DNA from: Chloroflexota bacterium
Lineage (GTDB): Bacteria > Chloroflexota > Anaerolineae > Aggregatilineales > Phototrophicaceae
NCBI GenBank assembly: GCA_028875185.1
Contig: JAPPFH010000012.1
Coordinates: 1-56,046 of the forward strand
Length of the DNA: 56,046 nt
Direction: 5' to 3'
Shown here: positions 1 to 56,046 of the stretch, in pieces
Layout of the letters: each line of letters begins with the position of its first letter
Numbering within the stretch: position 1 is the first letter of the stretch
Translations under genes and position numbers: made by a program
Notes under the pieces: model-generated
The model's input: the letters and a program-made list of their open reading frames with translations, nothing else
Told to the model about the DNA's origin: nothing
Database searches by the model: none

Positions 1-84
1 CCTTGAAAAACTCCCCTTCCCTCCTTGTGGGGGCAAGGGGCCGGGGGATGGGGGTGTAGTGGTCCCAATGAAATCCACCACTCC
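1..84. repeat. C-rich dispersed repeat, left end of window
   Basis: Positions 11-55 are the reverse complement of the CCCCCATCCCCCGGCCCC element seen again at 32448-32560 and at the right edge (56020-56046). Sequence beyond the C-rich core is also shared with the right edge: a GTGGTG-ATTTCATTG-like stretch occurs near 63-84 (minus sense) and near 55992-56010 (plus sense). The two edge copies are in opposite orientation. The rest of 85-303, before the first gene, shows no ORF with recognisable features and no clear RNA structure. Confidence 0.75.
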
Positions 85-303
85 CGCGATTCCCTAATGG
101 CGCCCCGGCAGCGCGCGTCGTTCAGCGGTCGCGTCGCCATTCAGCCGATCCTTAGCTATCCAATAGGCGCTCCCGTGTTATGCTGGGTTGCGCGGCACTC
201 TCGGTCCCGCAGTTGGCGATTGGTCGGTCATCCCCGCTTCGAGGGTCGAGAGGCATCTATTCAGCCCAAGCTTGCGCGCCGCGCGTATGCTGTTGAGGTG
301 GGA

Positions 304-1266
304 ATGTTTCACCTTGTCTCCCGCGTCTCTTTTTTGCTCCTTGCCGCGAGCCTGACCGCTCTGACGCTCGCCGACATTGCCGCGCCCCGCCTCTCAACGA
401 GTGAGCAAGTGGTCTTCGTGGCCAGGGTCTCGAGCCAACTCCAGCTTATGATTGCCGACTTGAGCCGGAGCATGAGAGCCACACTCGCCGCGGCCGGCGG
501 CGATGTCTTTCAACCGAGCATTTCCCCTCAATCGCGTGAAATCGCGTTTGCCTCTCGAGCGGGCGGCGATGCCGAGCTTTACGCGCTGAAGCCCGGCCAA
601 ACGGCGCCGCGCCGACTAACCGACAATACTTATGACGACACCCACCCGCAGTGGTCCCCCGATGGCGCATCCATCCTGTATCAAGCCGACCCGCAAGGCG
701 TCGTTCAGTTCTTCCTTATGGATGTCGACGGCGCCAACAGCCGTCAGCTCACTTTCAACGAGACCAGTTTCGCTCGTCCTTCCTGGTCGCCGGATGGCCG
801 CTCGCTGGTATTTGACGCCGGCGGCGATATATTGATCTATGATATCGTCAGCGGGACCAGCCAGGCATTGACCCATGACGCATACGGCGAATACGACCAA
901 TACTTCGACGCGCAGGCGGTCTGGTCGCCCGATGGCGCCACCATCGTCTACGATTCCTTTCGCGAAGGCTCCTGGAATCTATATATGCTGGATGTCGCGG
1001 GCGGCCATGTAAGCGCTTTGACCCCCGCGGGCCGCGATGAACAGCACGCGACTTTCACCAACCAGCCTGGGCAAATCGCCTATCAGTCGGTGACGAAGTT
1101 CCCTGGCTTGCTCTTTCTGCTGGATCTCGACAAACCATCGAACCAGCGCGCGCTGACGATACCGCCCGATACCGGCGCCTCGCTGCATTTGCTCTTTGGC
1201 AACCATCAAGCGCTGTTACTGGACGGGATCGACGTTCTCGAGCCGGATTGGCTGCGGCAACCGTAG
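304..1266 (+). CDS. Exported TolB-like beta-propeller protein
   Basis: A 320-residue protein with an N-terminal hydrophobic signal or anchor (about residues 5-27) followed by TolB/PD40-type repeats. The repeat hallmark WSPDG or a near relative recurs about every 40-45 residues (for example WSPDGASILYQAD, WSPDGRSLVFDAG, WSPDGATIVYDSF), with LYMLD-like strands between. Such propellers act outside the membrane as binding scaffolds, and no catalytic residues are expected. I chose ATG 304 over an upstream in-frame ATG at 25 because GAGG at 295-298 is well spaced and the upstream extension has no signal-like character and runs into repeat DNA. It is convergent with the WD40 gene that ends at 1284. 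The ligand or partner is unknown. Confidence 0.75.
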   Translation: MFHLVSRVSFLLLAASLTALTLADIAAPRLSTSEQVVFVARVSSQLQLMIADLSRSMRATLAAAGGDVFQPSISPQSREIAFASRAGGDAELYALKPGQTAPRRLTDNTYDDTHPQWSPDGASILYQADPQGVVQFFLMDVDGANSRQLTFNETSFARPSWSPDGRSLVFDAGGDILIYDIVSGTSQALTHDAYGEYDQYFDAQAVWSPDGATIVYDSFREGSWNLYMLDVAGGHVSALTPAGRDEQHATFTNQPGQIAYQSVTKFPGLLFLLDLDKPSNQRALTIPPDTGASLHLLFGNHQALLLDGIDVLEPDWLRQP

Positions 1267-1283
1267 ACAAAACGCCGGCGGGC

Positions 1284-2939
1284 TCAACCCGAACCAAGCG
1301 GTACGCCATAAAGAATCAGCGAATGTCGGTCGGTTGAGACTGCGACCAGCGTACCATCGGGGCTGAAGCTGACGTCATATACCGCGCCATCGGTCGCGCG
1401 CGAGACCAGCAGCTCATGCGCCACCGTATCCCAAATCGAAAAGACCCCCTCTGCCGCGCCCGCGACCAGCATAGAGCCGTCCGGGCTGAAGTCGAGCGAT
1501 GTCAATTTGAAGGTCGGTGTCTGGAAGCTTGCCTCCGGTTCTGGCTGCTGATAACGGTATAGCAATACGTTGTCAAATGGACGATCGAGGGCAAGCGCCA
1601 GCCGCTCGCCATCATCGCTATAGTCAAAAGCCAAGAACGTAACCGGCTCGCCAAACTGCAAATCGAAGATCAGCCGGTTGTCCTCGCTAAAAGTGACCCA
1701 GTTTCGCAGCCAGTCATCATCGACCATGGTCAATACGTCGCTGTGAACCGGACTGAAGACCATGGCCTGGATCAGACCCGAGTTCCCAGAATGCACTGCA
1801 TGCTGCGCCACCGTCGGCAGATCCCAAACGATTGCGGCAAAGTCGCGCTCGACGTCAAAATCCGTGTAAGCTTCGCGCCCGGCGCTTGCCAAACGTTCGC
1901 CATCCGCACTGAATGCCAGCGCGGAGATTGATCCGGCGTGCGCGTTCAAACGCAGCCGCTCGCTGAAAGTCAAGGGCTCGCCATCGAGTATCTGCCAAAG
2001 CTGCAACGCGCCCGTATCGCTGCCAACTACGAATTGCTCATTCCGCGGCCGGAAGGCGAGCGCTGAAATGCCCTCGTCCAATTCCAGGATCTGCGGCGTT
2101 AGCGTCGGCTGGTGCAGGTCGTAAACCCAGACGCCATCCGATCCGCGCGCGCCGGGCACTATCAGAAAGCGGCTATTGGAAGACCAGTCGTGCGCCGCCT
2201 GGAAATTGCCGCTAATCCGCCCAAGCTCAGACATATAGAGAATCAGATTCTTATTGAGAACTTCGCGATTTGGCGCCTTGAGCGCTGATTTGGGCGCGAC
2301 AAAGATGCCGCCATCGCCCGATTCCGCGATGTAACCCGTCTGCCCGTTCGCCAGCGCCAGCCACCAGACATAACCCTCGACGCATTCGGGACCGCCGGTG
2401 ATCAGGAGGGGCCAGGCTGCCGGGATCTGCAACAAAACCTGAGCATCGTTCGATGGCTGCCCGCGCAAATTCAAATTGCCGCCGACCGCTACCGCTTCCA
2501 TGCCCACATTAATCCGCGATCGCATATACGGTCCCGCCGTCGCCGCCTCGCCGCAGAGCCGATTGGAATATTGCGCCGCCAGCGCCGAAGCCGTCTCCGC
2601 TTCCGCCGCAGGATCGATCACGCCGCAGTAAACAACCAGCGCGCTATCGTTCGAGACGCGATAATCGTGCGTTATCGCCCGATGCGTCAGTTGAAACTTG
2701 TAACCGAGGACGGCGGCGGCGCTTCCGCTGGATGCGGTAGGGCAGCCAAGCGCGTCATTGGGGAAATTTGTCTGTTCCCAGCGCCAATTCGACAGGTTGT
2801 TTATGTCGACGCCATAGCCTAGCCGCGCGCTCAAATCCAGGAGCGCCGCTTCAATTTGGGATGGCGCTCCCTGCCCTAAAGCCAAGGCGGACAAGGCCGC
2901 GGCAATGATGATGCAGATCGTCTTGCGCGCTGTTCTCAT
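1284..2939 (-). CDS. Secreted SH3-WD40 repeat protein
   Basis: A 551-residue protein. It has a signal peptide (residues 1-22, ending LALGQG), then a small domain with the NDALGCP...YDYRV...LVVYC pattern seen in many Chloroflexota export proteins. A bacterial SH3-like module follows at about 150-206 (LNLRGQPS, then WWLALANGQTGYIAE), and then a WD40 propeller from about 250 to the end with repeats such as LAFSADGERLASAG, LDFSPDGSMLVAGA and VSFSPDGTLVAVS. It is probably an extracytoplasmic binding scaffold, since nothing suggests an enzyme. ATG 2939 is preceded by a GGGGG ribosome-binding stretch and an extended -10 promoter at 2976-2984. An in-frame ATG at 2972 would put arginine-rich sequence before the signal peptide and is less likely. 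Confidence 0.8.
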   Translation of the reverse strand: MRTARKTICIIIAAALSALALGQGAPSQIEAALLDLSARLGYGVDINNLSNWRWEQTNFPNDALGCPTASSGSAAAVLGYKFQLTHRAITHDYRVSNDSALVVYCGVIDPAAEAETASALAAQYSNRLCGEAATAGPYMRSRINVGMEAVAVGGNLNLRGQPSNDAQVLLQIPAAWPLLITGGPECVEGYVWWLALANGQTGYIAESGDGGIFVAPKSALKAPNREVLNKNLILYMSELGRISGNFQAAHDWSSNSRFLIVPGARGSDGVWVYDLHQPTLTPQILELDEGISALAFRPRNEQFVVGSDTGALQLWQILDGEPLTFSERLRLNAHAGSISALAFSADGERLASAGREAYTDFDVERDFAAIVWDLPTVAQHAVHSGNSGLIQAMVFSPVHSDVLTMVDDDWLRNWVTFSEDNRLIFDLQFGEPVTFLAFDYSDDGERLALALDRPFDNVLLYRYQQPEPEASFQTPTFKLTSLDFSPDGSMLVAGAAEGVFSIWDTVAHELLVSRATDGAVYDVSFSPDGTLVAVSTDRHSLILYGVPLGSG

Positions 2940-2975
2940 CGATAACCCCCGTTCCTCGCGGCAGCCAGCCACACA

Positions 2976-2984
2976 ATTATATCA
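2976..2984 (-). promoter_or_regulatory. Extended -10 promoter for the SH3-WD40 gene
   Basis: On the minus strand the sequence reads TGATATAAT: a perfect TATAAT box preceded by the TGN extension. No good -35 hexamer lies 16-18 bases upstream, which fits an extended -10 promoter. The box is about 37 bases upstream of ATG 2939. Basis: sequence match only. Confidence 0.45.
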
Positions 2985-3112
2985 CGGACGCCAACTCCCA
3001 CATTGCGCCCCTATAACTGCGCATGAGCGCAAGTCGCTGCTTGCAAGTCGAGGAGCAATTTGACAAAATGATATGACAATCTAATGGTAGCCCAAGATAG
3101 AAAGCTGCCGCG

Positions 3113-5827
3113 GTGGCATCGGCGCTCGATTACATCATATTTGGACACGATAGCGGAGAGGGCCGGCGGGAACGCCGTAAACTGCTCATGTTCAATGGCG
3201 TCCTGCCATCGCACGACGCCAGATTTTACGCGCAGTTGATTGACTTGGCGCCGATGACGGCTGCCGACGGCGGCGCTGCCCCTGCTCTGGCGCTGGTCAC
3301 TTATGATGGCGAACGCATGATATTAGCCGCCATCCAGCCAGCCGCCGACAACCCCGCCAACCTAAACCATCATTACGTATTCATACCGGCTGAGGCTTTG
3401 CCGGAATCGGCGGCTCAGCTGGAGGATTGGCTGGCTTACTTGCCGCAAGCTTCGCTCGATATCAACAGCACCTTGCCACTCTTGCAGCCGCCAGATTTCC
3501 AGCCGGTCGATGTCGAAACACGGACGGCCTGCCTCCAGCGCATCCTGGACGACATTCCGGACGGAAACTTCGAAGTCGCGCTGTCCTTGCTTGGCGCAGT
3601 CTTGCATGAAAAGCCCGCGATCATAACGCGGTATCCGCCCGATTTCAGCGGGCGACTTGCGCTGATCGCGGGCCTTCAGGCGCTGATCCCGGGCGCGCTT
3701 GCCGCCCGCTTGACCTTCGCCAGCCACGCGCCCGCCAGCTGCCAGCAACCGCCTCAACTGTGCTTCGCTGATGATGGCGACGAGCGCTCGAACTGGATCT
3801 ACGACTGGGGCGCCGCGCCACTTTTCGCCGATGCGTTGAATCATCCGTATATCGCTGTCTTGCGCAACCTTTGGCGCGGGGATGCCGCGTCGCTGGCGGA
3901 AGAGATTCAGCGGCTGGCGCGGCTCGCCGAAACCGGCGCCGATGCGGGCGCGCTCGGGCGCGCGCTAGAGCGCATCTCGCAACGGTTCCATATCGATCAT
4001 CATGTGCAGACGCCGGCCGATAATGTCTCCACCGAAGCGATCATCGGGATCCTGGACGGCGCGGCGCCACCCAGCGACGCAAGCCGCAGCCAATACCTCC
4101 AGAAATTATTGCGCAACGCGCTAAGCCAGCGCGACGCGGCCGCCGGCAAACGCGTGGCTGAAGAACTGGAGAAAGACTCCTCGCTGGAAGGCGCCTTGTC
4201 CGAGATATTTGATGCGATGCTTGAAGACCAGCCGGACGCGGTCTACGTCTTCATTCGCAATCGGCTGATGGACCTCGGCATTGACGAAGCCTGGATTCCC
4301 CGATTGCAAAAAGCGGCCCGCAGCTCGCTCGAGGTAGCTATCAACGAGGGTGATGTCGGCACCTTAGCCGGTTGGCTGGAATTGATCGCGCACGAGCCGC
4401 AAACTTATCAGCTCCACGACATTCTGCGGGAAGCCATCTTGCGCGCCAAGCGCCGAGCCTATGGTGACAGCGAGCTCGGCATTCATCTCATTCTGATCGC
4501 AGTACGCCGCGCGCCGGATATTGTTGACGCGCTCTTTCAAGACGAACAGCTCGTCAATGCGCTGGAGTCAAATGTGCGATCAGCGCTGCAGGAACCATCG
4601 GCGGCGTCGCTCGAGCGGCTCATCGGCGAACGAACCGAGCATTTCCTGCTCGCCTTATATCATGGCTTGCAGGTCTCAGATGAAATTCTGGTGACCTTGC
4701 CGACGGCGAAGCGGCTCTGGTCTCTTAATGAATCTGACCAGCGGGTGAATCTGCCGGCCGTGTATCGACCGCCGGCGGTGACGCGCTTGCTGGCGACCGA
4801 GGCCAGCCACCAAATGACGGAAGAGGCGCTGGAATTTCTCTTCGAAACCATAATCGCCTGCGATGATCGCAAGCTGACCCTCGATACAACCCGCCACTTG
4901 GCCGCCCGCGATCTGCTCTTCCCGCGTTTGAGCCCGGCATTGGAAAACGATGCCGTACCGCTGGATAAAGCGCTGTCGATCATGAATGCGGTTGGCAGCG
5001 TCAAGAACGCGCCGGCGCAAGAGTTGATCGACGCGCACTTCAGCTTGCTCGATTATTATCAGTGGGAGCCGCAAACGCAGCGGCTGATGGAAGCCCTCTC
5101 GCGGGTGATGGCGAAAAACCACGAGGCGCAGATTACCTATCGACATTTGTGGCGACTCTTCGCCGCCTGTCATGAATTGGAGATCGAGGGCGCCACCCGC
5201 ATTGCGATGACCCGTCTACTGCTGCAATACGCGAAGGAAGAAGATCCCTCAGCCTTGGTTGACGGCATCGCGCGCGTTTGGCGACAAATTGGCATGCGCA
5301 AGGCGCTGCAAGAATCGGTGAATGCCTGGTGGCGCAATTACACCCATCGCTTGAACATCACGCAGCTCCAGCGCCTGGCGCGCGAGTTGGATCAACAACG
5401 GAGCATGGAGACACAAAAGCACATCCTTTACTCGGTGCTGGCGATGCGCCGCTGGCTGCACAGCCAAGACCCTTTTGAGTTGGCGCAATCGATTAATGCG
5501 ACTTACACCATATTGGAGCATTTCAGCGAGGCATTTGACGCCGCGCATATCCAAGAGATCGACTCGAACACCATCCGCCGCGAACTCGATGAAGTCGGCG
5601 CCGGGCTCTCATCGGAACAGCGCCATATCCTGGCGAACAACCTGCGCAATCTCGCCAACCGGATCACGCAAATGGCGGAGAAGCGCAGCAAGCCCTCGCT
5701 CATCCGCAGCGACGACAGCATCGAGCGCCAATTGCAGCAGGGCGAAGCCAATCCGCACGGGTCGATCGACATGATGAAATGGATCGCCGGTTATCTGGAC
5801 GGCGCGCATCAGCCCAGCGACGATTGA
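3113..5827 (+). CDS. GTPase-associated protein 1-like (GAP1-N2/M-like) protein
   Basis: A 904-residue cytoplasmic protein without signal or membrane segments. The N-terminus (residues 4-100) has a pattern I associate with the GAP1-N2 domain of bacterial conflict systems: YIIFGHDSGEG..RKLL, then NHHYVFIPAEAL. Residues 155-205 (LLGAVLHEKPAI, then LIPGALAARLTFASH) resemble the adjoining GAP1 middle domain with its conserved LTF. The remainder, about 280-904, is helical and repeat-like. The family usually accompanies a TRAFAC-type GTPase, and none is seen here. I chose the GTG at 3113 because it keeps the conserved N-terminal strand, and the next ATG (3188) would remove it. A weak promoter candidate is TTGCAA (3041-3046), 17 bases, CAAAAT (3064-3069). 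The stop codon lies inside the direct repeat that bounds the downstream restriction-modification cassette. The family call is from memory of motifs. Confidence 0.5.
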   Translation: MASALDYIIFGHDSGEGRRERRKLLMFNGVLPSHDARFYAQLIDLAPMTAADGGAAPALALVTYDGERMILAAIQPAADNPANLNHHYVFIPAEALPESAAQLEDWLAYLPQASLDINSTLPLLQPPDFQPVDVETRTACLQRILDDIPDGNFEVALSLLGAVLHEKPAIITRYPPDFSGRLALIAGLQALIPGALAARLTFASHAPASCQQPPQLCFADDGDERSNWIYDWGAAPLFADALNHPYIAVLRNLWRGDAASLAEEIQRLARLAETGADAGALGRALERISQRFHIDHHVQTPADNVSTEAIIGILDGAAPPSDASRSQYLQKLLRNALSQRDAAAGKRVAEELEKDSSLEGALSEIFDAMLEDQPDAVYVFIRNRLMDLGIDEAWIPRLQKAARSSLEVAINEGDVGTLAGWLELIAHEPQTYQLHDILREAILRAKRRAYGDSELGIHLILIAVRRAPDIVDALFQDEQLVNALESNVRSALQEPSAASLERLIGERTEHFLLALYHGLQVSDEILVTLPTAKRLWSLNESDQRVNLPAVYRPPAVTRLLATEASHQMTEEALEFLFETIIACDDRKLTLDTTRHLAARDLLFPRLSPALENDAVPLDKALSIMNAVGSVKNAPAQELIDAHFSLLDYYQWEPQTQRLMEALSRVMAKNHEAQITYRHLWRLFAACHELEIEGATRIAMTRLLLQYAKEEDPSALVDGIARVWRQIGMRKALQESVNAWWRNYTHRLNITQLQRLARELDQQRSMETQKHILYSVLAMRRWLHSQDPFELAQSINATYTILEHFSEAFDAAHIQEIDSNTIRRELDEVGAGLSSEQRHILANNLRNLANRITQMAEKRSKPSLIRSDDSIERQLQQGEANPHGSIDMMKWIAGYLDGAHQPSDD

Positions 5828-5828
5828 C
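5812..5828 (+). repeat. 17-bp direct repeat, left boundary of the R-M cassette
   Basis: GCCCAGCGACGATTGAC occurs here and, identically, at 9908-9924. This copy forms the last codons and the TGA stop of the GAP1-like gene. The next base on each side differs between the copies, so the match is exactly 17 bp. Confidence 0.8.
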
Positions 5829-5853
5829 CTGTTAGGCCTAGGTTGGATAGAAT
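5824..5853 (+). promoter_or_regulatory. Promoter for the mod-res operon
   Basis: TTGACC at 5824-5829 and TAGAAT at 5848-5853, separated by 18 bases, each match the sigma-70-type consensus at five of six positions. The -35 box overlaps the TGA stop of the upstream gene and the end of the direct repeat. It implies that the restriction-modification pair is transcribed independently of the GAP1-like gene. Confidence 0.45.
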
Positions 5854-5874
5854 CGGGCGGCAGGGGGAACTGTA

Positions 5875-7419
5875 ATGCCGACACTCGAATTCAAGGGCAA
5901 GAACCACATCTACGCCCATCATCTAACCGTGCCCTATCGCCCGCTGCAGCTTGACGAATCTCGCTCGCTGCTTCCCGAATCGGATAATGGCAAAACGTCG
6001 TTGACAGACCAAAACCTCATCATCCACGGCGACAACCTGGAAGCGCTCAAAGCGCTGCTGCCGCATTACGCCGGGCGCGTGAAGTGCATTTACATCGACC
6101 CGCCATACAACACGGGCAATGAAGTCTGGCATTACAACGACAATGTCAACAGTCCAATGATGCAGGACTGGCTAAAGAAACACGGCCCAGTCGATGGCGA
6201 AGACCTGGAACGCCATGACAAATGGCTGTGCATGATGTGGCCCCGCTTGCATCTGCTAAGGGAGTTGCTCAGTGACGATGGTGTAATCTTCATATCTATT
6301 GACTACAACGAGGAACACCACTTACGGATGTTGATGGATGAATTATTTGGTGAGGTTCAATATCGTAATACTTTTGTGGTGGCAAGGGTAAAGAAGAACA
6401 TAAGGGAACGTGAAAAAATACGAGCTTTGAATTTTGGATACAATTCACTTCTTTTCTACGGTAAGTCTGACGAAAGCCTAATTGTGCCACCGACGAAGTT
6501 TCAAAAAAAGAAAGTAAGGTGGCATGCATTTGACGCACCTGGAATACGTCAAACGATGGAATATGAGCTTTTTGGAATGCAGCCGCCCGAAGGCCGCCAC
6601 TGGATGTACTCTGAGGATAGAGCCGTTGAAATGATAGACGCAGGAAGACTTCGTCCAAATCCACGTAGTGGAAAACCTCAGTACCTCCTTGATGAAAGCA
6701 ACCAGACGATGCTGGACACGAATTGGACTGACTTACAGGAATACGATAGTAAGTTCAACTTTCCCTACGGAGAAAAGAATGTGGAGCTAATACATAGGTT
6801 AGTAGGGATGATTGACGACAAAGACGCAGTCATCCTCGACTCCTTCGCCGGCAGCGGCACAACCGCACACGCCGTCCTCGCCCTGAACCAAGAAGACGGC
6901 GGCAACCGGCGCTTCATCCTGGTCGAATGCGAAGACTACGCCGACAGCATCACTGCCGAGCGCGTCCGCCGCGTCATTCGGGGCGTGCCAACTGCAAAGA
7001 ATACGCAGCTCAAAGAAGGTCTGGGCGGCTCATTCGCATACTGTACGCTAGGCGAAGCGATTGATGTGGACAGTCTGTTAGAAGGCGACGAACTTCCATC
7101 ATATTCTGACCTTGCCAGTTACTTGCTTCACACGGCGACCGGGATTTCCGCTTCAACTCAAGACTTGCAATCAAGTGATGAAGACGGTCGTTTCTATTCA
7201 AGTGATGAAACAGATTATTATCTCATTTACGCCCCGAGTCTTGAGTTTCTGCGCAGTGGCGACGCCGCCCTGAATCTTGAACGAGCCGAGCGCATCCGTG
7301 ATAAAGGCCGCTCGGCGGTGGTCTTCGCAGCGGCGAAATTCATAAGTCAAAGTGAACTCAGTAAAATGGGCATCACATTCTGCCAACTTCCTTATGAACT
7401 GGGGTTGGGAGTCTCATAG
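5875..7419 (+). CDS. mod: Type III restriction-modification methyltransferase (Mod)
   Basis: A 514-residue adenine-N6 DNA methyltransferase that uses S-adenosylmethionine to protect the recognition site and supplies specificity to the Mod-Res complex. Catalytic motif IV DPPYNTG is at residues 75-81 and AdoMet-binding motif I FAGSGTT at 324-330. This is the beta-class order (IV, target-recognition region, I) typical of type III Mod. ATG 5875 has a GGGGG ribosome-binding stretch 10 bases upstream. The last base of the stop codon is the first base of the res start (TAGTG), implying translational coupling. The segment encoding roughly residues 135-318 is markedly AT-rich with different codon use from both flanks, which suggests replacement of the target-recognition domain. 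Confidence 0.93.
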   Translation: MPTLEFKGKNHIYAHHLTVPYRPLQLDESRSLLPESDNGKTSLTDQNLIIHGDNLEALKALLPHYAGRVKCIYIDPPYNTGNEVWHYNDNVNSPMMQDWLKKHGPVDGEDLERHDKWLCMMWPRLHLLRELLSDDGVIFISIDYNEEHHLRMLMDELFGEVQYRNTFVVARVKKNIREREKIRALNFGYNSLLFYGKSDESLIVPPTKFQKKKVRWHAFDAPGIRQTMEYELFGMQPPEGRHWMYSEDRAVEMIDAGRLRPNPRSGKPQYLLDESNQTMLDTNWTDLQEYDSKFNFPYGEKNVELIHRLVGMIDDKDAVILDSFAGSGTTAHAVLALNQEDGGNRRFILVECEDYADSITAERVRRVIRGVPTAKNTQLKEGLGGSFAYCTLGEAIDVDSLLEGDELPSYSDLASYLLHTATGISASTQDLQSSDEDGRFYSSDETDYYLIYAPSLEFLRSGDAALNLERAERIRDKGRSAVVFAAAKFISQSELSKMGITFCQLPYELGLGVS

Positions 7420-9896
7420 TGGAACTCAAGGATTATCAGGTCAAGGCGCTGGCTGCGTTTGAGGACTATATCGAGGCTTTGGCGCGAAACGAGCGCGAAG
7501 GCCAAGAGCAAGCGGCGAGGTATCAGCAGGCGGGCTTGCCCATGCCCGAAGACACGCTCGACTATCCCCGACAGACTTGGAACGAGCTCGCTGAAGTGGG
7601 CAAGGTGGCAAAACCAAGTACAACTTACGCGGCGAGAATTGACGGCATGGAGCGCCCGATTCCGCACGTCTGCTTCAAAGTGCCGACCGGCGGCGGCAAG
7701 ACCTTACTCGCGGCGGAAGCGCTGGGGCGGATTCAATATCCACGAGGCCTCGTTTTGTGGATCGTGCCGACGCGCGCCATTTACCAGCAAACCAAAGACG
7801 CGCTATGGAATCGGGAACACCCGTATCGGCAACGGCTGGAACGCGCTAGTGGCGGCAGGGTGAAGATGCTGGAAAAGGACATGCCGTTTCAGCCAGCGGA
7901 TATCGCCAATTATCTCTGCGTCATGCTCTTGATGTTTCCCGCCGCCAATCGTCAAAAGGGCAAAGAGTTCCTGCGTTTCTTTCGCGATTCCGGACGTTAT
8001 CATGCTTTCTTTCCCGGTAGCGACGACGCGCTTTTTGATTCGCGCCTGTTGCGGCGCTACCGCGACCTGGATCGAGAAGACGGACCTATAAAGCAAAGCC
8101 TATTCAACGTCATCAAAATGCAGCGTCCCGTCATCATTCTTGATGAAGCGCACAAAGCCTACGGGAAAAAACTAGAGGGAGCAAAGCAGTTTGCGGATTC
8201 AATAAATCGGCTTAATCCTCGCCTTGTGCTTGAGTTTTCCGCTACGCCAAACCAGAACATCAGCAACTTGCTAGTTGATATAACTGGCGTTGAACTCAAG
8301 GCGGAAGAAATGATTAAGATGCCAGTGCAAGTTACAAGCCAAATGAAAGCCAACTGGCAAGACACCTTGTCAGCCGCCGCCGAAGAATTGGATAACATCG
8401 ACAATGCCGCAGTTGCTTTGCGGCAGCAGGTGGACCGATACATTCGCCCAATTGCGGTAGTGCGAGTGGAACGAACGGGGCGCGACCAGCGAGATGGACT
8501 TCGGGTTCACGCTGAAGATGTCCGCGAATACTTAATCCAGAACCTGGGCGTTCAGGCGGACTCAATCCGAGTCAAGTCCGCCGAAAACGATGAGCTAGGG
8601 CGAGAGGATCTATTGTCGGAATTGAGCGCGGTTCGCTGGATTATTACAAAGGCGGCGCTGATGGAAGGCTGGGACTGCTCATTTGCCTATTTGCTTGTCC
8701 TGCTGGATAATACGCGCTCGCAAACCGCTCTAACTCAACTCGTAGGCCGCATCTTGCGGCAGCCTCATGCCCGTCTTACCGGGATTGAAGAATTGGATCG
8801 CTGCTATGTGTACTGTTGGAATCTTGATGTATTACGAGCAGTAGAACAAGTCAAGAACGGATTGAAAGACGAAGGGCTTACCGGCTTAATGGATCAGGTA
8901 GAAAGCGTAGATGGAGACGATACCACTCAGCGCAAGATCAATATTCAGAGGCGGGAAGCTTTTCGCGGATTCGACATCAAGATACCGAAGGTGCTGCACC
9001 GAGACCGTGACGGTTGGCGCAAGTTGGATCACCTTCAAGACATCTTGGCGGAAGTCGATTGGGATAACGTTCGCCCGCCCCCAGTCCAACAGTTTATACA
9101 CGAACCGCCATATATGGAACGAGTTGAGGTTGATGTCGACAGTAGCGCGGCCAATCCCTCCGCTTGGGAAGAACTTGTAATTGATAAGTCGCTTCGAATA
9201 TCTTGGTTCGCGCGGCGGTTATCAGATATCGTGCCCAACCCGTGGCGGGCCGCCCAATTTGCCTTTGAGCTGTTCGATGATTTGCGGCGTAGCGGCCAGT
9301 CAGATGAAGACATATTTGACAATCGCGCAGGATACGCCGTGCAACTGAAAGAGCATCTGAGCAAAGAAAGTCATCGACTCTGCAAAGCAATATATGAAAA
9401 GAAACTACAAGAAGGAATGATCCGATTTGATCTATATACCGAGCCTGGTCATCTGTTGCCGGAAGAGTTCCCATTGACGGTTGGGGATAGAGACCACACT
9501 TTGGAACGTGGCGGTACTCCAATTCAGTTGAGTCTCTTCGACAGGGTTTTCGAAAAGCAATTTGACTCGGACCTGGAAATGGATTTTGCCTTTCATTTGG
9601 AAAAGCAGCCGCTTCAATGGTGGCACCGGGTAAGACGGGAATTCTATGTGCTTGGGTGGCGGCGTGAAAGGATTTATCCCGATTTTGTGACCTTTGCCGA
9701 CCGGCATTTCGGCATGTTCGAGACCAAGGGCAATCACCTCAAGAACGAAGACACGCAGTACAAATGCGAGGTGTTTGAGCTTTTGGAGCAGCACTTTAAC
9801 GACAGCCACCGCGAAGTTCGCATTGAAGAGCATGAACATCGAAAAGGAATGTTCAATATAGTCTATGAATCCAAGTTTCCAGCGATAAGCGCCTAA
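7419..9896 (+). CDS. res: Type III restriction enzyme Res subunit (helicase-nuclease)
   Basis: An 825-residue superfamily-2 ATPase and endonuclease that cleaves DNA when bound to Mod at unmethylated sites. Visible motifs are Walker A PTGGGKT (89-95), DEAH (242-245), motif III SAT in LEFSATPNQN (271-280), motif VI QLVGRILRQPHA, and a C-terminal PD-(D/E)xK nuclease signature YPDF ... FETKGNH. The start is GTG at 7419, overlapping the mod stop by one base. It is shorter than the roughly 900-1000 residues common for Res proteins, but both catalytic modules are present, so it looks intact. There is no frameshift or internal stop. It is followed at once by the right copy of the cassette's direct repeat. 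Confidence 0.93.
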   Translation: MELKDYQVKALAAFEDYIEALARNEREGQEQAARYQQAGLPMPEDTLDYPRQTWNELAEVGKVAKPSTTYAARIDGMERPIPHVCFKVPTGGGKTLLAAEALGRIQYPRGLVLWIVPTRAIYQQTKDALWNREHPYRQRLERASGGRVKMLEKDMPFQPADIANYLCVMLLMFPAANRQKGKEFLRFFRDSGRYHAFFPGSDDALFDSRLLRRYRDLDREDGPIKQSLFNVIKMQRPVIILDEAHKAYGKKLEGAKQFADSINRLNPRLVLEFSATPNQNISNLLVDITGVELKAEEMIKMPVQVTSQMKANWQDTLSAAAEELDNIDNAAVALRQQVDRYIRPIAVVRVERTGRDQRDGLRVHAEDVREYLIQNLGVQADSIRVKSAENDELGREDLLSELSAVRWIITKAALMEGWDCSFAYLLVLLDNTRSQTALTQLVGRILRQPHARLTGIEELDRCYVYCWNLDVLRAVEQVKNGLKDEGLTGLMDQVESVDGDDTTQRKINIQRREAFRGFDIKIPKVLHRDRDGWRKLDHLQDILAEVDWDNVRPPPVQQFIHEPPYMERVEVDVDSSAANPSAWEELVIDKSLRISWFARRLSDIVPNPWRAAQFAFELFDDLRRSGQSDEDIFDNRAGYAVQLKEHLSKESHRLCKAIYEKKLQEGMIRFDLYTEPGHLLPEEFPLTVGDRDHTLERGGTPIQLSLFDRVFEKQFDSDLEMDFAFHLEKQPLQWWHRVRREFYVLGWRRERIYPDFVTFADRHFGMFETKGNHLKNEDTQYKCEVFELLEQHFNDSHREVRIEEHEHRKGMFNIVYESKFPAISA

Positions 9897-9907
9897 GCTA
9901 TTGCTCC

Positions 9908-9924
9908 GCCCAGCGACGATTGAC
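9908..9924 (+). repeat. 17-bp direct repeat, right boundary of the R-M cassette
   Basis: An exact copy of the sequence at 5812-5828, starting 12 bases after the res stop codon. Here it is non-coding. Confidence 0.8.
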
Positions 9925-9938
9925 GCCATTATTCGGCA

Positions 9939-9968
9939 TTATCATTTCGCCCAATTTCAAAGTAAAAT
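9939..9968 (+). promoter_or_regulatory. Candidate promoter for the GGCT-like gene
   Basis: TTATCA at 9939-9944 and TAAAAT at 9963-9968 are separated by 18 bases, in a locally AT-rich stretch 40-70 bases upstream of ATG 10011. The -35 match is only four of six. Confidence 0.3.
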
Positions 9969-10010
9969 CGAGCTATCCAGCCGTCCGCGCTTTAGGAGAG
10001 ACACGCGCGC

Positions 10011-10358
10011 ATGCAGAAACTGTTCACTTACGGCACCCTGCGCGATCCGGAGACGCAGCAGCGTCTATTGGGTCGTACGCTCGGCGACGGCGCGCCCGAT
10101 ACCTTGCGCGGGTATCGGCTCGCTAAGCTCACCGGCATTCACGAAGTTTATTCGATCCTGCAGCCGCAAGCCGGGTCCACTGTCGAGGGCATGCTCTATG
10201 AAGTCAGCGACGATGAGCTCGACCGCCTGGACGCCTACGAAGGCGAAGCCTACCAGCGCGTCAGCGTCCGGCTGGTGAGCAAGACCCGCGCCTGGGCTTA
10301 CATGGAAAACCCCAAGTCGAGCTTTCGCATTCATATCGAACCGCCAGACAGTCCGTAA
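10011..10358 (+). CDS. Gamma-glutamylcyclotransferase-fold (AIG2-like) protein
   Basis: A 115-residue single-domain cytoplasmic protein. The N-terminal YGTLR motif (about residues 6-10) forms the substrate-binding loop of the GGCT/BtrG/AIG2 fold, and the glutamate in LDAYEGEAYQR matches the catalytic acid position. Family members release 5-oxoproline from gamma-glutamyl amines or peptides. The exact substrate cannot be read from the sequence. ATG 10011 is preceded by AGGAG at about 9992-9996. It lies just outside the restriction-modification cassette and may once have followed the GAP1-like gene directly. Confidence 0.8.
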   Translation: MQKLFTYGTLRDPETQQRLLGRTLGDGAPDTLRGYRLAKLTGIHEVYSILQPQAGSTVEGMLYEVSDDELDRLDAYEGEAYQRVSVRLVSKTRAWAYMENPKSSFRIHIEPPDSP

Positions 10359-10441
10359 CATGCGATGAAATCCCCAGTGAACCGTAACGCCGGTACGCAT
10401 GAGCCGGTGGCGCGTCCTATAACAACGCGGAATAACACTGA

Positions 10442-11617
10442 ATGACAGAGCTTGGCATAGGCATAATCGGCATGGGCTGGATGGGACAGGTCCACGCCCG
10501 TTCTTACAGCCTGGCGCGCCAGCGATTCCCCGACGGCGGCGTTTCGGCGCGGCTGGTCATCTGCTCGGACAATGTCGAGCGGCGGGCGGAAGCAGCGCGC
10601 GACCTGCTCGGCTTCGAATCGGCCACGGCGCGCTGGCAAGATGTCATTGAAGATCCCGCGGCGCAAATCGTGAATATCGCCACGCCCAACAATCTGCATC
10701 TCGAAATCGTCGAAGCGGCTGCGTCCGCTGGCAAACATATCTTCTGCGAGAAACCGGTCGGGCGCAGTCCAGAGGAAACAGCGCAAATTGAAGCTATCGC
10801 GCGCAAAGCAGGCGTATTGAGCTTCGTCGGCTTCAATTATCGCTGGGCGCCGCTGGTCATCCATGCCAGGAAGCTGATCAGCGATGGCGCGCTCGGCGAG
10901 CTGACGCAGTATCGCGGCCGCTTTTTCAGCATGTACGGCAGCGACCCACTGGGATTGCTGTCTTGGCGCTTCGACCGCGAAATCGCTGGTTATGGCGTTG
11001 TGGGTGATATCATGGCGCATGTGACCGATATGGCGCTTTTTCTCGGCGGCGGCGTTCGGCGGCTGGTCAGCAATGCGCGCACCTTCATCGCCGAGCGCCC
11101 CCTTCCCATCCCTGGGGTGGGCACGCATTATTCGCGCGGGGCGCCGGAAGACCCCAAAGCGCCAGTAACCAACGAGGATTATGTGAGCGCGCTGCTGGAA
11201 TTCGAGAACGGCGCGCGCGGCACGGTCGAGGCTTCTCGTACGATATTTGGACCGAAGAACCAGATGGCTTTTGAGCTTAACGGCACGAAAGGCGCGCTCA
11301 ACTGGGATTTCGAGCGGATGAACGAATTGCAGCTATACCGCCCCGACGCCGATGGCGGGCATGACGGCTACATGCGGCTGGTCGGCGGCGATCAATATCC
11401 CTACCACGGCAACTTCAATCCGGGCGAAGGCAGCGGCTTGGGCTATGAAGATATGAAGGTGATCGAAGCCTACAATTTCCTCCAATCGGTCGCGGAGGGG
11501 GTGCAGCGCGCGCCGGGCTTGGCGGAGGCGCTGGCGGTGGCCGAAGTCCACGCGGCGATGATCCGCTCCTGGGAGAGCGGCGAGTGGGAAGCGGTCACCG
11601 GTTTGCGGATTGGCTGA
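10442..11617 (+). CDS. Gfo/Idh/MocA family NAD(P)-dependent oxidoreductase
   Basis: A 391-residue two-domain dehydrogenase. A Rossmann motif [10 protein letters not shown] lies at residues 5-14 and the family's EKP catalytic motif at 103-105 ([10 protein letters not shown]). The C-terminal half has the open beta-sheet features of the family (for example [19 protein letters not shown], giving the DxxxH-type pattern). Members oxidise or reduce sugars, inositols and related polyols. The substrate is not identifiable here. The gene sits between the GGCT-like protein and guanine deaminase on the same strand, with a repeat-filled 111-bp gap before guaD, so co-transcription is uncertain. Confidence 0.85.
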
Positions 11618-11628
11618 CGCAAACAAGG

Positions 11629-11706
11629 TGTAGCAGGAGCGGCAGGCCGTGCCGCCCGTGCTGTTTGGAAAGTCTTTTGCGGGCGTTTCGGCGAAACGCC
11701 CCTACA
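11629..11706. repeat. Paired palindromic TGTAG elements
   Basis: Two inverted modules: a left one beginning TGTAGCAGGAGCGG with stem GCGGCA/TGCCGC (11639-11655), and a right one with the near-perfect palindrome GGGCGTTTCG/CGAAACGCCC (11681-11701) ending CTACA. The ends TGTAG and CTACA mirror each other. It is the first of a family repeated through the window, located between the Gfo/Idh/MocA gene and guaD. Confidence 0.65.
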
Positions 11707-11728
11707 CAAATTCGATGACGGTAAACTT

Positions 11729-13045
11729 ATGACCGAACTCGCCCTGCGCGGCGCCACCTATACCCTGGCCGCCGACCCCTTCCTAAACTCGCCATCGGAT
11801 TGCGCCGTCTATGAATCCGACGGCTGCATACTGATCCGCGACGGTCTCATAAGCGCAATTGGCCCCTACGCCCGCCTGCGCGACAAGCTGCCAGCCGATA
11901 TCGAGCTTCGTCATTACCCCGATTCGATTCTAATGCCTGGCTTCGTCGACGCGCATATCCATTATCCGCAGGTGGAGATTATCGGCTCGTATGGCGCGCA
12001 GCTTTTGGAGTGGCTGAACAAATACACCTTCCCGGCGGAAGCGCGCTTTGCCGACCCCGATCACGCGCGGCGCATCGCCGACTTCTTCATCACCGAGCTG
12101 CATCGCAATGGCACAACCTCGGCTTCGGTCTTCTGCACCTCGGCGCCGGGCTCGGTTGACGCTATCTTCAAAGCCGCCCAGCGCCACAATATGCTGCTGC
12201 TGGCGGGTAAGATGATGATGGACAGTCACGCGCCAGCGAACCTGGTCGATACTGCCCAGTCCAGCTATGACGATTCCAAAGCGCTGATCGAGCGCTGGCA
12301 CAAACGGGGACGCTGCCGCTACGCCGTGACGCCGCGCTTCGCCCTCACAAGCAGCCCGCGGCAGCTTGAGCTCGCGGGCGCCCTTATGCGCGAGCACAGC
12401 GATGTCCGGCTGCAATCGCATATTTCGGAGAACCGCGCCGAAGTCGCGCGCGCCAGCGAACTTAATCCGCAGCGGATGCATTACACCGACATCTACGACC
12501 ATTACGGCTTGCTCAGCGAACGCGCGATCTACGGTCACGGCATTCATTTAGCGGAAGACGAACTGCGGCGCTTTCATGAAATCGGCGCAAAGATCGCCCA
12601 CTGCCCCACATCCAATTTCTTCATCGGCAGCGGCTTGTTCGATATCGCCAAGACGAAAAACGCGGCTCGCCCGGTGACCGTCGGTCTGGGCACCGATGTC
12701 GGCGGCGGCACCAGCTTCTCGATGCTGGGTACGATGAGCGAAGCCTACAAAATGGCGCAGATGCGCGGCAATTCGCTGACGGCGGCGCAATGCTGGTATC
12801 TGGCGACTCTGGGGAGCGCCGAAGCCCTCGGCCTTGGCGAAAGGGTCGGCAGCTTGCGAGCGGGCCGCGACGCCGACATCATCGTCTTGGATCCGCGCGC
12901 GACGCCACTGCTCGAGCTGCGCGCCGGTGTCGCTGAGTCGATCGATGAGCTGCTATTCGCCCTGATGATTTGCGCCGACGATCGGGCGATCGCAGCGACC
13001 TATGTGGCCGGCAAGCTGGTTCATGAGCGAGACTTCGCGGATTAA
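11729..13045 (+). CDS. guaD: Guanine deaminase
   Basis: A 438-residue amidohydrolase that converts guanine to xanthine and ammonia in purine salvage and catabolism. The diagnostic guanine-deaminase block is clear: [12 protein letters not shown] (metal ligands H76 and H78), then [13 protein letters not shown]. Further metal and catalytic segments are [22 protein letters not shown] and GTDVGGG. Length matches the family (about 430-450). No other purine gene is adjacent. The 3' end overlaps by 4 bases the convergent glycosyltransferase gene on the minus strand. Confidence 0.92.
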
Positions 13046-15009
13046 CCCGCCCCGCGAGCTTCGATTGCAGCCAACTCAGCATAACTGCTGTCGCCGGCCC
13101 GCAGCCGCGCCGCCGGATCGTTGATGTCGTAGAGCCCAGCGATTAGGCGATATTCTCCGGCCGCGATGTCCGCCGGAATCAGCAAGCCGTGATTGTCGAC
13201 AATCGAATCGCCGGCTTTCCAAGCTATTGTCATCAGTGAGCCGCCCGCCGGCTCGCTATCCCGCTGAGCCACTAGAGCGCCGTCGTCATCCAGAAGCTGG
13301 AGGAAGACCTTGTAGCGCGCGCCCGGAGACTCTATTGCCGTCCAGACCAGCTGCGCCAGCAGGTCATCGCCGGGGTCAACGACTGTAGCGCTGAGCGCAA
13401 ACGAGTCAAGCGCGATTTCGCCGCCGAATACCAGATCCACTTGTCTCGGCTCGGCAAGCGCAGTCTTTCCCGCATAGCGCGCATAACGCAGATCGTCGAT
13501 CCAGCGATCGGATATTTCAAAAGCGTTCATGTTGAGCGTTGTCTCGACAATCAAATTGGGGTCCTGCTGTTCCGCGCCATAGAAAATGACATGCAGCCTA
13601 TCATGGGCGGCGATGATATCCAGCGCTTCTTGCTCCATCGCTTCCACATCGGACGCCATTGGCAAGGGATACACCGGCGCATCGGACCGGTAGTAATAAC
13701 GCAGCAATTCTTGCAAACCCGGCGCGCTGACGATGACGGCGTCGCCCGCGCGCAGGTCCGCTTCGATTTGCCGCGCCAGACCGCGCATATCATCGCGCTG
13801 GAAATCCGGATTGTGGTATAGCGCATCTAGTCCGCGAAACAGCGCCACAAGATAAAGGACAAGAGCAAGCGCCGCCGCAAACTTGAGTATGACGCGCGCA
13901 ATCCCATAAATGCGCCCATTTGGCAGCTGCCAAAAGGCCCAGACGCCCCGCCCCAGCCAAAGAGCGAAAGCCAACTGCGCCGGCAGCAAAAAACGGAGAA
14001 ATCCACCTCCCAAGCCGACGATTAGAAATACACCGATTGTGGTCACTACCCAGGCTGCGGGCAGCAGCGTCGACCACCATTCGCGGCGGGCGCTTGTGGC
14101 CGGCAGCAGACCCAAAACCAATAAGACAAAAACGCTTATGGCTTCGTACCCAAGGCTGAATTCGTAAGCGCTGCCATAAGCGAGGAAACCCAATATTTTG
14201 CCCAGCAGCGCTTCTACCGGCTCGTGCCCCAATCGGTGAGACCGGTTGCCCAATTGCGCAATGGCGACCGGCAGCCACGGGCTGAACAAGATCAGCGTGA
14301 TGACCTGCGCCAGCATAACGTTTAGCCAGCGCCGCCAGGGGAGAGGCGTCCACAATCTCGCCGCCCGCCCGCTGAAAAGCGAGGCGCAGAGCAGCAGCGT
14401 CGCCAGCGCCACCTGCGCCATGATGACAAGAGACTGGGCGAAATGGGTATAGATGCCGAGCGCGTTGACCAGCCCCAACCCGATGATTCGACGCCGGGCG
14501 CTACCCGTGCCGGCGCCCGGCGCGGCAGGACGCAGCAATCCAATGAAAAGCCACATGCTGCCCGCCGCAATCGCCGTCAGCATCGCGTACATGCGCGCTT
14601 CCTGCGCGTAATAGATGCTGAAGCTGTTCAGCGAGACCATCGCCGCCGCCGCCAGACCAGCGATAGGATGCTTGAGCCGCGCGCCCAAGGCATATACCCA
14701 GGCGACGCTCAGGATGCTGAACAGCGCGGACAACATGCGCAGCGCGAATTCCGACGAGCCGGTCAGCTCCCGCCACCAACGCAGCAGCGTGAAGTACGCC
14801 GGCACATGCACATTGGTATTTAAGTGTGAGATCAGCTCCGGGGGCGTCCGCAGCGAATGGCCATAAGCGAGACCTTCATCGTACCAGAGCGATTGGGCGC
14901 CGAGGCGGTGAAAGCGCGCCGCCGCCGCTGCCAGCAGGATGACGATGACCGGGAGAATTATCAGCGCCCGCGGCTCGAACTTCCGTCCCAATTGCGCCGC
15001 GGGAGTCAT
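13042..15009 (-). CDS. GT-C family membrane glycosyltransferase (ArnT/PMT-like)
   Basis: A 655-residue integral membrane protein. About ten hydrophobic segments occupy residues 15-400, and the C-terminal soluble part is extracytoplasmic and beta-rich. The first loop has the acidic GT-C signature (LWYDEG, D44-E45), where lipid-linked-sugar glycosyltransferases of the PMT/ArnT clan bind metal and donor. Conserved family features follow: NVHVPAYFTLLRWW, then SIYYAQEARMYAM. The role is presumably transfer of a sugar from a polyprenyl phosphate to an envelope acceptor, with neither partner known. The start overlaps the stop of the upstream glycoside hydrolase by 4 bases, so the two are co-translated. 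Confidence 0.82.
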   Translation of the reverse strand: MTPAAQLGRKFEPRALIILPVIVILLAAAAARFHRLGAQSLWYDEGLAYGHSLRTPPELISHLNTNVHVPAYFTLLRWWRELTGSSEFALRMLSALFSILSVAWVYALGARLKHPIAGLAAAAMVSLNSFSIYYAQEARMYAMLTAIAAGSMWLFIGLLRPAAPGAGTGSARRRIIGLGLVNALGIYTHFAQSLVIMAQVALATLLLCASLFSGRAARLWTPLPWRRWLNVMLAQVITLILFSPWLPVAIAQLGNRSHRLGHEPVEALLGKILGFLAYGSAYEFSLGYEAISVFVLLVLGLLPATSARREWWSTLLPAAWVVTTIGVFLIVGLGGGFLRFLLPAQLAFALWLGRGVWAFWQLPNGRIYGIARVILKFAAALALVLYLVALFRGLDALYHNPDFQRDDMRGLARQIEADLRAGDAVIVSAPGLQELLRYYYRSDAPVYPLPMASDVEAMEQEALDIIAAHDRLHVIFYGAEQQDPNLIVETTLNMNAFEISDRWIDDLRYARYAGKTALAEPRQVDLVFGGEIALDSFALSATVVDPGDDLLAQLVWTAIESPGARYKVFLQLLDDDGALVAQRDSEPAGGSLMTIAWKAGDSIVDNHGLLIPADIAAGEYRLIAGLYDINDPAARLRAGDSSYAELAAIEARGAG

Positions 15010-16736
15010 CGCGCGCGTTCTCGCAGCGCCATGACGACTGTGCCAAGCGCTACAATCGCAAACGCGCCCGCCAGCGCCAACCAGGAAGTCAGCCGGCTCA
15101 TACTCCGATCATAAACGGCTATCTCATCGACGATTATCGCGCCGGCGCCAAATGGTATTTCCCGCGTCTGCGCCAGCCCGGACGATAACTCGATCCGCGA
15201 CTCGCGCCAGACGGCTTCCTCCGCTTGAGCCGGGCGCCAACGGATCGCCAGCGCTGTGCCATGAGCTCTGAAATCCAGCCCGGCGTCGATGCGCGGCGCC
15301 GCGCCGAATCGCGCGCTCGCATCCGCTACCGTGGCGCCCCCGCTTGCAATCTGCCAGGTCTCCGCTTGATGCCGCCCACGATATAGAATCGGCTCTAATT
15401 TGCTCAAATAATCTTGCACGCTGTGATAAACCGGCAGCGCCGTGAATGTGGGCTTCTCCGGCTGATAATCGGGCTCGGCCATGCGAAAATAATAGAAGGC
15501 TTGATCCGCTTCAAAAGGATCTTTCCGCGTGAAAAACCAATACATGACATTGCCGACCCAGGGCCACTCCTGCTGGATACGCTCGTAGAAAATCGGCATA
15601 TAGCGCGCCGCCTGCTCACTCGTGACATTGCCGTAAGCGCCGTAAAGACTGATCCGCTCCGGCGGCAATTCGGCGTCGAGCGTCGCGTTCCAAGCCGCTT
15701 CGCTCAGCCAGATCGGCTTATGCCCATCGCCGTTGCGCACCATGATGTCGCGATAATAAACGTGGCGCCCAACATTGACCGAAGTGGCGCGCAGACGCCG
15801 GTCGGTCGGACCGCTGCGCAAGCCGTAGCCCTGCGCCGATAGCACATCAAAGCACTCGCCTCCGCCGTGATCGTATAAAGCCTGCAAGAAAACCAGATCG
15901 CTCAGATCACGGTTGCCATCGAGCGCGATAGTGGGGGCGATGGCGCCGCTGATGACCACGATATTCGGATCGACCGCTTTCAGAGCGCGGTAAGCGCGAC
16001 AGAGCATATCGGCGTACCCGGCCGGATCAATCGGATTCTCGCCCCATTCGGGATAGATATTCGGCTCGTTCCAGACCTGATAATGGCTGATTCGCCCGCG
16101 ATAACGCGCTGCAACAGCGGTCACATAATTGATAAAGTCGTCCAAATCGTCGGGCGGCGCGCGGTCGCCAGCCGCCGGATCTGCGCGCGTCCAAGCCGGC
16201 GGATTGCTAAAGCGCGCCATCAGACGCAAGCCATAAGCCTCGGTCAAGTCGACAATCTGGTCGTACTTCAGCCAGGTGTCTATCGTATCAGCTTGGCCAT
16301 CGCCATCGCGGTCAAGCCGGGAATCGCTGAATTGCCCGCGCCCATCGACCTCAAGATCCTCCCAGGGGAACTCCTGCCGCAGCCAGACGAAGCCGGCTTC
16401 GCTTATCATGCGCAGCATCGCTTCAATCTTCGGGCGCTCGACTTCTTGCTCCAGAAAGGTGTTGATGCCGTAGGGGAAAGCCGTCTTATTCGCGATCGGC
16501 GCCAGTGGCTCCGTCTCCAGCGGATGACGGACGAGATTGCCCGCCACCTCGACCAAGCCGCGGATCTGCCCGGCGGCCGCCTCCTCGCCTGTCTGCGACC
16601 AAATGAATTGCCATGCCAAACCGCGCCCGCTCAAGTCGAGACCGAGCGCGGCGAAGATGACGAAGGCGACAATCAAGGCGATTGCAACGCGCTTTCGTGT
16701 GGAGAACGCAGCATTCTCGGCAGAATTATTGGACAT
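15006..16736 (-). CDS. Membrane-anchored clan-A glycoside hydrolase
   Basis: A 576-residue protein with a membrane segment near the N-terminus (residues 16-33) and another at the C-terminus (SWLALAGAFAIVALG), so the central TIM barrel should face outside. Catalytic signatures are VWNEPN (acid/base E224) and WLSEAAWN (likely nucleophile E346), as in GH5/GH39-like clan GH-A enzymes. Residues 141-151 (LDRDGDGQADT) look like a calcium-binding DxDxDG loop inserted before the barrel. The polysaccharide target is not predictable. It forms an operon with the downstream GT-C transferase through a 4-nt overlap, which suggests envelope glycan trimming and building in one unit. Translation starts at ATG 16736. 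Confidence 0.8.
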   Translation of the reverse strand: MSNNSAENAAFSTRKRVAIALIVAFVIFAALGLDLSGRGLAWQFIWSQTGEEAAAGQIRGLVEVAGNLVRHPLETEPLAPIANKTAFPYGINTFLEQEVERPKIEAMLRMISEAGFVWLRQEFPWEDLEVDGRGQFSDSRLDRDGDGQADTIDTWLKYDQIVDLTEAYGLRLMARFSNPPAWTRADPAAGDRAPPDDLDDFINYVTAVAARYRGRISHYQVWNEPNIYPEWGENPIDPAGYADMLCRAYRALKAVDPNIVVISGAIAPTIALDGNRDLSDLVFLQALYDHGGGECFDVLSAQGYGLRSGPTDRRLRATSVNVGRHVYYRDIMVRNGDGHKPIWLSEAAWNATLDAELPPERISLYGAYGNVTSEQAARYMPIFYERIQQEWPWVGNVMYWFFTRKDPFEADQAFYYFRMAEPDYQPEKPTFTALPVYHSVQDYLSKLEPILYRGRHQAETWQIASGGATVADASARFGAAPRIDAGLDFRAHGTALAIRWRPAQAEEAVWRESRIELSSGLAQTREIPFGAGAIIVDEIAVYDRSMSRLTSWLALAGAFAIVALGTVVMALRERAR

Positions 16737-17115
16737 GCGGCGAATTATAGCGGTGCGGCGGACGAATTGAAGTGCGCAGCCGAGCCTTCAGCCACAATCG
16801 CGCGCGCTGCAAAGGGCCGCGTTCGGCGGCGTTCACGATGCATCTATCCGCTCGCTGCGCTGTCTCGGCGCGCCGGCATCGCATGGCAATGTAGGGCTTG
16901 TCCGATACTGGTTGGCATTGCTGTCTCTACAAAATGCAACAGATTTCTAAAGCTTCACCACAGAGGGTCGCGCCGACACTGACCGCCGACACCGCCCGCC
17001 GGACGCCCCCAAAAAGGAACGGACATCCAGCAGTTTTGACAGGCCGCGACAAGAGCAACCTTTGATTTGCCCGCCGAACTGTGCTTAACTTGAAGGGTAC
17101 GCTGCCGGAGACCGA
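16737..17115. other. Intergenic spacer with repeat fragments
   Basis: This 379-bp gap lies between divergent genes and holds no convincing ORF. It contains a copy of ATGTAGGGCTTGTCCGATA (16889-16907), repeated at 32405-32423. A 27-base block at 16966-16992 recurs inverted, with one mismatch, at 47462-47488. TTCACCACAGAG at about 16955-16966 is the complement of part of a repeat at 48845-48869. The end nearest 17116 carries a candidate promoter. Confidence 0.6.
17062..17090 (+). promoter_or_regulatory. Candidate promoter for the secreted S33 hydrolase
   Basis: TTGATT at 17062-17067 and TTAACT at 17085-17090 are 17 bases apart, and the -10 is preceded by TGC (an extended -10 feature). It lies 26 bases upstream of ATG 17116. 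This is a sequence match only. Confidence 0.3.
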
Positions 17116-18585
17116 ATGCGCCTTCGATTCTGCTTTGCCGCCCTTATCCTGCTTCTGACGCCCGCCGCCGTCGGCGCGCAAGCGGCTTTCGCCGCCGCCA
17201 GCTGCGCCAATCCGCCGTTTGGCTTCACCACAAATTGCGGTTACCTAAGATTGCCCCAAGACTACGACAAGCCCGATGAAGGCAATATCGCCATCTACTT
17301 CATCCAGGTCAAAGCGAAGAATCATCCGTCAAAATCCGATCCGCTCGTTTATCTCGTCGGCGGTCCCGGCAGCAGCGGCTCGCAGCTTTTGCCAGTCTCC
17401 TTCCGCAAATACCTGCGCGCCTTCGCCGACGAACGCGACATCATCATCATTGATCAGCGCGGCACGGGGGAATCAGCGCCCAGGCTCTATTGCCGCGAGG
17501 CATGGGACCAATTGGCTGACATCCTGCAGAGCCATCATGCCGAACACGCCGAGCTCTTGCTCGAGATTCTGGCCGCCTGCCATCAGCGTCTGACGCGCGC
17601 CGGCGTCCAATTCGCAAGCTATCATAGCGATAACATCGCGCGTGACATCGTAAATGTGCTGCGCGCATTAGGTTATGAACGCTGGAATCTGGTTGGCGTC
17701 TCATACGGTTCGCGCCTCGCGCTGGCGATGATGCGCGATTACCCTGAAACGATCCGCAGCGTCATTCTCGACTCGGTCTATCCACCGCAAGCCGATATCT
17801 ACATTGACGCCTACTATCACGGGGAGCGGGCAATGCAAGCGCTGTTTGCGGCTTGCGCCCATTCTGAACGCTGCAACGCGCGTTATCCCAATCTGGAAGC
17901 CGTCTTCCGCGCTCTGTACGAAGGCTTGAATCAGACGCCGATGATCGCGACCTACAAGCCGCCGCGATTCCAGACGCTGAAAATCGAAATCAGCGGCTAC
18001 CGCCTATACGACTGGGTCTTCAGCTGGCTCTACGAAGTCAATTCCATCCAACAAATCCCCAAACTGATCTACGATCTTGATCGCGGATTTACCCAGAGCG
18101 CCGTAGGCCTTGGCGTCGCCTTCGAGGCGAATATGACTTCGCTCAGCCTCGGAATGCACTACACCGTTCAATGTCAAGAGGAATACGATTCAGCGCTCAA
18201 TCGCGATTACTACAGCATGGTAGAAGCCCATCCGCATCTCGGCGGCTACCTGCGCTATCCAGTGGAGGGCGTCGGCACCCTGTCGCGCCTCTGCGGCTTG
18301 TGGCAGGCGGAGCCGCGTCCGCTCGCCGTCAACGATCCGGTTGCCAGCGATATACCGGCCTTGCTGCTTTCGGGCAATTATGACCCGATCACGCCGCCAG
18401 CTTACGCGGACATGGCGAGCGAAACTTTGACCACCGCCTACAATATCGTCTTGCCGCACGTCGGGCACGGTGTGCTTCGCTCGCACCGCTGCGCCGTTGA
18501 CATCGCGCTGGAGTTCATCAACGCGCCACAGAGCGAACCCGATAGCGGCTGCATCGCCCAGACCCAGCCGATCGCCTTCGAGTAG
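17116..18585 (+). CDS. Secreted alpha/beta hydrolase, S33/TAP-like peptidase family
   Basis: A 489-residue protein with a signal peptide (residues 1-26, ending AAVGAQAAFA). The fold elements are in order: oxyanion-hole GGPGSSG (82-88), DQRGTGES (113-120), nucleophile elbow GVSYGSR (194-200, S196), then the C-terminal TAP-like part with LSGNYDPITPP (catalytic Asp) and HVGHGVLRS (catalytic His). Cysteine pairs such as SCANPPFGFTTNCGYL fit an exported enzyme. Relatives include proline iminopeptidase-like and tripeptidyl aminopeptidases, so release of N-terminal residues from peptides, or ester hydrolysis, is likely. It is monocistronic by context and followed by two small hairpins. Confidence 0.85.
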   Translation: MRLRFCFAALILLLTPAAVGAQAAFAAASCANPPFGFTTNCGYLRLPQDYDKPDEGNIAIYFIQVKAKNHPSKSDPLVYLVGGPGSSGSQLLPVSFRKYLRAFADERDIIIIDQRGTGESAPRLYCREAWDQLADILQSHHAEHAELLLEILAACHQRLTRAGVQFASYHSDNIARDIVNVLRALGYERWNLVGVSYGSRLALAMMRDYPETIRSVILDSVYPPQADIYIDAYYHGERAMQALFAACAHSERCNARYPNLEAVFRALYEGLNQTPMIATYKPPRFQTLKIEISGYRLYDWVFSWLYEVNSIQQIPKLIYDLDRGFTQSAVGLGVAFEANMTSLSLGMHYTVQCQEEYDSALNRDYYSMVEAHPHLGGYLRYPVEGVGTLSRLCGLWQAEPRPLAVNDPVASDIPALLLSGNYDPITPPAYADMASETLTTAYNIVLPHVGHGVLRSHRCAVDIALEFINAPQSEPDSGCIAQTQPIAFE

Positions 18586-18586
18586 T

Positions 18587-18632
18587 AGGGCGTCCGTATA
18601 GCGGACGTCAGACGCGGAGGTTACGACTCCGC
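18587..18632. repeat. Two hairpins after the S33 hydrolase, diverged TGTAG-type element
   Basis: CGTCCG/CGGACG (18591-18596 with 18602-18607) and GCGGAG/CTCCGC (18614-18619 with 18627-18632) are two short stem-loops directly behind the stop codon. The start GTAGGGCG resembles the window's palindromic repeat family. There is no T-run, so classical intrinsic termination is not supported. Confidence 0.4.
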
Positions 18633-18806
18633 TAAGCTGTAGGCGGGTTTCGATAGGCATATCAGACAGAATTTGACTAGCACGCCGGTATTCGTTATCT
18701 TTTGTGCATTGTCTAAATCTGCTGCACGCCGTTCCGACTATCGTTGCGTCCGGCGCCGAATCATGAGCCTAGCGCGTCCAGGCGAAATCGTTGGGAAAAG
18801 ACGCCA

Positions 18807-19634
18807 ATGAACGACATCGAACAATACGAATTTGATCGACTCGGATACCTCGTCATCCCCAGCTTCCTCTCCGACGCCGAAGTGAGCAGCCTCTCCGCCG
18901 CTATCGACGCCGCCGAAGAAGACGCGCTGGCGCAGTTGGATCGCCCGCCGGACAAGATCAGCGCTTTCGGCATACACTATCGTCACCATCCCGAAAAGGG
19001 CTACTTCGTCAGCGGCGCGCGCGAAGAAGGCGACACCCTGATCATCGAAGATTTCTATAACGCCGATCCCGCCTTCGATATCTTGATTGATCATCCTCCG
19101 ACGATGAAATACATTCGCGCCATCGTCAAGGAACGCCCGACGATCAACAACAGCGAGATTCGCATCCGCTACCCCGGCAACCAGACCGGTTCGCACATGG
19201 GCGGACCAGTCAGCCGCAAACATCGCTACTATTATTCGGATCAAGGCATCGACTGCATGATGGTGCGCACGGTCTACTTCGTCCATGATGTGAACCCGGG
19301 CCAGGGCGAGTTCTGCGTCGTGCCCGCCACCCACAAGAGCAATATGCCATCGCCATACGAAGGCAGAAATCCCGACACCGAACCGGGCATGATCGGCTTG
19401 CCTGTCAAAGCCGGCGACGCCATCCTCTTCACCGAAAACCTGCGTCACGGCGGCTTCACCAACCAATCGAAGCAGACGCGAAAGACGCTGCATGTTGGTT
19501 ACGGGCCCTTCTGGATGAAATCGCAAAATCACAGCACGATGGACGAAGAGCCTAATGTCTTGCCCAGCGCCTTCGCCCGCTGGAATGATGCGCAGCGCCT
19601 GCTCTTCCGCGCCCACCGCACCTTGTTGGACTAG
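18807..19634 (+). CDS. PhyH-type Fe(II)/2-oxoglutarate oxygenase homolog with HxG motif
   Basis: A 275-residue cytoplasmic protein of the phytanoyl-CoA dioxygenase fold. The typical core is present: TGSHMGGP (first histidine H130), PGQGEFCVVPATHKSNMPSP, then AILFTENLRHGGFT (second histidine H214), and an arginine in QTRKTLHVG suited to 2-oxoglutarate. The usual HxD metal motif reads H-M-G here, so the carboxylate ligand is absent. Many uncharacterised PhyH-like proteins share the HGG-type sequence. ATG 18807 follows a GGGAAAAG stretch. It starts a same-strand run (hydrolase 6 bases downstream, second PhyH, ABC importer), so it probably modifies an imported or derived small molecule. The substrate is unknown. 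Confidence 0.8.
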   Translation: MNDIEQYEFDRLGYLVIPSFLSDAEVSSLSAAIDAAEEDALAQLDRPPDKISAFGIHYRHHPEKGYFVSGAREEGDTLIIEDFYNADPAFDILIDHPPTMKYIRAIVKERPTINNSEIRIRYPGNQTGSHMGGPVSRKHRYYYSDQGIDCMMVRTVYFVHDVNPGQGEFCVVPATHKSNMPSPYEGRNPDTEPGMIGLPVKAGDAILFTENLRHGGFTNQSKQTRKTLHVGYGPFWMKSQNHSTMDEEPNVLPSAFARWNDAQRLLFRAHRTLLD

Positions 19635-19640
19635 GGCAAT

Positions 19641-20399
19641 ATGCTACAAATTGAAAGACAGGAACTTGCTGGGATCCCTTGCGTCACCCTGCGCGACCGG
19701 CGGGTAGATAAGGCTCCGGTCATCATTCATTATCATGGCTGGACCGGGGGGAAAGGCGCGGTCGAGACACCGGATCAGAGCCAGGCGCAATTGGCGTCGG
19801 CCGGCTTCCTGGTGGTAGCGCCGGACTGTTACGAACATGGCGAGCGCGCGACCGACGCCTGGTTCCGCGCGCAATTCAACGGCTGGGCATTCATTTGCCA
19901 GGCGATGGACCAAACCAGAAAAGAAGCGGCCGCGCTCTACGAAGCGGTCATGGCCTTGCCCTACAGTTCGGCGCATAATCCGCAGGTGACGGGCGGCTCC
20001 ATGGGCGGTTTGATCGCGCAGATGGTCTTCGCCGAGAACAGCGACTTCGCCTCGATGGTATCGGTCGTGGGCCGCTCCAGCTTTTACCAAGCGGATGAAT
20101 GGTGCCGCGAAGCGCAGCGCGGTAGCTGGTGCGATGACTGGTGCGCCGAGTACGCCACCCAATCGCATCCCGAGCGCTTCACCGACCGTCCGCTCTTATT
20201 CATCGACGGCGCGCTCGATACCGATTGCCCGGCACAGATCAACGCCGAAACCGCGCGCCTGATAAACGCCGCTGGCGGGCAGGCGGAGCAATTCGTCGAT
20301 CCCGACTTCGGTCACGGGTTCTCGCCGCCGATGCGCGACAAATACATTGACTGGCTGCTGGCGCATGGTCAACCGCCCGCGCGCACGCCGAATTTGTAG
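19641..20399 (+). CDS. Alpha/beta hydrolase (dienelactone-hydrolase/esterase type)
   Basis: A 252-residue soluble hydrolase. HYHGWTGGKG (30-39) supplies the oxyanion hole, GGSMGG (118-123) is the nucleophile elbow with S120, and the later FIDGALDTDCP and DFGHGFSPP segments give the Asp and His of the triad. There is no signal peptide. It starts 6 bases after the upstream PhyH gene and lies between two PhyH oxygenases, which suggests cleavage of an ester in the same pathway. The TAG stop codon is contributed by the first bases of a palindromic TGTAGGGGCG repeat (20395-20423). Confidence 0.82.
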   Translation: MLQIERQELAGIPCVTLRDRRVDKAPVIIHYHGWTGGKGAVETPDQSQAQLASAGFLVVAPDCYEHGERATDAWFRAQFNGWAFICQAMDQTRKEAAALYEAVMALPYSSAHNPQVTGGSMGGLIAQMVFAENSDFASMVSVVGRSSFYQADEWCREAQRGSWCDDWCAEYATQSHPERFTDRPLLFIDGALDTDCPAQINAETARLINAAGGQAEQFVDPDFGHGFSPPMRDKYIDWLLAHGQPPARTPNL

Positions 20400-20423
20400 G
20401 GGCGAGCCATTGGGTCGCCCGCC
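20395..20423. repeat. Palindromic TGTAGGGGCG element
   Basis: TGTAGGGGCGAGCC-ATT-GGGTCGCCCGCC: a self-complementary core with fixed flanks. Its TAG is the stop codon of the preceding hydrolase gene. An identical core recurs 40 bases on, at 20435-20463. Confidence 0.8.
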
Positions 20424-20434
20424 AACACGCAAAC

Positions 20435-20463
20435 TGTAGGGGCGAGCCATTGGGTCGCCCGCC
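20435..20463. repeat. Palindromic TGTAGGGGCG element, second tandem copy
   Basis: Same sequence and orientation as 20395-20423, separated by a short spacer. It ends 24 bases before the next start codon. Confidence 0.8.
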
Positions 20464-20486
20464 AGCATCAGCAGGAGACCATCCGT

Positions 20487-21227
20487 ATGAATCACGATGT
20501 AGACAAAATTATCGCTGAGATTGAAGCGCGCAGCTATTGCATCATCCCCTCGGTGATTTCGCCGGAAGAGGCGGACGAAGTGCGGACTATTCTGGAGAGC
20601 CTGCTCGAAGCGGAAGCGACCGACGCATCGCGCGCGGCTAAGACCCAGCGCGTCGGCGGCATTGCCGTCAAGCACCCAATCTTCGTGGAACTGATGGCGA
20701 ATCCCTTGATCGTCGCGATCTGGAAAAAGTATCTGGACGAAGACGTGATCTGCTCGACCTGGACCGCCAACACCAGCTACCCGGGCTTTGGCGCCTACAA
20801 ATGGCATCCGGATTTTCCCTTTCAGTGGCTGAATTACCCTTGGCCCGAGACCCCGGTCAGCGGGCAGACGATCTGGCTGCTCAACGACTTTTCCGAGGAG
20901 AATGGCGGCACCGGCATCATGCCGCGCAGCCACCTGAAGGGGCATCGTCCGCCGGCCGAGATGATTGACAAGTGGCATCCGGACGGCGAAATCCTCACTG
21001 GCATTCGCGGCAGCGTCATGGTCTATCACGGCGCCACCTGGCACACCGCCCGCCCCAACAACAGCGACGCGCCGCGCAGCGCCTTGTTGGGAATGTATAC
21101 CCGTCCTTGTTATATTACGCAGGAAGACATGCTGGCGCAGCTGCGCTTCATCGCTGAGCCGTCCGAAATCGTGCAGCAGCTGATGGGCGCCAAGCGGCGC
21201 CAACCGGTCATTATCGCCAATCGCTAG
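20487..21227 (+). CDS. PhyH-type Fe(II)/2-oxoglutarate dioxygenase
   Basis: A 246-residue PhyH-fold protein with a complete facial triad: WHPDF supplies H107 and D109, ATWHTARPN supplies H186, and R197 (APRSALLG) should bind 2-oxoglutarate. Between them lies the conserved GGTGIMPRSHLKGH stretch. It is likely to hydroxylate a small molecule using O2, Fe(II) and 2-oxoglutarate. ATG 20487 has AGGAG about 10 bases upstream. It is only distantly related to the PhyH homolog at 18807, which lacks the Asp, so the two probably catalyse different steps. It precedes the ABC importer on the same strand. Confidence 0.85.
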   Translation: MNHDVDKIIAEIEARSYCIIPSVISPEEADEVRTILESLLEAEATDASRAAKTQRVGGIAVKHPIFVELMANPLIVAIWKKYLDEDVICSTWTANTSYPGFGAYKWHPDFPFQWLNYPWPETPVSGQTIWLLNDFSEENGGTGIMPRSHLKGHRPPAEMIDKWHPDGEILTGIRGSVMVYHGATWHTARPNNSDAPRSALLGMYTRPCYITQEDMLAQLRFIAEPSEIVQQLMGAKRRQPVIIANR

Positions 21228-21353
21228 ATTGAGATCGGCAGCCATCAGGAGACGTATAAAATCTACAGCAGGGGCTGTGAGGGGGACTTATCGGTAATTC
21301 GTTAAATTGACAGGTATGATGGCGTAGCAAAACGCAAACATAAGGAGAACGAT

Positions 21354-23042
21354 ATGTTTTATGCAAAACGTGCACTTCTAATCTCAGTTTTGGCGGTGGC
21401 GCTGGTCTCTGTATTGAGCCTCGCCGTCGCCCAAGACGAAGAGATGGTCTTCGGCGATCTGCCTCGCAGCGAGACCTTCGTCGTGGCTTCGCAGGCGCCG
21501 CACAACGATGTCTGGGACAGCTTCAATTACTATCAAGCCGGCACCTACAACAACGCCACCGGATACGCCAACGTCGTCCATGAACCGGCATTCATCACCG
21601 CCAACGGCTTCTACCCCTGGCTGGCGCAATCTTGGGAATATAACGAAGACGGCACTGAAATGACGCTGGTCATCACAGAAGGCGCCAATTGGAACGATGG
21701 CGCGCCCTTGACGATGGACGACTGGCTCTTCACTTTGCAATACAACAAAGACCATGCGGACAAGGGCATTTCCTGGTCGGGGTTCTTGTCGGACGTCGAA
21801 TGGCGCGCCGAGGGCAGCAGTATCATTTTCACGCTGCCGGACACCAACTGGCGCTTCCATTACAATTTCGGCGGCCTCGGCACATTCAGCCCCATTCCCA
21901 AGCACGTTTGGGAAGGTCAAGACCCGACCACCTTCAAGAATCCGGACGCGGTTCATTCCGGCCCCTACCGCCTGGTCAGCAGCAACGCGGACACGCGCAC
22001 GACGATCTGGGAGCGGCGCGATGACTACTGGGATCCGGACCGACTGCCAGCGCCGAAGTATCAAGTCTGGCTGAAGCGGCCCGAAGCTGACGTAGCCGTC
22101 TTCGAGTGGGAAGATGGCAACTTCGATCTGGGGCGCATGCCATTCAGCGTGATGACCCGGATCATGAGCTCGAACCCGCATATCAAGCCGCTGGTTCATC
22201 AGGACCCCTGCCCGCGCGCCCTCATCTTCAACACGCTAAATCCGCCGCTGGATGACAAGCTGTTCCGCCGCGCTTTGGGGTTGCTGCTGAATCGCCAAGC
22301 GGTGGCTAACCTGGCCAACGTACCCGGCTATGTCACGCCTGTGCTTTGGCCGAACCTGGGCGAACCTGACGAGCGCTACTACGACGCGGCGGCGGCTGAG
22401 GAATTCCAGGTGACCACCTTTGATCCGGAAGCGGCGGTAGCGCTGCTGGATGAAGCCGGTTATCCGCTGGTTGATGGCGTACGCGTGAACAAGGGTGGCG
22501 AGCCCATTTCGCTCGACGCGCTCTACATCGATATCGGCAACCCAGCCTGGACGGTCTGGTCTTGGCTGCTGGCTGAGCAAGCGCAGCTGGTCGGCATCGA
22601 GATCAATCCGCGTCTGCTTGATATTCCGACCTTCTTTACGCAGTTGCCCAACGGGGAGTTTGACATCGTCTTCCGCTGGTTCTGCGGCAACTTGCCCGGC
22701 GATCCGGTGCAAATGTTTGATGGCTTGCATTCTGATAATGCCGTGCCAATCGGCGAGCGCGCAGGCGGTGTTCCGGGCCGGTACAGCAACCCGGATATGG
22801 ACGCGCTGATTGAGCAGATCAGAACCGCTGACCCCGCCTCCGAGGAAGCGCAATCGCTCTTCCGGCAAGCTTATCGAATCTGGGCGGAGGAAGCGCCTTA
22901 TGTGACGCTGTTCGGCGAGAACGAAGGCGTTGTCTTCAACAGCCAATACTGGACGGGCTTGGCGGTGGGCCAGCCTTGGGTGCACTGGACGCCAGCAGCG
23001 CGGCAAATCATCGACTTCCTCGAACCGGCCGGTGATATGTAA
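21354..23042 (+). CDS. ABC importer solute-binding protein, family 5 (Dpp/Opp type)
   Basis: A 562-residue exported binding protein. The signal peptide covers residues 1-26 (hydrophobic LLISVLAVALVSVLSLAVA). The family-5 architecture follows: PWLAQSWEYNEDG, then FTLQYNKDHAD, SGPYRLVS, LIFNTLNPPLDDKLFRRAL and LLDEAGY. Such proteins capture peptides or, in several thermophiles, oligosaccharides. A GH2 enzyme in the same run favours a glycoside ligand (inference). ATG 21354 has a strong AAGGAG at 21342-21347. Promoter candidates upstream are a TATAAA at 21255 and TATGAT at 21315, neither with a well-placed -35. Palindromic elements separate it from the permease genes. Confidence 0.9.
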   Translation: MFYAKRALLISVLAVALVSVLSLAVAQDEEMVFGDLPRSETFVVASQAPHNDVWDSFNYYQAGTYNNATGYANVVHEPAFITANGFYPWLAQSWEYNEDGTEMTLVITEGANWNDGAPLTMDDWLFTLQYNKDHADKGISWSGFLSDVEWRAEGSSIIFTLPDTNWRFHYNFGGLGTFSPIPKHVWEGQDPTTFKNPDAVHSGPYRLVSSNADTRTTIWERRDDYWDPDRLPAPKYQVWLKRPEADVAVFEWEDGNFDLGRMPFSVMTRIMSSNPHIKPLVHQDPCPRALIFNTLNPPLDDKLFRRALGLLLNRQAVANLANVPGYVTPVLWPNLGEPDERYYDAAAAEEFQVTTFDPEAAVALLDEAGYPLVDGVRVNKGGEPISLDALYIDIGNPAWTVWSWLLAEQAQLVGIEINPRLLDIPTFFTQLPNGEFDIVFRWFCGNLPGDPVQMFDGLHSDNAVPIGERAGGVPGRYSNPDMDALIEQIRTADPASEEAQSLFRQAYRIWAEEAPYVTLFGENEGVVFNSQYWTGLAVGQPWVHWTPAARQIIDFLEPAGDM

Positions 23043-23070
23043 CGCATTCTCGCTTACAAATCTCATTCTC

Positions 23071-23132
23071 AAGGGGCGGCTCTTGGGTCGCCCGCCAGAA
23101 CACAAACCGTAGGGGCGATCCTTGGGTCGCCC
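23071..23132. repeat. Two palindromic elements between binding protein and permease genes
   Basis: Copies at 23071-23096 (AGGGGCGGCTCTTGGGTCGCCC-like) and 23109-23132 (GTAGGGGCGATCC, TT, GGGTCGCCC) lie between the family-5 binding protein and its first permease. The second copy ends 11 bases before the permease ATG, leaving no room for a normal ribosome-binding site. Confidence 0.75.
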
Positions 23133-23142
23133 AATAAATACA

Positions 23143-24216
23143 ATGACTGCGGATTCATCCTCAGTAGCGCTAACTAACGAACAGCAGACCGCCGAACGGC
23201 GCGAAGTCTTCCAGTATGTCTTGCGTCGATTCGGCGTTTACCTCTTCACCCTCTGGGCGGCGATCACCGTCGCCTTCTTCATCTTTCGTCTGGTGCCGGG
23301 CGACCCGATGAATATTCTGCTGGGCAATATAACGCGAGCCGAAGGGCGCCAGCGGGATGCGGCGGAGCAGGAAGTCATCATCGCTCGTTACCGTAAGATC
23401 TTCGGCGTAGATGATCCCTTGCCGCTGCAGTACGTCAATTATCTGCGTAAAGCCATCCTGGGCGGGCTTGACCTGGGCCCGTCCTTCGTCGAGTACCCGG
23501 CGCAGACGAAGGACCTCGTTTTCCGGCGCATGCCCTGGACGATCGGCATCTTCACCACATCGGTGCTGCTTGCCTGGCTGGTCGGCACGGGATTAGGCGC
23601 GCTGATCGGCTGGCTGCAGCGCAGTCGGCTGTCGCAGTTGGCGGTGGTCATCTCGACGCTGCTGCAAATCACGCCGGTTTACTTGGTCGCCCTCGGTTTG
23701 ATCATCTACGTTGGCTACACCTGGCGCATCCTGCCGGCCGGCGGTCCCTACGCCCGGCATCTGCAGCCGGAATGGACCTGGGAATTCATCAGCAGCTTGC
23801 TCACCCATGCGATTCTGCCCATGCTCTCGAACATGATCGTCATCGGCGCCGGCTTCACCCTGGGCATGCGCGCCTTGATGATCAGCGTGCTGGGTGAAGA
23901 CTATCTCACTTTCGCCCGCGCCAAAGGCTTGTCGCCTTATACCGTGCTCAAAGATTACGCCTTCCGCAACGCCCTGATTCCGCAAGTCACGGCGCTTGCC
24001 ATCATCGTCGGCGCGACGCTGAACGGGACTTTTATCATTGAAGTGCTCTTCCAATTGCCGGGCTTGGGCACGCTCTTCGTCCAAGCAATGGGACTGCGCG
24101 ATTTCAACACGATGCAGGCGGTTGTCCTCTTTTCCATTTTCGCCGTCCTGACGCTGACTTTAATCGTCGATCTGGCGCTGCCCTTGCTTGACCCACGCGT
24201 TCGGAGGACCGCATGA
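23143..24216 (+). CDS. ABC importer permease, DppB type
   Basis: A 357-residue inner-membrane permease. The first membrane helix (FTLWAAITVAFFIFRLVPGDPMN) carries the PGDP motif of the DppB family. About six helices follow, with the EAA coupling loop near LTFARAKGLSPYTVLKDYAFRN, which contacts the ATPases. I chose ATG 23143, because the in-frame TTG at 23122 lies inside a palindromic repeat. No Shine-Dalgarno sequence is visible upstream. The 3' end overlaps the DppC-type gene by 4 bases (ATGA). Confidence 0.9.
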   Translation: MTADSSSVALTNEQQTAERREVFQYVLRRFGVYLFTLWAAITVAFFIFRLVPGDPMNILLGNITRAEGRQRDAAEQEVIIARYRKIFGVDDPLPLQYVNYLRKAILGGLDLGPSFVEYPAQTKDLVFRRMPWTIGIFTTSVLLAWLVGTGLGALIGWLQRSRLSQLAVVISTLLQITPVYLVALGLIIYVGYTWRILPAGGPYARHLQPEWTWEFISSLLTHAILPMLSNMIVIGAGFTLGMRALMISVLGEDYLTFARAKGLSPYTVLKDYAFRNALIPQVTALAIIVGATLNGTFIIEVLFQLPGLGTLFVQAMGLRDFNTMQAVVLFSIFAVLTLTLIVDLALPLLDPRVRRTA

Positions 24217-25064
24217 GGAATCCCAGCATTATCATCGGTCTCATCATGCTGGCGCTGATTGTGCTGCTGGCGATGGCGGGTCCCGCGGTCGTCCAACAGC
24301 TTCTCTTCCCCGGCGAGCGCCCGGGGATGCGCGGCAGCTACCGCCCCTACCAACTGGATTCGCCACAACACCCAATCGGCACCGACGGCGATGGCCGCGA
24401 CGGGCTCATGGTATTCATCTCCAGCATTGGACCATCGCTGCAGATCGGCTTGATCGCCGGCGCGACATCGACCAGCCTGGGCGTCGTCATCGGCTTTCTG
24501 GCTGGCTACGCTCGTGGGCGGCTGGACACGCTCGCGCGGATACTGATTGATATGGTGCTGGTCATCCCTACGCTGCCGCTGCTGCTGATGCTGGCGGCAT
24601 ACATCGAACGCTGGGATTTGTACAAGCTCTCGCTGATCCTGGGGATTTTCGGTTGGTCTTTTGTGGCGCGCGTCATAAGACCGCAGGTGCAGAGCCTGCG
24701 CGAACGCAGCTATGTTGATTTGGCAGTACTCTCGGGCGAGAACCCGCTGGAGATCATCTTTCTGGAATTGCTGCCACCCTTATTGCCCTACATCGGATAT
24801 GTCTTCTCGCTGAGCATCGTCGGCTCAATGCTGGCGGAAGCCGGATTGCAGATCATCGGCTTGGGCGCGGGCGGCTTGCCCACGCTCGGCTTTATGATCG
24901 CCAAAGGCTTCCGCGAAAGCGTCATCGCCATTGGCTTAATCGGGCAGATGCTGCTGCCGGCCGGCGCCTTGATTTACGTATTCCTCGCCCTCAATCTGAT
25001 CAACACCGGTTTGGACGAGGTCTTCAATCCGCGCTTGAAGACGACGATAGAAGGTGGCGACTGA
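24213..25064 (+). CDS. ABC importer permease, DppC type
   Basis: A 283-residue membrane protein with an N-terminal helix ([18 protein letters not shown]), then [16 protein letters not shown], the classic DppC segment leading into the core of five helices. The EAA-type loop is [21 protein letters not shown]. It pairs with the DppB-type permease to form the translocation channel. Start and stop overlap both neighbours (4 bases upstream, 1 base downstream), indicating a tightly coupled operon. Confidence 0.9.
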
Positions 25065-26044
25065 TGCCAGCGCTCTTGGAAATCCGCGGGCTGTCGGCTG
25101 GTTTGCGGGGCCGCCGCTCGGTCACGCCTGTGGTCAGCGATGTTGATCTCGATGTACAGGCGGGCGAAATCCTCGGCGTCGTCGGCGAATCCGGCTGCGG
25201 CAAGAGCACACTCGCGGCAGCCATCATGCGCCTCTTGGTCCCGCCTCAAGTGCTGCAATCCGGTTCGATGAACTTTCGCCTTGCGGACGGCAGCTATGAC
25301 CTGGCGCAGCTTCCCGCCCGCGAATTGCGCCAACTGCGCTGGCGGCAGCTCTCGTATATCCCGCAGGGCTCGATGAATTCGCTGAACCCGGTCTTGCGGG
25401 TCGAGCGGCAGATGACTGATACGCTGCTGCAACATGGCTTGACCAAAGCGGAAGCGCATAAGCGATCGGTCGCCGCGCTGGAACTGGTCAATTTGGAGCC
25501 GAAAATCTTGGAGAGCTACCCGCACGAATTGAGCGGCGGCATGCGCCAGCGCGTCATTATCGCCGCGGCTGTGAGCATGCGCCCGGCGCTGATCGTCGCT
25601 GATGAATTGACGACCGCGCTTGATGTGGTCACGCAGCGCCAGATCTTGCAAGAATTGGCGGCCATCCGCGATGAGCTAGGCGCGACCATTATTCTCATCA
25701 CGCACGACATGGGCGTAGTCGCCCAGATCGCCGATCGCGTCGCCGTCATGTACGCCGGCAAGATCGCCGAGCTGGGAACCGTGAACGGCATCTTCGAGGC
25801 GCCGCTGCATCCTTACTCGCAAGGCTTGATCGGCTCCATCCCGCGCGAGAGCGGTCAACGGGTTGAAGGCTTGCCTGGCGAAGCCCCAAGCCCCTGGAAA
25901 TACCCTGGGGGCTGCCGTTTTCATCCCCGCTGCCCCGAGGTCTTCGCGCCGTGCAACGAGCGCATTCCTGCGCTGCTTCCGCAAAAACCCGAGCGCCGGG
26001 TCGCATGCCACCTTTACGATGCCGAGGTCGCCGCCGATGCCTGA
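25064..26044 (+). CDS. ABC importer ATPase, DppD type
   Basis: A 326-residue cytoplasmic ATPase. Visible motifs are Walker [13 protein letters not shown] signature LSGGMRQR, Walker [14 protein letters not shown] (Leu where the family usually has Pro after DE), and the H-loop ITHDMGV. The C-terminal oligopeptide-ATPase extension has the cysteine cluster GCRFHPRCP...APC that usually holds an iron-sulfur or metal site. Start TGATG overlaps the upstream stop by one base, and its 3' end overlaps the next ATPase gene by 8 bases. Confidence 0.92.
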
Positions 26045-27023
26045 CCTGTTGACCGTTGAAAATCTGCGACAGCTATTTGGCGGGCGCAACCCAACACAGG
26101 CGGTGGACGATGTGTCTTTTCGTCTGCCGGCTGAGCCGGCGATCGTCAGCCTCGTTGGCGAAAGCGGCAGCGGCAAATCAACGATCGCGCGCATAATCCT
26201 GGGCTTGCTGAAACCGACTGCCGGGCGCGTGCTCTACCAGGGCGTCGATATCCTCACGCCCGACCGCAAATGGAATCGCAGATTCCGCAGCGAGGTGCAA
26301 GCCGTCTTCCAGGATCCCTACAGCGTCTACAATCCGGTCTACAAAGCCGAGCGCGTCTTGAAGCTGGTCATCCGCAAGTTTGGGCTGGCAAAGACCAAGG
26401 CGGACGCCCAAGAGCAAATGGAAGAGGCGCTGCGGGCGGTCGATCTGCGGCCCGAAGAAGTGCTGGACCGCCATCCCCATCAATTGAGCGGCGGCCAGCG
26501 GCAGCGCCTGATGCTGGCGCGCGTCTATCTGATGCGTCCGCGCCTGATTGTCGCCGACGAACCGGTATCGATGATCGACGCCGGCATGCGCGCCTCCTTC
26601 CTCAATATCTTGGGGGACTTCCGCGACAGGCACGGCATCTCCACCTTGTTTATCACCCACGATCTCTCGACCGCGATGTATCTGGGCGGGGAGATTATCG
26701 TGCTCTATCAAGGCAGAATCATGGAACAGGGCGAGACCCAAACCGTCATGCGGTCGCCGCTGCACCCCTACGCCCAATTGCTGATCAGCTCGATTCCGAC
26801 GCCGGACCCGCGCCGCCGCTGGCGTGAGGATCTCTCGGCCGCGCCCCTGGCGGAAATAAGCGCGATCGTGGCGGACCGCGCGAATCGCCATCGCTGCCTC
26901 TTCGCCGATCGCTGCCCGCAGGTCATGGACCGCTGCTGGGAAGCGCGCCCCGCTTTGCTTGCGCCGAAAGACCCCGGCGCTTCACACGCCCGCCGCGAGG
27001 TCGCCTGTTATCTCTACGATTGA
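26037..27023 (+). CDS. ABC importer ATPase, DppF type
   Basis: A 328-residue second ATPase of the same importer: Walker A GESGSGKST, signature LSGGQRQR, Walker B LIVADEPVSMIDA, H-loop ITHDLST, and a C-terminal cysteine cluster RCLFADRCPQVMDRC. I chose ATG 26037, which overlaps the DppD-type gene by 8 bases. An upstream in-frame start at 25863 would only read the neighbouring gene out of frame. With it, the operon has every part of a Dpp/Opp importer. A tandem array of palindromic repeats follows. Confidence 0.92.
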   Translation: MPDLLTVENLRQLFGGRNPTQAVDDVSFRLPAEPAIVSLVGESGSGKSTIARIILGLLKPTAGRVLYQGVDILTPDRKWNRRFRSEVQAVFQDPYSVYNPVYKAERVLKLVIRKFGLAKTKADAQEQMEEALRAVDLRPEEVLDRHPHQLSGGQRQRLMLARVYLMRPRLIVADEPVSMIDAGMRASFLNILGDFRDRHGISTLFITHDLSTAMYLGGEIIVLYQGRIMEQGETQTVMRSPLHPYAQLLISSIPTPDPRRRWREDLSAAPLAEISAIVADRANRHRCLFADRCPQVMDRCWEARPALLAPKDPGASHARREVACYLYD

Positions 27024-27192
27024 TAATCGCCCGCCGAGGCATAAAACATAGGGGCTACGTATCAGGTCGCCCGCCGAAGCGTCAAACCTAGGGGCTACCT
27101 ATCAGGTCGCCCGCTGATCCGTAACTGTAGGGGCGACCTATCAGGTCGCCCGCCGAAGCGTCAAACGTAGGGGCTACCTATCAGGTCGCCCG
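27024..27192. repeat. Tandem array of four palindromic elements (about 40-bp period)
   Basis: Four units begin near 27048, 27088, 27126 and 27166, each of the form TAGGGGCTACC-TATCA-GGTCGCCCG, separated by a similar GAAGCGTCAAAC-like linker. A partial unit (AATCGCCCGCCGAGG) lies at the left. The stem in three units has a CTACC/GGTCG mismatch and the third is perfect (CGACC/GGTCG). It fills the gap between the DppF-type ATPase and the GH2 gene. Confidence 0.8.
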
Positions 27193-27217
27193 AAACTTAC
27201 GCCAAAAGAGGATTCCC

Positions 27218-30200
27218 ATGATTGCCAAAAAACATATTGCGGCGACGCTCTCACTAAGCGATTCAAACTGGACCATCCATGAGGACGCCGATGGCACAGG
27301 CGAAGCGCTTGAGCTTCATTCAGCCGACCTGCGCGCGCCCGGCTGGCTGCCCGCTACTGTCCCCGGCAACATTCAAGCCGACCTCGAAGCCGCTCATCAA
27401 CTTAAGCCGCTGTGGTACGGCGCGGGCGATCCGCGGCTGGCGGATGTCGCGCGGAAAGACTGGTGGTATCGCCGCGACTTTGACCTGCCGGTCCATCTGG
27501 CGGACAGGCGACTCCAACTGGTCTTCGATGGCGTCGATTACGCTTGCGAGATCTGGCTGAATGGAACGCGTCTGGGCGCGAACGCCGGCATGTTCAAGCG
27601 CTTCGCTTTCGATGTCGCCGATGTCATCAAGCCCGGCGAGATAAACCGTCTGGCGGTCAGAATAGAGCGCATACCAGCCGAGCTCGTACACATCTTGGCC
27701 GCTTCGGACGGCGCCATGAGTGGCGGCGGCGAGAATTACCCGCAAGAGTGGGGACCTGATTTCTTCGTCGTCGGCATTAACCAAACGCGCCAACTGCTGA
27801 AAGACCTCAAAAGCCCGACCAATTACGGCTGGGACTGGGGCGTGAATATCTACACGCTAGGAATCTGGCAAGACGTCCGCCTTGAAGCCAGCGGCGCCTC
27901 CCGCATCGAGTGGCTAGACCTAAGGACTGAGCTCAACGGCGACTATAGTCACGCGGCAGTTAAGGTCAAGCTGGAGATTGACAGCATCAGCGCCATTGAT
28001 GCGATTGCCGAATTCCGCATCGAGGGGCATGGCGCAAACCTCGACGCGAGCATCGCCGCCAATCTCAATCACGGCTCTAACAGCATTGATGTCGAAATCG
28101 AGCTGCCAAACCCGGCGCTGTGGTGGCCTAACGGTCAAGGCGATCAGCCGCTCTACCGGCTGGCGGCGCAGCTACGGGATGCCGAAAGCGGCGACTTGCT
28201 CGACCAGCGCTCAGCCCGCTTCGCCGTGCGCGAGATCCGCTGGGAACAAGTCGAGGGCGCGCCCACCGATTTCATCAACCCCTACCAATTGGTCATTAAC
28301 GGACGGACGGTCCGCATGATCGGCTCCAATATCTTGCCGCCCGACTTGCTTTTCGGCCGCATGGATGAGCGCGGCCCGCGGCTCATTCGGCTGGCGGCGG
28401 CCGCCGGCATGAACACGCTGCGCGTCTGGGGCGGCGGCGTCTTTCCGAGCGACGCAATGCTCAACCTGGCTGATGAATTGGGCATCATGCTCTCGCAAGA
28501 ATTCCCTATGTCCAGCTGCCGCCCGGAAACCGACGCTGTCTTCCTGGCCAATCTCGAGGCGACCATTCGCGGTCTCGTCAAACGCTATCGCAATCACGCC
28601 TGCATCATTGAATGGACCGGTGGCAATGAGATGTGGTGGTATCAGGGCGATGACCACGCTGCGCTGCATTTGCTTGAGCGCATAGTGGAAGAGGAGGACG
28701 ATCGCCTATTCCGCGCCACCTGCCCCATCCAGGGCGCGCGCCACAGCCCTTGGCACTACGACCCACAAACGCATTACGCCCACTATGACGACGACGAAAT
28801 GCTCGATACCGGTTGGCGCCGCGGCGAAAACAAAATGATGCGCTACGGCGAGTTCGGCTGCCATTCGCTCGCGCACCTTGAGGTCTGGCAGCGGGAGATC
28901 CCGCCAGCCGATCAATGGCCCGCCTATGACGAAGACAATCCGGTTCTGATTCGCAAAAATGTCGTGCAGGCCGTCTTCACCAAAGAGCATTGGCTGATGA
29001 AGACCATCCTGGAGTCTCTCTTTGGACGGGTCGACACGCTGGAATCCTTGGTAAAAGCCGGGCAATACCTGGGCGCGCACGGGCTGCGCTACGCGGTCGA
29101 TGCCTTGCGGCGGCGCGGCCGACGAATCGGCGGCATCACCACCTGGGTCTTCAACGAACCCTGGCCCAACGGCGGCGGACCCTACATAATCGATTATGAC
29201 GGCAGACCGCTGATGAACTATGACTTCCAGAAACAGGCATTGGCGCCTCTCAGCTTGTCGCTGAAGCACGAGTCAAATCTCTATGACCCGGCCGCGGGTT
29301 TGGACGCTCAACTGTGGCTGGTCAGCGACGCGCCGGCGCCGGCTGCTGATTTACGCTGGCGCTGGCTGCTGCGCGACGCGGCAGGTCACGCGCTAGCGCG
29401 GGATGAAGGCATAACATCAATACAGCCAATTCAGGCGCTGCATCTGGGCGAAATCAAATATGGTCCGCTAGGTGAAGACGCCGCTGGCTTGCTTTTCGTG
29501 GAACTACAGCTTCACGACGCAAGCGGAGAACTGCTGACGGAGCGCTTGCACATATTCGGCTCGGCTTCAGCGCCCGCGCCCCTGGCCGGGCTGATCGCCG
29601 ACACCGCTGCGGGACTATCTCGCGCAGTTCTGGAGGTTACCGATTGCGAGCGGCAACAAGATGGCGATAGCGAAAGCCTTTGTATCAGATTGACCAACCG
29701 CGGCGAGATGACGGCGCTATTCTGTCAGCCGCACCCGCTGCTCGCCTACCGCACCGATACCGACATTGAAGACAATAACGCTTTCATCCCGCCCGGCGAG
29801 ACCCGCGCCATCACCATCGCCGCGCCCGTCGATTCGCCGGAAGGCTTGACGCTGGGGCAAACCGGCTGGCGCATTTCCTGCTGGAACGCCGATGATGCGC
29901 TGATCGCGCCAAGCGAAGACCTGCTGTTTTCGATCGGCAGACGCGATGCGATGGCCCGCGAATTTGCCGGATACGACGATCTGGCGCGCATCGACGGCAT
30001 GACCGCCGTTGACATCAAGGGAGAGCGACCAGACCCATCCGCCCTGCCCTTACTGATGACGAGCAATCAACGGGTCCGTTTTAGCTTTGCCGTGAAGCCG
30101 GGCTGTGCCGGTCCCGCTCGCTTGCGTTTGCACACAGCCGATCAAGCAAATGCGCCCGCGCCACAGTTGGAGGTAAGGGCTAACGGTCGGCGCTTTGAGG

Positions 30201-30385
30201 CGTCGCTGCCGAGCGGGCTGGGCATCCAAAACAGCGACCCCGCTCATCTCGCCTTTCCCCATACCATCGAGATTGAACTTCCCCGCGGGACGCTCGTTGA
30301 AGGCGAAAACAACCTCGAGATCCGCGTTCAGAATGACGGTTGGTTCAGCTGGGATGCGATCGACTTGATCAAATGCGCTGAATGA
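27218..30385 (+). CDS. GH2 family beta-mannosidase-like glycoside hydrolase
   Basis: A 1055-residue enzyme without a signal peptide, hence cytoplasmic. It has the GH2 layout: an N-terminal jelly-roll (PATVPGNIQADL, YRRDFDLP, FDGVDYACEIWLNG), an immunoglobulin-like domain (WWPNGQGDQPLY), the TIM barrel with acid/base E471 in WTGGNEMWWY and probable nucleophile E545 in MRYGEFGCHS, then extra beta-domains to the end. The VPGNIQADL and WTGGNEMW signatures favour the beta-mannosidase branch, with exo-glucosaminidase-like activity as an alternative. It is in the same direction as the Dpp-type importer, so it probably hydrolyses the imported glycoside. ATG 27218 follows AAGAGGA at a suitable distance. 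Confidence 0.85.
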   Translation: MIAKKHIAATLSLSDSNWTIHEDADGTGEALELHSADLRAPGWLPATVPGNIQADLEAAHQLKPLWYGAGDPRLADVARKDWWYRRDFDLPVHLADRRLQLVFDGVDYACEIWLNGTRLGANAGMFKRFAFDVADVIKPGEINRLAVRIERIPAELVHILAASDGAMSGGGENYPQEWGPDFFVVGINQTRQLLKDLKSPTNYGWDWGVNIYTLGIWQDVRLEASGASRIEWLDLRTELNGDYSHAAVKVKLEIDSISAIDAIAEFRIEGHGANLDASIAANLNHGSNSIDVEIELPNPALWWPNGQGDQPLYRLAAQLRDAESGDLLDQRSARFAVREIRWEQVEGAPTDFINPYQLVINGRTVRMIGSNILPPDLLFGRMDERGPRLIRLAAAAGMNTLRVWGGGVFPSDAMLNLADELGIMLSQEFPMSSCRPETDAVFLANLEATIRGLVKRYRNHACIIEWTGGNEMWWYQGDDHAALHLLERIVEEEDDRLFRATCPIQGARHSPWHYDPQTHYAHYDDDEMLDTGWRRGENKMMRYGEFGCHSLAHLEVWQREIPPADQWPAYDEDNPVLIRKNVVQAVFTKEHWLMKTILESLFGRVDTLESLVKAGQYLGAHGLRYAVDALRRRGRRIGGITTWVFNEPWPNGGGPYIIDYDGRPLMNYDFQKQALAPLSLSLKHESNLYDPAAGLDAQLWLVSDAPAPAADLRWRWLLRDAAGHALARDEGITSIQPIQALHLGEIKYGPLGEDAAGLLFVELQLHDASGELLTERLHIFGSASAPAPLAGLIADTAAGLSRAVLEVTDCERQQDGDSESLCIRLTNRGEMTALFCQPHPLLAYRTDTDIEDNNAFIPPGETRAITIAAPVDSPEGLTLGQTGWRISCWNADDALIAPSEDLLFSIGRRDAMAREFAGYDDLARIDGMTAVDIKGERPDPSALPLLMTSNQRVRFSFAVKPGCAGPARLRLHTADQANAPAPQLEVRANGRRFEASLPSGLGIQNSDPAHLAFPHTIEIELPRGTLVEGENNLEIRVQNDGWFSWDAIDLIKCAE

Positions 30386-30417
30386 GTCTGCTGCCACTCG
30401 GCGTCAGCTTGTCGCGC

Positions 30418-31179
30418 TCAATAGGTCGCGCGGCCGCCGGAGAGATCAAAAATAGCGCCGGTGTTAAACGAGGCTTCGCCGGAGACAATCCAGCACACGA
30501 TCGCCGCCGTTTCCTCCACCGTGCCCAGACGCCCCATGGGAATCCGGCTGGTCATGTAATCGAGCGCTACGTCCGCGGCGTCCGCGAGCAGCGGGGTATC
30601 AACCAGGGCGGGCGCCAATCCGTTGACGGTGATCCTTGTATGCGCAATCTCTTTCCCGATTGCCTTCACCAGACCAATCACGCCCGCCTTGGAAACCGAA
30701 TAGCCCGCCATCCCGGGGTTCCCCTCCTTGCCCGATATTGAGGCTAGCAGCAAAATCCGGCCGTAGCCGCGAGGCAGCATCGCCCGTACAGCATACTTGG
30801 TTATCAGAAACGAGCCGACCAGATTCGTGTCCAAGACTTGGCGAAATGAGGCCAAATCGTACGCGTCTATGTTGGCGCCAGTCTTGCCGACAATCCCGGC
30901 GCAATTCACTACTACATCAAGACGACCATATTCTTCCTTAGCGATGCGCGTCAACCGGCGAACTTCAGCCTCGCTGGTGACATCCGTTCGCAACGCGTCG
31001 ACGGGACCGGGCAGATCGCCCAGCGCGCCCTGCGCCTTTGCCAGCGCCGGCTCGTTGATATCCGCCAGAATGACCGCGCCGCCTTCTTGCGCAATGCGCT
31101 TGCCGATTCCCAAGCCGATTCCGCTGCCGCCGCCGGTTACTATGGCGACTTGTCCTCGAAATCGGTTTTCGAATATCAT
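30418..31179 (-). CDS. Short-chain dehydrogenase/reductase
   Basis: A 253-residue classical SDR. TGGGSGIG near the N-terminus binds the cofactor. ADINEP after beta-2, with an acidic residue, suggests NAD preference. VNCAGIVG is the NAG-like motif, LLLASISG supplies the serine, and YSVSKAG gives the catalytic Tyr and Lys. The C-terminal IFDLSGGRATY is typical. It likely oxidises a sugar or sugar-acid alcohol, given the adjacent enolase-superfamily gene. I chose ATG 31179, while a GTG two codons earlier (31185) is equally possible. The 3' end faces the GH2 gene. Confidence 0.87.
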   Translation of the reverse strand: MIFENRFRGQVAIVTGGGSGIGLGIGKRIAQEGGAVILADINEPALAKAQGALGDLPGPVDALRTDVTSEAEVRRLTRIAKEEYGRLDVVVNCAGIVGKTGANIDAYDLASFRQVLDTNLVGSFLITKYAVRAMLPRGYGRILLLASISGKEGNPGMAGYSVSKAGVIGLVKAIGKEIAHTRITVNGLAPALVDTPLLADAADVALDYMTSRIPMGRLGTVEETAAIVCWIVSGEASFNTGAIFDLSGGRATY

Positions 31180-31266
31180 GCTCACATCTCACATCTTATC
31201 GACTATGAAGCTTCGGCTAGGCTGATAATAGCCTGCACAGACATGAGCGAAGCTTCACCCCGATGA

Positions 31267-32391
31267 TCATGCCAAATGCTTTTTGACGACCGCTTCGTCA
31301 AGCTCGATGCCCAAGCCCGGTCCTGTCGGCGGCTTGATTAATCCCTGCTCAAAGACAATCGGCTCCTTGAGGATATCGTTGTGCAAGCCAGCGCCGTTAT
31401 ACTCTTGTATGAGAAAGTTCGGCGAGCAGGTATCAAGCTGCACGGCGGCGGCCGCGGCGACCGGTCCGCAATACATATGCGGCGCGATCATGGCGTAGTG
31501 CGCCTCTGCCATGCCGGCGATTTTCTTCGATTCCAGAATCCCGCCGCATTGCCCGACATCAAGCTGGATTATTTGCGCCGCTTGCTTCCTGAGCAATTCG
31601 GAAAATTCAAACTTGGTCACTAGCCGTTCGCCCGTGGCGATCGGTATGCTGGTGTGCGCCGCCACACGCGCCAGCTCATCGATATTCTCCGGCGGCACCG
31701 GCTCCTCGAACCAGAAGGGGCTGAATTCCTCCAGCTCTTTGGCCACGCGAATGGCGACGGCCGTGCTGAACTGCCCGTGTGTGCCAATGCCCACTTCGAG
31801 TTCATCGCCGACGGCATCGCGTATCGCGCGGAAGATCTTCGCGACGTGGCGTATCGTCTTCAACGGGAAATCACGCGGCTGCGGGAAAAGCGGTGTGAAG
31901 GGATCGAGCTTGCAGGCGCTGTTGCCCTCTTCCACCAGCTTCAGCGCGACTTCGCCGGCTTTCAGTGGGTTCTCCCAGATGCCTTCGGTCGGCATATAGG
32001 CGTAGGCGCGCAATTGCTCATGAACCTGCCCGCCAAGCAAGTTGTAAATCGGCTGATTGGCGGCTTTGCCGACGATATCCCACAGCGCCATTTCGATTGC
32101 GCTAAGCGCCGGCGTCATATACAAGCTGGGATGACGCCAATCATGCCGCGAGGCGTATATCGTCTGCCAAATGCGCTCGATCTGAAAAGGGTTGCTGCCG
32201 ATGACAAACTGCTCGCAGAAATCTTCGATCATGCTAATTGCCGGCTGCAAGTTGGCGGCGTGCATCGTCGGCCGCTCGCCCAAGCCGATGATGCCTTCAT
32301 CCGTCAACAGCCGCACAAACAGCCAATGCCATCCGCCGATGTAAGGCTCAATATTGCGAACGAGAATCGTTTCGACGCCAGTAACTTTCAT
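31267..32391 (-). CDS. Enolase-superfamily (mandelate racemase/muconate lactonizing) protein
   Basis: A 374-residue protein of N-terminal capping domain plus barrel. Family landmarks are ALSAIEMALWDIVGK, FWFEEPVPPEN, ATGERLVTKFEF, IIQLDVGQCGG and IAPHMYCGP. Members abstract a proton alpha to a carboxylate, often dehydrating sugar acids. The first metal-binding strand reads EVGIGTHGQFS, so a Gly sits where related dehydratases have the Asp of DxHG, while both later glutamates are present. The ribosome-binding site GGAG is 10 bases before ATG 32391. It precedes an SDR on the same strand, consistent with a sugar-acid pathway. Confidence 0.87.
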   Translation of the reverse strand: MKVTGVETILVRNIEPYIGGWHWLFVRLLTDEGIIGLGERPTMHAANLQPAISMIEDFCEQFVIGSNPFQIERIWQTIYASRHDWRHPSLYMTPALSAIEMALWDIVGKAANQPIYNLLGGQVHEQLRAYAYMPTEGIWENPLKAGEVALKLVEEGNSACKLDPFTPLFPQPRDFPLKTIRHVAKIFRAIRDAVGDELEVGIGTHGQFSTAVAIRVAKELEEFSPFWFEEPVPPENIDELARVAAHTSIPIATGERLVTKFEFSELLRKQAAQIIQLDVGQCGGILESKKIAGMAEAHYAMIAPHMYCGPVAAAAAVQLDTCSPNFLIQEYNGAGLHNDILKEPIVFEQGLIKPPTGPGLGIELDEAVVKKHLA

Positions 32392-32404
32392 CAGTCAGTT
32401 CTCC

Positions 32405-32620
32405 TATGTAGGGCTTGTCCGATATTGGGTGATTGACCCTCGATTCTACCCCCCATCCCCCGGCCCCTTCCCCCACAAGGAGGGAAGGGGAGCCGAGAAA
32501 CTCAAAGTTCTCGCGGAAAAGCCCCTCCCTCTTTATGGGGGAGGGGTTTGGGGTGGGGGTTAGCGCGCGTACATTGCTCGGATAATTTTGCAAAAGACAT
32601 TAGCGGACAAGCCTTGTAAA
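32405..32620. repeat. MITE-like element with inverted ends
   Basis: The left end ATGTAGGGCTTGTCCGATA (32405-32423) and right end contain a perfect inverted match GGCTTGTCCG/CGGACAAGCC (32412-32421 and 32604-32613), with flanking TGTA/TTGTA similarity. The left end recurs at 16889-16907. The interior carries the C-rich repeat at 32448-32560. No transposase is encoded and no target duplication was confirmed. Confidence 0.4.
32448..32560. repeat. C-rich dispersed repeat, full copy
   Basis: CCCCCATCCCCCGGCCCC at the left, and the G-rich GGGGAGGGGTTTGGGGTGGG arm at the right, form a large imperfect inverted repeat around AGTTCTCG. Related partial copies lie at both window ends and at 50839-50864. 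Confidence 0.75.
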
Positions 32621-32661
32621 GGCAAAAAATCGGTGAAACGCGCGCTGTATGATCCCGACAT

Positions 32662-33948
32662 TCAATCGACGATCGCCTGATTTACCAACACGCGCAACTC
32701 GCGCCGTATCGGATAAGACGATGAAGGCATCAGTTGAGTCAGGAAGATGGCTGTCAATTCCTCGCGCGGGTCGATCCAAAATGTTGTGCTCGCCGCGCCG
32801 CCCCAGCCAAATTCTCCGGGCGATCCCAGAATCTGAGCCGCTGCCGGGTCGAGCAAAACATAGCCGCCCAAGCCGAAGCCGACGCCATCGTGGCGCGTCA
32901 ATGCGCGCGCGCCGCCGCGCCGCAGATTGTGGCGGGCGCCAAGACCCATGCCGACCGCTTCACGCCGCGACTCGCTGCGCAAGAAGTAGCCCATGCTGGA
33001 CAGATCGCAGTTGCCCGGCAAATGATTGCCGGTCATCAACTCAACCGTCTTGCGCCCCAGGATGCGCGCGCCGTCCAACTCGCCCGTATTCAGCAGCATC
33101 TGGCTGAAGCGCAGGTAATCACCAGCAGTCGAGACTAAGCCTCCGCCGCCAGAGAACAGCGTCGGCTGCCCAAGATAGTCGCTGTCGCTCGGCTTGTCGA
33201 TGAGGCGAAAGCCCGCGCCATCGCGTTCGTAGTTGGCGGCGAAGCGACCGACTTGATCCGCCGAAAGGGAAAAGCCAGTATCGACCATGCCCAAAGGCGC
33301 GAGAATCTCCGCGGCGAAAAACTGATCGAGCGGCTGACCCGAGACCACTTCGATCACATGACCGAGCACATCCGTTGCCACGCTATAACTCCAGCGCGTC
33401 CCGGGCGAAAACAGCAGCGGCAGCTCCTTGAGTTGGTTGACGAATGCCGCCAAGGATCTGTCTTTTCCCAGCAAGTCTCGCTGTCGATACATTTCATCGA
33501 GAGGATGCGCGACCATATGCCCATAAGTCAAACCCGCTGTATGGGTCAACAGGTCGCGGATGGTCATCTCGCGCTCGGCCGGCACGGTCTGGTAATTCTC
33601 GGCATCGCCCGATTGGAAGACTTCCAGGCGCTCAAACCCGGGAATGAACTCGGACGCAGGATCATCCAATTGCAGCAGACCGCGCTCGTAAAGCATCATG
33701 ACGCCAACCGACGTAATCGGCTTGGTCATCGAGTAGATGCGAAAGATCGTATCTTCCGCGACTGGGAGACGGGCCTCGACATCGCATAAGCCGTAACAAT
33801 GCAGATATGCCGCTCGCCCACGCCGGGCGATCAGCGCAAGATAGCCCGGAATCAACCCTTCATCGACGTAGCGGTTGAAATGCGCGGCTATTCGCTCAAG
33901 CCGGTCCGCGCGCAAGCCGACATTTTCAGGGCGCGACAATTCGATCAC
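32662..33948 (-). CDS. Beta-lactamase-fold serine hydrolase (class C/EstB type)
   Basis: A 428-residue protein of the penicillin-binding-protein-like family. The catalytic SxxK is SMTK at residues 73-76. WSYSVATDVLG supplies the second Tyr motif (YxV rather than the classical YxN), and GGGGLVSTAGDYLRFSQML is a conserved later block. No signal peptide is evident, so a cytoplasmic esterase is likelier than an antibiotic-degrading enzyme. The start is GTG 33948, supported by AGGAG eight bases upstream. The C-terminal FGWGGAASTTFWIDPRE is family-typical. Confidence 0.87.
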   Translation of the reverse strand: MIELSRPENVGLRADRLERIAAHFNRYVDEGLIPGYLALIARRGRAAYLHCYGLCDVEARLPVAEDTIFRIYSMTKPITSVGVMMLYERGLLQLDDPASEFIPGFERLEVFQSGDAENYQTVPAEREMTIRDLLTHTAGLTYGHMVAHPLDEMYRQRDLLGKDRSLAAFVNQLKELPLLFSPGTRWSYSVATDVLGHVIEVVSGQPLDQFFAAEILAPLGMVDTGFSLSADQVGRFAANYERDGAGFRLIDKPSDSDYLGQPTLFSGGGGLVSTAGDYLRFSQMLLNTGELDGARILGRKTVELMTGNHLPGNCDLSSMGYFLRSESRREAVGMGLGARHNLRRGGARALTRHDGVGFGLGGYVLLDPAAAQILGSPGEFGWGGAASTTFWIDPREELTAIFLTQLMPSSSYPIRRELRVLVNQAIVD

Positions 33949-34175
33949 TTTATGAACTCCTGATTCTGACTATAGGCAATTTGGAGACTAACCATGTATT
34001 TGGCCTGCCTGCGAGACCGCGAGGCGAATGAGGCGCATATTGTTGAACAAATTCTCCCAATATGATAATGTAGAATTGGGCTGTCGGTAAGATTTACTTA
34101 CGCGCCGTCCTCCGCTCTTTGCAAGGGTTCGGCGAAGCGTCCAGTGTTCCATTTCCAGAAAGGGGGCGTCATACG

Positions 34176-34310
34176 ATGAAAGACTCTGAAAGGACTTCAT
34201 CTGGACGTCGGAGTTTCCTGTCAACTGCGTTCGTTTTGGTTTGGGTGAGCACCATGCTTATCATCGCTCTGTTTCTGATGAGCGTAGTGATAGTGCGTCT
34301 GACAAGTTAA
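34176..34310 (+). CDS. Small single-helix membrane protein
   Basis: A 44-residue ORF: a polar N-terminus (KDSERTSSGRRS) followed by one strong membrane helix (AFVLVWVSTMLIIALFLMSVVIV). ATG 34176 has GGGGGCG at a good distance. The TAA stop is followed in the same frame by a second hydrophobic ORF with no ATG or GTG start of its own, so the two may be halves of one gene. No family was recognised. The region is less GC-rich than its neighbours and stands alone on the plus strand between two minus-strand genes. Confidence 0.45.
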   Translation: MKDSERTSSGRRSFLSTAFVLVWVSTMLIIALFLMSVVIVRLTS

Positions 34311-34340
34311 AAGAATTTAGATCTGGGCACACTTGCAGCC

Positions 34341-34586
34341 TTGATTGGGTCCGTCGCCGCTTTTCTTTCGGCATTGTTCGTCTTTTACAAGTGGGCTGAA
34401 GATCAGGAAAGCGCGAAACGTGACCAGCTTCGTCGAGACATTAGCAACGAAGTACGGGCGGAGATTTATAAGGCATTACTCGAATTGGACAGCGTACGGC
34501 TCCTTAATAGTCAAGACCAACGCGAGACCTTGAAGCGTTTAGCTGACGATGCTGACGACCAGGCGCGTGAGCTTGATTCGGAATAA
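34341..34586 (+). CDS. Small membrane protein with coiled-coil-like tail, start uncertain
   Basis: An 81-residue ORF from TTG 34341: one membrane helix (IGSVAAFLSALFVFYKW) and a highly charged helical tail (DQESAKRDQLRRDISNEV, then LADDADDQARELDSE). The hydrophobic reading actually extends upstream (LDLGTLAAL) to the TAA at 34308-34310 that ends the preceding ORF. The real product may therefore begin earlier, at a CTG at 34323 or as a continuation of the previous frame. No family was recognised. Confidence 0.4.
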   Translation: MIGSVAAFLSALFVFYKWAEDQESAKRDQLRRDISNEVRAEIYKALLELDSVRLLNSQDQRETLKRLADDADDQARELDSE

Positions 34587-34625
34587 ACGACTCACACAAT
34601 CGATCTGCTGGCCCAAAACCGCCAT

Positions 34626-36230
34626 TTAGGACAGAACAAAGCCCTCATAGCCATTGGCGACGACCTCCTCACACTTCTCGACATAAGGCGGGAAGCCGGG
34701 CAATGGCATGAATACGCGCGGCTTGCCCGCGATATTATCGCCTTGATACCAATTGTGGCAAGACACCCACAAGGTCGCGTTCGCCACCTCATTCACGTGC
34801 GAGACCCAAGCGACCTGGGCGTCTTCAGTCGCCTCAATGAGACTGTGATCATTCGATACCATAAAGCTGATGCAATCCGTCACCCATTCGACGTGCTGTT
34901 CAATCGCCACCATCATATTGGTCAAGACCGAGGGACTGCCCGGACCGGTAATCGTAAAGAGATTTGGAAAGCCGGATACCTGCAATCCCAGATAATTGAC
35001 CGGTCCCTCCGCCCACTTCTCGCGCAATAGCAACCCGTCTCGCCCGCGAATATCGATCCGCAGCAGCGCGCCGGTCATGTTGTCAAAACCGGTGGCCAGC
35101 ACAATGATATCCACATCGTAGTCGGCTGCGCTCGTGCGGATTCCGGCGGGCGTGATCGCTTGAATCGGCGTCATTCTGAGATCGACCAAACGCACGTTTG
35201 GACGATTATATGTTTCAAAGTAACCGCTATCGAGCACCGGGCGCTTGCAGTGAATCGTGTAGTCGGGCGTGAGCATCTCCGCGACCGCCGGGTCATCCAC
35301 AATCGCGTGAATCTTATCGCGGACGAAATCAGCCGTCGCTTTGTTGCTTTCGTGGCTGACGGTAATGTCGTTAAAAGCGCCGAAGAAGGGAAAGCCGCCC
35401 AATTGCCAGCGCTCCTCCAAAACGCGCCCCCGTTCTTCCTCGCTAATCTCCGCCGCCGAAAAGTCATTGGCGGGAATGTGGGACAATTGCGCGCCCGATT
35501 CCAGCCGATTGCGCGCGCGGAAGCCAGCGTAATCCGCCTTGATTTCAGCGACAAATTCCGGGTCCACCGGGCGATTATGCGCCGGAACCGACCACTGCGG
35601 CGAGCGCTGGAAAACCGTGAGCTGCGCCGCCTGCCCAGCAATAACCGGTATCGCCTGCACACCGGACGAGCCCGTGCCAATGACAGCCACGCGCTTGCCA
35701 CTGAGGTCTACGCCTTCATGCGGCCAACGCGCCGTATGATGAATCGGACCGCGGAAAGTCTCCATCCCATCAATCTCGGGGATATTCGGCGCCGATATGC
35801 TGCCCGTCGCCATGATCAGAAACCGGGCGGAAAGCCACCCCCCGCCGTCTGTGCCCACCTGCCAACGCTCTGTCGTCTCATTGAATGCCGCTGATTCCAC
35901 ACGAGTATCGAATCTGATGTCCTTCCGCAAATCAAAACGGTCGGCGACATGGTTGAGATAATTGAGAATTTCCGGCTGCGTGGGATAGCGCTCGGGCCAC
36001 TCCCAATCCTGCTGCAAGTTTTCATCAAAGCTGTATGAGTACTCAATCGTATCGGTGTCGCAGCGCGCGCCAGGATAGCGATTCCAATACCAGGTGCCGC
36101 CGACGCCGCCGCCCGCCTCGATGACCTGTGCCGACAAGCCGAGCGCCCGCATGCGATACAGCATGTACAAGCCCGAGATGCCCGCGCCTACAATGATGAC
36201 ATCAGTTTCATCAATTGAATGCATGTCCAT
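34626..36230 (-). CDS. Flavin-dependent monooxygenase, Baeyer-Villiger type
   Basis: A 534-residue FAD/NADPH monooxygenase. The first dinucleotide motif is GAGISG (15-20), then GTWYWNRYPGARCD typical of the family, then the Baeyer-Villiger fingerprint FRGPIHHTARWP (159-170), and a second Rossmann motif GTGSSG for NADPH. Later PGSPSVLTNMM is also family-typical. Such enzymes insert oxygen next to a ketone, giving esters or lactones. It is last in a minus-strand run, directly after an SDR (30-base gap) that could supply the ketone by oxidising an alcohol (inference). ATG 36230, or the ATG two codons later, is the start. Confidence 0.9.
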   Translation of the reverse strand: MDMHSIDETDVIIVGAGISGLYMLYRMRALGLSAQVIEAGGGVGGTWYWNRYPGARCDTDTIEYSYSFDENLQQDWEWPERYPTQPEILNYLNHVADRFDLRKDIRFDTRVESAAFNETTERWQVGTDGGGWLSARFLIMATGSISAPNIPEIDGMETFRGPIHHTARWPHEGVDLSGKRVAVIGTGSSGVQAIPVIAGQAAQLTVFQRSPQWSVPAHNRPVDPEFVAEIKADYAGFRARNRLESGAQLSHIPANDFSAAEISEEERGRVLEERWQLGGFPFFGAFNDITVSHESNKATADFVRDKIHAIVDDPAVAEMLTPDYTIHCKRPVLDSGYFETYNRPNVRLVDLRMTPIQAITPAGIRTSAADYDVDIIVLATGFDNMTGALLRIDIRGRDGLLLREKWAEGPVNYLGLQVSGFPNLFTITGPGSPSVLTNMMVAIEQHVEWVTDCISFMVSNDHSLIEATEDAQVAWVSHVNEVANATLWVSCHNWYQGDNIAGKPRVFMPLPGFPPYVEKCEEVVANGYEGFVLS

Positions 36231-36259
36231 AGTCTGTACGCCAATCCCAGGTTGAGCGT

Positions 36260-37090
36260 CTAATTCATTATAAAGCCGCCGGCGACCACAAGCGATACGC
36301 CCGTCACATTCTCCGCGCGCGCCAGATACAGCGCCGCTTCCGCCATATCTGCGGGCGTCTGTCCACGACCCAAAGGAATCGATTCGCGATTTACAGCGCT
36401 AAAGGTGTCATCAACATTGTCTGTGCCGTATTGGCGCTGCAGCCGCTCAGATGCCGAAAGATGCGCGTGCCACATGGATGTATCAACATTTCCCGGGCAA
36501 ATGGCGTTTGCGCGGATATCAAACGCAGCCAGCTCCGCCGCCATCGATTGGGTCAAGCTAATCGCCGCGAACTTCGATGCGCAGTAAGCGCCCATCTCGG
36601 CGAATCCCCTTTTGCCCGCGACCGAAGCGATATTGATGATGAGGCCGCCATTCTCCTTCAAATAGGGAAGCGCTGCCTGCGTCATCAAGAATATGCCTTT
36701 GACGTTGACCGCGAAGATTCGCTCCCAATCGCGCTCGGCAAAGTCGACGAAGGGTCCGGACTGAATGACGCCGGCATTGTTCACAATGATATCGATACCA
36801 CCGAAAGCCTCAACCGACTTGTCAACCAGATTCTGACATGAAGCGCGCGCGGCCACATCAACCTCTATCGCCCGGCATGTTCCTCCCTGCTTGCCGATTT
36901 CGCGCGCGGCTTTCGCCAAGTCAGATTCGCCAGCAAGCGCGTAATTCCAATCCCCCGCCCCTTCTTTGGCAAGCGCCCCCAAATCCGACAGCACAACCTT
37001 GGCGCCTTCGCCGGCAAAACCCTCGGCGATGCCCCGCCCTATCCCACGCGCCGCGCCAGTTACGATGACAGTGCTTTCACGGATCTCCAT
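36260..37090 (-). CDS. Short-chain dehydrogenase with long beta2-alpha3 insert
   Basis: A 276-residue SDR. TGAARGIG (11-18) binds NAD, NNAGVI, NIASVAG and YCASK complete the active site. Between the LSDLG acidic strand and the next strand there is an extra segment of about 20 residues (DWNYALAGESDLAKAAREI) resembling the insert of mycofactocin-associated SDRs. It is a tandem paralog of the adjacent gene at 37107, with which it shares the insert and the SCQNLVD segment. I chose ATG 37090, as the longer reading from 37135 would overlap the neighbour. The C-terminus is short, ending GGFIMN. Confidence 0.85.
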   Translation of the reverse strand: MEIRESTVIVTGAARGIGRGIAEGFAGEGAKVVLSDLGALAKEGAGDWNYALAGESDLAKAAREIGKQGGTCRAIEVDVAARASCQNLVDKSVEAFGGIDIIVNNAGVIQSGPFVDFAERDWERIFAVNVKGIFLMTQAALPYLKENGGLIINIASVAGKRGFAEMGAYCASKFAAISLTQSMAAELAAFDIRANAICPGNVDTSMWHAHLSASERLQRQYGTDNVDDTFSAVNRESIPLGRGQTPADMAEAALYLARAENVTGVSLVVAGGFIMN

Positions 37091-37106
37091 CAGCTTGCCC
37101 AGCGCC

Positions 37107-37937
37107 TCACGAAAGCCCAATCCCGCCGCCGCCATCGACCGATAGCGAGACGCCAGTCACGCCCTCCGCCCGGCACAAATAAAGCGCGGCATCGGCAATT
37201 TCCCCAGGTGTCTGCTGGCGGCTCAAGGGGACGGTATCTTTCACGAAGGCGGCAAAAGCCTCCTCGTATGATTGCCCCGGATATTGCTGCAAGCGGCGCT
37301 GGACCAGATAATCGAATTGCATCGCGGTAAAGACCGCGCCCGGGCAGATGGCGTTCACCCTAATATCGTGCTCGGCGAGCTCCGCAGCCAGGGATTGCGT
37401 CAAGCCGATGACGGCTGCTTTCGAGGCGCAATAAGCGCTATTGAACGGCGACCCTCGCTTGCCGGCATTCGATGCGATGTTGATGATGACCCCGCCCTGC
37501 TTCTCCAGCCACGGGAGCGCGGCTTGCGAAAGCAAGAAGACGCCCTTGGCGTTGACCGCGACAATTCGATCCCACTCGGACTCGGCAAAGTCCGCCAAGT
37601 TTCCCAGTTTGATGATGCCGGCGCCATTGACCAAAATATCCAGTCCGCCGAAGGCTCTTATTGTCGCATCGACTAGGTTCTGGCAAGAGGCGCGGTCCGC
37701 AACATCGACTTCGATCGCCTTACAGACGCCGCCGCTTTCGCTGATTTCGCGCGCCGTCCGCGCCAGATCGGTTTCCGCGGAGAGCGCATAATGCCATTCC
37801 GACTCCGGCGCGCCCGCCAGCGATCCCAAATCAGCAGCGGCAACCTTGGCGCCCTCGGCCGCAAAGGCCCGGGCAATCGCGCGCCCGATACCGCGAGCGG
37901 CGCCGGTGACGATGACGGTTTTCCCCTTAATCTCCAC
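37107..37937 (-). CDS. Short-chain dehydrogenase, tandem paralog
   Basis: A 276-residue SDR nearly collinear with the gene at 36260. TGAARGIG (11-18), an acidic AADLG strand, the same insert (EWHYALSAETDLARTAREI), NGAGII (Gly in place of the second Asn of NNAG), NIASNAG and YCASK are all present. The C-terminus is VDGGGGIGLS. The start is GTG 37937. The duplicates are separated by 16 bases and were probably made by local duplication, then diverged in the substrate-binding C-terminal third. Context suggests oxidation of a sugar-derived alcohol. Confidence 0.87.
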   Translation of the reverse strand: MEIKGKTVIVTGAARGIGRAIARAFAAEGAKVAAADLGSLAGAPESEWHYALSAETDLARTAREISESGGVCKAIEVDVADRASCQNLVDATIRAFGGLDILVNGAGIIKLGNLADFAESEWDRIVAVNAKGVFLLSQAALPWLEKQGGVIINIASNAGKRGSPFNSAYCASKAAVIGLTQSLAAELAEHDIRVNAICPGAVFTAMQFDYLVQRRLQQYPGQSYEEAFAAFVKDTVPLSRQQTPGEIADAALYLCRAEGVTGVSLSVDGGGGIGLS

Positions 37938-38048
37938 TTGAGCCCCTATTTCGCGCTAAGGTCAAGGCTGCGCCATTAAGCCAAATCCAACACGCTGCGA
38001 GCCGCCGCTCTCATACGCGCCTTGCTCTATTCATTGATTCGTCACCAG

Positions 38049-39152
38049 CTACAATTGCGAACCATATCGCTTGACCGCATCCGGGTTCAGTTCCAAGCCC
38101 AAGCCGGGCTTGTCCGGATATGGCGACCACATCCCGTCGGCCGGCTGAGGAAACTCGGTGTAAACCAACTTGTCGAATTCCTCGCTAACACCCAAATACT
38201 CGACGATGCGCAAGTTTGGTGTGGCGCAGGTCACGTGCAGATGGACGACCTGGAAGGCATGCGGCGCCACCGGCAAGTTGAAGGCATGCGCCAGCTGCGC
38301 CACTTTCAGCCACTCGGTCACCCCGCCGACTCGCCCGATATCGGGCTGCACGACATCAGCGCCGCCGCGGGCGATCAATTCGCGGAAGCCGAATTTGCTG
38401 TACTCGTGCTCGCCAGTCGCGACGGGGATGTCGATAGCCTTGGCGATCGCAGCCAAGCCCTCAATATCATCAGCCAATACCGGCTCCTCAAACCAGCCCA
38501 CGCGATAATTTTCGAATTCGCGCGCCATGCGAATCGCCTGCTTGGCATAGTAGCCATTGTTGGCATCGATGAGAATTTCGATCTCATCGCCAACCGCAGC
38601 GCGCACAGCCGCCAAGCGCTCGATATCCTCTTTTTCGCTCTTGCCAAAGTCTTTCCCCACCTTCATCTTGACCGATTTCATGCCGCGCTCGACATAACCG
38701 ACTTGCTCGGCAACCAACTCATCAAGGCTGAAATGCGTTCAGCCGCCGCTGCCATAAATGGGCACGCTGTCGGTATAAGGTCCCAAGAGCTTGTAAAGCG
38801 GCACATTGAAGTATTTGGCTTTCAAATCCCACAAGGCGGTGTCCACGCCCGAGATGGCGGCGAAAGCAAGCCCCTTGCGCCCCACGCCGCGCAAGCGCCA
38901 GAACATATCGTCCCACAGTTTTTCGATGTACAAGGGATCTTGTCCCAGCAGAATTGGTTTCAAGGAATCGACGATGAGCGCCTGCGCCGCGCGCCCGCCA
39001 TCGCCGATGCCCAGCCCTTCCAAGCCCTCATCGGTGAGCACATGGACGAAGCATTGCCCTCTGCCCGGCGTCGGGTGGCGAATGGTCGCGTCCTTGATGC
39101 TGCCCAAATGCGGAATATGAATATAAGTCGTGCGAATATCGGTGATCTTCAT
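38049..39152 (-). pseudogene. Enolase-superfamily protein interrupted by an in-frame TGA
   Basis: One continuous frame encodes a full-length enolase-superfamily protein except for a TGA at 38739-38741. The first part starts at ATG 39152 and includes AISGVDTALWDLKAK and VPIYGSGG. After the stop the frame continues THFSLDELVAEQ, then MKVGKDFGK, the metal ligands DANNGYY, WFEEPV and ATGEHEYSKF, and VQPDIGRVGG. Related proteins carry an aromatic residue at the stop position (YGSGG-W/F), so the change is plausibly TGG to TGA. Total length, 366 sense codons, equals that of the intact paralogs. Either a recent nonsense mutation or a base error explains it. Everything downstream is well conserved, so decay is recent if real. 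Confidence 0.8.
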
Positions 39153-39423
39153 CTACGGATCCCATTGGATACACAAACGCAATGCGAATATCGGTCTTCT
39201 GAATGTGGCTCCCAAAATACTCTTGCGTGAGTACGGGAATAATCCTGTGTGGCTAGGGCCGAGCGTAGGTTAGTGTCCACGCTACCCGGCGGCGCGCCCA
39301 CGCTTGATACTGAACTCCAGTCAGCTAGCGCAGGACAATCATGGATATACCGCGGTTTCGATTATTTGACCCGCGCTTCACAGGGCGCGACCTTTTGATT
39401 GGAGCGTACTTTAGCGCATTTGA

Positions 39424-40392
39424 CTAATCGGATGCAATGACATCGAGAATCTGCAAGAGCTTCTTGTCGCGCCACTTCTTCATCCGCTCCATGTCCGTAT
39501 CCGCCAGCGCCGCTTCCATCTGAGCCGCGCCAATCTGCGCCCATTCGCGCGCCAGCTCCGGCGTACGCGGCGGCGCCTCCCGCTCAACGCGCGAGGGAAT
39601 GTCATCTTCCAGACTATGGTCTAGCTTCCGATCGACCATGGTATCCTGCAAGCCGCCCGGGCTGGTCAACATGCCGACGGCAAAGGGACCCATCAGCGCC
39701 AGGCGCAAACCGGGCCCCGTCCTGAAAGCGAGGTCGATCTCCTCTACCGTGGCCACCCCATTGCCCACCAGCCACAGCGCTTCGCGGTAAATCGCCGCCT
39801 GCATGTGGTTGACGATATGCCCGCGGCATTCTAATTGCGCCACCACGGGCACGCGCTTCAAACGCGCCATAAAATCGCGCGCCAGCGCCACCGTTTCAGC
39901 CGAGGTCGCTTCGCCCGGCACGATCTCCACCGACGGCACAATATGCGGCGGATTGTAGGGATGCGCCACCACGCAGCGCTCGGGACGCGTCGTCGCCGCC
40001 TGTATCTCGGTCATCAGCATCGCGCTTGTGCTCGATGCGAGAATGACCTCCGGTCCGGTCAAACGGTCGAGCTCGCGGTAAATCTCGCGCTTGATCCGAT
40101 AGCGCTCGGGCCCCGATTCTTGCACGAAGTCGACATCGTCGACCGCCGCAGCGAGGTCGGTCGTGACGGTGATCCGCTCCCAAGCGGCCGCCACCTCGCT
40201 CTTGCTCATCACGCCGGCTTCGACCAGGGTGTCATAGGCGCTGCGGATCTCCCGCATCGTCCAATCCAAGGCTTCGTCGGAAATGTCGTATATCTTGACC
40301 TCCAAGCCATGCTGGGCGAACAAGACCGCCCATGAGAAGCCGATCGTGCCGCCGCCGATGCAGGCGACTCGGCTGATATCCTCCGCGTTCAT
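39424..40392 (-). CDS. 3-hydroxyacyl-CoA-dehydrogenase-type NAD oxidoreductase
   Basis: A 322-residue two-domain enzyme. IGGGTIGFSWAVLFA near residue 12 is the NAD-binding motif and VKIYDIS the following acidic strand. QESGPERYRIKREIYRELD and ASSTSAM match the family. VAHPYNPPHIVPSVEIVPG is the conserved catalytic segment with histidine, and the helical C-terminal domain includes FRTGPGLRLALMGPF. Sequence features fit the branch containing L-gulonate 3-dehydrogenase and carnitine dehydrogenase as well as fatty-acid enzymes. Sugar-acid neighbours favour the former (inference). I chose ATG 40392 over GTG 40407, because AGGTGG then lies at ribosome-binding distance. Confidence 0.85.
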   Translation of the reverse strand: MNAEDISRVACIGGGTIGFSWAVLFAQHGLEVKIYDISDEALDWTMREIRSAYDTLVEAGVMSKSEVAAAWERITVTTDLAAAVDDVDFVQESGPERYRIKREIYRELDRLTGPEVILASSTSAMLMTEIQAATTRPERCVVAHPYNPPHIVPSVEIVPGEATSAETVALARDFMARLKRVPVVAQLECRGHIVNHMQAAIYREALWLVGNGVATVEEIDLAFRTGPGLRLALMGPFAVGMLTSPGGLQDTMVDRKLDHSLEDDIPSRVEREAPPRTPELAREWAQIGAAQMEAALADTDMERMKKWRDKKLLQILDVIASD

Positions 40393-40571
40393 CGTTTGCT
40401 TCACCACCTTTGTATCTCACTTGCGAGTAAACTCAAGCAGTCGCCGGTCCTTTGGCTCTTGGCGCCAAATCCGCTTTACAATGAAACAGGCGACCGACCC
40501 GCTGTGTCTACGCGCGGCGGGCGGTCGCCCCCTAAAGTTCCATTATTCGCCAACGGGCTCGATTGTCGCCG

Positions 40572-41435
40572 TCAGCCCTGGAGTTCGTCGCCGAATACGG
40601 ACCGCACTTCACCCCGCAATTCATCAACAGCGTCCCACAACTCGCGCGTGTCCCGATACTGTTGATACGGCTGCCCGCCCAAAAGCATGACCGGACCATC
40701 AAAGCCGTTCTCGCGCGCCATATTCAGGCAGCGTTTGGATTCATCAGCATCGAGTAATCCATCACCGTCAATCTGCACCCATTGGTGAATGGCAGTCGCC
40801 CGCGGCATCAGTTGGGACAAGGTATCATACTTGCCTGGTCCCTTGGCATTGCCAAAATCAGCCACCAAACCGTAATCGCGCTCGGATATATCGAGCACCT
40901 GCAGCAGGTCGCGCGCTTCATTATTGAAGAGTTTGTAATTCTCAGTCGCCGGCGCCACGCCGCAAGCGACGCAGTAATCGTAAAGCTCCTGGAAATCTTC
41001 GCCGCACTGGCTGATGGTCTCCGGCGTGGGCGCGCTATCGCCCGGGACGTAGCGAACGCCACTTGATCCCAACTCGGACGCGATCTCCATCCAGCGCTTG
41101 GTCAACGCGATCCCGGCGCTGCGCTCCTCCGGATCCGGGCTGCCGACCTCGCCGATGTCAATCAGCAGCTGATACAACTCCACCTCCGCCGATTCAAAAG
41201 CCGAGCGCAATTCACCCAGATAACCCGGCTCGATATTGGGGATGTGCTGGATGCAGAGATCGACGCACCGTATGCCGTGCGCGGCCACCTCCGCCGGAAA
41301 GTCGAGCAAATTGAGAGTCGGCTCTTGTCGAAAACTTCCTGAGACACTCTTGTGACCATCGTCCAATTCAAACCAGGGATCCCCCAAGGCATCCGGCAAA
41401 TGCAAAGAGAAACTGGATAATCCTGCCCGCGCCAT
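40572..41435 (-). CDS. Sugar phosphate isomerase/epimerase-like TIM barrel
   Basis: A 287-residue xylose-isomerase-like barrel (AP endonuclease family 2 fold). Metal-binding candidates along the barrel are VELYQLLIDIGEVG, ATENYKLF (Glu), GLVADFGNAKG (Asp) and IHQWVQIDGDG (His and Asp). Such enzymes isomerise or epimerise sugars, ketoses or inositol derivatives. Signal and membrane segments are absent. ATG 41435 follows AGGAAG. It lies between an enolase-superfamily gene and the NAD oxidoreductase on the same strand. Confidence 0.8.
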   Translation of the reverse strand: MARAGLSSFSLHLPDALGDPWFELDDGHKSVSGSFRQEPTLNLLDFPAEVAAHGIRCVDLCIQHIPNIEPGYLGELRSAFESAEVELYQLLIDIGEVGSPDPEERSAGIALTKRWMEIASELGSSGVRYVPGDSAPTPETISQCGEDFQELYDYCVACGVAPATENYKLFNNEARDLLQVLDISERDYGLVADFGNAKGPGKYDTLSQLMPRATAIHQWVQIDGDGLLDADESKRCLNMARENGFDGPVMLLGGQPYQQYRDTRELWDAVDELRGEVRSVFGDELQG

Positions 41436-41570
41436 CAGATTCTTCCTTTCAGAGTTCGTTTCCGCCCATTATCCTATGCCTAACTTTACCACTCTTTCCC
41501 GCTCATTCACCACAATTTCCCTGGCGCTCGCAATAGCCCGTTCCGCCCTGAGACTGCCGTAACGAAGCGC

Positions 41571-42689
41571 TTACATCACGGCGACTGTCGCGTTGTCAAT
41601 GAAATCCCAATCCCACTCAATACCCAAACCCGCGCCCGACGGCGGATGCGCGTATCCGTCTTCATCTATATGCACCGGATTCTTTATCCCCAGCTTCATC
41701 AGCGAACTCGGTATCAATGCTTCGAAGAACTCGCAATTGGCAATCGCGCAGCAGCAATGCAGATTGACGATCTCCAGCGCCGGGTAAATCGTGGTATGCA
41801 CCTCGCAGCGCATGCCGAATGCTTCCGCCAGATGCGCCGTCTTCATCACCGCCGTCACCCCGCCTTTCCACGAAACATCGCTGCGCACGATATCCACTAC
41901 GCCGCTGGCGATGCACTCAGCCGTCGAATAATGCGAGCCGACCAAAACCTCCGTGCCACAAATCGGGATGTCCAGATCGCGCGTCAGCTTGCGCAAGCCG
42001 TTGAAATCGGTATCGTAGAGCGGCTCTTCAAACCAGTAGTAATCGAGCTTCTCGAGCTCGCGCCCCATGCGCAGCGCCTCTTCGTAATAGGTATGCGCCG
42101 TTACTGGGTCGGCCATCAGTTTGAAGCTCGGGTCGTCGCCGACTGCCTCGCGGCAGAGCCGATAAGCCTCCAGCGCTTCCTGAAAATCACTGGGCGGGTG
42201 CAGCTTGTAGCCGTGAAATCCCTTCCGCTTGAATTCGGCGGCTTGATCGGCATAGTCCTGCGGCGTATCAAGATACATGGAACTGACGTAGGTCGGCGCC
42301 TTCGCTCGGCAGTGACCGAACAGCTTGTAAAGCGGCAGACCGGCGACCACCCCGGCGATATCCCAGAGCGCAATATCAAAAGGTCCGTAGGAGTAGATCG
42401 GCGTATGATGCCAGTGGCGCTCATAACGCCTGAATTCGTGCCAATGCTTCTCCCGAGCAAAGGGATCCTTCCCCAGGAAGAAGGGCTTGATGGACTGCGC
42501 CGCGATAGAGCCGGCCATCTCCGCGCCCATGCCGGCAAATCCCATGCTGACGCCATCGACGCCCGCATCGGTTTTCATCGTAATCATAAGAAAGTTAAGC
42601 TCGGAGCGATGACTGTCGCGCAGTTCCTTCTCCGACAATACCGCTTCCTGATGCTTGCACAGCCGAATCTCTATATCCGTGATTTTCAT
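41571..42689 (-). CDS. Enolase-superfamily dehydratase/racemase
   Basis: A 372-residue member of the mandelate racemase group. A capping domain (LNFLMITMKTDAGVDGVSMGF) precedes PFDIALWDIAGVVAG, and the barrel provides metal ligands in LMADPV (Asp), WFEEPL (Glu) and CGTEVLVGSH (Glu). CEVHTTIYPALEIVN contains the histidine expected on the far side of the active site. It probably dehydrates or epimerises a sugar acid. ATG 42689 is preceded by GGAGGGG. A longer open frame toward 43265 only reads the neighbouring permease gene out of frame. Second of three paralogs on this strand. Confidence 0.87.
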   Translation of the reverse strand: MKITDIEIRLCKHQEAVLSEKELRDSHRSELNFLMITMKTDAGVDGVSMGFAGMGAEMAGSIAAQSIKPFFLGKDPFAREKHWHEFRRYERHWHHTPIYSYGPFDIALWDIAGVVAGLPLYKLFGHCRAKAPTYVSSMYLDTPQDYADQAAEFKRKGFHGYKLHPPSDFQEALEAYRLCREAVGDDPSFKLMADPVTAHTYYEEALRMGRELEKLDYYWFEEPLYDTDFNGLRKLTRDLDIPICGTEVLVGSHYSTAECIASGVVDIVRSDVSWKGGVTAVMKTAHLAEAFGMRCEVHTTIYPALEIVNLHCCCAIANCEFFEALIPSSLMKLGIKNPVHIDEDGYAHPPSGAGLGIEWDWDFIDNATVAVM

Positions 42690-42823
42690 GACAGAATCCC
42701 CTCCTGCAGCCAATAAGAGTAAACGATAACAAATTCCAGCGAATCTGTAATGCAATCGCCTAGCCGACGATGTGACAGAGCAGATTGCGGCTTGGGACGG
42801 GTTCCTGCGAGCGGGACACGCGC

Positions 42824-43720
42824 TCAACTGCCGTGATAATACACGCGCTTGGCTGAGCTGCGGAAAATGATGAAGGTCAGAATCAGAATCACCAAAAACA
42901 GCAGCCAAGCCATCGCCGAGGCATAACCCATCTTGAAATAGGCGAAAGCGTTTTGGAAGAGATAGAGCGAATAAAAGAGCGTCGAATCGCCCGGTCCGCC
43001 TTCGGTGATGATGTAAGCCTCGGTGAAATATTGGAATGCGCCGATTAAGCCGACAATGGTGTTGAAGAGGATGATTGGGCTGATCATGGGCACTGTGACA
43101 TGGCGGAACTTGCGCCACAAGCTGGCGCCATCGAGCGACGCCACATCGTAGAGCTCCTGCGGCACATCTTGCAGCGCCGCCAAATAGATCAGCATCATCC
43201 AGCCGGTGCCCCACATGCTCATCATGATCAGCGCCGGTTTCGCCCATTGGGGATCGGAGAACCAACTGATGGCGGGCAATCCCAGTTCAGCCAGGATGAC
43301 GCTGACCGCGCCGTATTGCGGGTGCAGCAGCCAGGTCCAGACGATGCTGGTGGCGACCAGCGGCAGGATACTGGGCAGGTAGAATATCGTCCGAAAGACG
43401 GACAAGCCCTTGACCTTCTGATTCAGCAGCACCGCCAGCGCCAGCGCCAGCATATTGCCCAGGGGCACGGCGAAGACCACAAAGTACAGCGTATTTGTCA
43501 GCGCCTTGATGAAGAGCGGATCAAAATAAAGCAGCTTCTCGTAGTTAAATAAGCCGATGAACCGAGGCGACGAAATCGGCGAGTAGCGGGTCAAGCTGTA
43601 ATAGAATGAGGCGATGATGGGATAGAGGTTGAGCGCCAGGAAGCCGACGATCCAGGGCGAGATGAATACGAGGCCAACGCCAACTTTGCGCAACTCGCGG
43701 CGCTTGCGTGGCGTCAACAT
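42824..43720 (-). CDS. CUT1 sugar ABC importer permease, MalF/UgpA type
   Basis: A 298-residue permease with six membrane helices. The N-terminal VGLVFISPWIVGFLALNLYPI is the canonical start of this family. The EAA coupling loop is ELYDVASLDGASLWRKFRHVTVP, followed by EAYIITEGGPGDST. It partners the MalG-type permease encoded just upstream. An inverted pair of palindromic elements separates the two genes. No ATPase gene is nearby. Confidence 0.9.
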   Translation of the reverse strand: MLTPRKRRELRKVGVGLVFISPWIVGFLALNLYPIIASFYYSLTRYSPISSPRFIGLFNYEKLLYFDPLFIKALTNTLYFVVFAVPLGNMLALALAVLLNQKVKGLSVFRTIFYLPSILPLVATSIVWTWLLHPQYGAVSVILAELGLPAISWFSDPQWAKPALIMMSMWGTGWMMLIYLAALQDVPQELYDVASLDGASLWRKFRHVTVPMISPIILFNTIVGLIGAFQYFTEAYIITEGGPGDSTLFYSLYLFQNAFAYFKMGYASAMAWLLFLVILILTFIIFRSSAKRVYYHGS

Positions 43721-43793
43721 GGTCTGTTCACCAAAGTCCCTTGCCAGTCACGACTAGGCTCATGCGTAACACGAACCCGCCTTGTCAAAGACT

Positions 43794-43870
43794 TGTAGGG
43801 GCGACCAACCTGGTCGCCCGCAGATCGCATATGGAATTGGGCGCGGGCGACTTGATAAGTCGCCCCTACA
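43794..43870. repeat. Inverted pair of palindromic TGTAG elements
   Basis: TGTAGGGGCGACC-AACCT-GGTCGCCCGC (43794-43821) faces GCGGGCGACTT-GATA-AGTCGCCCCTACA (43843-43870). The pair shares the outer flanks as an inverted repeat, while each half also has its own self-complementary core of different sequence (GACC/GGTC versus GACTT/AAGTC). It is located between the MalF- and MalG-type genes. Confidence 0.85.
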
Positions 43871-43905
43871 GATTTTGCTATGACGTCGGCGGCGGTTGCC
43901 ATGCC

Positions 43906-44754
43906 CTAGCCTTTCAAGCCCGTCAGCGAGATGCCCTGAATGAAGACGCGCTGCATAAAGAAAAAGATTATGATGATCGGAACAACCGCCATGGTCGAAG
44001 CCGCCATCAAAATGCTGAAATCCGTGATGCCTTGCGAATTATGATAAAGCGCCAATCCCAGCGACATCGGATAAAGATCGCGGTCGTTGAGGTAGATGAG
44101 GGGGCCGATAAAATCGTTCCAGGACCAGATGAATTGAAAGAGCGCCACCGTCGCCAGCGCCGGCTTGCAGAGCGGCAGGATGACGCGCGTGAGCAGAATC
44201 CATTCGCTGCCGCCATCGATGCGCGTCGCCTCCGATAGCTCTTTGGGAATGCCCAGCATAAACTGCCGCAGCATAAAAATGAAAAAGGGATGACCGAGCC
44301 AAGCGGGCACGATCAGCGGCAGCCAGGAATTTACCCAGCCGATCTTGCTGAAGCTGACGAAAAGCGGAATCATGACGACATGATACGGCAGCATCAGCGT
44401 AGACAGCACCAGCACGAACACGGCATCGCGGCCCTTCCATTCCACGCGCGAAAAGCCATAGGCGACCAGGCTGTTGGAAATGATGGCGCCGATGACGGCT
44501 GCGACCGCGATCTGCAGCGAGTTGCCCAAGTATTGCAGGAAGGGCTGCGCTTCCAGGGCGTTTGGGTAATTCTCGAATTCGAGCGGCTCGGGGATCCAAA
44601 CCGGTGGGTCAAGCAAAAGCTGGTCGATGGGTTTGAGCGAGGTGGTGATCATCCAGAAGAGCGGCAGGATGAAGGCGGCGGACAAGCCGACCAGCAAGAC
44701 GAAGGATACGATGTTGTTGATGTTTGCGCGTTTGACGCCGAAACTTGCGATCAT
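43906..44754 (-). CDS. CUT1 sugar ABC importer permease, MalG/UgpE type
   Basis: A 282-residue permease. The first helix is FVLLVGLSAAFILPLFWMITTSLK, and the EAA loop is ELSEATRIDGGSEWILLTRVILP followed by FQFIWSWNDFIGPLIYLND, the classic MalG-side signature. I chose ATG 44754, because the upstream reading to 44796 runs through a palindromic repeat. The start sits only a few bases downstream of that repeat, with no evident ribosome-binding site. It belongs with the binding protein at 44885 and the MalF-type permease. Confidence 0.9.
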   Translation of the reverse strand: MIASFGVKRANINNIVSFVLLVGLSAAFILPLFWMITTSLKPIDQLLLDPPVWIPEPLEFENYPNALEAQPFLQYLGNSLQIAVAAVIGAIISNSLVAYGFSRVEWKGRDAVFVLVLSTLMLPYHVVMIPLFVSFSKIGWVNSWLPLIVPAWLGHPFFIFMLRQFMLGIPKELSEATRIDGGSEWILLTRVILPLCKPALATVALFQFIWSWNDFIGPLIYLNDRDLYPMSLGLALYHNSQGITDFSILMAASTMAVVPIIIIFFFMQRVFIQGISLTGLKG

Positions 44755-44766
44755 GTGTTGTGTTGG

Positions 44767-44866
44767 CTGAGGGCGACCTAAAGGTCGCGTAGACAAAGCC
44801 CGCCGGTCGCCCTTAAAGAATGTGCATACATAAAGACAGGCGGGCGACCCAATGGGTCGCCCCTAC
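44767..44866. repeat. Palindromic elements between binding protein and permease genes
   Basis: GAGGGCGACCTAAAGGTCGCG (about 44769-44789) and GCGGGCGACCC-AAT-GGGTCGCCCCTACA (44840-44866) lie between the end of the binding-protein gene and the MalG-type permease. The second is a standard copy in minus orientation, and the first is degenerate. Confidence 0.75.
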
Positions 44867-44884
44867 AAATTGTAATTGGCGCGG

Positions 44885-46258
44885 CTAAAACTGGCGATAC
44901 TCGTTCTCGACGGCAGTTTGCACGGCGTCGAGCGCTTCTTGCGCCGATTTCTCCAGCCGCAATGCTTGATCGACTTCCGAGCCGAGCCGGTCCATGTAGA
45001 AGTTGGCCACCGGTATCATCGGCGTGGTCAAGCCGCGCGGGCTGCCCATGGTTTCGAAGAAGCTGCGATAATCGGGATGCTCGTCGAAGAGGGCGGTGAT
45101 GCGGTCTACCTCGAGCGCGGCCAACGAGCCTGTGGTTGTGGTCGGCGTATCTTTCCAGGCGGCGACGATTGCCATCACATCCGGATCGGTGAAGCCGGAC
45201 CACCACTTGGCGAACTCGTAGGCGGCGGCTGGGTTGGCCGCGCCGGTGGGGATGCACTGGTAGTTGCCCCAAATCCAGGAACCCCAGCCGGTGCTGTCTT
45301 CTTCGCCCGCGACCGGCGGCAGATGCTGCAAGCCCCAGCGGAAGCCTTCGGCGGCGAAGCGGTGGAAGTCGCCAAGTTTCCAGGGACCGATGAGTTGCAT
45401 GGCGAGGCGGCCCGCGATGAAGGGGTCTTGCGTGCCACCGCGTTCGCCGGATAAGCCCGATGAAAAGCGCTGCAAGCGTTCAACGCCGTATTTTTCGCTG
45501 TAGCTCATCATCCATTCGAGCGCGCGCACATTGCCCGGGTGATTGGCGGTGATGGCGTCGTTCTCGGCATCGTAGATTCCGCCGCCAAAGTTGCCGAACC
45601 AGGCGCGATGAAATGAATGGTGCGAGCCGAGGTGCAGCATACCGACGCGGTCCAGATTGCCATCGGCGTCTTCGACCGTGAGCTGCTCCGCCATGGCATC
45701 CAGCTCTTCGATGGTGCCGGGACCGACTTCGGGGTCCAAGCCCGCTTCTTCAAATTGGTTCTTGTTCCAAGCCAGGTCGTAGACGCCGAAGCCGCTGGGC
45801 GTACCGTAGACCGCGCCGTCGACCACGCCGCCGGACAAAGCCGCTGGCGTGAGGAAGTCTTTGATGGCGGCGACCTCTTCCGGCGTTCCCAGATCGGCGT
45901 ATGGTGTGATGCCGCCCAAAGCAGCCAAACCCGGAATCTCGTTCGAGCCGAAGAAGGTGACGATGTCCGGCGGGCTGCCGGCGGAAATAGCGGCGGTCAA
46001 GCGCACCAGGAAGTCGCCATAGGGGACAACCAGCGGCTCGACGCGAATGGCGTCTTGGTGCGCGTGGAAGGCGTCGACGATGTCCTGGACATAATTCTCC
46101 CACTGCTCGGTCCAGCCATGCCAGTAGGTGATTGTTACCGGATCCTGCGCGGCTACGCTGGCAACGGGCAGCGCGCCAAGGGCGGCCGCGCCGGCGCCGC
46201 TGGCGATGGACTTTAGCAGGTCGCGGCGTGACAGTCCGTTATTCTTGGGTTGAGCCAT
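44885..46258 (-). CDS. CUT1 ABC importer solute-binding protein, family 1, Tat-exported
   Basis: A 457-residue binding protein for a sugar or oligosaccharide. The N-terminus LSRRDLLKSIASGAGAAALG is a twin-arginine signal followed by a hydrophobic stretch and ASVAAQ cleavage site. ITYWHGWTEQW begins the mature lobe. IAAWKDTPTT, then PDYRSFFETM close to the C-terminus, are family-like. ATG 46258 has AGGAG at the right distance. Its mRNA would run into palindromic repeats before the permeases. Tat export implies folding, or cofactor binding, in the cytoplasm first. Confidence 0.9.
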   Translation of the reverse strand: MAQPKNNGLSRRDLLKSIASGAGAAALGALPVASVAAQDPVTITYWHGWTEQWENYVQDIVDAFHAHQDAIRVEPLVVPYGDFLVRLTAAISAGSPPDIVTFFGSNEIPGLAALGGITPYADLGTPEEVAAIKDFLTPAALSGGVVDGAVYGTPSGFGVYDLAWNKNQFEEAGLDPEVGPGTIEELDAMAEQLTVEDADGNLDRVGMLHLGSHHSFHRAWFGNFGGGIYDAENDAITANHPGNVRALEWMMSYSEKYGVERLQRFSSGLSGERGGTQDPFIAGRLAMQLIGPWKLGDFHRFAAEGFRWGLQHLPPVAGEEDSTGWGSWIWGNYQCIPTGAANPAAAYEFAKWWSGFTDPDVMAIVAAWKDTPTTTTGSLAALEVDRITALFDEHPDYRSFFETMGSPRGLTTPMIPVANFYMDRLGSEVDQALRLEKSAQEALDAVQTAVENEYRQF

Positions 46259-46429
46259 GATAATTCTCCTAGTCAGATACATTTTGGCATACACTGCTTG
46301 CCACTGCTGTCTCTAGTATTCGCTCTACTCTTCACCTCCTTTTGCCACGACAGCGGCAACCAAAGCACAGTCCTCAACAATCAAGTCAGGACACTGTTAC
46401 ACATTGCGGGAGTAGCTTTTTTATCGCCG

Positions 46430-47425
46430 CTAAGCAAATGCAAAGGCCCGAATCAACTCGATCTCGGCTTCATCGTAGGGCGACCCGTCCGCGTGGAAGA
46501 TGTCGTGCTGCCAAGTCTCGCTGTCGGGACTATTCAATTCACGCCGCCAATCGAGATAAGTCTGCGTGCGCCCGGCGACCAAGCCCCAATTGTACCAACC
46601 GATGCGCTCGCGGGCGAAAATCGGCAGAATCAGCTCAACCGTCTGCCCAACCACCCGCCGCAGCCATTCGGTGCAGAGCACGGGCCGGCCATAAGCCTGG
46701 CAGCGTTGGATGACCGCTTCTACGCCAGTCTCGCCGTAGTGGTGGAATGATGTCACGTCAGACAATTCCAATATGCGTTTCTCCATCGCATAGCCCTCAT
46801 GCCCGCGGAAGATCGAGGTCGTCAGCGGTTGCCCCGCGCCGGCTTCGCGCGCCCAGGCGAAAGCCGCTTCCACTAGCGGCAGGCTCGTCTCGCCCAATTC
46901 GCTATTGCCGGGCTCGTTGTACAAGTCCCAAATCTGCACCCGCTCATCGTCTGCGAACGACCCGACTATGTCGAGCACATAGTCCTTGAGCGCGGGCCAA
47001 ACCGCGCGGTCGTCCACGCGCGTCAAGCCCGGGCTGGGGGTCCAGCCGCTGTTGTGCGTATAGGGAATTGGATCGTCTTGCTTGCCTAGATAAGGTTCCT
47101 TGCCGGCGAAGGCGCAGTCATCGAAGAGTATGAACATCGCCTTGATGCCTTCCCCCGCCGCGATATCGAGGAATTGATCAATGCGGCGCTTCAAGCCATC
47201 GGGGTCATCCTGCCAGACGAGAAACTGATGAAAGACGCGCGCAGCGTTGAAGCCAGCCGCCCCAGCCCAAGCCAGTTCCTCGGCGATGGCGTCGGCATCG
47301 AAGGACTCCGCTTGCCACATCTCTGTCGAGTTTACGGCGCTGCGCGGCAGATAATTACAGCCGCGGATGGGATCAATCGAGGCGTACCACCCATTGGCTT
47401 TTTCGCTTGTCCATTGCTCGGTCAT
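46430..47425 (-). CDS. GH5-like cytoplasmic glycoside hydrolase
   Basis: A 331-residue TIM-barrel hydrolase. RGCNYLPRSAVNSTEMW is a start seen in enzymes often labelled cellulase or 1,4-beta-xylanase. The acid/base glutamate is E171 in WDLYNEPGN and the nucleophile E253 in PVLCTEWLRR. FHHYGE and WYNWGLVAGRTQTYLDW complete the active-site wall. Without a signal peptide it should act on imported oligosaccharides. ATG 47425 is supported by GGAG nine bases upstream. It lies between the two CUT1 systems. Confidence 0.82.
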   Translation of the reverse strand: MTEQWTSEKANGWYASIDPIRGCNYLPRSAVNSTEMWQAESFDADAIAEELAWAGAAGFNAARVFHQFLVWQDDPDGLKRRIDQFLDIAAGEGIKAMFILFDDCAFAGKEPYLGKQDDPIPYTHNSGWTPSPGLTRVDDRAVWPALKDYVLDIVGSFADDERVQIWDLYNEPGNSELGETSLPLVEAAFAWAREAGAGQPLTTSIFRGHEGYAMEKRILELSDVTSFHHYGETGVEAVIQRCQAYGRPVLCTEWLRRVVGQTVELILPIFARERIGWYNWGLVAGRTQTYLDWRRELNSPDSETWQHDIFHADGSPYDEAEIELIRAFAFA

Positions 47426-47451
47426 TCCAATATCTCCATTCGCCCAAAATT

Positions 47452-47553
47452 TGTAGGGCAAGTGTCGGCGGTCAGTGTCTGCGCGACCTAAACGCCCCAT
47501 GTCTCGCCCTGCTATCCTACGCAGTTGCGCGCGACCCAAGGAGCGCGCCTACA
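47452..47553. repeat. Degenerate paired element between the GH5-like and DUF4380 genes
   Basis: The left end is TGTAGGGCAAG (47452-47462) and the right GCGCGCGACCC-AAGGAGCGCGCCTACA (47526-47552), so TGTAG/CTACA ends are kept while the cores are degenerate. Positions 47462-47488 are an inverted copy, with one mismatch, of 16966-16992. Confidence 0.55.
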
Positions 47554-47565
47554 ACTCTTCAGTTG

Positions 47566-48825
47566 TTACAGCACGGCACTGGCAAGCGTACCCTTGTATG
47601 TTCCATCCGCGTCCAAGATGTTCACGCGTATCAGTCGCGTTGCGCTATCGAGCTTAGCGTAAGCATCAATATGCAGAGCGCGCAAGGGCGATACCGGTCC
47701 CAAGTCGATTTTGCCCACTAAGCCGCCCGCTTCATCCAGGCATTCTATTTCCCCGCGGCCCGCCAAAAAACAGCCGAAGGCGCCTTGAATCCGCGCCCAG
47801 CCGCCATTGACATCCACCGTCAGCGGCTCATGCGCGCAACCGACATCGGTGACATCAACGATTGGCGCCGGACAATATGCCGCCGACCAAGTCACGCGCT
47901 GCGACGCGACCTTGCCCGGAGCGAGCGTGAATAGCGGGCTGAGCAATTCCGCCTCCAGAATGTAGCCGGGCGAACGAATCGGTATCGGCGAAGGCGCGCC
48001 GGGCGATTCGGTCCAGCATTCTACCGTCGCGCCATTGTCGGGATACTCGGCATCGGGCTCATAAGGAAATTGCATACATAGCGCGAAACCCGCTCGTCGG
48101 TCGGCGAAGGCGATCCAACCGGCCGGACTATGTACGCCGATCTTGCCAACGATGCCCTGATACTGAACCGCCAGCAAAGCACTCTCCCCATGCATCTGAT
48201 ACTGACTATTGTCATCGCCGAACATGATCTCGTAGGGTCGCTCGCGCGCGGGATCGATGGGGATATAAAGCCAGCAATCATCGTTGAGCTGACCATCGAC
48301 CGCGCTGCAAACCATCTGCGCCACATCCCAGATCGACCAGCGTATTGCGCGCTCGGAAATATTCTCGAAGGACAAATCGAGCTTCAAGCGCGAGCTCGCA
48401 TCGTCGACGCGCAACAAGCGGCGAATGCGCAAACCCGAGCGCGCGTCGGGCGGGCTCGTCATCAGAAGAGCGGCAGCCGATACCTCCTGGTTCGTCTCCA
48501 ATGCGTAGGGTCCTGAATCAAGCACCGGATCCGGCGGACCGGGCCACTGCCCCTCGCCATCCCAGCCTTGCGGGGCGGGCCAGGTCTTGGCGCCGCCGTA
48601 ATTCTTCCAGTGTAGAATCGTGCCATCGCCGGCATGTTCTTCAAAAGTGAAGCGCTTGCCCAGCAGCTCCGGATTCACGAAGAGATAATCATGCGAACCC
48701 AAACTGAACTGCATCAGGCGTCCGCCGATCTCGGGCACACAGACGGCGTCGATGATGCCATTGCTCAGCCGGACGCCGTCCCAGCCATGGAAATCAATTT
48801 CGTCGGCAGTAACCGTCGGAGGCAT
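47566..48825 (-). CDS. DUF4380/aldose-epimerase-fold protein
   Basis: A 419-residue soluble protein. VRLSNGIIDAVCVPEIGGRLMQFSLG resembles the N-terminal strands of galactose-mutarotase-fold proteins, and FVNPELLGK, LHWKNYGGAKTWPAPQGW are blocks I associate with DUF4380. Later SFENISERAIRWSIWDVAQ fits the same supersandwich fold. It probably binds or interconverts a sugar, and catalytic residues are not obvious. It lies in the minus-strand sugar island between permease and GH5-like genes. The start is ATG 48825. Confidence 0.7.
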   Translation of the reverse strand: MPPTVTADEIDFHGWDGVRLSNGIIDAVCVPEIGGRLMQFSLGSHDYLFVNPELLGKRFTFEEHAGDGTILHWKNYGGAKTWPAPQGWDGEGQWPGPPDPVLDSGPYALETNQEVSAAALLMTSPPDARSGLRIRRLLRVDDASSRLKLDLSFENISERAIRWSIWDVAQMVCSAVDGQLNDDCWLYIPIDPARERPYEIMFGDDNSQYQMHGESALLAVQYQGIVGKIGVHSPAGWIAFADRRAGFALCMQFPYEPDAEYPDNGATVECWTESPGAPSPIPIRSPGYILEAELLSPLFTLAPGKVASQRVTWSAAYCPAPIVDVTDVGCAHEPLTVDVNGGWARIQGAFGCFLAGRGEIECLDEAGGLVGKIDLGPVSPLRALHIDAYAKLDSATRLIRVNILDADGTYKGTLASAVL

Positions 48826-48838
48826 CTACCCTGCCCTC

Positions 48839-48872
48839 ATTCTCTGTGCCCTCTGCGCCTCTGTGGTGAATC
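48839..48872. repeat. Short dispersed repeat with CTCTGTGGTGAA
   Basis: CTGCGCCTCTGTGGTGAA near 48855-48872 shares CTCTGTGGTGAA with the complement of 16955-16966. It is tucked between the DUF4380 and MalG-type genes. Confidence 0.4.
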
Positions 48873-48878
48873 CAGAAA

Positions 48879-49742
48879 TCAACCCTGCAGACCAGTCGTG
48901 GAGATGCCGCGGACGAAGTAGCGCTGCAGCAGCAGGAAGAAGATGACCGCCGGTATGGTGGCGGCGGCGGCCGAGGCCATGATGACGCCGAAGCGCATCG
49001 AAAGCCCGCGCCCAACGAAGACGGCTAAACCGACCGGCACAGTGCGAGTGGCGTCCGTGTTGCTGATGATGAGGGGCCAGAAGAAGTCGTTCCAACTGCG
49101 GACGAAAGTAAAGATGGCGACGGTGGCGATGACCGGTTTGCTCAGCGGGATGAAGATGCGCCAGAGCAGACCCAGGCGGCTGCAGCCGTCTAATCGAGCC
49201 GCCTCTTCCAATTCGACCGGGATGCTGAGGAAGAATTGCGTCATCAAAAAGACGCCAAAGGCGTTGGCCGCGGCCGGCACGGCGATGCTGAAGTAGGTGT
49301 TGGCCAGCTTGAATTTGATCATGCCCAGGAAGAGCGGCACCAGCAGAATCTCGCCCGGCAGCAGGAAGGTCGACAAAATGATGAGCAGGACGATCTTGCG
49401 CCCGCGGAAGCGCATGCGCGCCAGCGGATAAGCGGCCAAGATATTGGTGGCCAGGGTCAGCACGGTGGTGATGGTCGCCACGATGAGGCTGTTGCGGAAC
49501 CACTGCAGCATCGGGAAGGAGTCGAATAGCCGCGTGTAGAATTCAAGCGTCGGCTCGTTGGGCCACCAAGTGGGTGGATAGCTGAAGACTTCGGTATCCG
49601 GCTTGATGGAGGTGACGAACATCCAGATGAAGGGCGCGCCCCAGACGATGGCGACGAAGATCATGATGGCATAGAGCGCCAGCCGCCCATAGTTGAGGGA
49701 ACCATCGCGGTAGACGCTGTCTTTGCGCCAGGATACAGCCAT
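48879..49742 (-). CDS. CUT1 sugar ABC importer permease, MalG type (second system)
   Basis: A 287-residue permease: LYAIMIFVAIVWGAPFIWMFVTSIK is the first helix, the EAA loop is ELEEAARLDGCSRLGLLWRIFIP, then FTFVRSWNDFFWPLII. It begins one base after the stop of the MalF-type gene, so the two are translated together. It belongs with the binding protein at 50876. Confidence 0.9.
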   Translation of the reverse strand: MAVSWRKDSVYRDGSLNYGRLALYAIMIFVAIVWGAPFIWMFVTSIKPDTEVFSYPPTWWPNEPTLEFYTRLFDSFPMLQWFRNSLIVATITTVLTLATNILAAYPLARMRFRGRKIVLLIILSTFLLPGEILLVPLFLGMIKFKLANTYFSIAVPAAANAFGVFLMTQFFLSIPVELEEAARLDGCSRLGLLWRIFIPLSKPVIATVAIFTFVRSWNDFFWPLIISNTDATRTVPVGLAVFVGRGLSMRFGVIMASAAAATIPAVIFFLLLQRYFVRGISTTGLQG

Positions 49743-49743
49743 G

Positions 49744-50631
49744 CTATATCACCTTCATCGCGCGCAGTTGAACGATGGTGAAGCTCAGCGTGATCACCAT
49801 CAAAATGACGCCCGCCGCCGATGCCAAGCCCATATTGAAGTTTACAAACGCGGTCTCATAAATGAATTGGGCGACGGTGAAGGTGCTGCCTTGCGGTCCG
49901 CCGCGGGTCATGACAAAGACCTGCCCGAAGACGCGCCAGCAAGCGATGACCGTCAGCGGGATGACGAAGGCGTTGACCGGCATGAGCATAGGGATGGTGA
50001 CATACCGCAGCTCTTGCCAGCGGCCAGCGCCATCGATCTTTGCCGCCTCGTACAAGTCCTCCGGGATATCCTGCAAGCCCGCCAAATAAATGATCATATT
50101 GCCATTGACCGTCCACCAGATGGTGGTGATGGCGATGGCTGGCATCGCCGAATCGGGGTCGCCCAGCCAGTTGATCGGCGGATTGACGCCCAACACGCCC
50201 AGATAATAATTCAGCAATCCCGAGCTGCGCTCCAGGATCCACTGAAAGATAATGCCCACCGCCGCCACGCTGACCACATGTGGCAGGAAGACGATGGCGC
50301 GCGCGATGTTGCGACCGCGCAGCTTCTGATTCACCAGCAGCGCCAACAGAAAGCCCAATACGATAAGGGGAATTGCCGCCAAGACCACGAAATAGAGCGT
50401 ATTCTGCAGCGATTCGATGAAGAGTTCGCTGTCTAATAGCTTGGTATAATTCTTTAACCCGCGCCATTTGGGTTCGCCGATGATGCCCCATTTGGTGAAG
50501 CTGGCGTAGACGCCGACAACCGCCGGCAGCAGCAGAAATACGATGAAGAGAACCAAGTATGGCGCCATAAAAGCATAGGCGATCAAGTCGTTCTTGATGC
50601 TGTTCCAGGGTGATGTCTTCCGTTTGGTCAT
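49744..50631 (-). CDS. CUT1 sugar ABC importer permease, MalF type (second system)
   Basis: A 295-residue permease with the start YAFMAPYLVLFIVFLLLPAV, an EAA loop DLYEAAKIDGAGRWQELRYVTIP, and VFVMTRGGPQGST. I chose ATG 50631, because the longer reading to 50676 begins inside a palindromic repeat. The repeat block at 50661-50789 separates it from the upstream binding-protein gene. Confidence 0.9.
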   Translation of the reverse strand: MTKRKTSPWNSIKNDLIAYAFMAPYLVLFIVFLLLPAVVGVYASFTKWGIIGEPKWRGLKNYTKLLDSELFIESLQNTLYFVVLAAIPLIVLGFLLALLVNQKLRGRNIARAIVFLPHVVSVAAVGIIFQWILERSSGLLNYYLGVLGVNPPINWLGDPDSAMPAIAITTIWWTVNGNMIIYLAGLQDIPEDLYEAAKIDGAGRWQELRYVTIPMLMPVNAFVIPLTVIACWRVFGQVFVMTRGGPQGSTFTVAQFIYETAFVNFNMGLASAAGVILMVITLSFTIVQLRAMKVI

Positions 50632-50660
50632 CGTGCCCCATCCCCAAAATGGGATATTGC

Positions 50661-50740
50661 TGTAGGGGCGGCCCATCGGGTCGCCCGACGATTGACACTG
50701 AATGCGACACCGGCGGGCAACCAGGTTGGTCGCCCCTACA
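50661..50740. repeat. Inverted pair of palindromic TGTAG elements
   Basis: TGTAGGGGCGGCCC-ATC-GGGTCGCCCG (50661-50687) faces CGGGCAACC-AGGTTGGTCGCCCCTACA (50713-50740). It lies between the second CUT1 binding protein and its MalF-type permease, the same place as in the other two importers of this window. Confidence 0.8.
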
Positions 50741-50761
50741 TTTCTCCAACCTAAATAACAC

Positions 50762-50864
50762 TGTAGAGGTCAGCCGGTGGCTGACCCGTTGCGAAACGTC
50801 CTGCTTATCCCAAACATGTCCCTGCCTCAGCTCATCGCGGGGGAGGGGGTTTGGGCGTGGGAGT
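50762..50864. repeat. Variant palindrome and partial C-rich repeat
   Basis: TGTAGAGGTCAGCC-GGTGGCTGACCCGT (50762-50789) is a further variant with core GGTCAGCC/GGCTGACC. At 50839-50864 a GGGGAGGGGGTTTGGGCGTGG stretch is a partial copy of the G-rich arm of the C-rich repeat. Both sit directly after the binding-protein gene. Confidence 0.6.
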
Positions 50865-50875
50865 CTAAACCTCGC

Positions 50876-52156
50876 CTACTCGTCCAGAAGCAACTCGTCG
50901 ATGCCCGCTTTCATGTCGGCCAAGGCTTCTTCGACCGTCTTGTCGCCAGCTTGAGCCGCCTCAATATTCCGCAAGATCGGCGACTGACCGCCAAAGGTGA
51001 AGACGGAAGTGTACTTCTCGATGGCCGGCTCCATAACCGAGATGGAAAGCGAATCGACGAAGGGCGCATAGTATTGGGCGAAATCATGCTCGGTCCAGAA
51101 GGGATCAGCCAGCGCCACCGGCAATACCGGCACGATGCCGACTTTGATGCCCGGCTCGGCGTAATTCTCCAGGAACCACTTGATGACCTTCATGCCATTG
51201 AGGTAATTGTCCTCGCTGTCTTGCACCGTCAGCGCCAGGCAGTGGGTATTGGTCCAGGTAGCCGGAATATCGCCGAAGGTTGGCATCACGGCTGTGCCGA
51301 GGTTCTTGCCTTCCCTGATATATGAATTGACCATCCAGGGTCCAACCAGAACCATGCCCGCGCGCTCATTCTGGAAAGCGCTGATGTCGCCGACGCCCGA
51401 GCCCATGCTCGAAACACCGCTATTCTGCAAATCCACCATATATTGCAGCGCTTCATGGGCCCCTTCGCTATCGACTGCCGCTAAGCCGTCTTCACCCAGC
51501 CAACTGCCGCCAAATTGGTAAAGCAAGGTGTGGAAGAACCAGCGACCGAGAGCGCCGCCTAATGGCTGGTCTAAGCCGTATTGCGTCACCATGCCGTCAT
51601 CATCGGTGATCGTCATCGCCTCCGCCCAAGCCATGAACTCCTCGCCCGTGGTTGGCGGGCTGTCCGGGTCCAAGCCGGCCGCTTCAACCAGGTCTCTGTT
51701 GTAATAGAGGTTCATCGGATGCAGATCGCCCGGCAGGCAGTAGAACTCGCCATCGATCTTGCTCAGTTCGATGATGTTCTGCGGCACGCCAGTCAGGTCA
51801 ATGTCGGCGGCCGCCATCAGATCGTCAACCGGCAGCAAGACGCCTTTTCTGACATACTCGGTCACTTCCGTGTTATGGAACATCACCACATCGGGCGGGT
51901 TGCCGGCGGCGGCGGTGAGCGTCAGCTGCGTGAACAGATCGTCCCAGCCCAAGGCGGTCGGCTCGATAACTAGGCCGTCTTCGTTTTCCTCATTGAAACG
52001 CGCGAAGACGGTATTGAGCATCTCGGTATTATCGGCGCCGGTCCAGCCGTGCATCAGCGTCACCGCCGTGCTGTCCTGCGCCAGCGCCGCGCCCGGCAGC
52101 AACAGCAGCGCTGCAAGGGCGACAACTACAATCTTCAGAAGCGAATGTTTGGCCAT
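50876..52156 (-). CDS. CUT1 ABC importer solute-binding protein, family 1 (second system)
   Basis: A 426-residue binding protein with a Sec signal peptide (LLKIVVVALAALLLLPGAALAQ, cleavage about residue 26). VTLMHGWTGADNTEMLN opens the mature lobe and WEDLFTQLT-like, GNPPDVVMFHN and GLDPDSPPTTGEEFMAWA segments are family-typical. It probably binds a sugar. ATG 52156 has a strong AAGGAG and a near-consensus promoter at 52209-52238. As first gene of the long minus-strand run it may set expression for much of the island. Confidence 0.9.
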   Translation of the reverse strand: MAKHSLLKIVVVALAALLLLPGAALAQDSTAVTLMHGWTGADNTEMLNTVFARFNEENEDGLVIEPTALGWDDLFTQLTLTAAAGNPPDVVMFHNTEVTEYVRKGVLLPVDDLMAAADIDLTGVPQNIIELSKIDGEFYCLPGDLHPMNLYYNRDLVEAAGLDPDSPPTTGEEFMAWAEAMTITDDDGMVTQYGLDQPLGGALGRWFFHTLLYQFGGSWLGEDGLAAVDSEGAHEALQYMVDLQNSGVSSMGSGVGDISAFQNERAGMVLVGPWMVNSYIREGKNLGTAVMPTFGDIPATWTNTHCLALTVQDSEDNYLNGMKVIKWFLENYAEPGIKVGIVPVLPVALADPFWTEHDFAQYYAPFVDSLSISVMEPAIEKYTSVFTFGGQSPILRNIEAAQAGDKTVEEALADMKAGIDELLLDE

Positions 52157-52208
52157 TTTGTTTCTCCTTATCAGATAGGCTTGTTTCAAAAAAATGCGTA
52201 CAGCGGCA

Positions 52209-52238
52209 ATAATAACCCGTCTCACTTCAAACTGCCAA
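52209..52238 (-). promoter_or_regulatory. Near-consensus promoter for the second CUT1 operon
   Basis: On the minus strand TTGGCA (52233-52238) and TATTAT (52209-52214) are 18 bases apart, each five of six to consensus. It lies about 50-80 bases upstream of ATG 52156. Confidence 0.5.
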
Positions 52239-52307
52239 CATTTTCAAATATCAGCCGGCGTCGAAATTGCCCTTCGGTCCATGCCAACTGATAAATCGAG
52301 CCATTCG

Positions 52308-52316
52308 TGCTATAGT
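52308..52316 (+). promoter_or_regulatory. Extended -10 promoter for the PLP-enzyme gene
   Basis: TGCTATAGT: TGN followed by a five-of-six -10 box, 36 bases before ATG 52352. It is divergent from the promoter at 52209-52238. Confidence 0.4.
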
Positions 52317-52351
52317 CATTTCAACTCTACACATCAAGATTAAGGACAGCA

Positions 52352-53323
52352 ATGGTATCCCTGAATGACATCCAGGCGGCGGCAGATAACGTCGCGCAGT
52401 ACACCATCCGCAGTCCCCAGCGCCATTCCCCTCAACTCAGCACGCGGCTGGGCACGAAGGTCGAGCTCAAGCTGGAGATGGGGCAGCACAGCGGCTCCTT
52501 CAAGACCCGCGGCGCCTTCCATCAGATGCTGGCGCTGGGCGAAGCGGCGCTGGGCAAGGGCGTGGTGGCCGTCAGCGGCGGCAATTTCGCGCGCGCGATC
52601 GGTTATTGCAGCGGCGTTCTCGACGTCGATGCCATCATCTGCATGCCGGAGAACGCGCCACAAGGCTCTATCGATGCCACGCGCGATTACGGCGCCACGG
52701 TCGAGCTGCTGCCGGACGCGGTCGCCGCCTTCGCCCGCGCCGACGAATGGGTGACCCAGGGACGCGCCTCGCTCCACCCCTTTGACAATGCCGACCAGGT
52801 CGCCGGCAACGGCATCGTCGCGCTGGAGATCATGGAAGATTGCCCGCAGATGACCGACATCATCGTCAGCATCGGCGGCGGCGGATTGATTGCCGGCATC
52901 ATTTCAGCGATCAAGGCAGCGGAGCCAGCAGTGCGCGTCTGGGGCGTCGAGCCGGAGCTGGCGCCAACGATGCAGCGGTCGCTCGCGGCGGACGCGCTCG
53001 TCGATATCAGTCCCGCTTCGCTCACTAAGACGCTGGGCGCGCCTTTCGTCAGCCAGACCGCATTTGAACTCTGCCGCCGGCATCTGGAGGATCTGATCCT
53101 GGTCAGCGATTTGGAATTGATCGACGCGCAGCAATACTTCATCGCCCATGAAGGCATCGCGCCGGAGTTGGCGGCGGCCAGCACCTTGGCGGCGGCGGAG
53201 AAAATCCAGAGCCGACTGGCGCCGGACAGCTGTTTGGTCTTGCTGATATGCGGCTGCAATGACTCGCCCGAGGATGTGGCGCGCTTCGCCAAAATATTGG
53301 ATGAGCAAAGCGATCAGGCGTAG
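52352..53323 (+). CDS. Threonine/serine dehydratase-like PLP enzyme
   Basis: A 323-residue fold-type II PLP enzyme. The Schiff-base lysine is K51 in SGSFKTRGAF, the phosphate-binding loop GGGGLIAG is in the second half, and SGGNFARAIGY corresponds to the substrate-binding loop. There is no C-terminal ACT domain, so it matches the short catabolic (TdcB-like) or serine racemase type. The likely reaction is deamination of threonine or serine, or a hydroxy-amino-acid analogue. AAGGA precedes ATG 52352. The 3' end overlaps the convergent kinase gene by 10 bases. Confidence 0.85.
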   Translation: MVSLNDIQAAADNVAQYTIRSPQRHSPQLSTRLGTKVELKLEMGQHSGSFKTRGAFHQMLALGEAALGKGVVAVSGGNFARAIGYCSGVLDVDAIICMPENAPQGSIDATRDYGATVELLPDAVAAFARADEWVTQGRASLHPFDNADQVAGNGIVALEIMEDCPQMTDIIVSIGGGGLIAGIISAIKAAEPAVRVWGVEPELAPTMQRSLAADALVDISPASLTKTLGAPFVSQTAFELCRRHLEDLILVSDLELIDAQQYFIAHEGIAPELAAASTLAAAEKIQSRLAPDSCLVLLICGCNDSPEDVARFAKILDEQSDQA

Positions 53324-54762
53324 AGACGCCGATACAGGTCGAGCTGCCGTTCCCGCGCGCGGCGCAGCAGTTGGACGCGGTCCGGCGCCGGATAGATCAC
53401 CTTTTCGATCTCGGGCTGAACAACATCCAGCGGCGCGCCGTCAAGGCTGCGGCGCATCATCAAGGCGACGCCACGCGCCGTGATCTCCGCTTCCGCCAGC
53501 AGGTGAATCGGCGTATCGAAAGAGTCAGCCATCATGCGCGCCCAAGCCGGCGACGATTGGAGCGCGCCGCCGCCCGCCATCACCTCCGCGCCTTCAGATT
53601 TAAGATTGTCGTATATCAGCGAGAGCCGCAGCGCGACCGCCTCCAAATGCGCTTGCAAAATATCGAGACGCCCCGTGTGGCGCCCGATGCCGTGGATCGT
53701 GCCGCTCGCGCCCGCACGCCAGCCCGGCGCTCGCTCACCAGCGAGCAGCGGCAAGACGGTTAAGCCATGCCCATCCGGCGCGCAATCCGCCAGTCGCGCC
53801 TCCAGCGTTTCATCGCCGTGCAGCAGTTCTTCCATCACCCATTGATAAACATTGCCGCCCTCGCTGGTGGCACCGCCCACCAGGGGCATATCGCCGTCAA
53901 CCAGATAACGCCACAAGCCGACCGGCACGCGCTCGATATGCTTGACAACGCGCAGCGCCGAAGTCGTGCCGATGGTCAAGGCGATGCGACCCGCATCAAC
54001 CGCGCCCGAGCCGATATTCGCCGCCGCGCCATCACCCAGCGGGAGGAAGAAGGGGCAAGCGCGCAAAGGGCGCCAGCGCCGCGCATAATCGCCAGCCAAG
54101 CCGACTTGCGCGTCGGCGAAGTCAGCCAATGCCGGCAGCTTCTCAACCAGATTGTCGCCAACCAAAAGCCGCGCGTAATCCCAATGCCAGTCACAACCGG
54201 CGCTATCGAGTAAACCCGACCAGCTCGCGACCGAAAGGCTGGTCGGCATATCACGCCCGAACCAGCAGCGGTAGAGGTAGCCAGCGACATCGCTTACGCG
54301 CCGGATTCGCCTTTCGGCGGCCGCGTCTGACGCGCAATGGACCGCGTATTGCGCTGGCAGATAAGCCGGGTGCAGCATACAACCGGTTGCCTGATGATAA
54401 GGTTCCGCGTCGCCGGATAGCTTCTCCAGCAGCGCTGGTATCTGGATACGGCCGCGCGTATCGGCGTAGGTGTATAGCGGTGTGCAGGGGTCGCCGCGCT
54501 CATCCAGACCGAGCCAATTGCCAGCGAATGTCGCCATGCCCACAGCGCGGATTGATGTCGCCGCCGGATGCGCCAGCGTCTCGTCAATGCAGCTTTCGAC
54601 CAGCTCCCGCAACCCCGACGAGTCGGCAATCGCCAGCCCGGCGCTGTCGGTCGCGAAGTCGTGGCGGCGGCTGCGTACCGAGCCGTCAATCAGCCGCGCG
54701 TCGTCATCGAAGAGCAGCGTGCGCGCCGATGAACTGCCGAGATCAATGACAAGCAGGGTCAT
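53314..54762 (-). CDS. FGGY family carbohydrate kinase
   Basis: A 482-residue kinase. The N-terminal phosphate loop DLGSSSARTLLFDD and later GTTSALRVV and GGGALQSSPAWARMMAD are the two-lobed ASKHA signature of gluconokinase and xylulokinase relatives. GNWLGLDERGDPCTPLYTYAD is family-typical. It should phosphorylate a sugar or sugar acid with ATP. The substrate is not resolvable, but gluconokinase-like is plausible beside sugar-acid genes. It lies downstream of the aldo-keto reductase gene on the same strand. Confidence 0.87.
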   Translation of the reverse strand: MTLLVIDLGSSSARTLLFDDDARLIDGSVRSRRHDFATDSAGLAIADSSGLRELVESCIDETLAHPAATSIRAVGMATFAGNWLGLDERGDPCTPLYTYADTRGRIQIPALLEKLSGDAEPYHQATGCMLHPAYLPAQYAVHCASDAAAERRIRRVSDVAGYLYRCWFGRDMPTSLSVASWSGLLDSAGCDWHWDYARLLVGDNLVEKLPALADFADAQVGLAGDYARRWRPLRACPFFLPLGDGAAANIGSGAVDAGRIALTIGTTSALRVVKHIERVPVGLWRYLVDGDMPLVGGATSEGGNVYQWVMEELLHGDETLEARLADCAPDGHGLTVLPLLAGERAPGWRAGASGTIHGIGRHTGRLDILQAHLEAVALRLSLIYDNLKSEGAEVMAGGGALQSSPAWARMMADSFDTPIHLLAEAEITARGVALMMRRSLDGAPLDVVQPEIEKVIYPAPDRVQLLRRARERQLDLYRRLYA

Positions 54763-54788
54763 CTACCGAAAGCCCCGCAAAATCAGGT

Positions 54789-54864
54789 TGTAGGGGCGTT
54801 TCGTGAAACGCCCGCCTTATTTCGGATCATCAGACGGCGGGCGGCTCGGCGACCCGCCCCTACG
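54789..54864. repeat. Inverted pair of palindromic TGTAG elements
   Basis: TGTAGGGGCGTTTCGTGAAACGCCCGCC (54789-54816) has core GTTTC/GAAAC, and GGCGGGCGGCTCGGCGACCCGCCCCTAC (54836-54863) faces it with inverted flanks. It lies between the aldo-keto reductase and FGGY kinase genes. Confidence 0.8.
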
Positions 54865-54916
54865 TCGTTATGATTGCGTTCACGAATGCAGACGCGCATG
54901 CATAGCCAGGAAATGT

Positions 54917-55903
54917 CTATTCGCCGAGAATCGCTTCAATCCGCCCCAGTTCGTCAGCGCTCAATTCGAGATTGTTCAGCGCCGCCACCGCGTCGTCAAT
55001 TTGCTCGGGTTTGCTGGCGCCGATGAGCGCCGAGGTCATCTCCGGATGGCGCAGATTCCAGGCAATCGCCAGCTGCGCCATGTTCTGCCCCCGCTCGCCA
55101 GCGATAGCATTGAGCTGGCGCACCTTGGCCAACTTATCCTGCGCCAGACGATCGCCCCAATCGTGCTTTGCCGCCCGCGAATCCCCAGGGACCTCGCCGA
55201 TATACTTATTGGTCAGTATGCCTTGATCGAGCGGCGAAAAGCTGATGCAGCCGATGCCCTCATCGCCCAGCACATCAAGCAAGCCGCCCTCTTCGATCCG
55301 CCGATCGAACATATTGTAACGCGGCTGATGTATCAGGCAGGGACTGCCCAGTTCTTTGAGGATCCGCGACGCCTCCCGCGTCTGTTCGGCGGTATAGCTG
55401 GAGATGCCGATGTAAAGCGCGCGCCCGCTGCGAACGATTGTATCCAGCGCGCCCATCGTCTCCTCCATTGGCGTATCGGGATCGGGTCGATGACTATAGA
55501 AGATATCAAAATAATCCAGTCCGCAGCGCTTCAAGCTCTGATCGCAGCTGGCAATCAGATATTTGCGCGAGCCCCACTCGCCATAAGGACCGGGCCACAT
55601 CAGATAACCGGCTTTATTGGAGACGACCAGCTCATCGCGATAAGGCGCCAGATCCGTCCGGAAGACCTGGCCGAAGGTCTCCTCAGCCGAGCCCGGCGGC
55701 GGACCATAATTGTTGGCAATGTCGATGTGGGTGATGCCGAGATCGAAGGCGCGCCGCAGCATGGCGCGCGAATCCTCCAGCTTGTCTACGCCGCCGAAAT
55801 TCCACCAGATGCCCAGCGAAATCGCCGGCAGCAGCAACCCGCTGCGCCCCGTGCGCCGGTATTTCATCCCGTCATAACGCGCTTCCGCCGCCTGATAGAC
55901 CAT
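54917..55903 (-). CDS. yghZ: Aldo-keto reductase, YghZ/L-glyceraldehyde-3-phosphate reductase type
   Basis: A 328-residue barrel enzyme. The start MVYQAAEARYDGMKYRR and blocks GITHIDIANNYGPPPGSAEE, KAGYLMWPGPYG and FYSHRPDPDTPMEET closely follow E. coli YghZ (Gpr), which reduces L-glyceraldehyde 3-phosphate and methylglyoxal with NADPH. Catalytic Asp and Tyr are in DIANNYG, the Lys in VVSNKAG and the His in FYSHR. ATG 55903 is supported by GAGGGAG. The next ATG upstream (55918) lacks one. It is likely to reduce a sugar aldehyde in the local pathway. Confidence 0.87.
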   Translation of the reverse strand: MVYQAAEARYDGMKYRRTGRSGLLLPAISLGIWWNFGGVDKLEDSRAMLRRAFDLGITHIDIANNYGPPPGSAEETFGQVFRTDLAPYRDELVVSNKAGYLMWPGPYGEWGSRKYLIASCDQSLKRCGLDYFDIFYSHRPDPDTPMEETMGALDTIVRSGRALYIGISSYTAEQTREASRILKELGSPCLIHQPRYNMFDRRIEEGGLLDVLGDEGIGCISFSPLDQGILTNKYIGEVPGDSRAAKHDWGDRLAQDKLAKVRQLNAIAGERGQNMAQLAIAWNLRHPEMTSALIGASKPEQIDDAVAALNNLELSADELGRIEAILGE

Positions 55904-55989
55904 CGTCCGCTCCCTCATGCTTGAATTGTTCCGTCAGCAGCCGGTACTATAGCGCAAGCCCAGCGAGTTCCCAAGTGGGCGCGGGCCAG

Positions 55990-56046
55990 GTAGTGGTGAA
56001 TTTCATTGATAGCGCGACAAACCCCCATCCCCCGGCCCCTTGCCCC
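55990..56046. repeat. C-rich dispersed repeat, right end of window
   Basis: CCCCCATCCCCCGGCCCC, preceded by a GTGGTGAATTTCATTG stretch, is the inverted counterpart of positions 1-84. The sequence ends inside the repeat. Confidence 0.75.

Follow-up and report, generated by a model that had tools for sequence, protein, structure and literature searches.

A Type III cassette behind a GAP1-like gene

The window, by which we mean the whole analysed stretch of 56,046 nucleotides (Chloroflexota bacterium, assembly GCA_028875185.1, contig JAPPFH010000012.1, positions 1 to 56,046), carries a two-gene mod-res cassette between a GAP1-like gene and a gamma-glutamylcyclotransferase-like gene (GGCT), the latter followed by an oxidoreductase gene (OxR). 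The genome of the window is designated G000, and the genus set comprises 34 genomes. The locus is composed of the following features.

3113..5827, plus strand: GAP1-like target gene, an ORF of 904 aa whose 3' end is the duplicated sequence
5812..5828, plus strand: left 17-bp repeat copy, the GAP1-like gene end with its stop and one further base
5824..5853, plus strand: promoter-like site TTGACC-18 nt-TAGAAT (10/12 matches), whose TTGACC contains the GAP1 stop TGA
5828..5874, plus strand: 47-nt leader from GAP1 stop to mod start, resembling the leaders of G023, G007 and G010
5875..7419, plus strand: mod, Type III DNA methyltransferase of 514 aa, an intact ORF with DPPY at residue 75
7419..9896, plus strand: res, Type III restriction subunit of 825 aa, with DEAH, QLVGRILR and PD...ETK motifs
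9897..9907, plus strand: 11-nt insert tail between res and the right repeat copy
9908..9924, plus strand: right 17-bp repeat copy, the duplicated GAP1-like gene end
9925..10010, plus strand: native GAP1-GGCT spacer, homologous to the spacers of empty relatives
9939-9968, plus strand: promoter-like TTATCA-18-TAAAAT inside the native spacer
10011..10358, plus strand: GGCT, right neighbour of the slot (GGACT, E 5.5e-20)
10442..11617, plus strand: GFO/IDH/MocA oxidoreductase (OxR), the next conserved neighbour, by family match

The GAP1-like protein is present in 57 of 61 searched genomes, with a full or near-full match in every one of the 34 genus genomes, G000 among them. Its single Pfam match is GAP1-M (E 0.015), which falls below the cut-off, and the name GAP1 is therefore a weak one.

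Judged from sequence, mod and res are a Type III R-M pair. The mod product has the Pfam and PADLOC matches and the DPPY motif of a predicted Type III N6/N4 methyltransferase, while res matches ResIII and DEAD and, in PADLOC, REase_III (E 2.3e-185). The PD...ETK motif, which we take to be that of a PD-(D/E)XK nuclease, retains its P, D, E and K in all seven res compared, and DEAH presumably represents the superfamily 2 helicase motor motif.

The sibling cassettes vary in mod. Simple repeats occur in mod of four of the six, just upstream of the conserved C-terminal part: (CACAA)14 at L033:1747-1816, (ACCCA)5 at L034:1658-1683, C14 at L035:1703-1716 and (CAGCC)17 from L043:797 on. The frame opened by the mod start breaks off after 394 aa in G023 and after 392 aa in G010. 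Such a tract lies in mod of 8 of 66 scanned mod-res loci and in res of none (G017 was scanned apart); the same scan of the window's mod found none. Residues 166–318 are only 12–26% identical among five cassettes, against 80–93% for residues 1–165, in a comparison that covers the window and four relatives (G017 omitted) and whose C-terminal figures are unusable for the two frame-shifted genes. The sibling mod genes thus look like phase-variable Type III mod, and the divergent middle region probably reflects exchange of the target recognition domain (TRD). Type III systems with phase-variable mod alleles, such as ModA and ModS, share with the present one the mod-res pair, the conserved N-terminal part, the divergent middle and, in the siblings, the simple repeats; unlike them, the window's mod is free of a repeat tract and the hosts are Anaerolineae.

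Direct repeats and the GAP1-GGCT slot

The exact 17-mer repeat stands on the plus strand at 5812-5828 and 9908-9924 of the window. Its left copy takes in the final base of one codon, the four codons that close the GAP1-like ORF (3113-5827), the stop and one base beyond it, and the first base of its right copy lies 12 bases past the last base of res. When extended, the pair is identical at 19 of 20 positions. Across the assembly (4,372,157 bases in 158 contigs, 93.8% complete) these are the only two copies at up to 2 mismatches, which rules out a dispersed repeat. The other matches within the window carry 3 mismatches each (10832-10848 on the minus strand, 47795-47811 on the plus strand), and in 100 shuffles the number of matches with no more than 3 mismatches averages 0.40, with a maximum of 3.

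A matched control compared the longest exact repeat between the 150 bp before mod and the 150 bp after res at 62 loci, namely the window and 61 of 80 fetched, the other 19 lacking an end or failing the length filter. Repeats of at least 17 nt occur at 2 of the 62 loci, the window and L143, against a fraction of 0.0003 among 3762 mismatched pairs; repeats of at least 8 nt occur in 0.25 of control pairs, and 8 nt is accordingly a chance length. On the shuffles and the matched loci, a chance origin was rejected for the window's pair. The original prediction, which described exact 17-mers at these two places, assigned the last codons and stop of the GAP1-like gene to the left copy, set the right copy 12 bases after res and held that chance was a very unlikely source, is confirmed in each respect, and the common dispersed repeat that it named as a refutation did not turn up. 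The idea that other mod-res loci carry duplicated gene ends does not generalize, given the 2 of 62 loci at or above 17 bp, one of them palindromic. That one, at L143, is an exact 42-bp sequence built around a palindromic core, with copies 242 bp ahead of mod and 53 bp beyond res; it is probably a dispersed intergenic repeat.

Comparison within the genus places the repeats in context. The GAP1-GGCT slot is empty in 27 of 34 genomes, occupied by mod-res in six (G000, G023, G010, G022, G007 and G017) and of another kind in one (G033). Among 29 congener loci, 24 run directly from GAP1 to GGCT, with OxR in view in 21, and five have mod after GAP1; of the four remaining congeners, three show GAP1-GGCT and G033 is without GGCT in the stretch read. 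A tblastn search at E 1e-3 matched neither mod nor res at the 24 empty loci. The gene order of G017 spans two contigs broken inside mod, with an exact 141-nt overlap. Among 80 wider loci, GGCT stands beside res solely in five genus members (L080-L084). The empty site foreseen by the original prediction, a GAP1-like gene followed by GGCT, is thus common, and these relatives support its claim of a mod-res insertion at the 3' end of the GAP1-like gene. All six insertions display just mod, res and short spacers, which leaves its suggestion of a remnant of a larger element unsupported.

Altogether, res is found in 8 of the 34 genomes: the window's, five others 76–80% identical to it, G027 at 72% and G008 at 39%. 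The last two have neither GAP1 nor GGCT within the 4–5 kb examined around res. The res of G027 (L048, G027:C84), the sole other genus res above 70% identity besides the slot occupants, sits at the start of a contig, apart from GAP1-GGCT, and G027's own GAP1 slot is empty. A different arrangement is seen in G012 (L013), where the spacer after the GAP1 stop measures 218 nt rather than 87–88, with about 131 extra bases beside TGAC, parts of which match short stretches elsewhere in G012, G011 and G000; this is another type of insertion at the place that mod-res takes in the occupied genomes.

Within the window's clade, eight aligned empty genomes have 87–88-nt spacers that can be aligned from the GAP1 end to the GGCT start (the 218-nt spacer of G012 was left out). 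In both the window and G023, the sequence to the right of res can be aligned with these empty spacers and, further left, with the GAP1 end; the right copy is therefore the duplicated GAP1 end, as the original prediction had proposed. Both copies are target-derived, as in R-M insertion with target duplication, and this homology is stronger evidence than the repeat count. At each of the 27 empty sites, the 230 nt that come next repeat at most 6–9 nt of the GAP1 end (its last 46 nt) exactly, so that the repeat pair in relatives lacking mod-res, which the original prediction named as its refutation, is absent.

The right junction varies among the occupants. The gap between res and GGCT measures 114, 113, 15, 13, 13 and 30 nt in G000, G023, G010, G022, G007 and G017, respectively, and in the five occupied genomes other than the window's the longest flanking repeat is 8 nt. 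In G010, G022, G007 and G017 these 8-nt repeats sit at unrelated places. In G023, chance is not rejected for the 8-nt match by length alone; since it sits at the homologous place, with the 28-nt spacing to res that the window also shows, it is likely a short or decayed duplication. The res stop lies 28 nt from TTGAC in both G000 and G023, and this equal spacing may reflect one shared insertion. The duplication in G000 is argued to be recent because its copies are identical at 17 of 17 positions. G007 presents yet another junction: its clade mates G003, G030, G015 and G027 have a common 48–49-nt spacer, which is replaced in G007.

The left junction is held more closely. From the GAP1 stop to mod, the leader measures 47, 47, 47, 45, 49 and 11 nt in G000, G023, G007, G010, G017 and G022, respectively. 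The similarity of the G000 leader to those of G023, G007 and G010 was reached by 0 of 1000 shuffles in each case; weaker similarity links G023 with G010 (reached by 29 of 1000 shuffles), G000 with G017 (76 of 1000) and G010 with G007 (150 of 1000). Similarity between the mod leader and empty spacers was considered and rejected, since none of 25 comparisons rose above what chance gives (in the best of them, 46 of 500 shuffles reached the score). The TTGAC(C)-18 nt-TAGAAT-type spacing recurs in G023, G007 and G010; because the leaders are related, this recurrence amounts to about one observation, not four, and the region holds 7 promoter-like sites against 3.4 expected. The site at 5824..5853 would drive mod, and completion of a mod promoter by the GAP1 end may explain why the left junction is held.

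Gain and loss of the cassette

Three host trees were built, from rpoB (29 genomes), GAP1+GGCT+OxR (30) and gyrA+rpoB (29), and were midpoint-rooted for the loss count; G008, G009, G021 and G033 are absent from all of them, G024 is absent from two owing to a truncated rpoB, and several rows are without part of OxR. All three trees separate the six occupied genomes, giving 6 changes, of which 5–6 are forced by well-supported branches, and a single gain would cost 13 losses on each of them. In the res tree, G010 pairs with G022, and G007 with G017. Res rejects four of five host topologies, namely gyrA+rpoB (AU p 5.8e-08), rpoB (1e-43) and two flank resolutions (0.004 and 0.005); the third flank resolution is not rejected (AU p 0.097), the flank topologies tested being our own resolutions of unresolved forks. 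A separate res test of G000 grouped with G023 gave p 0.033.

Pairwise identities point in the same direction, rpoB less sharply than gyrA. Between G007 and G017, res is 86.2% identical against 68.7% for gyrA, 70.8% for GGCT, 78.8% for OxR and 84.7% for rpoB, whereas between the nearer hosts G000 and G023 res is 79.7% identical against 83.6% for gyrA, 83.6% for OxR and 89.2% for rpoB. The GC content of mod and res is 50–55% against 59–62% in the flanks (five genomes, without G017). Because the occupants are isolated on the trees, res rejects four of five topologies and the GC content of the cassette differs from that of its flanks, the slot looks like a recurrent acquisition site, and horizontal spread with repeated gains appears to describe its history better than vertical descent with about 13 losses.

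Vertical descent is the main rival, in which an ancestral mod-res pair between GAP1 and GGCT would have been deleted many times, partly by recombination across the repeat. It accounts for the single syntenic slot and for res identities to G000 that track OxR identities; moreover, it is usual within a species for one locus to hold mod alleles whose TRDs can be exchanged, and with one flank-compatible topology surviving (p 0.097), descent with losses therefore retains some probability. We nevertheless regard it as unlikely, in view of the 13 losses per gain demanded by each tree, the rejection of the gyrA+rpoB topology by res, the maintained GC contrast, the 24 empty loci free of mod and res matches, and G007, which is occupied and is without the homologous spacer common to its empty clade mates.

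Site-specific integration concerns the manner of entry: the cassette would be a minimal mobile element integrated at the GAP1 end by a recombinase acting in trans. Slot and orientation are indeed identical in all six genus members with res above 75% identity, five of these six have their left end 45–49 nt past the GAP1 stop, and the gene end is duplicated in the window. The cassette encodes no recombinase, as originally predicted. Among the 39 larger ORFs of the window that were scanned, 29 of which list matches to 1e-10, no recombinase or transposase family appears among the listed matches; searched as a whole, the genome yields a single PF00589 match, located on another contig, and none to PF00239. 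The duplication is also inconstant, being 17 bp in the window and 8 nt, or chance, elsewhere, and the spacer of G007 is replaced, so that the compared insertions have no constant attachment core. Synonymous conservation in GAP1 reaches the 50th–89th percentile in windows ending 0–20 codons before the end, against the 96th–97th in those ending 30–40 codons before it; a conserved DNA attachment site was rejected because conservation is not raised at the very end. A plasmid or phage vehicle was likewise discarded, as res matches in 60 plasmid records are all below 60% identity and those in 2 phage records are weak, also below 60%; no res relative was confirmed in viral contigs, where one exact 17-mer was taken as chance. 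With the long repeat confined to the window, the G007 spacer lost and no recombinase found in the window, a site-specific integrase is unsupported and this reading is rather improbable. The original prediction thus stands as to insertion, end duplication and empty site, and not in taking gene-end duplication as a mark of site-specific integration or the cassette as what is left of a larger element. That the 17-mer pair might be chance or an assembly artefact is suggested by the draft state of the assembly (158 contigs), in which a short repeat can mislead an assembler; this is extremely unlikely given the same gene order in five other assemblies, including the one broken in mod, the alignment of the right copy to native GAP1 ends, and the 0.0003 rate in matched controls.

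Proposed route of insertion and known systems

The reading we favour, and consider probable, is that a horizontally acquired cassette was inserted right after the GAP1 stop with duplication of 17 bp, at a slot recurrent for one R-M family, through a recombination route that we infer from the junctions. Once congener DNA carrying GAP1-mod-res had entered, the left junction would be set by homologous pairing within or next to the GAP1 end, and the right end would be joined either by homology near GGCT or illegitimately. The outcome could be a small duplication (the window, probably G023), loss of the spacer (G007) or neither. A dedicated recombinase would not be needed, since housekeeping recombination would suffice. 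A left end that hardly shifts and a right end that does are in keeping with pairing at the GAP1 end and loose joining on the opposite side.

Analysis of the flanks found no donor tract in 300-bp windows of GAP1 and OxR or 120-bp windows of GGCT, and G007, G023 and G017 are mostly closest to their empty sisters; the few exceptions include two in G023, namely the opening 120 bp of its GGCT, for which empty G028 is closest, and its last OxR window, in which the sister is cut off. The comparison uses one genome per species and is blind for G010 and G022, which have no close sister. Flank introgression is thus not seen at 120–300 bp resolution, and any homologous tract must therefore be short or its donor unsampled. 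In a homing-like variant, Res would attack unmethylated chromosomes and repair or recombination would copy the cassette into the GAP1-GGCT slot, with the GAP1 stop (in TTGAC) completing the promoter. We hold this variant to be very doubtful; if true, the slot would become occupied in one species after another with no need of an integrase, a transposase or a vehicle.

Insertions of R-M genes that duplicate their target have been published, as have integrase-free hotspots, and the present slot is a well-resolved Type III case in an unusually clean comparative setting. Known target duplications of R-M genes are long, tens of base pairs or more; the window's 17-bp duplication works like these in a short form, below that length. 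R-M genes are described as inserted in one genome relative to another with target duplication in Helicobacter pylori and others (Nobusato et al. 2000; Furuta et al. 2010, as cited in PMC1643837 and PMC3031569). As in the Helicobacter pylori type, the target is duplicated here and an empty site exists in a relative; the present case differs in its short 17 bp, in the reuse of the slot across species of a genus and in that most occupants are without a clear repeat. Integrase-free hotspots that are supplied through recombination in the core genes on either side (2017, PMC5635113) likewise show accessory turnover between two fixed conserved genes with no identifiable mobile elements; in the present slot, by contrast, one gene family is the occupant and no donor tract is detected in the flanks. 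Homology-facilitated illegitimate recombination (HFIR) resembles the proposed route in combining one homologous with one illegitimate end, in dispensing with a dedicated recombinase and in its microhomology joints (PMC3240628). Its products usually carry deletions of about 1 kb, while E. coli duplications of 109–950 bp are attributed there to single crossing-over (PMC3240628); in contrast, the slot shows a small duplication or replacement rather than an approximately 1-kb deletion, and the process is read from genomes. Literature searches that did not name the gene pair returned no paper on the GAP1-GGCT slot.

The slot offers one family at one position, with repeated and apparently independent occupancy and readable junctions, and an empty sister as near as 89–98% per GAP1 window (G007 versus G003). 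Strain-level genomes could therefore separate integrase, homologous recombination, illegitimate joining and loss as routes. Beyond the genus, res relatives 46–55% identical (L086-L159) are spread across many phyla, including Poribacteria, Dehalococcoidia, Latescibacterota, Acidimicrobiia, Candidatus Synechococcus spongiarum and others. Several of these hosts are known as sponge symbionts, and a sponge-associated pool common to the res relatives is possible.
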